32,027 bases of DNA, taken from assembly GCA_017450695.1 (NCBI GenBank), contig JAFSTA010000057.1:1-32027 (forward strand). The letters are read 5' to 3'. This DNA comes from Kiritimatiellia bacterium. Its GTDB lineage: Bacteria; Verrucomicrobiota; Kiritimatiellia; RFP12; UBA1067. Numbering within the stretch: position 1 is the stretch's first letter; every line of letters begins with the position of its first letter. The notes under the pieces were generated by a model. The model was given only the letters and a program-made list of their open reading frames with translations. It was not told where the DNA came from and did not search any database. This document shows, piece by piece, positions 1 through 32,027 of this stretch. A program made the translations under genes and the position numbers.

Positions 1-309
1 CCGCAGTTCGTCACGTGCCCCGAACTGGAGCTCTCGCACGGCAACTGCGACTTCTTCCTCTTCCCGGAGCGCACCTACTTCGGGGACGTGCCGCACAGCT
101 ACATCGTCGAGTTCAAGCACCTGAAGAAGGGCGCGAGGAAGTCGGAGCTGGAGTCGCAGCGCGCCGAGGGGATCGCCCAGCTCAAACGCTACGCGAAGGA
201 CGGGAAGGTCCCCGCGCTCGCGAAGGGGACGACACTCCACCTCATCCTCGTGCAGTACCGCGGCCCTAAGATGGTCAACTGCGAACTCATCGCCGAGAAG
301 AAATACTGA
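1..309 (+). CDS. C-terminal fragment of an AAA-ATPase-like/PD-(D/E)XK nuclease-domain protein (DUF1703-type)
   Basis: The frame is open from the first base of the window, so the start lies upstream and only about 102 C-terminal residues are visible. These carry the layout of the PD-(D/E)XK fold found at the C-terminus of DUF1703/AAA-ATPase-like proteins: HGNCDFFLFPE supplies the acidic residue, then about 20 residues on comes HSYIVEFKHLKK with the E-x-K pair, then a helix rich in Glu, Gln and Lys (EGIAQLKRYAKD) and a hydrophobic strand (LHLILVQYRG). Such proteins are often present in many copies in gut anaerobes; their substrate is unknown. The 3' end overlaps the convergent uxuA gene by 23 bp. 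The family is assigned from pattern alone, and the missing N-terminus should hold the ATPase domain. Confidence 0.7.
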   Translation, partial: PQFVTCPELELSHGNCDFFLFPERTYFGDVPHSYIVEFKHLKKGARKSELESQRAEGIAQLKRYAKDGKVPALAKGTTLHLILVQYRGPKMVNCELIAEKKY

Positions 310-1459
310 ACCGGATTCCGGCTTCGAGGCCGCGCAGTTCCGAAAGACCGATCAGACGTCCCCCGTAGGAGTAGCCGTAGTAGCAAGTACGGCCTTTGTC
401 GATGTCGAGCATCCGTCCGTGGTCGGGACGGACGACAATTCCTTCTCCGCGCCGCTTCTCCTCCTTGACGAGTTCGCACATGAGGGCGGGTATGTCCGTG
501 TTGCCGACAAGGTGAGAATCGCTCTCGCGGAAGATACCGGGGGCTGTGTGAATCAGGTTGCGGAAGTGGCAGAAGTGGATACGGTCGTGGAACTCGCGGA
601 AGATTTTCACACAGTCGTTCTGGGGGTTCGCGCCGAGCGAACCGGTGCAGAGCGTTACGCCCACGCGCTTTGACGGACACGCCCGCACCATCGCGCGGAT
701 GTCCGCCGCAGAGGAAAGGATTCGCGGCAACCCGAAAATCGGGAACGGCGGATCATCGGGATGGATGGCCATGTCGATTCCTTCGGATTCCAGCACGGGC
801 GTAATCTCGTTCAGGAACTCGTAGAGGTTCCGCTTGAGTGTCGCGCCGCTGATATCGGCATACTCCGCCAGTTCGCGTCGCAAGCCGTCGGGTGTCGCGT
901 CATCCGTCGTGCCGGGTAGTCCTTGAAGAAGCGCAGTCGTAATGCGCTTCCTGTCGGCAGCATTCGCCTTCTTCCAGAGTCTTGTCGCACGTCGCCGCAT
1001 GGCGGCGTCGTAATCCGTTTCCACCCCCTTGCGTTGCAGCACAAACATCTCAAAGGCGCAGACTTCGTTGGCATCGTAGGCGAGGGTGACCGATCCGTCC
1101 GGCAGGACTTTGTGGAGATCGGTCCTCGCCCAGTCGTGTACCGGCATGAAGTTGTAACAGACGGTCTTCACGCCATGCTTGGCGAGCGCGCGGAGATTGC
1201 GCTTGTAGATTTCCACATACCGGCGGAAATTCCCCGTGCGTTTCTTGATGTCCTCATGGACGGGTACCGATTCCACCACGCTCCACATCATACCCGCTTT
1301 GCGTACCGCATCCGCACACGCCTTGATCTCAGTCACCGGCCAGAGGTCGCCGGGACGATGTGAGTAGAGCGACGTCACCACATCCGTCACGCCCGCCTGG
1401 CGGATTTCTCGCAGGGAAATCGCGTCGCCCGGACCGAACCATCTCCATCCCGCCTTCAT
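287..1459 (-). CDS. uxuA: D-mannonate dehydratase UxuA
   Basis: UxuA dehydrates D-mannonate to 2-keto-3-deoxy-D-gluconate (EC 4.2.1.8) in cytoplasmic glucuronate catabolism. The 390 residues match the usual length (about 390-400). Family landmarks are the N-terminal MKAGWRWFGPGD, the CYNFMPVHDWARTDLH block, HPDDPPFPIFGLPRI, the HFCHFRNL segment and the closing GYSYGGRLIGLSELRGL. An in-frame ATG 15 codons upstream is rejected: it lies inside the preceding SDR gene, whereas the start at 1459 has an AGGAGG Shine-Dalgarno 9 nt before it and begins with the conserved family N-terminus. The gene follows the SDR by 13 bp on the same strand, so the two are almost certainly cotranscribed and catalyse successive steps (fructuronate to mannonate to KDG). 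Confidence 0.93.
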   Translation of the reverse strand: MKAGWRWFGPGDAISLREIRQAGVTDVVTSLYSHRPGDLWPVTEIKACADAVRKAGMMWSVVESVPVHEDIKKRTGNFRRYVEIYKRNLRALAKHGVKTVCYNFMPVHDWARTDLHKVLPDGSVTLAYDANEVCAFEMFVLQRKGVETDYDAAMRRRATRLWKKANAADRKRITTALLQGLPGTTDDATPDGLRRELAEYADISGATLKRNLYEFLNEITPVLESEGIDMAIHPDDPPFPIFGLPRILSSAADIRAMVRACPSKRVGVTLCTGSLGANPQNDCVKIFREFHDRIHFCHFRNLIHTAPGIFRESDSHLVGNTDIPALMCELVKEEKRRGEGIVVRPDHGRMLDIDKGRTCYYGYSYGGRLIGLSELRGLEAGIRFSISSRR

Positions 1460-1472
1460 CGTGCCGTGCCTC

Positions 1473-2315
1473 CTAGACTCCAGAATAGCACATGAAGCCG
1501 CCATCTACCGGCAACGTCACGCCGGTCACGAAGGACGCCTCGTCGGAGAGAAGGAATCGTGCCGCACCGTGTAGGTCTGAGGGGGAGCCAAATTTGCGCA
1601 TCGGAGTCTTGGCGATCACCTTGCGCCCGCGTGCGGTGAGCGTCTTGCCGTCCTTCTCCAAAAGCAGGAACCGGTTCTGGTTCGTGATGAAGAAACCGGG
1701 CGCGAGCGCGTTCACGCGGATGCCCATCGGAGCAAGGTGCGTGGCGAGGAAACTGGTGAAGTTCATCACGCCCGCCTTCGCCGCGCCGTATGCCGCCACC
1801 TTCGTCATGGGTTGCCAGCAGGCCATCGAACAGAAGTTCAGCACGGCTCCGCCCCTCTTGAGCATCGCCTCGCAGAAGACTTGGCAGGGCAGGAATGTCC
1901 CGATGAAATTCAGCCGGTTGACGAACTCGAAGCCCTCCCGATCAAGTCCGAAGAATGTATCTGCCAGCGGCGTGTCTTTCGTCATCTGTTCCGCCGGACA
2001 GGTTCCTTTCGGATGATTGCCGCCCGCGCCGTTGACTAGGGCGTCGATACGCCGCCACTTCTTCAGTACCACGGCACGTGCCGCAACGAGCGATTCCTTG
2101 TCGAGGACATTCGCTTCAATGGCGAGCGTTTCCGTCAACCCCTTCTTCGCGAACTTGGCGCAGAGTGCCCGCGCCACATCGCCCCGCAAGTCCAGCACGG
2201 CTACCTTCGCGCCGTGCCGCAACAGGTCTTCCGTGAGACTGGAGCACAATACCCCCGCCGCGCCCGTCACGACACAGACTTTTCCTTCAACACCTTTTTC
2301 TCTTTGGATTCTCAT
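1473..2315 (-). CDS. SDR-family oxidoreductase, probable D-mannonate oxidoreductase (fructuronate reductase)
   Basis: This is a 280-residue classical short-chain dehydrogenase/reductase. It has an N-terminal Rossmann motif in GKVCVVTGAAGVLC, the NAG-type segment LVNGAGGNHP, catalytic YGAAK, the post-catalytic IRVNALAPGFF and the C-terminal FVTGVTLPVDGG. The NHPKGT insertion and the long FFGLDREGFEFVNRLN segment resemble the subfamily that reduces D-fructuronate to D-mannonate with NADH, as opposed to the long-chain polyol-type UxuB of E. coli. The start at 2315 has AAAGGAAAG upstream; the 11 extra codons before it include that ribosome-binding site. Adjacency to uxuA supports the substrate assignment, which is otherwise inferred. 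About 100 bp separates it from the upstream nuclease-methyltransferase gene. Confidence 0.85.
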   Translation of the reverse strand: MRIQREKGVEGKVCVVTGAAGVLCSSLTEDLLRHGAKVAVLDLRGDVARALCAKFAKKGLTETLAIEANVLDKESLVAARAVVLKKWRRIDALVNGAGGNHPKGTCPAEQMTKDTPLADTFFGLDREGFEFVNRLNFIGTFLPCQVFCEAMLKRGGAVLNFCSMACWQPMTKVAAYGAAKAGVMNFTSFLATHLAPMGIRVNALAPGFFITNQNRFLLLEKDGKTLTARGRKVIAKTPMRKFGSPSDLHGAARFLLSDEASFVTGVTLPVDGGFMCYSGV

Positions 2316-2418
2316 GTTTCTCTTTCCTTTGGAATTGTGACAGAACAATCAAACAAACTGGACAAAGCCTCAAAGGGGAGAAAGTCTTTTCGGCAGTAAA
2401 ACCGGATGCGCTTGTCTT

Positions 2419-5124
2419 TCATCTGAAGTACTCCACGTCAGGGTTGAGGAAGCCAAGGGAGTAAATCTGAGGCAGGAGCTTGGCGCGGAGCGCATCATGT
2501 TTCTCGCGCAGAGAATTTTCCTCACGCGGAGGCGCAGAGTCGCGGAGGTCTTTCATCGCGTTGCGGAGCTGGTAGTAGCCGACATCCCAAGTTTCGATCT
2601 TCCAGTCCATCCACGGCGTGTGCGTGATGTTCGCGTAGAACTCGCGGTAAAGCCGCCGCGCCGCATCAAGGACGGCACAAGCTTCGGGAGAGAGAGCTTT
2701 TCCAGCCAGCCACTTTGCTAGAAAACGGTCTTCGTTCGCGGTTGCAAGCTGTGTGGCGATGTCGCCGTGGGCACACGGCCACCGACGCACTTCCTCCAAC
2801 AAGAACGGATAGAGGTTGTTCTGAATCTGCCACGTCCGCCCTTGGTACTCGACATTCCGTAGTGAAACTGCGCAGTTGGAATCGGCGAAGGCCGACCAAA
2901 CGACGCAATCGGTGACAAATTCAGATGGGAGACCTGTCGCCGCGTCAGTTGTTTCAGCCGCAAAGAACGCAGAGTTCGCAAAGTCTTTGTGCTCTTTGCG
3001 TTCTTTGCGGCTTTCCCATTTAGTTGTCGGCGCGTAGAACGCGTCGCGGTCGTTCGTCCATGTCGCCTTGGGAATCTTCTTCACGGCGTGAAGCACCATC
3101 GCCTTCTCGAAGTTTTCAGGCGTTACGGAAAACGCCCCCGCGTTCGCATACGGCGCAGAGAGGATGAACACGCTATTGGTGTGCTGGAAGTCGTCGCCAT
3201 TGCTCGACACGGAACAGATGAAGCCGGGCGCGACGTGGTTGCGCTTGTCCTTGTTGTCCGTCTTGAGGTTGAACGCGCTGACAAATGTCGGCATAATGGA
3301 CTTGCCGTCCCACTTAGGACGCGGACACCACTTGTTGAGCATTGCCATACGCTCTACCGACGGGAAGACCTTCGTGCCGATCTTCTCAACTTCCCTGTTG
3401 AACACGTCAAGAGTAATCGACTGCATTGAAAGATGTTTCTTCTCGGCGAGATTCCAGACGAGAAAGCCGACAGGAAAGTTGCCAGTCGCGCCGTAGAAGC
3501 ATTTGATTGGGAAAATAAATCCGCGCTCGTACTGGTACTGGAAGAAGCCGTCACGTATCTTCTGGTCGTTGTTGGAGTTGATGTACTTCAACTTCGAGAA
3601 CATGCAAAGATGCGCCTGCTTGTCCTTGAACTCCTTGGATATGCGAAATAGGAACTGTGTGAAGAGTTCGCGGCTCGCCTCGCCATAATCCTCCTCGTAC
3701 ATCCATTCGCGGATTGTCGTCTTTGAAACCGTGTCCTTCGACTTCTTCCCCGTTTCGCCGCCGACGGTGTTGGCCGTTGCGAACGGCGGATTGATGAAGA
3801 TTATCCACTTGATGTTCGGATTCGCGAGATCGGCGACGAGATTCGGCGGCATCTTGCGCGTCTGGCCGAATGTCATCTGCCCTGCGAGCGCAGGTATGTC
3901 GTCCGCGAGATAGTCATACTGAAAACACGTTGCGGCGGGAAATATCTTGCGGCAGTAGTCGGCGTCCTCCTTGTCGAGCGTGGAGATGTAGCAGTAGGGG
4001 AGCGCAGAGGACGGCAGTTCGAATTCGAGGTTGCCGGTGCCGGCTGCCATGTCCCAGAAGCGGTACTCGCCGCTCTTCCACCATTCGCGGCCAATCGTGC
4101 GTTCAAGGTAGTCAAGCCCCTTCGCGGCGAATTCGACTGGCGTGTAGAACTCGCCGGTGAAACGGCGGCGGAAGTCCTCGGTGATACGGTCGGCCTTCTG
4201 GCGGATGCGCGTCATCGCGGGCGGCGGAACCTTCTCGTAGTTCTGCCAGAAGTGCTGGTACTTCTCGGGCTGGATTGACTTCGGGATATAACCCTCGGCA
4301 CCGCTCACGGAGAAGAGAACCTGACCGTCCTGCGCGACAATGGACTTTCCCTGCTCAATATCGGCAAAGAAGTATTCCGATGACTTTCGTCCGTTGCGGA
4401 CATACGCGCCAAAAAGCCCGTCCCAGTAGTCGAAGACATCGAGGAAGTTTTCTTCCGTGATAGTCTTTTTGCCGAGCAATTCAAGGAAGGTTGTTTGATG
4501 CGTGAGGTGTTCGTGGCACAGCTTGACGAACTGCTCTTCCTCAGCCGGGTTCGAGAGATCGTAGATGTAGGGTATTTTTAACAAACGGATTTGTTCGCCG
4601 CTCACTCGGCTCACGGCGGGAGGGACGCAACTTGTTGCGTCCGAGGCGGCGGTCGCAGTAAACTGCGACCCTCCCGTATCGCGAACGCCGTTAGGCGTGA
4701 GCAAATCCGCTTGTTTTAAAAACGCCGCCAGTATGTCCCCCACAAGCTTCGGGCAGGGCGTGGAGGGGGCGCGGTCCCAGTCGTAGCGATCGCCCTTAGC
4801 GGCGTAGAACTTCGCATAGGCTTTCGTCTCAGCGAAGAACGCCTCGTTCTTATCGACAACACAGATGACGGGCGGCAGTGGATATCGTGTAAGCCCCGCG
4901 CCAAACTTGAGAAGCCTCGCGTAGTACATCGTCTGCGCAAGGACTCGCGCCACGTTCTCGGCGTTCTTGAAATTGCGGTCGTACTTGAACTCGAAAAGGA
5001 CGTGTTCGGTGTAATGGTCGATGCCGCGCAAGGCGAAGATTTTCATCTTGAAGAACTTACAGAATTCCGCCTTGACCTCTTCCTCTTTCGCGCAGGGGCG
5101 CAGACTTTCGTAAAGATGCTTCAT
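2419..5124 (-). CDS. Single-chain restriction-modification-like protein: PD-(D/E)XK-like N-terminus plus N6-adenine DNA methyltransferase
   Basis: The product is 901 residues. Near the N-terminus, RGIDHYTEHVLFEFKYD (about 33-49) gives an Asp followed by Glu-Phe-Lys, as in PD-(D/E)XK nucleases. After a linker, FTGEFYTPVEFAAKGLDYL (about 322-340) precedes methyltransferase motif I, WDMAAGTGNLE (about 357-367), and catalytic motif IV, INPPFA (about 444-449), the N/D-PP-Y/F box of gamma-class N6-adenine methylases. The remaining 450 residues probably hold target recognition. This order resembles type IIG/IIS enzymes, in which cleavage and methylation share one chain and no separate S subunit is needed. 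None is encoded nearby. Residues about 137-183 are specified by an in-frame palindromic element, listed separately. The gene lies 49 bp after the ThuA-DUF6807 gene, in an otherwise catabolic gene row. Specificity and activity are unknown. Confidence 0.8.
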   Translation of the reverse strand: MKHLYESLRPCAKEEEVKAEFCKFFKMKIFALRGIDHYTEHVLFEFKYDRNFKNAENVARVLAQTMYYARLLKFGAGLTRYPLPPVICVVDKNEAFFAETKAYAKFYAAKGDRYDWDRAPSTPCPKLVGDILAAFLKQADLLTPNGVRDTGGSQFTATAASDATSCVPPAVSRVSGEQIRLLKIPYIYDLSNPAEEEQFVKLCHEHLTHQTTFLELLGKKTITEENFLDVFDYWDGLFGAYVRNGRKSSEYFFADIEQGKSIVAQDGQVLFSVSGAEGYIPKSIQPEKYQHFWQNYEKVPPPAMTRIRQKADRITEDFRRRFTGEFYTPVEFAAKGLDYLERTIGREWWKSGEYRFWDMAAGTGNLEFELPSSALPYCYISTLDKEDADYCRKIFPAATCFQYDYLADDIPALAGQMTFGQTRKMPPNLVADLANPNIKWIIFINPPFATANTVGGETGKKSKDTVSKTTIREWMYEEDYGEASRELFTQFLFRISKEFKDKQAHLCMFSKLKYINSNNDQKIRDGFFQYQYERGFIFPIKCFYGATGNFPVGFLVWNLAEKKHLSMQSITLDVFNREVEKIGTKVFPSVERMAMLNKWCPRPKWDGKSIMPTFVSAFNLKTDNKDKRNHVAPGFICSVSSNGDDFQHTNSVFILSAPYANAGAFSVTPENFEKAMVLHAVKKIPKATWTNDRDAFYAPTTKWESRKERKEHKDFANSAFFAAETTDAATGLPSEFVTDCVVWSAFADSNCAVSLRNVEYQGRTWQIQNNLYPFLLEEVRRWPCAHGDIATQLATANEDRFLAKWLAGKALSPEACAVLDAARRLYREFYANITHTPWMDWKIETWDVGYYQLRNAMKDLRDSAPPREENSLREKHDALRAKLLPQIYSLGFLNPDVEYFR
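4575..4722. repeat. Nested palindromic element inserted in frame within the nuclease-methyltransferase gene
   Basis: The segment is bounded by imperfect 17-bp inverted repeats, AACAAACGGATTTGTTC (4580-4596) and its partner GAGCAAATCCGCTTGTT (4699-4715), matching at 15 of 17 positions. Inside them GCTCACGGC (4609-4617) pairs with GGCGTGAGC (4694-4702) at 8 of 9, and GGGAG (4618-4622) pairs with CTCCC (4671-4675). The core holds two hairpins: GGACGCAA-CTTG-TTGCGTCC (4623-4642) and GGTCGCAGT-AA-ACTGCGACC (4651-4670). The coding frame stays open across it, adding about 47 residues of low predicted structure between LAAF and IPYIYDLS. The nested arrangement resembles protein-coding palindromic elements such as those of Rickettsia. 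Kinship with the intergenic hairpins in this window is an inference. Confidence 0.8.
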
Positions 5125-5173
5125 TTCTTCGACTTCTCTCTCACTGCCGCGTTCCGTTGGCGTACCGTCTTTG

Positions 5174-6772
5174 TCAGAACACCGTCAGCGTATAGTCCAG
5201 CGTGAATGTCTCACCCGCCTTCAGCTCAAGCGGTCTCTCGTAGATGGGCATGGGGTTCACAAATCTGTGATCGCTCCAGGTGTAGATGCGCTCGGTCTCC
5301 AGCGGCGAGAGCATTTTCACTTCCAGCCCGTGCCCGTTCGCGGGATCGGTATATTTTACGGCGGTCATTTCCTTCGGTCCGCCCACGTTCTTGTCCGCGC
5401 TCGGTTCGCCACCCGTACCTTCCATCTTGAAACCGCGCATCAGCTCGCCCATGCGCAGGGAGAAACCGCCGTAGCCGACCGGACGGCGACAGTCGAGCGT
5501 CACCTGGTCACGCGTCGTGAACTGATGTGTCGAACGGATGGTATAGCCTCCCTTGTCATCCGGCGCAGAGAACTGGATGGTGCGCTCTTCATCGAGTAGC
5601 ACTTTCCCCGGATCGGCGCGTGGCCCGTACCAGAGCGAGAGTTTCACGTCGCATGCGCCGCCCTTCGGTTCGATCTTGAAGTCCTTCACCACCGTCATTC
5701 CGTCCGGGAAGAGATTCCCTGCGGCGGGGTTGCGTGGTTCCCAGTAGTTCACCCCGTTGATAAACTTCCAGCAGAACCAGAGACCGAGATGCCAGGGGTG
5801 GTCTTTGGGACGGGCCTCCGTCACGCATCGGCCGTCCGGCAGGCAGAGCGGATGCACAAACGGCTTGTTCTCGCGATTGGCCAAGTTCAGCTTCCATACC
5901 GTCTTGCCGTCTCTCACGCACTCCGCACCCTCGATGGTCTTACGGACTACGGCCATCGATGACTTGCCGTCCACATTGTCGGGACGTTCGCCAATCGCCC
6001 ATCGCGCCGCCTCGAAGAGGTGCAGTTGCCATTCCATCTTTCCCCAGTCCTGCGGATTGTGTCCGAGCGCGGTGTAGAAGATACGCCCCTTGCCGAATGT
6101 CTTGCACCATTCGAGAATGTGTCCGCCGATTTTGGGTGCCCCGTACTTGTCCGTCTTGCGCGACTTCTCCAACACGTCATTCCAATCCAGGATCAGAAGC
6201 GGACGAACGTTTGCCTCGTCGGGGTGGTTGAGATAGATTTCATCGTCTGCCCACACATATCCTTCCGGCATACACGCGATAGCCGGATGGGAACGGTCTG
6301 CGTGGCGGAACGGCACGGGCTGGTGCGCGGAATAGTGTCGCTCGAACGCCCCGCCGAGGAATTGGCGAAACCGTTCGCTGCCACGTTCGCACGCGCTCGC
6401 CGAATGCGTGACGACGAGACCGCCGCCGTTCTCCACGAACGTGTAAAACGCCTCACGCTGCGCGTCCGTCACGAACAACTCGTGGTTGCAGTTGCAGAGG
6501 AAGATGAGCTTCAAACTCTTCATCGCCTCGGAGGTGAAGAACGCGGGATCGTCGGAGACAAGGCACGAGAGACCGTTCGCCGTGAAGTAACGCCGCACCT
6601 CCTCCGCGCCTTGTTCGGTGGATTCGTGATGGTAGGCGCCCTTTGCGACAACCTCCCCCGTCTTCTGGTTCTTGACGAACTGCCAACGCGTGTAGATGAG
6701 TACATCCACCGGCTCGGCCGCAGCAAGCTGCGCCATTCCGGCGACCAGTGAAACCAATAGAATCTTTTTCAT
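5174..6772 (-). CDS. Exported ThuA-like and DUF6807 (PmoA-like) two-domain protein
   Basis: The 532-residue product starts with a signal peptide (MKKILLVSLVAGMAQLAAA). Residues about 22-260 form a ThuA-like, glutamine-amidotransferase-type domain: DVLIYTR, then FVENGGGLVVTHSA, the acidic HPDEA region and GRIFYTALGHNPQDW near its end, typical of ThuA proteins. Residues about 285-532 match DUF6807 (PmoA-like): HPLCLPDGRCVTE, DHPWHLGLWF with paired His, GGFSLRMGELMRG and a C-terminal FTLDYTLTVF. Both domains are common in secreted proteins of PVC and Bacteroidetes polysaccharide degraders and have no firm biochemical role; ThuA is linked to trehalose or disaccharide use. An upstream in-frame start 33 codons earlier is rejected because 6772 has GAAAGGA upstream and begins the signal peptide. 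Confidence 0.83.
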   Translation of the reverse strand: MKKILLVSLVAGMAQLAAAEPVDVLIYTRWQFVKNQKTGEVVAKGAYHHESTEQGAEEVRRYFTANGLSCLVSDDPAFFTSEAMKSLKLIFLCNCNHELFVTDAQREAFYTFVENGGGLVVTHSASACERGSERFRQFLGGAFERHYSAHQPVPFRHADRSHPAIACMPEGYVWADDEIYLNHPDEANVRPLLILDWNDVLEKSRKTDKYGAPKIGGHILEWCKTFGKGRIFYTALGHNPQDWGKMEWQLHLFEAARWAIGERPDNVDGKSSMAVVRKTIEGAECVRDGKTVWKLNLANRENKPFVHPLCLPDGRCVTEARPKDHPWHLGLWFCWKFINGVNYWEPRNPAAGNLFPDGMTVVKDFKIEPKGGACDVKLSLWYGPRADPGKVLLDEERTIQFSAPDDKGGYTIRSTHQFTTRDQVTLDCRRPVGYGGFSLRMGELMRGFKMEGTGGEPSADKNVGGPKEMTAVKYTDPANGHGLEVKMLSPLETERIYTWSDHRFVNPMPIYERPLELKAGETFTLDYTLTVF

Positions 6773-6888
6773 GTTTATCCTTTCGTGAACAGTTGTTCGC
6801 AGGCGCGTTTCACACGCACCAGTGGTCGGGCAAGGAGATGCGCACAAGCTCTGCCGCGCTTCGCTTGGCACCGCATCTCATTTACCCC

Positions 6889-8085
6889 CTATTTCTCGTG
6901 GGGTTTCAGATACTGGTCGTAGAGCAGGTTGACGGCCTGGTAGTAGCACTTGCGGATCCCGTTGATTTCGTCCCTGATGCCGCTGGAGCAGATGCAGACG
7001 AATCCCCAGTCTTCTTCCGGACAGAAGTACATACAGCTGAAGAGACCGTGTGCGCTCCCCGTATGTCCCTTCAGCGTCTTGCCCTTGATGAAGCGGGTTT
7101 CGATGCGAGTGGTGAGGCAATACTGCGTGCCGGGATCGCCCGGTGTGACAGGAGACAGAAGTTTCTTGCAGCCTTCCTCGGAGATGATGCGGTTGCCGTT
7201 GGTGGCCACGCCGCCGTTGCGGAGCGTCATCATCCATTTGGCCAGGTTGGGTGCGGAAATCTTCATGCCGCCAGTGGGTGACCAGTAGCAACCGTCCGTG
7301 CCGATTTGATAGGTGCCGTTCGCCACCTTCAATTCGTTGTTGCGGACATAACCCTTGCCGGGATCCAACCGTTTCATCTTCTGGTTGTAGATGTAGAGCC
7401 GCGTGAAAGTAGAGCTGTCGAGCGAATCGAGGTTGAAGCCCGCGTTGTCCACGCCGATTGGTTTCAGGATGTGGTTCAAGACATATTCGTCGAACCGTTC
7501 TCCCGAAACCTTCTCGATAATGAGGCCGATGATGTTGAGGGCGCGGTTGCAGTATTTGTATCCCTTGCCCGGAGGGTAGGGGAGCCAAGCCGTTTCACGG
7601 ATGGTTTTCTTGTCGGTCTTGGACTTATCTACATAGGTCAGGTCACAGTACAGATTCGAGCCTCCGCCGTCCTTCATGCTGGAGGTGTGCGAGAGCAGCA
7701 TCTTGACGGTGACGGGGATGTCGGGATAGCGCGGATTGCGGATATCCATGCCGAGAATCTTGTTGATATCATCGTCGAGCGAGATCTTGCCGGCCTCCAC
7801 CAGCTGCATGATGGACATTCCCGAAAAGGATTTGGAAATCGACGCGATACGGAAGATGTCGTTGATATCCAACGGCTCGCGGGTGTCCTTGTCGCGATAC
7901 CCGAAGGCTTTCTGGTAGATGACCTTGTCGCCTTTGACCAGTACGACAGCCATGCCGACCGTCTTGCATTCGTCCATGTAGCCACGGATCTTTTCCTCGA
8001 TCTGTGGCGTGGTGAACTGTTGTGCGCGGATCGGGACGGCGCAAAGCGCCGCCGACGCAACAACCGCCAATACTATCGTTCTCAT
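6889..8085 (-). CDS. Exported class C beta-lactamase-like serine hydrolase
   Basis: The 398-residue product has an N-terminal signal peptide (MRTIVLAVVASAALCAVPIRA). It carries the three active-site motifs of the class C beta-lactamase/PBP4/esterase EstB superfamily: S82-I-S-K85 (SxxK), Y178-C-N180 (YxN) in GYKYCNRAL, and H341-T-G343 in GHTGSAHGLFS, which takes the place of the lactamase KTG box. The HTG variant is common in D-aminopeptidases, esterases and serine hydrolases of unknown substrate, so antibiotic resistance should not be assumed. GGAG lies 8 nt before the start. It stands 116 bp upstream of the ThuA-DUF6807 gene on the same strand, a gap in which nothing else was seen. A periplasmic esterase acting on glycan esters or peptidoglycan peptides is plausible but unproven. 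Confidence 0.85.
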   Translation of the reverse strand: MRTIVLAVVASAALCAVPIRAQQFTTPQIEEKIRGYMDECKTVGMAVVLVKGDKVIYQKAFGYRDKDTREPLDINDIFRIASISKSFSGMSIMQLVEAGKISLDDDINKILGMDIRNPRYPDIPVTVKMLLSHTSSMKDGGGSNLYCDLTYVDKSKTDKKTIRETAWLPYPPGKGYKYCNRALNIIGLIIEKVSGERFDEYVLNHILKPIGVDNAGFNLDSLDSSTFTRLYIYNQKMKRLDPGKGYVRNNELKVANGTYQIGTDGCYWSPTGGMKISAPNLAKWMMTLRNGGVATNGNRIISEEGCKKLLSPVTPGDPGTQYCLTTRIETRFIKGKTLKGHTGSAHGLFSCMYFCPEEDWGFVCICSSGIRDEINGIRKCYYQAVNLLYDQYLKPHEK

Positions 8086-8125
8086 TTCAACAATCTCCTT
8101 TGCTTAGCTTCGCCGTCAGCTTTCC

Positions 8126-8141
8126 GCGCCGGGGACGGCGC
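8126..8141. other. Short hairpin GCGCCG-GGGA-CGGCGC
   Basis: A perfect 6-bp stem closes a GGGA loop in the spacer between the serine hydrolase and the Gfo/Idh gene. The same loop sequence closes the hairpin at 16241-16258. No T-run follows on either strand, so it is not a clear intrinsic terminator. Confidence 0.5.
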
Positions 8142-8194
8142 GTGGCAACCCCCACTGCCATCTCCCCGTGGCTGGCTAACCCCACCAGCCACCC

Positions 8195-8258
8195 AACCAC
8201 CGAACCACCTAACCACCGCACCACCTAACCACCCAACCACCGAACCACCCAACCATCT
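8195..8258. repeat. Octamer tandem array, consensus AACCACCN (8 units)
   Basis: Eight consecutive 8-bp units run from 8195 to 8258, each AACCACC plus a variable last base (G, T, G, T, C, G, C, T), with two degenerate units (CACCACCT and AACCATCT). Together with the preceding hairpin the array fills the 180-bp spacer between two minus-strand genes. Related arrays lie at 19667-19690, 19870-19885, 22407-22448 (opposite strand) and 22561-22608. Confidence 0.9.
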
Positions 8259-8265
8259 GTACGCG

Positions 8266-9681
8266 CTATCCACGAACTTTCTTGCTCAACCGTTCGTATG
8301 CGCGTTTTGCGCCGTAGGGGGCGCGTTCCGTGCGCTCCAACATCGCGTCCGCCTCCGCGTCATTCACGAACCGCTCCTTCTGCCAATCCCATTCGAGTCG
8401 GCGTCCGAGTTTCATGCCGATCCACGAGAGCAGGCACGCGCTGCATGAACGGTGTGCCGTCTCGGCGGGCACCTCGCTCGGCACTTTCGCCTTAATGGAG
8501 TCGATCAGGTTCTGGTGATGGTCGCCGGGTTTCGTGACGGCATTGGCGTACAACACGACCGACGGCTTGCCCGCGATGAGCGCGGGATCGCTCGCGTCAA
8601 GCGCCTTCAGCGGCTTCCCGGGGGAGACGGGATCACTCGCGGAAACCTTTACCGCGCCGCGACTCACGAAGATCCAGCCCTTCTCGCCGACGAAGCGGAC
8701 GCCGTTCGGGAACTTGTCCCAGACTCGCACGGGTGTCCCGTCAGCATACGTGAGCGTGATATCATAGTCGCCGTGAACGTCCCACAGTCCACCCGTGTGG
8801 AACTGTCCCTTGCCCTCGATGTACTTCGGCCCGATCTTCTCCCAGCCCATCGCCCAGTGCACAATGTCAAGATGGTGCGAACCCCAGCCCGTGATCATCC
8901 CCGCGCCGAACTGCTCGCAACGAAGCCAGCCCGGACGAGAATTGATCGCCTTCTTGAGGTCTGCATCCTGACTGTGGACGCGGTCCTCGGTGTAGAAGAC
9001 CTCCGGCGTGGAACCGAGCCAGAAACCGTAGTCGAGGCATTTCGGTACGGGCATCTTCTCCGTCGAACCACCCCCGGGATCTCCGGGAAGCCCCACCTCG
9101 ATGGACTTGATCTTGCCGAGGCGCCCCTCGCGCACGAACGCGCAAGCCTTCTGGAAATGCTCCCACGACCGCTGTTGCGAACCGAGCAGGAATGTACGCC
9201 CCGTCTCGGCGATCGCGTCCGCGAAAAGTCGTCCCTCGCGAATCGTGAGCGAGGCCGGCTTCTGCATATAGACATGTTTGCCGGCGAAGGCCGCCTCGAT
9301 CGCAATCTGCGCGTGCCAGTGGTCGGGCGTAGAAATGGAGACGGCATCGATGTCGGCGCGTGAGAGGATGTCATGGAAATCGCGTGCGCCGAAGATGGTA
9401 TCGGCTGACTTCTCACCCTGCTTCTTTGCGATGAATCCGCGCATGTTTTCCAGACGGCGTGAATCAAGGTCGCACGCGGCAACGACACGTGCGCCTTTCG
9501 CGCGAAGGAAACCGGGAACGTCCATCGTGAGACCGATGCGCCCGCACCCGATCTGCGCGATGTGGATTCTGTTGCTCGGCGCGTCCTTGCCCAGTACCCG
9601 CGCGGGAATGATCGCCGGGAAGGCAAGAGCCGCTCCTGATACCATCGCGTTCCGCACAAAATCTCGTCTGCTCATTTTCAT
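8266..9681 (-). CDS. Gfo/Idh/MocA-family oxidoreductase with Tat-type signal
   Basis: This is a 471-residue NAD(P)-dependent sugar or inositol dehydrogenase homologue. The N-terminus MKMSRRDFVRNAMVSGAALA is a twin-arginine-type signal, so the folded, cofactor-loaded enzyme is probably exported. The Rossmann domain follows at about 38-160, with IAQIGCGRIG, VVAACDLDSRR, AVSISTPDHWHAQIAIEA and the GKHVYMQKPASLTI block containing the E/QKP motif of the family. The C-terminal alpha/beta domain includes GAGMITGWGSHHLDIVHWAMG. Exported Gfo/Idh/MocA proteins are abundant in PVC bacteria and are thought to oxidise or epimerise sugars during glycan use; the substrate is unknown. The ATG at 9681 is 12 nt after AGGA; the next in-frame ATG two codons on is an alternative start. 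Confidence 0.88.
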   Translation of the reverse strand: MKMSRRDFVRNAMVSGAALAFPAIIPARVLGKDAPSNRIHIAQIGCGRIGLTMDVPGFLRAKGARVVAACDLDSRRLENMRGFIAKKQGEKSADTIFGARDFHDILSRADIDAVSISTPDHWHAQIAIEAAFAGKHVYMQKPASLTIREGRLFADAIAETGRTFLLGSQQRSWEHFQKACAFVREGRLGKIKSIEVGLPGDPGGGSTEKMPVPKCLDYGFWLGSTPEVFYTEDRVHSQDADLKKAINSRPGWLRCEQFGAGMITGWGSHHLDIVHWAMGWEKIGPKYIEGKGQFHTGGLWDVHGDYDITLTYADGTPVRVWDKFPNGVRFVGEKGWIFVSRGAVKVSASDPVSPGKPLKALDASDPALIAGKPSVVLYANAVTKPGDHHQNLIDSIKAKVPSEVPAETAHRSCSACLLSWIGMKLGRRLEWDWQKERFVNDAEADAMLERTERAPYGAKRAYERLSKKVRG

Positions 9682-9723
9682 AACACTCGTAATTCCTTTC
9701 TCGGTTTTCCAAACACGGGGACC

Positions 9724-9732
9724 AGTATAGCA
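9724..9732 (-). promoter_or_regulatory. Putative extended -10 promoter element of the Gfo/Idh/MocA gene
   Basis: Read on the minus strand, TGCTATACT is an extended -10 hexamer (TGn plus TATACT), 42 bp upstream of the start codon. No good -35 hexamer is visible at 16-18 bp, which is tolerated by TGn promoters. Similar TGCTA-type boxes precede the esterase gene (22653-22660) and the FAD oxidoreductase gene (31720-31728). Confidence 0.45.
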
Positions 9733-9882
9733 CAATTTCCGCCTGGTTGGTATCCAAGAAAACAACACAATTTTGAGAATAATCCCAGAATCCTCGCTGG
9801 GACCTCACGCAGAGCAGTACGGGAGTGGCGCGCTCCGTCGCGGCCGCAATGCTGAGTACGCTCCCCCAGCCAACTTATAGGC

Positions 9883-9912
9883 AAGGCTAGAGGTTCTAGA
9901 ACTTCTAGCCTT
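9883..9912. other. 30-bp near-perfect palindrome between divergent genes
   Basis: The sequence from AAGGCTAGAGGTTCT (9883-9897) to AGAACTTCTAGCCTT (9898-9912) is an inverted repeat with no spacer and one mismatched pair. A further TCTAG follows at 9914-9918. It sits in the 338-bp region between the divergent Gfo/Idh and DUF1080 genes. The dyad suits a dimeric regulator or cruciform better than a terminator, because neither side has a T-run. The rest of the region holds the two promoters listed and a 6-bp hairpin TCCCAG/CTGGGA (9783-9802). Confidence 0.6.
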
Positions 9913-9981
9913 TCTAGATGGTTCGCAGAGGGCTAACCGTGAATTGATAGGTAGCGTGCCTCACTTTTTCCCACTTTTCTC

Positions 9982-10010
9982 TTGCCTTTCGCGGGAGAAA
10001 CCGACACAAT
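9982..10010 (+). promoter_or_regulatory. Putative promoter of the DUF1080 gene, close to the start codon
   Basis: TTGCCT (9982-9987) and CACAAT (10005-10010) are spaced by 17 bp. Transcription would start only a few bases before the ATG at 10020, and no Shine-Dalgarno lies at a usable distance (the nearest GGGAG is 22 nt upstream). A leaderless or near-leaderless transcript is possible. An overlapping AATATT could serve as -10 instead. Confidence 0.35.
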
Positions 10011-10019
10011 ATTTTCGTT

Positions 10020-11075
10020 ATGAAAAAAATACTACAAACTTCTCTTGCCTGCGGTCTTGTCGCCGCTGGCGTATTGTCCGCGACAACATCCCTGGCCGAG
10101 TGCCAGGCTTGTAACGACGGTTGGATTTGCACATGTGTCCAGAAATGCACGTGTTCACCTTTCCTTGGGCGCTGGGCGCTCGATCTAGGAGGCGGCGCCG
10201 GTTGGCTCGGCGTGGAAAAGGGCGAAAACGGCTCGCTGAAAAGCTCGATTCTCTGGTACGGAGGATCAGTCGTTCCGACGGCGGAAACCAAGCTAGACGG
10301 CGACAAGCTACTCGTCATCCGCAAGCACGGAGTCAAGAAGGACGGCAAGGACGTGACCAACACCGAGACGTTGACCTTCACCCTGAACGGACGCGATCTC
10401 ATCTCCGCCACCAGCGTGACGGTCGATGAGTCGGGCAAGCAAATCGGCAAGAAGGACTTCAAGGGAAACCGCATTCCGCCGATTCCCCAGAAGCCGGATC
10501 TCTCGAAGCTGAAGTTCGGTGAGCCGATCTCGCTCGTGAAGGGCAACGACCTCTCCGGATGGAAACTGATGAACGAAAAAGCGCACAACGGCTGGACGAT
10601 GAAGGACGGCGTGTTGTCGAACAATGTCTTCGACAAGGACGGCAAGCGGATTCACGGTTGCGCGAACATCATGACGGAACAGAAGTTCGAGGACTTCAAA
10701 CTGCATGTCGAGGTCAAGGTCGAGCCGGGCTGCAACAGCGGCATCTATCTGCGCGGCATCTACGAAATCCAGGTGCTGGACAGCTTCGGCAAGCCGGTAA
10801 ACTCTCACCACATGGGTGCGCTCTACAGCCGCATCACGCCAAGTGTCGCGGCGGAAAAACCCGCGGGCGAGTGGCAGACCGAGGATATCACCTTGGTGAA
10901 CCGTCACCTGACGGTCGTGTTGAACGGCAAGAAGATTATCGACAACCAGCCGATCTTGGGATGCACCGGTGGCGCGATCACCGCCAACGAGTTCATTCCC
11001 GGACCGATCTACCTGCAGGGCGACCATAGCAACGCGTCGTTCCGCAACATGGTTCTGACGCCGATCGTCAAATAA
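10020..11075 (+). CDS. Exported DUF1080 (3-keto-disaccharide hydrolase-like) protein with N-terminal Cys cluster
   Basis: The 351-residue product has a signal peptide ending near TTSLA (residue 26). Just after it are six cysteines within 18 residues (C28, C31, C37, C39, C43, C45), a short disulfide-rich or metal-binding segment. Residues about 47-160 resemble a lipocalin-like beta domain (FLGRWALDLGGGAGWLGVE, then TLTFTLNGRDL). Residues about 168-350 form the DUF1080 jelly-roll: GEPISLVKGNDLSGWKL, WTMKDGVLSN, KFEDFKLHVEVKVEPGCNSGIYLRG, YEIQVLDSFGKP and GPIYLQGDHSNASFRNMVL. DUF1080 includes 3-keto-glucoside hydrolases and many secreted PVC proteins. The start is fixed by the signal peptide although no ribosome-binding site is in place. 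Confidence 0.87.
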   Translation: MKKILQTSLACGLVAAGVLSATTSLAECQACNDGWICTCVQKCTCSPFLGRWALDLGGGAGWLGVEKGENGSLKSSILWYGGSVVPTAETKLDGDKLLVIRKHGVKKDGKDVTNTETLTFTLNGRDLISATSVTVDESGKQIGKKDFKGNRIPPIPQKPDLSKLKFGEPISLVKGNDLSGWKLMNEKAHNGWTMKDGVLSNNVFDKDGKRIHGCANIMTEQKFEDFKLHVEVKVEPGCNSGIYLRGIYEIQVLDSFGKPVNSHHMGALYSRITPSVAAEKPAGEWQTEDITLVNRHLTVVLNGKKIIDNQPILGCTGGAITANEFIPGPIYLQGDHSNASFRNMVLTPIVK

Positions 11076-11090
11076 TCATCCGCCGGATGA
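11076..11090 (+). other. Hairpin immediately after the DUF1080 stop codon
   Basis: TCATCC-GCC-GGATGA forms a 6-bp stem with a 3-nt loop directly after the TAA. No T-run follows, so it could protect the mRNA end or contribute to termination only weakly. Confidence 0.35.
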
Positions 11091-11109
11091 ATAGGGGAGA
11101 GGCGGGGAA

Positions 11110-11205
11110 TGGGCGTATCCGCGAAGTGTATTCTGCATTACGAAATCGACATGGTTTCGCCATCCGAAACCGCATTTCAAGTTGCACGATTTCCGGATGC
11201 GCCCA
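11110..11205. other. Candidate structured element bounded by 12-bp inverted repeats
   Basis: TGGGCGTATCCG (11110-11121) and CGGATGCGCCCA (11194-11205) are inverted repeats matching at 11 of 12 positions, 72 bp apart. Between them GGTTTCG-CCATC-CGAAACC (11153-11171) is a perfect 7-bp hairpin. The shape fits either a small structured RNA in the leader of the next gene or a MITE-like insertion. No target-site duplication is evident, and no known riboswitch class was recognised. The rest of the 292-bp spacer shows no gene. Confidence 0.45.
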
Positions 11206-11367
11206 TATCCTTACCCGCCTGGTAAAATGGGCATGACGGTAGGGGGCGTTTGGCAAATCGAGCCTGTTTTTCGGGGCTTGTCTGATGTTTTTACCGAGTG
11301 TTTCGGTTGTTGTGAGAGAACGTCGCGCAAGTCTTTTGTTTTCACTGGAAGCTGACAAGGAGTCTGT

Positions 11368-12291
11368 ATGCGTTTTCTTCTTTCCGTGGTTTTGTTTTCC
11401 GCGTCTCTCTGCGCATTCGGGGAACCGCTTCACCCGCTGGCGGAACGCCCGGAGGCGAAGACATCCGCCATGTTGCCGAAATACGGGTACCGCCTCGCCC
11501 GCGTCGTGCCCGTCTTCGGACGCCAGGGTGTCTGTACCGATGGCGAGTCGTACTGGGTCAGCGGTAGCAAGTCGCTCGTGAAGTACGACAAGGACTGGAA
11601 AGAGGTCGCGCGCAACACCTCGCCTTTCGACGGGTATCAGATACCCGCCAACCATATTGGCGACATTGACGTTTTCAACGGGGAACTGTTCCTCGGCGCG
11701 GAGAACTTTCTCGACGGCGTGGGCAAAGATATTCAGATCGCGGTACACGATGCGAATACGCTGAAGTTGAAACGCACCTTCTCGTTCTCGCCCGAGAGCG
11801 GGCAGGAGGAGTGTTCTGGCATTACGGTCAACCCGGACGAGCGGACGGTCTGGATGTGTTCGTGGGTCGGCGAGGAAAGTGGACGCTATCTCTACGAGTA
11901 CGACCTTGACAGCGGGAAGTTCCTGCGGAAGGTTCATCTGCAATGTCCGCCACAGTGGGTGCAGGGACTCGTGTACAACCAAGGCGCGTACTACCTGACG
12001 GCAGACGACGGAACCGCCGACCTGCGCGAACCGGACCACATTTACCGCGTGGAGATCCAACCCGGTGCCTCCCATGCGGCGGTCGTGTTGGAACGGACAT
12101 TGGATGACGTGACCTTCCAAGGGGAGATTGAGGGCATTTCGGTCAATCCCAAGACGAACCAGCTGCTGGTGCATTACAATCGCGGCTCGCGGATCGTGCT
12201 GGGAATGGTCAAAGGTTTCTACCCCGGCTATACCCGCGAGATTTCCGAGGTTTTCATCTACGACCGTCAGCCCCGGAAACAACAGCCGTAA
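11368..12291 (+). CDS. Exported beta-propeller-like protein of unknown function
   Basis: The 307-residue product has a signal peptide (MRFLLSVVLFSASLCAFG). The body has blade-like repeats of a short beta segment followed by a DxG- or NxG-type turn: GRQGVCTDGESYWVSGSKS, HIGDIDVFNGELFLGAE, SGITVNPDERTVWMCSW, WVQGLVYNQGAYYLTADDG and EIEGISVNPKTNQLLVHYNRG. This spacing is typical of five- to six-bladed propellers that bind sugars, lactones or peptides. No catalytic signature was recognised. AAGGAG lies 5 nt before the ATG. The metallophosphoesterase gene follows after 39 bp, so the two may be cotranscribed. The propeller assignment is from pattern only. Confidence 0.75.
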   Translation: MRFLLSVVLFSASLCAFGEPLHPLAERPEAKTSAMLPKYGYRLARVVPVFGRQGVCTDGESYWVSGSKSLVKYDKDWKEVARNTSPFDGYQIPANHIGDIDVFNGELFLGAENFLDGVGKDIQIAVHDANTLKLKRTFSFSPESGQEECSGITVNPDERTVWMCSWVGEESGRYLYEYDLDSGKFLRKVHLQCPPQWVQGLVYNQGAYYLTADDGTADLREPDHIYRVEIQPGASHAAVVLERTLDDVTFQGEIEGISVNPKTNQLLVHYNRGSRIVLGMVKGFYPGYTREISEVFIYDRQPRKQQP

Positions 12292-12330
12292 GGGATCCGG
12301 ACAGAATCCTCTGGGAAAGAAAGGGCATCT

Positions 12331-13881
12331 ATGCGGTACGCTATCGTTTCCGATCTCCACGCCAACTTGGCGGCCTGGCAAAGCGTGTTGCACGACCTGG
12401 CGGAAAATCACGCCGACCAGATTATCTGCCTCGGAGATGTCGTCGGATACGGACCGGATCCGGTTGAGGTGCTGGAATCCGTTTACCAGCACGTTCCGAT
12501 CTGTATCCTGGGAAACCACGATGCCGCCGTGGCGGGAATCCGTACCGCCGACGATTTCACGCAACGCGCGCAGGAGGCCGTCGCGTTGCACCGGAAGATG
12601 CTCTCTTCCCGCGCCTTCGCTTGGTTGAAGAAACTTCCCTACACCTGCAAAGGGAAAAACTTCCGGTGCGCACACGGCGATTTCTCCCTGCCTGAAGAAT
12701 TCCGTTATATTCTGGAGCCGAAGGAGGCCGTTCCCTCGTGGCAGGCGACGGCGGAACAATTGTTGTTCGTCGGCCACACGCACGAATCGGCAATTTTCGT
12801 AATCGGCAACAGCGGTACGCCGCACCGCATCGACCCGTGTGATTTCGAGCTGGAGGAGGGAAAACGGTACATCGTCAATCCCGGAAGTGTCGGTTTCCCA
12901 CGTGCGGGCCAATGCCGTTCTAGTTACTGTCTTTACGATTCGCAGACGCGCACGATCCAGTTCCGGTTCCTGCCGTTCGACATTGTGGGGTATCAGGCGA
13001 AACTGAAAGAACTGGGAATCACCGATGACCCGTGGGTGGAAGAGGAGGCCCGCAAGCACCAGGTCAAGAATGTCCGTGAACACGTCTCGTTCGCCAAACC
13101 GCTCCGTCCGCGCGTCGTGTCAGAAGGAATCGTCTCCTCCGACCAAGTGCCCGCGTCACGCGGCGAGGCGCCTGTGTTTCGGCGCCAACCGGTCAACCTG
13201 CCGCCGTTCCTGACACGCTGGTGGTTCCTTCTCGCGGTTGCCGTTCTGATCCTCGCGGTCGGAACCGTCCTCTTGATTGACGCCTTCCAGTTCGGCAAGT
13301 CAACCGTTACCCCGCAACTTGCGATTCAGGTGCCGAATTACGAGCTGTCCGTCGTATCACCCTATCCGCTCCAGCCGCCCGACAAGAACTGGCTGCCGCC
13401 TTGGCCAGCGGGATTGGCTGAGGACGGGACGCTGACAGGCTGGCGGTACGAGCTGGAGGACAAAATCCAACAACAGTTCAGTACGGGATTGCTGAATCAC
13501 CGCATGACGCTTGTACTCCATCACCAGAAGCCGTTGCGCGTCTCCATCCTTTCTCCGATCTTCGACCTTTCCGCCACGCAGGTGGCATCCGTTCGGCTGA
13601 ACGGACGGGCACGGAAACGAGAAGGATTCCAAGGTAGCGTGCAGTACAGTCTGGTGACCTACACGACGAACAAGGACGGCAACCGCATCCAGCAAAAGAT
13701 CGAGCCGTTCGAATTGCGCGAATCGCGCAAGCGAGGCGAGTCCGACGTACTCGCGGTGAGTCGCAAGATCCCGCTAGCCAAGACAGTCACCCACATCCGC
13801 TTCCGCATCGACGGTTCGTTCGACGGAACGATTGAACTCGAACCGCCCGAACTCCGCATGGAAACCCAACGTCCCCGCTAG
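12331..13881 (+). CDS. Calcineurin-like metallophosphoesterase with C-terminal membrane anchor and extracytoplasmic domain
   Basis: The 516-residue product has all the metal-binding motifs of a YfcE-type phosphoesterase in residues 1-215: D8-x-H10 (VSDLHAN), GDVVGYGPD with D36, GNHD with N62-H63, CAHGD and GHTH, followed by NPGSVGFPR. Residues about 216-290 are a linker. A single membrane span follows at about 294-319 (WWFLLAVAVLILAVGTVLL). The last 195 residues are probably outside the membrane and unrecognised, ending in a beta-rich segment with the repeat-copied sequence described at 13774. With the catalytic domain N-terminal and no signal peptide, the enzyme should face the cytoplasm. 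The substrate could be a nucleotide, cyclic dinucleotide or phosphoprotein. AAAGGG precedes the start. Confidence 0.83.
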   Translation: MRYAIVSDLHANLAAWQSVLHDLAENHADQIICLGDVVGYGPDPVEVLESVYQHVPICILGNHDAAVAGIRTADDFTQRAQEAVALHRKMLSSRAFAWLKKLPYTCKGKNFRCAHGDFSLPEEFRYILEPKEAVPSWQATAEQLLFVGHTHESAIFVIGNSGTPHRIDPCDFELEEGKRYIVNPGSVGFPRAGQCRSSYCLYDSQTRTIQFRFLPFDIVGYQAKLKELGITDDPWVEEEARKHQVKNVREHVSFAKPLRPRVVSEGIVSSDQVPASRGEAPVFRRQPVNLPPFLTRWWFLLAVAVLILAVGTVLLIDAFQFGKSTVTPQLAIQVPNYELSVVSPYPLQPPDKNWLPPWPAGLAEDGTLTGWRYELEDKIQQQFSTGLLNHRMTLVLHHQKPLRVSILSPIFDLSATQVASVRLNGRARKREGFQGSVQYSLVTYTTNKDGNRIQQKIEPFELRESRKRGESDVLAVSRKIPLAKTVTHIRFRIDGSFDGTIELEPPELRMETQRPR

Positions 13882-13893
13882 GCGAGGCGCTAC
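13774..13893 (+). repeat. Direct repeat, copy 1 (3' end of the metallophosphoesterase gene)
   Basis: The last 36 codons of the phosphoesterase gene, from CTAGCC at 13774 through the stop at 13881, recur at 15865-15972 with three differences in 108 bp. Similarity fades within about 12 bp beyond the stop. The three changes are ACG/ACA, ATT/ATC and CGT/CGC, all synonymous in this frame. The two copies bracket the ATPase/phosphatase segment. Confidence 0.93.
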
Positions 13894-13920
13894 GCGCCAG
13901 AGGTGAGAAGCGGTGGGGAG
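13886..13920. repeat. Intergenic hairpin-plus-tail module, copy 1
   Basis: GGCGC-TAC-GCGCC (13886-13898) is followed by AGAGGTGAGAAGCGGTGGGG. This is a slightly diverged member of the family whose clearest copies are at 19383-19416 and 24104-24136. It begins 5 bp after the phosphoesterase stop codon. The following 434-bp gap up to 14316 holds this module, the palindrome at 13994, a promoter and otherwise no recognisable gene. Confidence 0.75.
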
Positions 13921-13993
13921 ACGGAGAAGAAGGGGCAAAAGGGATCGACGGGATAGAAGGGATGACCCGCAGAGACCGGGATGCGCTTGTTTG

Positions 13994-14019
13994 TCCACCG
14001 TAGCCTTGGCGAAGGTGGA
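13994..14019. repeat. REP-like palindrome TCCACC...GGTGGA
   Basis: TCCACC (13994-13999) and GGTGGA (14014-14019) flank an inner GCCTTGGC dyad. On the minus strand the segment reads as the peptide STFAKATVDK. That peptide string is familiar from spurious ORFs over a dispersed palindromic repeat in several uncultured bacterial lineages; this is recalled, not searched. It is a likely copy of such a mobile palindrome. Confidence 0.5.
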
Positions 14020-14233
14020 TAGCCCGCGCGTGAAAGGAAGTTGTTTCAAAAAGTTGTTTCCAATCTTCAAGTATGTGTTCAACTTATTTTTGAGTAAGGA
14101 CTAACCGCCCTAAAAGCCATCGGGGACTATTCTGCCACCTCGCCCACTCACCCCTGTCGGAACCGGTGGATGCGACTACCCCCGTCGTATCAGTTTGGGA
14201 AGATACAGGGGCGAAAATTCGCCGCGGGTGGGG

Positions 14234-14262
14234 TTGCAATGCGTAGGCAAGTATGGTATAAT
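14234..14262 (+). promoter_or_regulatory. Sigma-70-type promoter of the ATPase gene
   Basis: TTGCAA (14234-14239) and a perfect TATAAT (14257-14262) are separated by 17 bp, with GG directly before the -10. This is the closest match to the housekeeping consensus in the window. It leaves a leader of about 45 nt before the ATG at 14316. Confidence 0.75.
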
Positions 14263-14315
14263 TCGCAACTGTACATTCTAAAACAACAGGAGAATTCGCA
14301 AGTGGAGTTGCTAAA

Positions 14316-15539
14316 ATGGCGGAAAAATTGACAACTGAAGATGTTGAGGAGTTGCTGGAAACCTCAAATCGGCAGATTCGCGAGGAATCGGCCACGTTTC
14401 ACCGCTACCTCTTCGACGAGATTGATTGGCGGGATCGCCTGATCTGCATCAAGGGTGCAAGGGGGACGGGAAAGACAACCTTAATGCGACAGCGGATGAA
14501 GGAGCATTTCGGAGAGGATTCGGGCAAGGCCATTTACGCCAGCCTCGACGATCTCTGGTTCGCGTACCATCGGCTGAAGGATTTCGCCGAGTACGCGTAC
14601 GAACACGGATACACCCATCTGTTCCTTGACGAGGTGCAGCATCTCGGAAAAGACTGGTCGCTTGCCGTCAAGAACATCGCAGACCAGTTCCGCAAGCTGA
14701 ACATTGTCTACAGCGGCTCGTCCCTGCTCCAGCTCGAGAAGGCGGCGGGCGATCTCTCGCGGCGTCAGGCCACGTACACGTTGGAGGGGATGAGTTTCCG
14801 CGAATATCTCGGCCTTGAGGGCGTATTGGAACATCGAGCATTGACGATGGAGGAAATCGTCACAGATCACGTGGGTATTGCGTCGAAAATCGACAAGGGG
14901 TTGAAGGTGCTGCCGTTCTTCGAGACGTATCGGAAGTGCGGGTTCTATCCTTTCTACCGTGAAAGCCTCGCAAAGTTCGGCGAACGTCTTGCGGAGACTG
15001 TCAACAAGGTGCTAGAGGTCGATTATCCGGCTATCGACGAGGTTTCGCAGGAAACCATTCGCAAGACGCGCAGAATGTTGATGGTACTTGCCGCGAGCTG
15101 TCCGCAGACGCCCAACATGAGTGGTTTGTACAGGGAGCTTGAGACGGGGCGTGACCAAGGACTGAAGATGCTCAAGGCCCTGCATCGGGCGGGTCTCCTT
15201 GCCCTTTTGGACGCGAAGGGGATGAAGCTGAACGACCTTTCGAAACCGGAGAAAATCTACGTCAGCAACACGAACCTGATGCGCGCGATCGTCCCGCGCG
15301 TCGACGTGGGCGTGGAACGCGAGACGTTTTTCTACAGTCAGGTGCGTAAGGGACATGCAGTGGCACACACGGGCGTAGGGGATTTCGTTGTGGACGGCAG
15401 ATGGACGTTTGAGGTCGGCGGCAAGGGTAAGGGGTTTGCGCAGATTGCGGACATTCCCCGCAGCTACGTCGTCAACGACGAGATTTCCGTCGGACACGGC
15501 TGCAAGATACCGCTCTGGCTGTATGGATTTCTCTATTGA
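14316..15539 (+). CDS. AAA-family ATPase with DUF4143-type C-terminus
   Basis: The 407-residue product has Walker A GARGTGKTT (47-55), Walker B HLFLDEVQHLGKDW (101-114) and a sensor-like IVYSGSSLLQLE (about 131-142), the pattern of the AAA_14 ATPase domain. The C-terminal half, with the winged-helix-like stretch LYRELETGRDQGLKMLKALHRAGLL and the closing nuclease-like region (ETFFYSQVR ... DFVVDGRWTFEVGGKGKG), matches DUF4143. The latter contains D-x(n)-E-V-G-G-K, reminiscent of a PD-(D/E)XK core. Such proteins are present in many gut bacteria and archaea and are often variable between strains; the function is unknown. GGAG lies 8 nt before the start. The gene sits between the direct-repeat copies with its own strong promoter, consistent with a mobile cassette. 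Confidence 0.85.
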   Translation: MAEKLTTEDVEELLETSNRQIREESATFHRYLFDEIDWRDRLICIKGARGTGKTTLMRQRMKEHFGEDSGKAIYASLDDLWFAYHRLKDFAEYAYEHGYTHLFLDEVQHLGKDWSLAVKNIADQFRKLNIVYSGSSLLQLEKAAGDLSRRQATYTLEGMSFREYLGLEGVLEHRALTMEEIVTDHVGIASKIDKGLKVLPFFETYRKCGFYPFYRESLAKFGERLAETVNKVLEVDYPAIDEVSQETIRKTRRMLMVLAASCPQTPNMSGLYRELETGRDQGLKMLKALHRAGLLALLDAKGMKLNDLSKPEKIYVSNTNLMRAIVPRVDVGVERETFFYSQVRKGHAVAHTGVGDFVVDGRWTFEVGGKGKGFAQIADIPRSYVVNDEISVGHGCKIPLWLYGFLY

Positions 15540-15557
15540 AGGAGGTATGCATCCGCG

Positions 15558-15857
15558 ATGAAGATGCTCCTTGTGTGCCACGGGAACATCTGCCGCAGTC
15601 CGATGGCGGAATTCGTGATGAAGGATCTGCTCAACAAGGCAGGACGCACCGATGTGACCGTCGAATCCGCCTCGCTGCATACGGACGAGATCGGCAATGA
15701 CATCCACTGGGGGACGCGACGAATGCTTGGGATAAACATAAAAATAGGACATGTCCTTCATGTCCGAATGAAGCCAGCTTTGACCATAGACTTTGTGTAC
15801 CCTTCCCCAGCCATTTCTGTATGCGGAAGGAAGCGTGGAAGGTTCGGAGTTTATTGA
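15558..15857 (+). pseudogene. Truncated low-molecular-weight protein tyrosine phosphatase
   Basis: The first 60 codons encode the N-terminal half of a low-molecular-weight phosphatase: MKMLLVCHGNICRSPMAEF with the C7-x5-R13 active-site loop, then a SASLHTDEIGNDIHWGTRRML segment that matches the family. At about 15735 homology stops, and the frame continues for 39 unrelated codons (NIKIGHVLHVRM...) to a TGA at 15857. The general-acid DPY loop and the C-terminal half, about 90 residues of the normal 150, are missing, so the enzyme should be inactive. A perfect AAGGAGGT precedes the start and overlaps the stop of the ATPase gene, showing that the intact gene was translated as the second gene of that operon. 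The break is recent enough that the 5' half shows no frameshift. Confidence 0.75.
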
Positions 15858-15864
15858 TACACCA
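15737..15864. other. Unassigned junction segment with GGACATGTCC dyad
   Basis: This 128-bp segment joins the broken phosphatase gene to the phosphoesterase remnant. GGACATGTCC (15748-15757) is a perfect dyad, and ATGTCC recurs directly after it, allowing an alternative hairpin. The segment is more AT-rich than its surroundings. It matches neither flanking gene. It could be a remnant of a mobile element or of the displaced gene. Confidence 0.5.
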
Positions 15865-15972
15865 CTAGCCAAGACAGTCACCCACATCCGCTTCCGCATC
15901 GACGGTTCGTTCGACGGAACAATCGAACTCGAACCGCCCGAACTCCGCATGGAAACCCAACGCCCCCGCTAG
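15790..15972 (+). pseudogene. 3' remnant of a second metallophosphoesterase-type gene
   Basis: From 15865 to the TAG at 15972 the sequence repeats the last 36 codons of the phosphoesterase gene at 12331-13881, with only synonymous differences. The frame stays open upstream to 15790, reading EGSVEGSEFIDTPLAK into the shared THIRFRIDGSFDG. There is no start codon with a ribosome-binding site and no catalytic domain, so this is the tail of a lost gene. The conservation of the amino-acid sequence indicates that the copy was under selection until it was cut off. Confidence 0.75.
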
Positions 15973-15984
15973 GCGCGGTGCTAC
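15865..15984 (+). repeat. Direct repeat, copy 2
   Basis: This is the partner of 13774-13893, in the same orientation and 2,091 bp downstream. It is followed by a degenerate form of the hairpin-plus-tail module (GGCGCGGTGCTAC, later GCGCCAGCTGAGAAG at 16014-16028). Confidence 0.93.
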
Positions 15985-16096
15985 AAGCAAGTGGCGTGTT
16001 CTACTAGGGCATGCGCCAGCTGAGAAGAAGAAACACGCGACGGACGAGACGGCTGAATCTCTTTTATCTCGTTTGTCGCTTTCTGGAACGTGAAAT

Positions 16097-16118
16097 GAAG
16101 CGGCAGGAGTGCCGCTTC
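16097..16118. other. Hairpin GAAGCGGCA-GGAG-TGCCGCTTC
   Basis: A perfect 9-bp stem closes a GGAG loop in the gap (15973-16325) between the phosphoesterase remnant and the end of mutL. No T-run follows on either strand. Apart from this hairpin and the one at 16241, the gap holds only the degenerate module noted above and no gene. Confidence 0.6.
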
Positions 16119-16240
16119 CCCGATCCGGGCGGAGAGACCGCGTCGATTCCGGGATGCATGCACGATGCGGATGCGCCCGAATACGACGGACTCCTTTCGT
16201 TTGCAGAGCGGACGCGACGGGGCGCATCCCTCCCAATTCA

Positions 16241-16258
16241 GGCAACGGGGACGTTGCC
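16241..16258. other. Hairpin GGCAACG-GGGA-CGTTGCC
   Basis: A perfect 7-bp stem with a GGGA loop is followed by CCTCCCG. It lies 68 bp beyond the mutL stop codon and could act on the mutL transcript end, although no T-run follows. It shares its loop with the hairpin at 8126-8141. Confidence 0.55.
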
Positions 16259-16325
16259 CCTCCCGTACTCAGCTCAGTGAGAGAAATGGCGGCGACAATT
16301 CAGAACTTCTACACATCGCGCCTCC

Positions 16326-18329
16326 TCACCGGAATTTGCGGTCGAGTTCGCGGAAGGAGGTGAAGATCATGGTGGGGCGGCCGCGCGGTGAGGTGTAGGG
16401 CATGGAGGTTGCCGCCAACTGATCCACGAGCTTTTGTGCGTCTTCGGGACGCAGTTTCATGGCAAGCCGGACGGCGGTATGGGAGATGGCGCGGGCGATC
16501 AGTTCCTCTTTCCATTTCTCCGCTCCGCGTCGGTTTCCAGCCTGTTCAAAATCCTGGGCGATGTCCGCCAGCAATTCGCGACACGGCGTTCTCTCCAGCT
16601 CCAGCAGATTCGGGAGCGCTTCGACTTTGAAATGGTCGTTCCCGAACTCCTCGATCTCAAATCCGATTCCCCGCAGCGCATCCAGATGTTTGCGTAATCT
16701 CGCGGCATCGGCGGGCGGGAACTGGATTGCCTCCGGGATGAGCAACTTCTGAGAAAGCTGCCGTCCGCTTTTCATCTGTTCCAGCAGTTGCTCGTACAGC
16801 ACGCGTTCCCGTGCCGCCTGTGGATCGACCGTCACAATACCGGAATCCGTTTCCAGCAACACGAATCGATCGGCGACCTGTCCCACGAACCGCGACCACT
16901 TCCACGGTGCGCCGTCCGGGGCGGGCGACGCAAAGAGGGGAATCCCGGATCCACTCGGCGCTTCGGGGATCTCGCCCGAAGGAACCAGCGTCGCAAAAGG
17001 ATCGGGCTTCGGATAAACGAACGGACGGGGGGCGAGCGGATTGGACTGTACGCACGGCGACGGAATCAGCGGCGCTTGCGGCGTCGCGATACGCGGTGCC
17101 AGCGGGTTCGTCCGGTCGCCCGCATGTTGCGGTGGACGCGACGGAGGCACATCGACCGTTCGCGGCGGCGCGACCACGGGTGGAACGGAGGAGGATCCGG
17201 GAACGGGGTTCTGCTCTCCTTGCTGCGGTGATGTCGGCACAGGCGTAACGCGGGATGGTGACGGATTCTGCGGTTGTGTGGGTGCGGGTGGCAACTCCTC
17301 TGGGTACGGGCGTTGCACAACGCCAATCGCCTCGCGAATCGCGCAGATGATTGCCTCGCGGACATCGCCGGGGTGAACGAACCGCACCTCGCGCTTGGTC
17401 GGATGGACGTTGACGTCCACTTCTTCCGGTGGCATCTCGATGAAAAGGAGGAGGATCGGCTTGCGGTTCGCTTCCATCTTCGGATAGGCCTCCCGCAAGG
17501 CATAGGCAATCACGGGAGCGGTTGCGGGACGACGGTTGATGAAGATATACTGTTCGCTCCGGTCGTTCCGCGCCTGTGACGGTAAGGCGGCAAAACCAGA
17601 CAGCTGGATTCGTCCTGCCGTGTAGCGAATGGGTTTCAGGTCCGCAACGAAATCACGTCCGAAGAGACCCGCCGCGCGTTCGACCAACTTCGCGCCACCG
17701 GGAAGGTTGTACAGTTCGCGGCCGTCCACCGTCAACGTCATGCCGATTTCCGGATGCGCCAAGGAATGAAGCGTGAATACGGATTTGATGTGAGCCTGCT
17801 CGGTCTGGTACGCGCGCAGGAATTTCCGTCGTACGGGCACGTTGAAGAACAAGTCGCGCACTTCAATGGTCGTGCCCGGCGCGGTTCCGATCTCGCGCAC
17901 GTCCTGCAACGTTCCCCCGACGATCACCAGTTGCGTTCCCGCTTCGTCCCCCTCGCGCCGCGTCTTGATCGTCATGCGGGAGACGGAGGCGATGGATGGA
18001 ATCGCCTCGCCCCGGAATCCCAACGTGGTAATCTGCTCGATATCCCCGACATCACGAATCTTGCTGGTCGCCTGCCGCTCGATGCAGAGCAGGGAATTGT
18101 CACGCGACATCCCGCAACCATTGTCACGGATTTCAATCAGCTTGCGTCCACCGGCCGTGATGTTGATGTCAATCCGCGTGGCGTCGGCATCGATCGCGTT
18201 TTCGACCAGTTCCTTGACGACGGAAGCGGGGCGTTCCACCACTTCCCCGGCGGCGATTTTGTTCGCCACTTGCAGCGGAAGCAACCGGATCTGCCTGTCT
18301 TTACGCAACGCTGTACCAGATTCTGCCAA
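16326..18329 (-). CDS. mutL: DNA mismatch repair protein MutL
   Basis: MutL is the ATP-switched matchmaker between mismatch-bound MutS and downstream nucleases or helicase. The 667-residue product has the GHKL ATPase motifs: LVENAIDADATRIDI, RDNGCGM, ATSKI and TLGFRGEAIPSIASV, then the GTTIEVRDLFFNVPVRRKFL and VDVNVHPTKREVRF landmarks. A Pro-rich linker (about 345-470) leads to the dimerisation domain. The endonuclease motif DQHA..E is altered to DPQAARER (about 502-509; 16803-16826), and the C-terminal CPHGRP is SPRGRP. The start is taken as TTG at 18329: AAGGAGAGG lies just before it, and no ATG is available. It begins 10 nt after the SWIM gene stop, so translation is probably coupled. Confidence 0.93.
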   Translation of the reverse strand: MAESGTALRKDRQIRLLPLQVANKIAAGEVVERPASVVKELVENAIDADATRIDINITAGGRKLIEIRDNGCGMSRDNSLLCIERQATSKIRDVGDIEQITTLGFRGEAIPSIASVSRMTIKTRREGDEAGTQLVIVGGTLQDVREIGTAPGTTIEVRDLFFNVPVRRKFLRAYQTEQAHIKSVFTLHSLAHPEIGMTLTVDGRELYNLPGGAKLVERAAGLFGRDFVADLKPIRYTAGRIQLSGFAALPSQARNDRSEQYIFINRRPATAPVIAYALREAYPKMEANRKPILLLFIEMPPEEVDVNVHPTKREVRFVHPGDVREAIICAIREAIGVVQRPYPEELPPAPTQPQNPSPSRVTPVPTSPQQGEQNPVPGSSSVPPVVAPPRTVDVPPSRPPQHAGDRTNPLAPRIATPQAPLIPSPCVQSNPLAPRPFVYPKPDPFATLVPSGEIPEAPSGSGIPLFASPAPDGAPWKWSRFVGQVADRFVLLETDSGIVTVDPQAARERVLYEQLLEQMKSGRQLSQKLLIPEAIQFPPADAARLRKHLDALRGIGFEIEEFGNDHFKVEALPNLLELERTPCRELLADIAQDFEQAGNRRGAEKWKEELIARAISHTAVRLAMKLRPEDAQKLVDQLAATSMPYTSPRGRPTMIFTSFRELDRKFR

Positions 18330-18339
18330 AAACCTCTCC

Positions 18340-19293
18340 TTATCCAAGCCACGAAAAGTCAACCTTCAGCCGTCGGGAATTTTCGTGAAGCGCGGAACCG
18401 ACAATCACGACTTTCTGATCTTCCCGACGCAAGTCTAGCCGTTCCGCCGTCCACGCCGTCACGCCCTTCGGCATGGCGCGCGTATAGACATGCGAGACGG
18501 TTTCCGCGAACCGTTCTTCCCCTCTCCAAAACGGCAATACCCCCAGCCGCGCAAGGAAGGCGCCCGTCTCGGAAGCCGAGGGAATCGGATCGCCACACAC
18601 GGGAAACGAGACGAACTCTCTTCCGAAGAAGCCGGAGAGAGAATCGTCATCGGGCGGATCCTCTGCGGGAACGCCGCTCTCTTGCGCGGGAGGTACATCC
18701 GTCACCAGATCGGCGAGGGGAATTCCGCGCAATTCCAAAAGCCGGATCGGCTGCTGCGAAATGGCCTCTCCCAACAGATAGTATACGGCTGCCAGGTGCT
18801 TGCACGGATTCGCGTAGTCGGGACAGGAACAACGGCTCCAGACATCGTTTTTCAGCGACGGAAAGAGCGGCGCCTGGAACGAGGCGAACAGTTCCTCGAT
18901 TTCAAAGGGAAGCTCGTTCACGAGAAGCCGGGCGATCAACATCGGTTGCGCACGCAACGCTTGGACGATGGCTTTCCGCGTTTCGCCTTCCGGCAGACGG
19001 AATCGGATGTAGCCGTGGTATGGTACTCCCTCGGTTCCCTGCACAGTCGCCTGCACCAGTCCCGGCTCAATCTGCAGATCGCGAACCTGACCGGAAACCG
19101 CATAATTGCGTCCGCGCCCCAACCGCGCCCCGATCCGGAAACTTTCCAGCGTGTCCGTCCAACGGCGGCTCCACCAGACGCGACGCCCCAACTTCGACGC
19201 GCGATGCGCGCCGATTCGCCCGAACTGCGCCCGAATTCCGCCCTTGACCGTCAAGGGAATCCGGATCTCGTATTTCCGTTTCCTCTTACCCAT
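18340..19293 (-). CDS. SWIM zinc-finger domain protein
   Basis: The 317-residue product has a basic N-terminus (MGKRKRKYEIRIP), a segment typical of SWIM proteins (RRWTDTLESFRIGARLGRGRNYAVSGQV, about 44-71, given here as two parts of the same block) and the SWIM finger C155-x-C157-x6-C164-x-H166 in CSCPDYANPCKHLAAVYY. The C-terminal 120 residues are unrecognised and partly acidic (EDPPDDDSLSG). SWIM proteins of this layout usually accompany a SNF2-family helicase and are thought to bind DNA or the helicase. No SNF2 gene is in the window. Here the gene is followed directly by mutL, which suggests a shared role in DNA repair but proves none. A weak AGG lies before the ATG at 19293. Confidence 0.85.
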   Translation of the reverse strand: MGKRKRKYEIRIPLTVKGGIRAQFGRIGAHRASKLGRRVWWSRRWTDTLESFRIGARLGRGRNYAVSGQVRDLQIEPGLVQATVQGTEGVPYHGYIRFRLPEGETRKAIVQALRAQPMLIARLLVNELPFEIEELFASFQAPLFPSLKNDVWSRCSCPDYANPCKHLAAVYYLLGEAISQQPIRLLELRGIPLADLVTDVPPAQESGVPAEDPPDDDSLSGFFGREFVSFPVCGDPIPSASETGAFLARLGVLPFWRGEERFAETVSHVYTRAMPKGVTAWTAERLDLRREDQKVVIVGSALHENSRRLKVDFSWLG

Positions 19294-19312
19294 TGCGTTG
19301 CCTGATGCGAAT

Positions 19313-19341
19313 AGTATATACCATTTTTCTCGTCACGGAAA
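19313..19341 (-). promoter_or_regulatory. Putative promoter of the SWIM-mutL operon
   Basis: On the minus strand TTTCCG (19336-19341) and TATACT (19313-19318) are 17 bp apart and 20 bp upstream of the start codon at 19293. The -35 is weak. The G-rich tract at 19351-19386 lies immediately upstream. Confidence 0.45.
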
Positions 19342-19350
19342 TACTGAAAA

Positions 19351-19386
19351 GGAAGGGGTAGGAGGGAGGGGGGGGAGGGGGAGGGG
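19351..19386 (+). other. G-rich tract with G-quadruplex potential
   Basis: The plus strand has GGGG, GGG, GGGGGGGG, GGGGG and GGGG runs separated by one to five bases. This meets the four-run rule for an intramolecular G-quadruplex. It lies just upstream of the putative SWIM-mutL promoter, on the non-template side for plus-strand transcription and the template strand for the operon. Confidence 0.6.
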
Positions 19387-19460
19387 CGCTATGCGCCCCA
19401 GCTGAGAAGCGGGGAAGCTGAGAGGCTGAGAAGCTGAGAGAAGCAGAGAGGCTGAGAAGC
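19383..19460. repeat. Hairpin-plus-tail module, copy 2, with GCTGAGAAG tandem tail
   Basis: GGGGCGC-TAT-GCGCCCC (19383-19399) is identical over 17 bp to 24104-24120. It is followed by AGCTGAGAAGCGGGG and then by several GCTGAGAAG or GCTGAGAGG units to 19460. This is the longest tail in the window and shows that the tail itself expands by a unit of about 9 bp. Confidence 0.85.
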
Positions 19461-19461
19461 T

Positions 19462-19525
19462 GATAAGTGGCGGCTGCGCCGCCTAAGTGGCCTTGCGGCC
19501 TAAATGGGGCTACGCCCCTAAGTTG
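19462..19525. repeat. Three-hairpin module, copy 1
   Basis: Three hairpins separated by TAAGT and TAAAT spacers: GGCGGC-TGC-GCCGCC (19469-19483), GGCC-TTGC-GGCC (19489-19500) and GGGGC-TAC-GCCCC (19506-19518), with flanks GATAAGT and TAAGTTG. Copies 2 and 3 are at 24025-24090 and 31867-31930. Stems are retained while loops vary. Confidence 0.9.
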
Positions 19526-19540
19526 ACTTGGCCGGGAAGA

Positions 19541-19590
19541 GGCGGCTAACGCCGCCAGCTGAGAAGCGGGGAGGCTGAGAGGCTGAGAAG
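19541..19590. repeat. Hairpin-plus-tail module, copy 3
   Basis: GGCGGC-TAAC-GCCGCC (19541-19556) is followed by AGCTGAGAAGCGGGGAGG and two further GCTGAGA units. The stem sequence differs from copy 2 but stays self-complementary, so the hairpin and not the base sequence is what is shared. Confidence 0.85.
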
Positions 19591-19624
19591 AAAGGCGCGT
19601 GACACGCGCGACCACAATGCCCAC

Positions 19625-19664
19625 CCGGAATATCCGGAATGCCCGGAAAATCCGGCATACCCGG
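19625..19664. repeat. 9-bp tandem repeat, CCGG every nine bases (5 units)
   Basis: CCGG occurs at 19625, 19634, 19643, 19652 and 19661, exactly 9 bp apart, with A or C at the next position and AT-biased fill. It lies in the 666-bp gap between the SWIM and glycerophosphodiesterase genes. No reading frame uses it. Confidence 0.85.
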
Positions 19665-19666
19665 CC

Positions 19667-19690
19667 AACTACCGAACCACCTAACCGCTA
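19667..19690. repeat. Octamer array, 3 units
   Basis: AACTACCG, AACCACCT and AACCGCTA are three contiguous units of the AACCACCN family, directly abutting the 9-bp tandem. Confidence 0.7.
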
Positions 19691-19692
19691 AC

Positions 19693-19790
19693 ACCTCGTC
19701 TATAACTTCATTGTTCACAAATCTCAAATGCTCACAAATGCCAACAATGACACAAATCACAATGCCATTTCAACCTCGTCTAAAACTTCA
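19693..19790. repeat. Pair of 18-bp direct repeats, 80 bp apart
   Basis: ACCTCGTCTATAACTTCA (19693-19710) and ACCTCGTCTAAAACTTCA (19773-19790) match at 17 of 18 positions. Between them are several CACAAATGC/CACAATGCC-like variants. Nothing else was recognised in 19791-19959 except two degenerate octamer units at 19870-19885. Confidence 0.75.
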
Positions 19791-19959
19791 ACCTCCGGCG
19801 TGTGTACAGCAAGTTATCTGAATCGAATCACTCACGCAACGCCTGAGCGGGGGCTAACAGCTACTACCTAACGACCAAACCACCTAACCTTGAACTTATC
19901 GGCAAGGCGTGTAAGCCGATTCGGATTCGGAACGCGAGACTTGCCCCCAAGCGGATGCG

Positions 19960-22317
19960 CTATTTCGACAGACCGGCCACTTTCGCTTCCGGCGCGGTGA
20001 CGGGACCGGTAAACGAGTTTTTGCCGTTGAAGGTGACGGTGCCTTTCCCTTGGATGCGGATGCCGCCGTCTTTCCCCAGAAGCTGGGGATCACGCAGCAC
20101 ATTTCCGTTGATGGTGACATGGTTCCCCTGCGGAAGGATCGTCAACCCCTTGGCGCCCACATACAGGTCAACGCCCTTTCGGATGGAGCTGTTTTTGTCC
20201 GTCGCCTGCCAGATGCCGCCGTCGGCGTAGATGACCGCCGAAGCTTTCGCGCCGCAGAAGATGTTGCCCGCCTGGAGTGTGCCGCCGTCGCGCAGATATA
20301 CGCGCGTACTGCCATCGTCCTTGCCCGCCAGGTTCATCCCGCGCCTGATACACATCGTACCGGTATTCTCAATGAAAAGGTCGCAATGTCCCGATCCCTG
20401 CAACGCGCCGACCATCGTGGTTGCGGTGAAGGTGCCGCCCGAAATCCCCATCCGCGTCCGGCATCCGTCGTGATCGCTCGGGCGCAGCATCTCCACGAAG
20501 AACTTTCCGCCCGTCTGGTAAAACGCGGGGCGCGCCGTGCAGTCGTTCTGATAGGTCGTGTATCCCATCGAGAGGTTTCCCGCATGGGTTTCTCCGCCGG
20601 ATACGACCACAACCGAGCTGACGCCATTCGGCGCGGTAAAGGTCGTTCCGTTGTAACGCCCGATGGCCAAGAACGTGCCGAGCAGATTGTAGCCGCCGCG
20701 AATCTCTACGCGCCCGGCGGTTTCGCGTCCGCGTTCGACCGTCGTGTTCTTTCCCACGCAGAACTCCTGAGTCCCGAAGAAGTTCGTCACGGTATCCGCC
20801 GTCGCGATGACGAACGTGCCGTCCAGGACATTGAACGAGGAGAAACCCTGGGAGGGGGAATCGCCGTTCGTCCGCAAGAGGGTGGGCGGGTTCAATCCGC
20901 TCGGATACTCCTTGGTGTCCGTCGCAAAGCGGTTGATGCCTGTTCCTTGCCTCGCGATGGTCAGCGTTCCCGGCCCGGTTTTCGCTAGGCACCCCATGGC
21001 GCAGTCGATTGGTCCGGTCAACGTCAGCGCGTTGTTCACGCGGAGGATTGACGGCACGGAGCCGAGCACGTCGCTGGAGAGGATCAGGACGCCGCGATCC
21101 GTTGTCGCCGCAGGTCCTGTGTAGGCAAACGTCCCGTTGCCCAGAACAATGTTGTTGGCGATCGCTTTCTTCGCGCCGATGGAACACGTTTTTCCCGCGT
21201 CGGCGATGGACGGCACGACCACCGTGCCGCTCTTGACATACGTGCTGCCCGTGTACCGGTTCTGCGGATTCAGGGTCACGATGCCGCCGTTGATGTGGGA
21301 ACGGTTGACTTGAAGATTGTAGTCGCCGTCGCGGACCTCCTTGTCCAAGTATGATTCGGAACCCTTGGCGGAGACCAGCAGGGTGGAGGGAAGGAAACCG
21401 AACTCTTTCTCGTAATCCCGTTTGCTGTATCTCATCTGCGCGATCTGGTCGGTCAACCGCTTGCCGCAATCGGTCGTGACGGTATCGACATCCATCAGGA
21501 AATACGAATAGGCAGCCGCCGCGTTGTTCTCCGTCCACACATGGAACTCAAATCCCGCCTTCTTGACCGTTTGGATATACTCCGGCGTCAGGGCGGGGCG
21601 GCAGTTCTGGATATCGACGCCCGTCGCCTTGGTCTGGCGCAAGACAGAGACCACTTCCGCCGCCGTCGGGGAGGGTGTTCCGTTCGGTCCCATCTTCAAT
21701 CCCGAAAGCCAGTAGGCGCGGTACTCCGGCATCTGCTCGCGCAAAGCCGCGACCGCCCCTTTGTTGAACGCGATGAAGAGCGCCCGTGCGGGAGTCGCCT
21801 TCGGTTCTTTGCGGAAGGCTTCCTTCAGGTAGGGCACCATCTCCGCACCGCCCTTTACCTCCACGTAAATCACGCAGCCGTCCTTCGCCAGCGCCAGCAC
21901 ATCGGACAGATAGCATACTTTGGTTCCTTTCCACTGCGGTCCCTTCCACGCGCCGACGTCCAGCCGGTCCAGTTCCGCCTTCGTCGTATCAACCACACGC
22001 TTGTTCAGTCCCCCCGTGCGCGCGAAGGTGTTGTCGTGGTTCACGACCAGGAGCTTTTCTGCCGTGGTGAGATAGACGTCGCACTCGAACCCGTAGTTCC
22101 CGTTCTCCTGCGCGAGACGGAAGGCTGGTATCGTGTTCTCCGGCGCATCTTTGGATTCGCCGCGATGGCAGACGAACTTCGTGGTAACCTGTTGAATCTC
22201 CCGCGTGTCGGCACCCTTGGTGGGAACCACCTTGGCTTGAAACTCCCCGAAGGCGGACGAAACCGCCACGAGGGAAGATACGGACAAGACGGCAAACAAA
22301 CACTGATCGTTTCGCAT
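19960..22317 (-). CDS. Exported glycerophosphodiester phosphodiesterase fused to autotransporter-type beta-strand repeats
   Basis: The 785-residue product has a signal peptide (MRNDQCLFAVLSVSSLVAVSSA). Residues about 45-310 form a GDPD TIM barrel: H51-R52 and E60-N61-T62 in CHRGESKDAPENTIPAF, E78/D80 in FECDVY, H94-D95 in VNHDNTF, VEVKGG, then GVDIQNCR and FEFHVWTENN near its end. Such enzymes cleave glycerophosphodiesters to glycerol-3-phosphate and an alcohol. The remaining 450 residues are Gly/Thr/Asn-rich beta-strand repeats such as GCLAKTGPGTLTIARQGTG and GKGTVTFNGKNSFTG, resembling the autotransporter-associated (PATR) repeat, probably a beta-helix. No autotransporter barrel or sorting motif is present at the C-terminus. 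The start at 22317 has GAAAGG upstream; the 17 codons before it are rejected. Confidence 0.83.
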   Translation of the reverse strand: MRNDQCLFAVLSVSSLVAVSSAFGEFQAKVVPTKGADTREIQQVTTKFVCHRGESKDAPENTIPAFRLAQENGNYGFECDVYLTTAEKLLVVNHDNTFARTGGLNKRVVDTTKAELDRLDVGAWKGPQWKGTKVCYLSDVLALAKDGCVIYVEVKGGAEMVPYLKEAFRKEPKATPARALFIAFNKGAVAALREQMPEYRAYWLSGLKMGPNGTPSPTAAEVVSVLRQTKATGVDIQNCRPALTPEYIQTVKKAGFEFHVWTENNAAAAYSYFLMDVDTVTTDCGKRLTDQIAQMRYSKRDYEKEFGFLPSTLLVSAKGSESYLDKEVRDGDYNLQVNRSHINGGIVTLNPQNRYTGSTYVKSGTVVVPSIADAGKTCSIGAKKAIANNIVLGNGTFAYTGPAATTDRGVLILSSDVLGSVPSILRVNNALTLTGPIDCAMGCLAKTGPGTLTIARQGTGINRFATDTKEYPSGLNPPTLLRTNGDSPSQGFSSFNVLDGTFVIATADTVTNFFGTQEFCVGKNTTVERGRETAGRVEIRGGYNLLGTFLAIGRYNGTTFTAPNGVSSVVVVSGGETHAGNLSMGYTTYQNDCTARPAFYQTGGKFFVEMLRPSDHDGCRTRMGISGGTFTATTMVGALQGSGHCDLFIENTGTMCIRRGMNLAGKDDGSTRVYLRDGGTLQAGNIFCGAKASAVIYADGGIWQATDKNSSIRKGVDLYVGAKGLTILPQGNHVTINGNVLRDPQLLGKDGGIRIQGKGTVTFNGKNSFTGPVTAPEAKVAGLSK

Positions 22318-22347
22318 ACGAATACACCTTTCAAAAAAAACGGAAAT

Positions 22348-22376
22348 ACCATACCACAAAAACGCCACCCCCTCAA
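22348..22376 (-). promoter_or_regulatory. Putative promoter of the GDPD gene
   Basis: On the minus strand TTGAGG (22371-22376) and TATGGT (22348-22353) are 17 bp apart, with the -10 about 31 bp before the start codon at 22317. Confidence 0.5.
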
Positions 22377-22406
22377 TTCCAAAATCAGATGCTCTGGCTA
22401 TAGGGG

Positions 22407-22448
22407 TGTGTGGTTAGGTGGTGGGTAGTGCGGTGGTTGGGTGGTGCG
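22407..22448. repeat. Octamer array on the opposite strand
   Basis: The plus strand reads TGGTTAGG, TGGTGGG, TAGTGCGG, TGGTTGGG, TGGTGCGG, which is the complement of the AACCACCN family with one 7-bp unit. It is the only array in this orientation. Confidence 0.75.
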
Positions 22449-22453
22449 GCAAT

Positions 22454-22485
22454 CGATAACAGTCGATCGCCTTCGATTGCTATCG
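22454..22485. other. 13-bp stem hairpin between GDPD and esterase genes
   Basis: CGATAACAGTCGA (22454-22466) pairs with TCGATTGCTATCG (22473-22485) with one mismatch and one G-T pair, around a 6-nt loop. The dyad contains repeated TCGAT words. No T-run follows. Confidence 0.55.
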
Positions 22486-22502
22486 ACGATTCCTTACCAC
22501 CT

Positions 22503-22537
22503 TGCTTCTCGCTTCTCAGCTGGCGCGAAGCGCCTCC
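22503..22537 (-). repeat. Hairpin-plus-tail module, copy 4 (reverse orientation)
   Basis: Read on the minus strand, GGCGC-TTC-GCGCC (22522-22534) is followed by AGCTGAGAAGCGAGAAGC. The 13-bp hairpin is identical to that at 31761-31773. The only reverse-oriented copy in the window lies next to the only reverse-oriented octamer array. Confidence 0.8.
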
Positions 22538-22560
22538 GTGCAGAGTGCGGGCGGCGGATC

Positions 22561-22608
22561 AACCGCCCAACCACCGAACCACCCAACCGCCTAACCACCT
22601 AACCGCTC
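22561..22608. repeat. Octamer array, 6 units
   Basis: AACCGCCC, AACCACCG, AACCACCC, AACCGCCT, AACCACCT and AACCGCTC follow each other with an exact 8-bp period. The array ends just upstream of the esterase promoter. Confidence 0.9.
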
Positions 22609-22631
22609 CCCTCCCAACCTTTCTTTTCGGT

Positions 22632-22660
22632 TTGCAGGGGGTGTTTGTATGTGCTATCAT
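22632..22660 (+). promoter_or_regulatory. Promoter of the acetyl-xylan-esterase-like gene
   Basis: TTGCAG (22632-22637) and TATCAT (22655-22660) are 17 bp apart, with TG one base before the -10 (TGCTATCAT). A leader of about 25 nt contains AAAGGAGG, 7 nt before the ATG at 22693. Confidence 0.65.
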
Positions 22661-22692
22661 GGACTTGTCTTTTGGTTCAAAGGAGGCTTTTG

Positions 22693-24015
22693 ATGAATAC
22701 GAAAAGTTTGTTTTCTGTCGTGTTGGCGTGTGCCGGGGTCGCGTGGGCGGAACCGGCGAACAAGGCGGCCCCGGTCGCCGACCAGCTGCCGGAGGGTATT
22801 TTGTTGCGCGGTTCCACCGACAAGGAACAGGCGTTTTACGCGCCGAACGAGCCGATCACTTTCACGATGAAGGTCGATGCCTCGAATGCGAAGGGGAAGC
22901 TCGCGAAAGGCTTCAAGATCGTCTGGACGCGGACGGGCGATGACGGCAAGACGGAGAACGGCGAAGAGGATGCCGGGAAGCCGGTCGTGGTCAAAACCTC
23001 CCTGTCGAAGCCGGGATTTGTCCGTCTGGTTGCTCACCTGAAGGGACCGGGCGGCAAGGTGTTTGGGGCGGAGCCCGTCTCCTTCAACGGCGGCGCGGGC
23101 GTCCAGCCGGAGAAACTGAAAAGCACGATGGAGCCGAAGGACTTCGATGAGTTCTGGACTGCGCAGAAGGCGAAGCTCGCCAAGGTTTCCTTTAAGAACG
23201 TGAAGCGCGAAAAGCAGGAGAGCAAGAACCCGAAGGTGGAAATCTACGCGGTTTCGATTCCTTGCGCCGGTCCGCGTCCCGTGACGGGATACATCACCAT
23301 CCCCGTCGAGGCGAAGACGACCCCGATGCGCGCCCGACTGCTGGTGGACGGATACAGCGGGAACCGCATCCAGCGCGCCCCGAAGGACGGCCCGGTGACG
23401 ATTGTCGAGCTGCATATCAACGCGCACGGGTATGAGTTGGGCAAGCCCGACGAATACTACAAGGCGTTCTATGAGTCGATCAAGTCCAACGGGAACGGTT
23501 ATGCGCTGGACACCGAGCAGAACAAGGATCGCGACAAGGCGTACTTCAACGGAATGTCGCTCCGCGTGATGCGTGCGCTGCAGTACCTGAAGTCGTTGCC
23601 CGAATGGAACAAGAAGGATCTCTGCGTGCAGGGCGGCAGCCAGGGCGGACTGCAGACGATCTGGGGCGCATCGCTGGATCCGGATGTCACGGAAGCGAAC
23701 GCGAGTGTGCCGTGGTGCTGCAACCTGGCGCGTGAACCGGAAGGCCGTATCGGAATCGGCTGGGGCGTCCACTATACGCCGGCGATTCTTTACTTTGATC
23801 CGATCTACTTGGCGAAGCGGATCAACAAGAACTGCAAGTTCACGATTCCGCGTGCGGGGTTGGGCGACTACGTTTGTCCGCCGTCCGGTGTTGCGATCCT
23901 CTACAACGTCCTGCCCTGCGCGAAAAAGATCAAGTGGGTACAGGGTTCCACGCACGGCTTCGTCCCGACCCAGCCGAATCAGCAGTTTGAGTTGAGCGAC
24001 GGCAAGTGGGAATAG
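22693..24015 (+). CDS. Exported acetyl-xylan-esterase-like hydrolase (CE7/AXE1-type)
   Basis: The 440-residue product has a signal peptide (MNTKSLFSVVLACAGVAWA). Residues about 30-135 form a beta-rich N-terminal domain (FYAPNEPITFTMKVDAS). The alpha/beta-hydrolase domain follows, with the nucleophile in GGSQGGLQT (S316), Asp in GDYVCPPS (D392) and His in GSTHGF (H421). The order and spacing, plus ARLLVDGYSGN and the DEFWTAQKAKL leader, match the acetyl-xylan esterase/cephalosporin-C deacetylase family CE7, which removes acetyl groups from xylo-oligosaccharides. AAAGGAGG before 22693 and the signal peptide fix the start; the ATG 16 codons upstream overlaps the promoter. Flanked by repeats on both sides, it appears to be monocistronic. 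Confidence 0.87.
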   Translation: MNTKSLFSVVLACAGVAWAEPANKAAPVADQLPEGILLRGSTDKEQAFYAPNEPITFTMKVDASNAKGKLAKGFKIVWTRTGDDGKTENGEEDAGKPVVVKTSLSKPGFVRLVAHLKGPGGKVFGAEPVSFNGGAGVQPEKLKSTMEPKDFDEFWTAQKAKLAKVSFKNVKREKQESKNPKVEIYAVSIPCAGPRPVTGYITIPVEAKTTPMRARLLVDGYSGNRIQRAPKDGPVTIVELHINAHGYELGKPDEYYKAFYESIKSNGNGYALDTEQNKDRDKAYFNGMSLRVMRALQYLKSLPEWNKKDLCVQGGSQGGLQTIWGASLDPDVTEANASVPWCCNLAREPEGRIGIGWGVHYTPAILYFDPIYLAKRINKNCKFTIPRAGLGDYVCPPSGVAILYNVLPCAKKIKWVQGSTHGFVPTQPNQQFELSDGKWE

Positions 24016-24024
24016 GTGAGGGCG

Positions 24025-24090
24025 GATAAGTGGCGGCTGCACCGCCTAAGTGGCCCTGCGGGCCTAAATGGGGCTGGCGCCCCTAAGTTG
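24025..24090. repeat. Three-hairpin module, copy 2
   Basis: GGCGG-CTGCA-CCGCC, GGCCC-TGC-GGGCC and GGGGC-TGGC-GCCCC are separated by TAAGT and TAAAT as in copy 1. Hairpin 2 has an extra C-G pair relative to copy 1, a paired change. It begins 10 bp after the esterase stop codon and may end that transcript. Confidence 0.9.
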
Positions 24091-24103
24091 AAGCAGCCGC
24101 GAA

Positions 24104-24193
24104 GGGGCGCTATGCGCCCCAGTTGAGAAGCGGGGAGGTGTGTCGCGTCCGTTGCGTAGCGACGGTGTTCTTGTCGTCGGCTTTCGGGGAAGT
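24104..24193. repeat. Hairpin-plus-tail module, copy 5, with 55-bp extension
   Basis: GGGGCGC-TAT-GCGCCCC (24104-24120) is followed by AGTTGAGAAGCGGGGAGG and then a 55-bp extension (24138-24192) that recurs at 31799-31853 with seven differences. The rest of the spacer, 24194-24406, holds a small GCGGG/CCCGC hairpin (24358-24373) and no gene. Confidence 0.85.
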
Positions 24194-24406
24194 GGCACCC
24201 CTGCCGCTTTGGGAAGGGGGCGCTTCGTCGTGACCACAAAAGCCTGATGCGGGACAGCGTGGCTACTCCGCCCCCAGTAGTGCTCTCGGCGTCGGAAACG
24301 GGATTAAGCTGGTTGGGCGGAGAAGTGACGGAAGTAGCGGCGTTCGTTACTGGACTGGCGGGGCAATGCCCGCTCCCAAGCGGGGGGAAGTATCAAGGAG
24401 AATGAG

Positions 24407-26227
24407 ATGTCAGGAAAGTTCGATTGGATTCAGGAAAAATCGATTTGCGACACCGTGCTTTCGGAATATGACCATATTCGAGACGCGATGTCTGCCGACA
24501 ACGTGAATTCCGCTCGGTTGCCACTCTTAACCAAATACGATATGCCGCGTGCGGCGCGCATGCTCGGTATCGATGTGGTCAAAGACAAAAAAACGGGGAA
24601 GCCTCGCATCGAATTTGACAACGATCAACAGATCGCCGTCCTATTCGATTTTGCGATGATGTTCGAGGCGGAAAAAGGCCGGGCGCTACGATATGCGTTC
24701 GTTGAGAAGTATGCGCAGTCTGCTGACGAGGCGTTACGAACGAACGTAAACTTCCTTTCGGATTACACCTACGCTTGGCTTCGCCCGTTGGATCTGAAAA
24801 CGGATTTCGGTTTTCTTTGTGAAGATCTTTTGACGAAACGGGAGGTATTCCTGGTCGATCGCAGTTTCAGTCAGAGAATCGAGCATTTTAAGGGGGTGGG
24901 ACTGTTTACCGGAATCCACCATTTCGGCGATCCAAATCTTGGATGCGTAATGACGGGAGGGGCGGCACTTCCCGTCTCTATGGATGGAATCGAACGCGCC
25001 CTTGAAGAATTACTGGCGGCGCTTCACATCGACAAGCATCTCCCACTGGAATTCGATGAAAAGGAAATGTCGCGTTTTGTCGCGGCGTCAATCAATCAGG
25101 CGTTGAGAAGCGGCGCTAGCGAATTCATCCGCTACGGGAATTCGCGGCAAGTCAATCAGGCAGGAAACGCCAAAATGGCCGAAAGCCAAATTTTGGAACC
25201 GGTTACGCTGGATGACTCGAAACCATCTCAGGAACAGTTGCGTGAAGCGTATGAACTTGCGTTTCGCCTGTGGGAGTTGCAACCTTGGGATATGCCGATC
25301 GGAGAAAACCAGCTGCTCGCGGTGGAACGTGCCGACGGACGGAAGTATGTACTTTCCGTTCTGGGAGAACACGGTGAACACCGTGCCTTGCTCGTGTACC
25401 CCAATGTCGCTTCGTATTACCGCGTGATGGATATTTCAATAGAGGATGAACTTCTGATGAGAGATGCGTTCTTCTCCATCCGGCAAATGCAGTTCTCGTT
25501 CCTGAAGGCATCGCAGTTGCTGAAAAACGAACGAGCCGCGATCAAGGCTTCCGGTGTGAAGTTCCCTCGCGGCGTCAATCCGTCGTTTCAGTCTTTCGTA
25601 CCCGGCTACGATGGGGCGGCGATGGGTGCGCACGAACTTGCGGAAGCGGTCGATGCTCTGAAGGTGTTTCTGGATTTCATGACACGGTATTCCGCCGAGG
25701 ACATCGCCATCTGTTACGAGCCGGGAGATCCCGTGAGTACGTGGCGGGAAGCTCCTGACGGAAGCTGGACTTTACGTGAGGAGGAATTTCCCGGATTCCT
25801 TCCGATGATTGTGAATCTACCCGAGGCGCTCCTCGACAAGGTAGCAGCACTCCCCTTGAAACAGGATTTTCACCTTGAGATCGGCGCGATCCCCATTCCC
25901 TGCGGAATGACGGAGTCCGGTCGGCGCAAGATGCCCCGTTACGTGATTGTCGCCAATGCCACGAAACAGGTTGCGATGGCTGTGAACATCATTGAACCTC
26001 CTGAAGGAAGGGAGTTCGACTGGACACCGGTTGCGGAATTCGCACTGAACGCGATGGTTCAGTCCGGCTATAGGCCTGGCCGTCTTGGCGTTTTAGGCGA
26101 ATCGCTCCGGGATGTGATGGGCGGACTTTGCCAGACGGTGCTGAAAGGGACTAAGTTCCTTCCGTACTCCAAATGCGATACAATACGCGATCTATTCGAA
26201 TTCACCGTCCAACGGATGGGATTCTGA
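24407..26227 (+). CDS. Large cytoplasmic protein of unknown function with DUF7309/DUF6930-like regions
   Basis: The 606-residue product has no signal peptide or membrane span. Residues 1-270 are unrecognised and mostly helical. Residues about 280-420 (AYELAFRLWELQPWDMPIGENQLLAVE, in two parts, then YVLSVLGEHGEHRALLVYP) resemble the DUF7309 type. Residues about 500-606 (MPRYVIVANATKQVAMAVNI, FALNAMVQSGYRPGRLGVLGE, LPYSKCDTIRDLFEFTV) resemble DUF6930. These names are recalled from pattern and need a profile search. Base composition is lower in GC than its neighbours. AAGGAG lies 6 nt before the ATG. It converges on dnaG with a 47-bp gap. The function is unknown; regulation of, or tolerance to, some nucleic-acid process has no support here. 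Confidence 0.7.
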   Translation: MSGKFDWIQEKSICDTVLSEYDHIRDAMSADNVNSARLPLLTKYDMPRAARMLGIDVVKDKKTGKPRIEFDNDQQIAVLFDFAMMFEAEKGRALRYAFVEKYAQSADEALRTNVNFLSDYTYAWLRPLDLKTDFGFLCEDLLTKREVFLVDRSFSQRIEHFKGVGLFTGIHHFGDPNLGCVMTGGAALPVSMDGIERALEELLAALHIDKHLPLEFDEKEMSRFVAASINQALRSGASEFIRYGNSRQVNQAGNAKMAESQILEPVTLDDSKPSQEQLREAYELAFRLWELQPWDMPIGENQLLAVERADGRKYVLSVLGEHGEHRALLVYPNVASYYRVMDISIEDELLMRDAFFSIRQMQFSFLKASQLLKNERAAIKASGVKFPRGVNPSFQSFVPGYDGAAMGAHELAEAVDALKVFLDFMTRYSAEDIAICYEPGDPVSTWREAPDGSWTLREEEFPGFLPMIVNLPEALLDKVAALPLKQDFHLEIGAIPIPCGMTESGRRKMPRYVIVANATKQVAMAVNIIEPPEGREFDWTPVAEFALNAMVQSGYRPGRLGVLGESLRDVMGGLCQTVLKGTKFLPYSKCDTIRDLFEFTVQRMGF

Positions 26228-26274
26228 TTGCCGGGGCGCGTCTCCCAATCGGGGCGGGGCGTTTTACGCAAGGG

Positions 26275-28416
26275 TTATTGGTAATCCGGTGGCAGGTCGT
26301 CGTCGGGAAGGAATTCGGGAGGTGGCTCTTCGACAGGCTGATCGTCAAACGCGGAGGCTTCGCGGGCTTCGGAGACCGGCGAGGGCGGCGTGGCGGCGGG
26401 GTATACGACGGGAGCGGACGCCGCCTGTTTCGGCGGTTGCGCGTCGGATGTTTCCGTCTCGTGCCTGCCCATCGCCACGAGTAAAATCTTTTTGATGGAT
26501 TCCCACGGTTTCGTCTGCAGGTCTTTGATGACGCAGGAGAGGCGCAACCGTTTCTCCAAGATTTCGTTCGGCGTGTTCGTGTCCAGCGGCAGTTCCCGCT
26601 GCTGCTTCTGGTAACGTTGAATCCACAGTTTGCGGATCAACTCCTTTGCCGCGTCTTCCTTGGAGAACTCCCGTGCGCTCAGCATTCTCTGCTCGTTGGC
26701 GATCAGCTTGCTGATGTACTCTTTCCACTCCTTGCCGTACCGTTCGCAGAACGTGGAGAGAAGATCTTCGCCCGTTCTGTTGGCGGTGAACAACGCTTGC
26801 GCGAAATCACGCGTCAGCGGGTGCGTAAAGAGATCGATCGGCAGATAACGTTCGACAAACGAAAGGACGTCGCTGTCGTGTTCGCACTCCGCCAGAAACT
26901 CACAGACATCCATCTCCAGCCTTGATGGCGGCGGTGGCGGTTCCGGAATATCACCGTCGCTTTCCTCCGGTTGGTCGATCTCCTCGCTTTCCGGCGGTTC
27001 GTCCGGTTCGCTTGGTTCGCGCGGGGGCGGGGTGGCAACTGACTTGCTCTCCGGCTTTTTCGTGGAGTCAAAGCGGGCGCGAGATTCCGCCTCTTTCCGT
27101 TGCGCTTCGCGCACCGCTTCCAGATCCGTCTCTAGGACGGAAATGGGGAGGTGAAGCAGGTCGGCGGTTTCCTGGAGCTGGGTGTACACGAGAATCGAGA
27201 CGGGGCATGCGGAGAGGATTTCGAGGATGGTCTTCTCGATCTCCCGTACCACGTCAATCCCGTTCGGGTCGCGTCCGCTGGCGAGTTCCGTCCTCCGTTT
27301 CGTTTCGATCAGGAAACGGACGAGGGAGACGGATTTGTTGAGCACCTCCTGAAACGGTTGCGCACCGAGGTCGCGCAGGAACGAGTCGGGATCGTGTCCG
27401 TCGGGGAGGGATGCAACGCGAACGGGCAGTCCCTCCTGCAGGAGAATCTTCCCGCATTTGTGGGCGGCCTTCTGGCCGGCGGCGTCGCCATCGAAAAGAA
27501 GGACCACGCTGTCCGCATATTTTTTCAGCAACTTCGCGTGTTCTTCGGTGAACGCCGTTCCCTCTGAGGCGATGGCAGTCTGGAAACCGCTGGCGTGACA
27601 GCGGATCACGTCGATCTGTCCCTCGCAGACGATCGCCTGGCGTCCGCTCGCGTTGACGATGTGTCGCGCGGCCTTGTCCAGACCGAAGAGAATCTGGCCC
27701 TTTACGAAGATTTCCGTCGCGGGGCTGTTCACGTACTTGGCGGGGGAGGAAGCCTTGTCCAGAATGCGCCCGCTGAACGCGACGACGCGTCCCTGACTGT
27801 CCCGGATCGGGAACATGAGGCGTCCCTTGAAGCGGTCGTAAAACCGCTTCTTGCCCTCGGATGGCGGGAGCATGACGCCCGCAGCCGCCAGTTCCTCCAT
27901 CGAGAACTTGTGGATTTTCGCCCATTTCTGGAGTGCGCCCGACTGCGTGGGCGCGTACCCGATGCCGAACTGTTCGCAGATGTCGTCCGGGAGCTTGCGG
28001 GAAGCGAGGTAGGCGCGCGCCGGTTCCGCCTCGCGCGTCTGCAACAGGCAGCGACGGTAGAACGCGGCGAGTTCCGCGTGCAGTTCGTAGAGCCGTCTGC
28101 GCTTCACCGCGTTCGGGTCGCTACGCTCGGTGATCTCCACACCCGCGCGTTCCGCCAGTTTTCGCAGGGCGTCCAAGAAAGGAATGCCTTCCATCTTTTG
28201 GACGAAGGTAAAGATGTCGCCGCTCTCACCGCATCCGAAACAGTGGTAGAACTGCTTCTGCGTGTTGATGTTGAACGAGGGCGTTTTCTCTTTGTGGAAC
28301 GGACAGCACGCCTTGACCGAAGTGCCTCTCTTCTTGAGTGTCACCCCGTATTCGCTGATCAGGTCGGCCAGATCGATGCGGGCCTTGATTTCCTCTTTCG
28401 CCTGTTCGGAGGTCAT
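26275..28416 (-). CDS. dnaG: DNA primase DnaG
   Basis: DnaG lays down RNA primers for replication together with the DnaB helicase. The 713-residue product has the CHC2 zinc finger (C38-P-F-H41 ... C59-F-G-C62), the primase core (RFKGRLMFPIRDSQGRVVAFSGR is the landmark, near 195-217) and the TOPRIM domain with E265 in CEGQIDV and D309-G-D311 in LLFDGDAAGQK. The C-terminal helicase-binding domain (about 500-650) is preceded by an unusual linker at 440-500 rich in Pro, Glu and Asp (EPSEPDEPPESEE, PEPPPPP), and a second acidic, Pro-rich tail closes the protein (FLPDDDLPPDYQ). It is longer than most DnaG (about 580-660). AAGGAG lies 8 nt before the ATG, which overlaps the tsaE stop as ATGA. Confidence 0.95.
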   Translation of the reverse strand: MTSEQAKEEIKARIDLADLISEYGVTLKKRGTSVKACCPFHKEKTPSFNINTQKQFYHCFGCGESGDIFTFVQKMEGIPFLDALRKLAERAGVEITERSDPNAVKRRRLYELHAELAAFYRRCLLQTREAEPARAYLASRKLPDDICEQFGIGYAPTQSGALQKWAKIHKFSMEELAAAGVMLPPSEGKKRFYDRFKGRLMFPIRDSQGRVVAFSGRILDKASSPAKYVNSPATEIFVKGQILFGLDKAARHIVNASGRQAIVCEGQIDVIRCHASGFQTAIASEGTAFTEEHAKLLKKYADSVVLLFDGDAAGQKAAHKCGKILLQEGLPVRVASLPDGHDPDSFLRDLGAQPFQEVLNKSVSLVRFLIETKRRTELASGRDPNGIDVVREIEKTILEILSACPVSILVYTQLQETADLLHLPISVLETDLEAVREAQRKEAESRARFDSTKKPESKSVATPPPREPSEPDEPPESEEIDQPEESDGDIPEPPPPPSRLEMDVCEFLAECEHDSDVLSFVERYLPIDLFTHPLTRDFAQALFTANRTGEDLLSTFCERYGKEWKEYISKLIANEQRMLSAREFSKEDAAKELIRKLWIQRYQKQQRELPLDTNTPNEILEKRLRLSCVIKDLQTKPWESIKKILLVAMGRHETETSDAQPPKQAASAPVVYPAATPPSPVSEAREASAFDDQPVEEPPPEFLPDDDLPPDYQ

Positions 28417-28850
28417 CGGGTCGTCTCCTTCCGTTCGATCCGGATGATTCGCGTCTCCGGTTCATCGGTCAGCGAAAAGGTGATGTGCCACGCGTTCTCC
28501 GGAATCAGGTCGCCCGCCAGTTCCGGCCATTCCACGCAGACGACCGCACCGGACTCCAGATATTCGGGATAGCCGATCGGCAGGAGGTCGTCGGGACCGG
28601 AGAGACGGTAGAGATCCGCATGGACAAGAAGGAATCGCGAGGTCCGATACTCCACGGAGAGCGTGAAGGTCGGACTGGTCATCGGGCGGCGAATGCCGAG
28701 CGCGAAGCCGAGTCCCTGCACGAAGGTTGTCTTGCCCGCTCCCAAATCGCCCTGGAGCGCCACCACGTCACCCGGCTGCAGGCGTTCGGCGAATTGCGTC
28801 GCCACTTGCCAGGTCTCTTCCACGCTGTGTACGAGATGTTCTTGGTTCAT
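28413..28850 (-). CDS. tsaE: tRNA threonylcarbamoyladenosine biosynthesis ATPase TsaE
   Basis: TsaE is the P-loop ATPase that works with TsaB and TsaD to form t6A37 on ANN-decoding tRNAs. The 145-residue product has Walker A GDLGAGKTT (34-42), the SPTFTL segment, HADLYRL and the VCVEWPE strand typical of the family. The start at 28850 is set by overlap with the preceding dehydrogenase (ATGA); the 10 extra upstream codons lie in that gene. It also overlaps dnaG by 4 nt, so three genes are translationally coupled. The partners TsaB, TsaC and TsaD are not in the window. Confidence 0.95.
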   Translation of the reverse strand: MNQEHLVHSVEETWQVATQFAERLQPGDVVALQGDLGAGKTTFVQGLGFALGIRRPMTSPTFTLSVEYRTSRFLLVHADLYRLSGPDDLLPIGYPEYLESGAVVCVEWPELAGDLIPENAWHITFSLTDEPETRIIRIERKETTR

Positions 28851-29809
28851 GGTGTCAGCCCTCTCGCTTCGGTGAGCCATCCGATCGCCTCCGCGACAAA
28901 CCGATCCATGTACCGGTCCTCAAAGGCGGAGACGTGCGGCATTCGAATGAGGCCGGGGAGATTCCGCGCCAGCGGGGAGGTTGCCGGGAGCGGTTCTTCC
29001 GCGAAGACATCCAGGCAGGCTCCCTTGATTGTGCGAGTCTCCAACGCATGGGCGAGGCTGCGCTCGTCGATGCAGTTGCCGCGCCCGATGTTATAGACGA
29101 CCGCGCGAGGCGGCAGCTTCGCGAGTTCTGTCGCGCCGATCAGGTTGTCCGTGCCTGTGTCGTTCGGCAGGATCAGAATCAGGTGGTCCGCTTCGGGCAG
29201 AACCTCGTGCAGTTGCCCGATGGGCAGCACGCGGTCCGCGCTGTCGCAGCAGGGCGGCAGTTTCGCCCGTTCGGGATGACGGCAGAATCCCGTGATTCGA
29301 ATCTCGAAGGGCTTGAGGGCACGAATGACCCACTGCGCGATCTGTCCGACGCCGATCAGCACGGCGTGTGTACGGCGGATCGAAACCGGCTCCGCCATTT
29401 CCAGGCGCGGCCACAACTCGCCCCTGCACTGGCGTTCCACCGCGTCGAAAATTCCGCGCTGGAATCCCAGCATCATCCCCAGCAAGGTTTCGGACATGAA
29501 CTCGCCGTGGAACCGGCCGTGGTGGACGAGGATCCGGGACGGCATCTGTTCCGGGAAAAAGTCGTGTCCCGCGGCGGGGGTGGCGAGGTAACGGAGCTGT
29601 GGCGCCAGGTCGTTCCATTCCGTCTCCCAACGCCAGGTGAAGGCCGTCTCCGCCGTGCGCAACGCGGCGAGGAATCTGTCAAGCCCGTCGTTTTCGTGGC
29701 ACCAGACAATCTCGTCGCGCGGGAACGCCGTCTGCAACTGGCGCAGGTGGCGTTCCCGAAAGCGGAAGCACGGTACCGTGTGGTCTTGCAATATGACGAA
29801 TCTGGACAT
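28847..29809 (-). CDS. D-isomer-specific 2-hydroxyacid dehydrogenase
   Basis: The 320-residue product has the nucleotide-binding motif LIGVGQIAQWV (about 151-161, with Ala in place of the third Gly), and the catalytic residues R243 in NIGRGNCID, E272 in DVFAEEP and H292 in MPHVSAF. It belongs to the glyoxylate/hydroxypyruvate reductase or phosphoglycerate-dehydrogenase-like group; the short N-terminal domain and the lack of an ACT domain argue against SerA. It reduces a 2-oxoacid with NAD(P)H in the cytoplasm. It starts 21 bp after the FAD oxidoreductase and overlaps tsaE by 4 nt. A GAGG lies 8 nt before the ATG. The substrate is not predictable from sequence. Confidence 0.9.
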   Translation of the reverse strand: MSRFVILQDHTVPCFRFRERHLRQLQTAFPRDEIVWCHENDGLDRFLAALRTAETAFTWRWETEWNDLAPQLRYLATPAAGHDFFPEQMPSRILVHHGRFHGEFMSETLLGMMLGFQRGIFDAVERQCRGELWPRLEMAEPVSIRRTHAVLIGVGQIAQWVIRALKPFEIRITGFCRHPERAKLPPCCDSADRVLPIGQLHEVLPEADHLILILPNDTGTDNLIGATELAKLPPRAVVYNIGRGNCIDERSLAHALETRTIKGACLDVFAEEPLPATSPLARNLPGLIRMPHVSAFEDRYMDRFVAEAIGWLTEARGLTP

Positions 29810-29830
29810 GCTTGAAACCTCGCGTTCGGT

Positions 29831-31690
29831 CTATTTCTTTTCCGGGTCCTTCAGGGTACTGCCCATGTTGTAGGTCTGGGGCGGCTGCGGGACGCCTGTT
29901 CCCACGCCTTTTGCCATCAGAGCCTTCAACTCCTGGAAATGGTCGGTATAGACGGCGCGCGGGTTGCATCCGTGCCGTTTGCAGACGGCGGCGGCCATGC
30001 CGACGACCTCGCCCATCATGCCCGTCGTGCGCATCACGCGCACCGTTCCTAGCGCAACGTGCGTTACGCTGATGTTCCGTCCCGCCATGAACAGGTTCTC
30101 CACATTCTTGGAGTAGAGGCAGCGGTAGGGAATCGCGAACGGATGGATGGTCGTGTGCTTCGCGATGGACTTGAACTCCTCGCCGGGGAAGAACTTCGTG
30201 TTCTGCGGGTCGGGATGGTGCAGGTCGATCGACCAGGTGGTGCAGAGTGTCGCGTCCGGGAAAACCCGGCGCTCGCGGATCTCGTTCTCGTTCAGAACCC
30301 AGTCCCCGATCAGGCGGCGCGATTCGCGCTTCCCCGAAATGTACGCCACCCAACTCAGGTAACGCCGCTCGTATTCCTTTTTGAAGACGGAACGGTTTTT
30401 CAGGAATGCCCAGTTGGAGTAGATGACAAGCATCCCGTAGTCGCGGATGCGTTCGAAGTCATTGATCTGGTCGAACTGCATTCCCGTCTCCCATGTCCAT
30501 TCGCCCATCTTGACGCGTTGGCAGGATTGGTCGGTGAACTTCAATCCCCACGGAATGTCGGGGAAGGGGACGGATTCCTTCGCCTCCGCCGAATACCACT
30601 GCACGGACGCGCCCATCGTGATGTTGTCCGCTTTCTCGACCGCGCGCGTTTCGCCGGTCTCCGCCTTGCTTTCGCGTCCGTACCGGTACTCCGCTCCGGC
30701 CAGCATACCGATCGTGCCGTCGCCCGTGCAGTCCACCACCCACGGTGCGGTGAACTTCGTCTCGACGCCCGTTGCGATGTCGCGCCCGATGACTGCCGTG
30801 ATGCGGTTCCCGTCCTTCTCGATTCCTGTGGCGAAGGTGTTGCGGAAGAGGCGGATATTCTTCTCCGCTTCGACAACCTTGTCCTTGCGCGAGTCCTCGT
30901 ACCGTTCGGGCGGTTGCGCGTTTCCGCCCGCCTTCGGACCGATCTCGTTCACCACGTCGCCGAGACGCGGGTAGAGGCCGATGTTCGTGCGTCCGCCGAG
31001 ATGGACGCGCACTTCGGAACTGTTGTTTCCGCCCAGCACGGGACGGTCGTGCAGAAGCGTCACCTGCAATCCCAGACGGGCGGCGGAAACGGCTGCGCAG
31101 ATTCCCGCGACACCGCCACCGACCACGATCAGGTCCGACGAAACAGTCTGCCTGTTCTCCGTCAGGGCACCGAGCTGACGCCGGTATTTCTCCAAAGCTG
31201 CCACCTCAGAGGGCGGCGCGAACGTCGGATCGGAAGTGAGAAGCAGGGCGTCGCAACGACCGTCGAATCCCGTGAGGTCGTGCAGTCGCACGGTGGTCTT
31301 GCCGGCGGGCAGGGGAATCGATCCCGCCTCATGCCAAGCCCATTCCTTTCCCTTTGTGCCCAGGACGTTCGGTAGGCGCGTGCCGTTGACGGAAACCTGG
31401 AACTTGCCGGGCGCATCGGCGTCCGGCGACCAGTGCGCCGCCCAGTTCCGGGTACGCGCCAGTACGCGGTAGGTTCCCGCCTCCGAAACCTCCACTTCCG
31501 TGACGGCATCCGCCACCGGCTTGCCCATTCCGTGCGCGAGCAGGAACGGGGAACCCATCACGTTCATAAACTGTTGGTCGATCACCCAACCGCCGCGATC
31601 CTGAAACGATTCCGCCTCCACGAAAACATTGCCCGCCCACGCGGACAAGGCGGAAACGGCAAGCCCCACAAAACCAAGATAACCCTTCAT
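29831..31690 (-). CDS. Exported FAD-dependent oxidoreductase with N-terminal carbohydrate-binding-like domain
   Basis: The 619-residue product has a signal peptide (MKGYLGFVGLAVSALSAWA). Residues about 21-155 look like a CBM-type beta sandwich (NVFVEAESFQDRGGWVIDQ, GTYRVLARTRNWAAHW). Residues about 186-619 form a PF12831-type FAD oxidoreductase: DLIVVGGGVAGICAAVSAA (dinucleotide-binding G191-x-G-x-x-G196), PVLGGNNSSEVRVHLGG, and VVDCTGDGTIGMLAGAEYR late in the domain. Proteins of this layout are numerous in glycan-degrading PVC and Bacteroidetes bacteria; the reaction is unknown. AAGGGG lies 9 nt before the ATG at 31690; 13 upstream codons are rejected. It heads the operon ending in dnaG. Confidence 0.87.
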   Translation of the reverse strand: MKGYLGFVGLAVSALSAWAGNVFVEAESFQDRGGWVIDQQFMNVMGSPFLLAHGMGKPVADAVTEVEVSEAGTYRVLARTRNWAAHWSPDADAPGKFQVSVNGTRLPNVLGTKGKEWAWHEAGSIPLPAGKTTVRLHDLTGFDGRCDALLLTSDPTFAPPSEVAALEKYRRQLGALTENRQTVSSDLIVVGGGVAGICAAVSAARLGLQVTLLHDRPVLGGNNSSEVRVHLGGRTNIGLYPRLGDVVNEIGPKAGGNAQPPERYEDSRKDKVVEAEKNIRLFRNTFATGIEKDGNRITAVIGRDIATGVETKFTAPWVVDCTGDGTIGMLAGAEYRYGRESKAETGETRAVEKADNITMGASVQWYSAEAKESVPFPDIPWGLKFTDQSCQRVKMGEWTWETGMQFDQINDFERIRDYGMLVIYSNWAFLKNRSVFKKEYERRYLSWVAYISGKRESRRLIGDWVLNENEIRERRVFPDATLCTTWSIDLHHPDPQNTKFFPGEEFKSIAKHTTIHPFAIPYRCLYSKNVENLFMAGRNISVTHVALGTVRVMRTTGMMGEVVGMAAAVCKRHGCNPRAVYTDHFQELKALMAKGVGTGVPQPPQTYNMGSTLKDPEKK

Positions 31691-31719
31691 CGCAAAATCC
31701 CCTTCGTATGATGCCGACC

Positions 31720-31728
31720 ATTCTAGCA
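31720..31728 (-). promoter_or_regulatory. Putative extended -10 element of the FAD oxidoreductase-dnaG operon
   Basis: On the minus strand TGCTAGAAT is a TGn plus TAGAAT box 29 bp before the start codon. The -35 region (TGGAAA, 16 bp upstream) is weak. Confidence 0.45.
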
Positions 31729-31760
31729 AAAATCGGACAGCTTTCCAGCACGAAAGCGAA

Positions 31761-31860
31761 GGCGCTTCGCGCCAGCTGAGAAGCTGAGAAGCGGGGAGGT
31801 GTGTCGCGTCCGCTGCGTAGCGACGGCGCCCTCGCCGCCGGCTTTCGGGGAAGCGGGGAA
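31761..31860. repeat. Hairpin-plus-tail module, copy 6, with the 55-bp extension
   Basis: GGCGC-TTC-GCGCC (31761-31773) is followed by AGCTGAGAAGCTGAGAAG, CGGGGAGG and the extension at 31799-31853. In the extension seven positions differ from 24138-24192, all T there and C here. Confidence 0.88.
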
Positions 31861-31866
31861 GCGGCG

Positions 31867-31930
31867 GATAAGTGGCGGCATAGCCGCCTAAGTGGCCCTG
31901 CGGGCCTAAATGGGGCTGCGCCCCTGAAGT
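31867..31930. repeat. Three-hairpin module, copy 3
   Basis: GGCGGC-ATA-GCCGCC, GGCCC-TGC-GGGCC and GGGGC-TGC-GCCCC are separated by TAAGT and TAAAT. The loop of hairpin 1 is changed to ATA while the stem is intact. Here the module follows the hairpin-plus-tail module; at 24025 it precedes it. Confidence 0.9.
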
Positions 31931-32027
31931 AAGTGAAATGGGTAAATGGTTAAATCGCCTCCTTCAGAGGCTTTAAATCGGCGCGGGCGCCTTTAAAAAG
32001 GTTAAATGGTTAAAAAGTTAAATCGCC
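31931..32027. repeat. GGTTAAATGGTTAAA-rich segment with two small hairpins
   Basis: Words of the type GGTTAAATGGTTAAA or GTTAAATCGCC recur from 31941 to the window end. Between them are hairpins GCCTC-CTTCA-GAGGC (31957-31971) and GGCG-CGGG-CGCC (31980-31991). No gene is visible. The array is cut by the window edge. Confidence 0.7.

What the first reader, a model, noticed from the sequence alone, without database searches (positions are those of the whole stretch)
4575..4722. Nested palindromic element carried in frame inside a nuclease-methyltransferase gene
About 140 bp with 17-bp terminal inverted repeats (15/17), a second-level pairing, a GGGAG/CTCCC pairing and two perfect internal hairpins is read through without breaking the frame, adding about 47 residues between LAAF and IPYIYDLS. 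Chance pairing at four nested levels is unlikely. It looks like a mobile, protein-permissive palindromic element comparable in behaviour to Rickettsia palindromic elements, though unrelated in sequence as far as can be seen.
Basis: partly seen in the sequence, partly recalled or inferred. Interest (0 to 1): 0.8.

Follow-up and report, generated by a model that had tools for sequence, protein, structure and literature searches.

The report
Nested hairpin DNA inside working genes
A methyltransferase gene from a gut bacterium carries two mobile-looking DNA hairpins, one inside the other, read straight through as extra protein; relatives carry other hairpin families at the same spots and even in essential enzymes, and the full-length form of one hairpin holds a nuclease gene that may be what moves it.

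Summary
The insert (4576-4716) is two unrelated dispersed palindromes, one nested in the other and read in frame: an outer element F1 (4580-4715; solo form 71-83 bp) split by a REP-like double hairpin F2 (4618-4675). Both have many copies in this genome and in related Kiritimatiellae. Homologues show the insertion is a gain: outgroups and some relatives lack it. Others carry different palindrome families, in frame, at the same four linkers. F1 alone occurs in frame at two of those sites. AlphaFold2 gives pLDDT below 50 for residues 140-181 and 702-723, the two inserts. F2 occurs in frame in CTP synthase, prolyl-tRNA synthetase, POR and other genes: 84 of 90 copies have length 1 mod 3, and one reading frame predominates. 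New lead: GxxExxY (PDDEXK_3) nuclease genes are flanked by inverted repeats in 48/69 loci, against 11/1500 random intervals. The arms include F1, F3 and F11; one gene sits inside a split F1 whose left arm matches in-frame copies 36/36. The solo palindromes therefore look like gene-less forms of nuclease-bearing elements. That step is inferred. The behaviour resembles Rickettsia palindromic elements; membership is not claimed.

The parts
2419..5124 (-). host gene: 901-aa nuclease-methyltransferase-like protein (N-terminal D..EFK motif, later GTG and NPPF motifs)
   Evidence: ORF; no Pfam, PADLOC or PDB match; homologues at 77-84% identity in rumen Kiritimatiellae and about 42-51% in Verrucomicrobia/Bacteroidetes
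4580..4715 (-). outer palindromic element F1, interrupted by F2; arms 4580-4614 and 4678-4715; read as QADLLTPNGVRD...VSRVSGEQIRL
   Evidence: copies in own genome (tandem x3 at C66:65479-65771, C269, C37, C93 and others); solo copies in frame in homologues at sites 2 and 3
4618..4675 (-). inner element F2: GGGAG + 20-nt hairpin + 8-nt spacer + 20-nt hairpin + CTCCC; read as TGGSQFTATAASDATSCVPP
   Evidence: 9 copies matching the pattern in own genome, present in 32 of 97 family genomes; stems covary across 27 copies
2953..3015 (-). second in-frame palindrome F4 (GCCGCAAAGAACGCAAAGAGCACAAAG / inverse) at linker site 2, residues about 702-724
   Evidence: folds with z -6.0; site empty in L062, L065, L068, L071, L072, L087 and outgroups; pLDDT below 50 at 702-723
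2520..2550 (-). probable decayed half of a CTCTGCG-type element at linker site 4
   Evidence: sequence CCTCCGCGACTCTGCGCCTCCGCGTGAGG; site 4 holds full palindromes in relatives

Best explanation
The insert is a stack of two dispersed, mobile palindromic elements carried in frame. A REP-like double hairpin (F2) lies inside an F1 palindrome that had inserted into a solvent-exposed linker of a methyltransferase gene. Both are translated and probably form a disordered loop that the folded core tolerates. Purifying selection leaves only copies that keep the frame open and fall in linkers. F1 belongs to a class (F1, F3, F4, F11 and relatives) whose full-length form encloses a GxxExxY/PDDEXK_3 nuclease gene. 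The solo palindromes are most simply gene-less, trans-mobilised forms of that element. Shown: two families, dispersal, empty versus filled sites, frame conservation, disorder in the model, and nuclease genes flanked by the same inverted repeats. Inferred: that the nuclease moves the solo copies (about 0.5), that F2 is moved by a RAYT-type Y1 transposase (about 0.3), and that the protein stays active.
For: Dispersal: F1 and F2 parts match many places in the genome independently, and solo F1 lacks F2. Gain, not loss: outgroups are empty at all four sites. Same F1 in frame at sites 2 and 3 of homologues. F2: 84/90 lengths are 1 mod 3; the GG..VPP frame has a median ORF of 528 aa, and 70/84 are at least 200 aa. 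27 of 30 scanned host ORFs carry Pfam domains, including CTP synthase, ProRS, POR and PFL. CTP synthase linkers carry interchangeable palindromes in different species. F2 stems covary: 98.4% of cells paired, 61 double changes, 0/500 shuffles. Inserts coincide with pLDDT below 50. GxxExxY inverted-repeat flanks: 48/69 versus 11/1500, and 14/29 versus 0/377 in a phylum-wide sample. Gene inside a split F1 with a 36/36 left arm.
Against: No transposition event, target-site duplication or exact junction could be defined; inserts often replace a few linker residues instead of adding cleanly. GxxExxY was not found in G008, which has 26 F1 matches, though that genome is 84% complete. Palindromes such as F1 may equally be targets or substrates of the nuclease. 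No expression or activity data exist. F2 is not enriched beside Y1 transposase genes.
Confidence: 0.78

Rival explanations
1. The palindromes are spread by recombination of linkers (gene conversion between homologues, horizontal transfer of alleles), not by transposition of the element itself.
For: The same linkers are filled repeatedly, and alleles at site 2 share a flanking DAATG-like stretch whichever element they hold.
Against: The same element sits in unrelated genes and spacers. One nested F1/F2 arrangement recurs in an unrelated methylase gene of another genome (L053).
Confidence: 0.15
2. All families are REP-type elements moved by RAYT/Y1 transposases; the GxxExxY genes are passengers that landed in them.
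For: Y1_Tnp genes occur in 83/97 family genomes. Their flanks carry F5 hairpins at 0.48/kb against about 0 elsewhere. F2 has REP/BIME architecture.
Against: F1, F3 and F11 flank GxxExxY, not Y1 genes, and inverted repeats flank GxxExxY phylum-wide. No Y1 hit was found in G017, which has 12 F1 matches (the genome is incomplete).
Confidence: 0.2
3. The palindromes arise locally by polymerase template switching and are not dispersed repeats.
For: F2 stems differ in sequence between copies while pairing is kept, so arms may be corrected against each other.
Against: Identical arms recur in unrelated genes and distant contigs. F1 is up to 88-90% identical across genomes over its full length.
Confidence: 0.03
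4. The hairpin is not translated but is bypassed by the ribosome or removed from RNA.
For: Hairpin inserts that ribosomes skip are known from yeast mitochondria (own knowledge).
Against: Lengths keep the frame (84/90 are 1 mod 3), the host frames run through without stops, and one reading frame predominates. None of this is needed if the insert is skipped.
Confidence: 0.04

Closest known systems
Rickettsia palindromic elements (RPE)
   Same: about 100-150-bp palindromes, several families, inserted in frame in unrelated genes and tolerated in the protein (PMC10969869, PMC3733652)
   Different: different phylum (rumen Kiritimatiellae); nested composites; several families compete for the same linkers; a nuclease-bearing long form is found for one class
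REP / BIME with RAYT (REPtron)
   Same: F2 is two short hairpins in inverted orientation with a fixed tag at each end; Y1 transposases are present in most genomes
   Different: tag is GGGAG, not GTAG or CGTC; most double copies lie inside genes, in frame; not enriched beside Y1 genes (F5 is)
MITEs and their autonomous parents
   Same: F1/F3/F11 solo palindromes share terminal inverted repeats with longer elements that carry a gene
   Different: the gene is a PDDEXK_3 (GxxExxY) nuclease, not a DDE or HUH transposase; no target-site duplication shown
Mitochondrial byp elements
   Same: mobile hairpins inside protein genes (own knowledge)
   Different: byps are skipped by the ribosome; here the frame is kept and read

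Membership tests
Rickettsia palindromic elements | dispersed palindromic repeat of about 100-150 bp | tested here: met
   (solo F1 71-83 bp, composite 136 bp)
Rickettsia palindromic elements | in-frame insertion in unrelated protein genes, absent from homologues | tested here: met
Rickettsia palindromic elements | sequence similarity to a known RPE family / presence in Rickettsiales | not tested
   no RPE sequence was compared; the hosts found are Kiritimatiellae MAGs
REP/BIME (GTAG or CGTC) | conserved GTAG or CGTC tag beside a short hairpin | tested here: not met
   F2 tag is GGGAG/CTCCC in the scanned copies; the scan required it
REP/BIME (GTAG or CGTC) | association with a RAYT gene | tested here: inconclusive
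   Y1 genes in 83/97 genomes, F5 flanks them, F2 only at C150 where the Y1 match is below cut-off
MITE of a larger element | shares terminal inverted repeats with a gene-bearing element | tested here: met
   GxxExxY genes between F1, F3, F11 and other arms
MITE of a larger element | target-site duplication | tested here: inconclusive
   flanks of filled and empty sites are too diverged to define junctions
Mitochondrial byp | insert is not translated | not testable with these tools
   frame conservation argues against it

The most novel reading that the evidence does not exclude
GxxExxY (PDDEXK_3) proteins define a previously unrecognised class of small mobile element whose terminal inverted repeats, left behind as gene-less palindromes, colonise proteins in frame across Kiritimatiellae, and whose gene-bearing form is widespread in the phylum.
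Probability: 0.45. Interest if true: 0.92.

Novelty: new variant of a known kind. Interest (0 to 1): 0.82.

Why it matters
In-frame palindromic DNA has been described mainly from Rickettsia, and the sources read name no enzyme for its spread there. Here the phenomenon occurs in gut bacteria, with at least ten families, in essential genes, at recurrent linkers, so it can be studied as natural insertional mutagenesis of proteins. The inverted-repeat flanks offer a first functional idea for GxxExxY, a common uncharacterised nuclease family, and make the question of what moves such palindromes directly testable.

Tried and rejected
Single nested element: rejected, because the outer and inner parts have separate copies. 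Known RNA family: the only Rfam match is a miRNA precursor family at 20 bits against a gathering score of 170, i.e. chance. Known protein domain for the host: none in Pfam, PADLOC or PDB. Y1 transposase as sole driver: F2 is not enriched near Y1 genes and copy number shows no obvious relation to Y1 number. Integron attC: the GCCTAAC/GTTAGGC-like motifs in F1 were noticed by eye, but the layout does not match; not pursued. Exact insertion junctions: attempted on filled/empty pairs, too diverged. Literature on Kiritimatiellae repeats and on GxxExxY gave nothing relevant.

Full report
1. Observation. The structure at 4575-4722 is real. Arms of 34 nt pair at 74%, two perfect 9-bp hairpins lie inside, and a GGGAG/CTCCC pair closes them. 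Both strands fold far better than shuffles (z -6.7 and -8.0 as RNA). The reading frame is open through 901 codons.

2. Two elements, not one. Searching the genome with 4570-4730 gives 68 matches that split cleanly. One set matches only the outer parts (F1), including a tandem array of three at C66:65479-65771 in which the two halves lie about 10 nt apart with nothing between them. The other set matches only the inner part (F2). The window therefore holds F2 inside F1. The F1-left/F2 arrangement recurs in frame in an unrelated DNA methylase gene of another genome (L053).

3. It is a gain. Homologues of the host gene at 77-84% identity occur in the same GTDB family, and named records are rumen or gut Kiritimatiellae/Lentisphaerae MAGs. 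Outgroups (Akkermansia sp., Spartobacteria, Cytophagales, Bacteroidales and others) lack inserts at four linkers. Relatives carry palindromes at these linkers, of different families and always in frame: F1 alone (sites 2 and 3), F2 types, CACAGAG-type F3, CACAAAG-type F4, F5, F7 and more. Some relatives are empty. The window gene itself has a second palindrome, F4, at 2953-3015, and a probable remnant at 2520-2550. In UBA3624 (L089) the gene is fused from residues 1-135 to 785-901, i.e. the middle is deleted between two insertion linkers.

4. The host protein. The AlphaFold2 model from 17 window and locus sequences has mean pLDDT 76.8. Segments below 50 include 140-181 and 702-723, which are the F1+F2 and F4 inserts, and 862-865 at site 4. 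The insert is predicted to be a disordered loop. Activity was not tested.

5. F2 is genome-wide and in frame. A pattern search finds F2 doubles in 32 of 97 family genomes, with up to 57 per genome and no control matches. Of 90 copies read with their surroundings, 84 have length 1 mod 3. The reading frame giving GG...VPP has a median open length of 528 aa and reaches 200 aa in 70 of 84; the other frames on that strand are far shorter, and the one other long frame is antisense. The strand was chosen by the longest such frame, so this comparison is somewhat biased in its favour. Of 30 host ORFs scanned, 27 have Pfam domains, including CTP synthase, prolyl-tRNA synthetase, pyruvate-ferredoxin oxidoreductase, pyruvate formate lyase, MmeI-type enzymes and glycoside hydrolases. 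In F1, stops close most frames. In F2 most frames are open, so its frame preference is not explained by stops and remains open.

6. CTP synthase as an independent test. Among 30 family proteins aligned, three linkers vary: before DIVLCEIGG, after EAEE and before ISERHRHRYE. Different species carry there either short native linkers or peptides from different palindromes (F2, F3, F4, F11 types), while the core stays nearly identical.

7. Structure of F2. Twenty-seven 52-nt copies show 98.4% paired cells, 61 cells changed on both sides and a covariation score of 0.307, against 0.067 in shuffles and at most 0.054 in slid controls. The scan fixed some stem positions, so covariation is measured at the free ones.

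8. Candidate mobiliser for the F1 class. At C66 the F1 array lies beside a GxxExxY gene (TIGR04256; Pfam PDDEXK_3, PF13366). Across the family, 48 of 69 such genes have inverted-repeat flanks scoring 16 or more, against 11 of 1500 random intervals. In 29 genes drawn from the phylum the figure is 14, against 0 of 377 nearby control intervals. The arms are F1, F3-like, F4-like, F11, ACCACGGAATACACGG and others. In L277 the gene lies between the two halves of one F1, and the left half matches an in-frame copy from another genome at 36 of 36 positions. The simplest reading is that solo palindromes are gene-less forms of these elements. That the nuclease moves them is inference. Y1 transposase genes are also common (83 of 97 genomes) but carry F5 at their flanks, not F1.

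9. Comparison with what is known. Rickettsia palindromic elements are the closest in behaviour: several families, in-frame insertion in unrelated genes (PMC10969869, PMC3733652). Intragenic REPs are also known (PMC3733652). Membership in RPE is not claimed, because sequence similarity was not tested and the hosts are unrelated. F2 fails the GTAG/CGTC tag of classical REPs. No paper found in the held library describes GxxExxY as part of a mobile element.

10. Limits. All genomes are drafts or MAGs. No transposition, junction or target duplication was shown. Copies related by descent inflate the counts. The genome was sampled, not read whole. Recombination of linker alleles may explain part of the spread.

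Noticed in passing
L009 / G000:C66:65479-65771 and 66194-66269: Tandem array of three F1 copies (period about 105 bp) directly upstream of a GxxExxY gene, with a fourth F1 overlapping the gene's 3' end.
   Followed up: yes
L095 / L135, G000:C150:4172-4616: A Y1-transposase-like ORF (sub-threshold PF01797) itself carries two F2 elements in frame; it is read in one frame with a DUF1016_N domain upstream.
   Followed up: partly
L094, G000:C137:7013: The other Y1 transposase gene of the genome contains repeated peptides (RSDGASPS, SDGALAVV) that look like further in-frame repeats.
   Followed up: no
L089 (UBA3624): Host-gene homologue fused from residues 1-135 to 785-901, an internal in-frame deletion ending at two linker insertion sites, possibly by recombination between elements.
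   Followed up: no
window 16097-16259: Copies of F5 and F2-type single hairpins lie here, the first within a short predicted ORF and the rest apparently intergenic.
   Followed up: no
F2 copies in L184, L188, L157: Half-units of F2 are tandemly repeated in frame in some host genes (e.g. ADAQERVPPHADAQERVPPHADAQE), suggesting local expansion after insertion.
   Followed up: no
F2 copies: F2 is read mostly in one frame although nearly all its frames lack stops; the reason is unexplained.
   Followed up: partly
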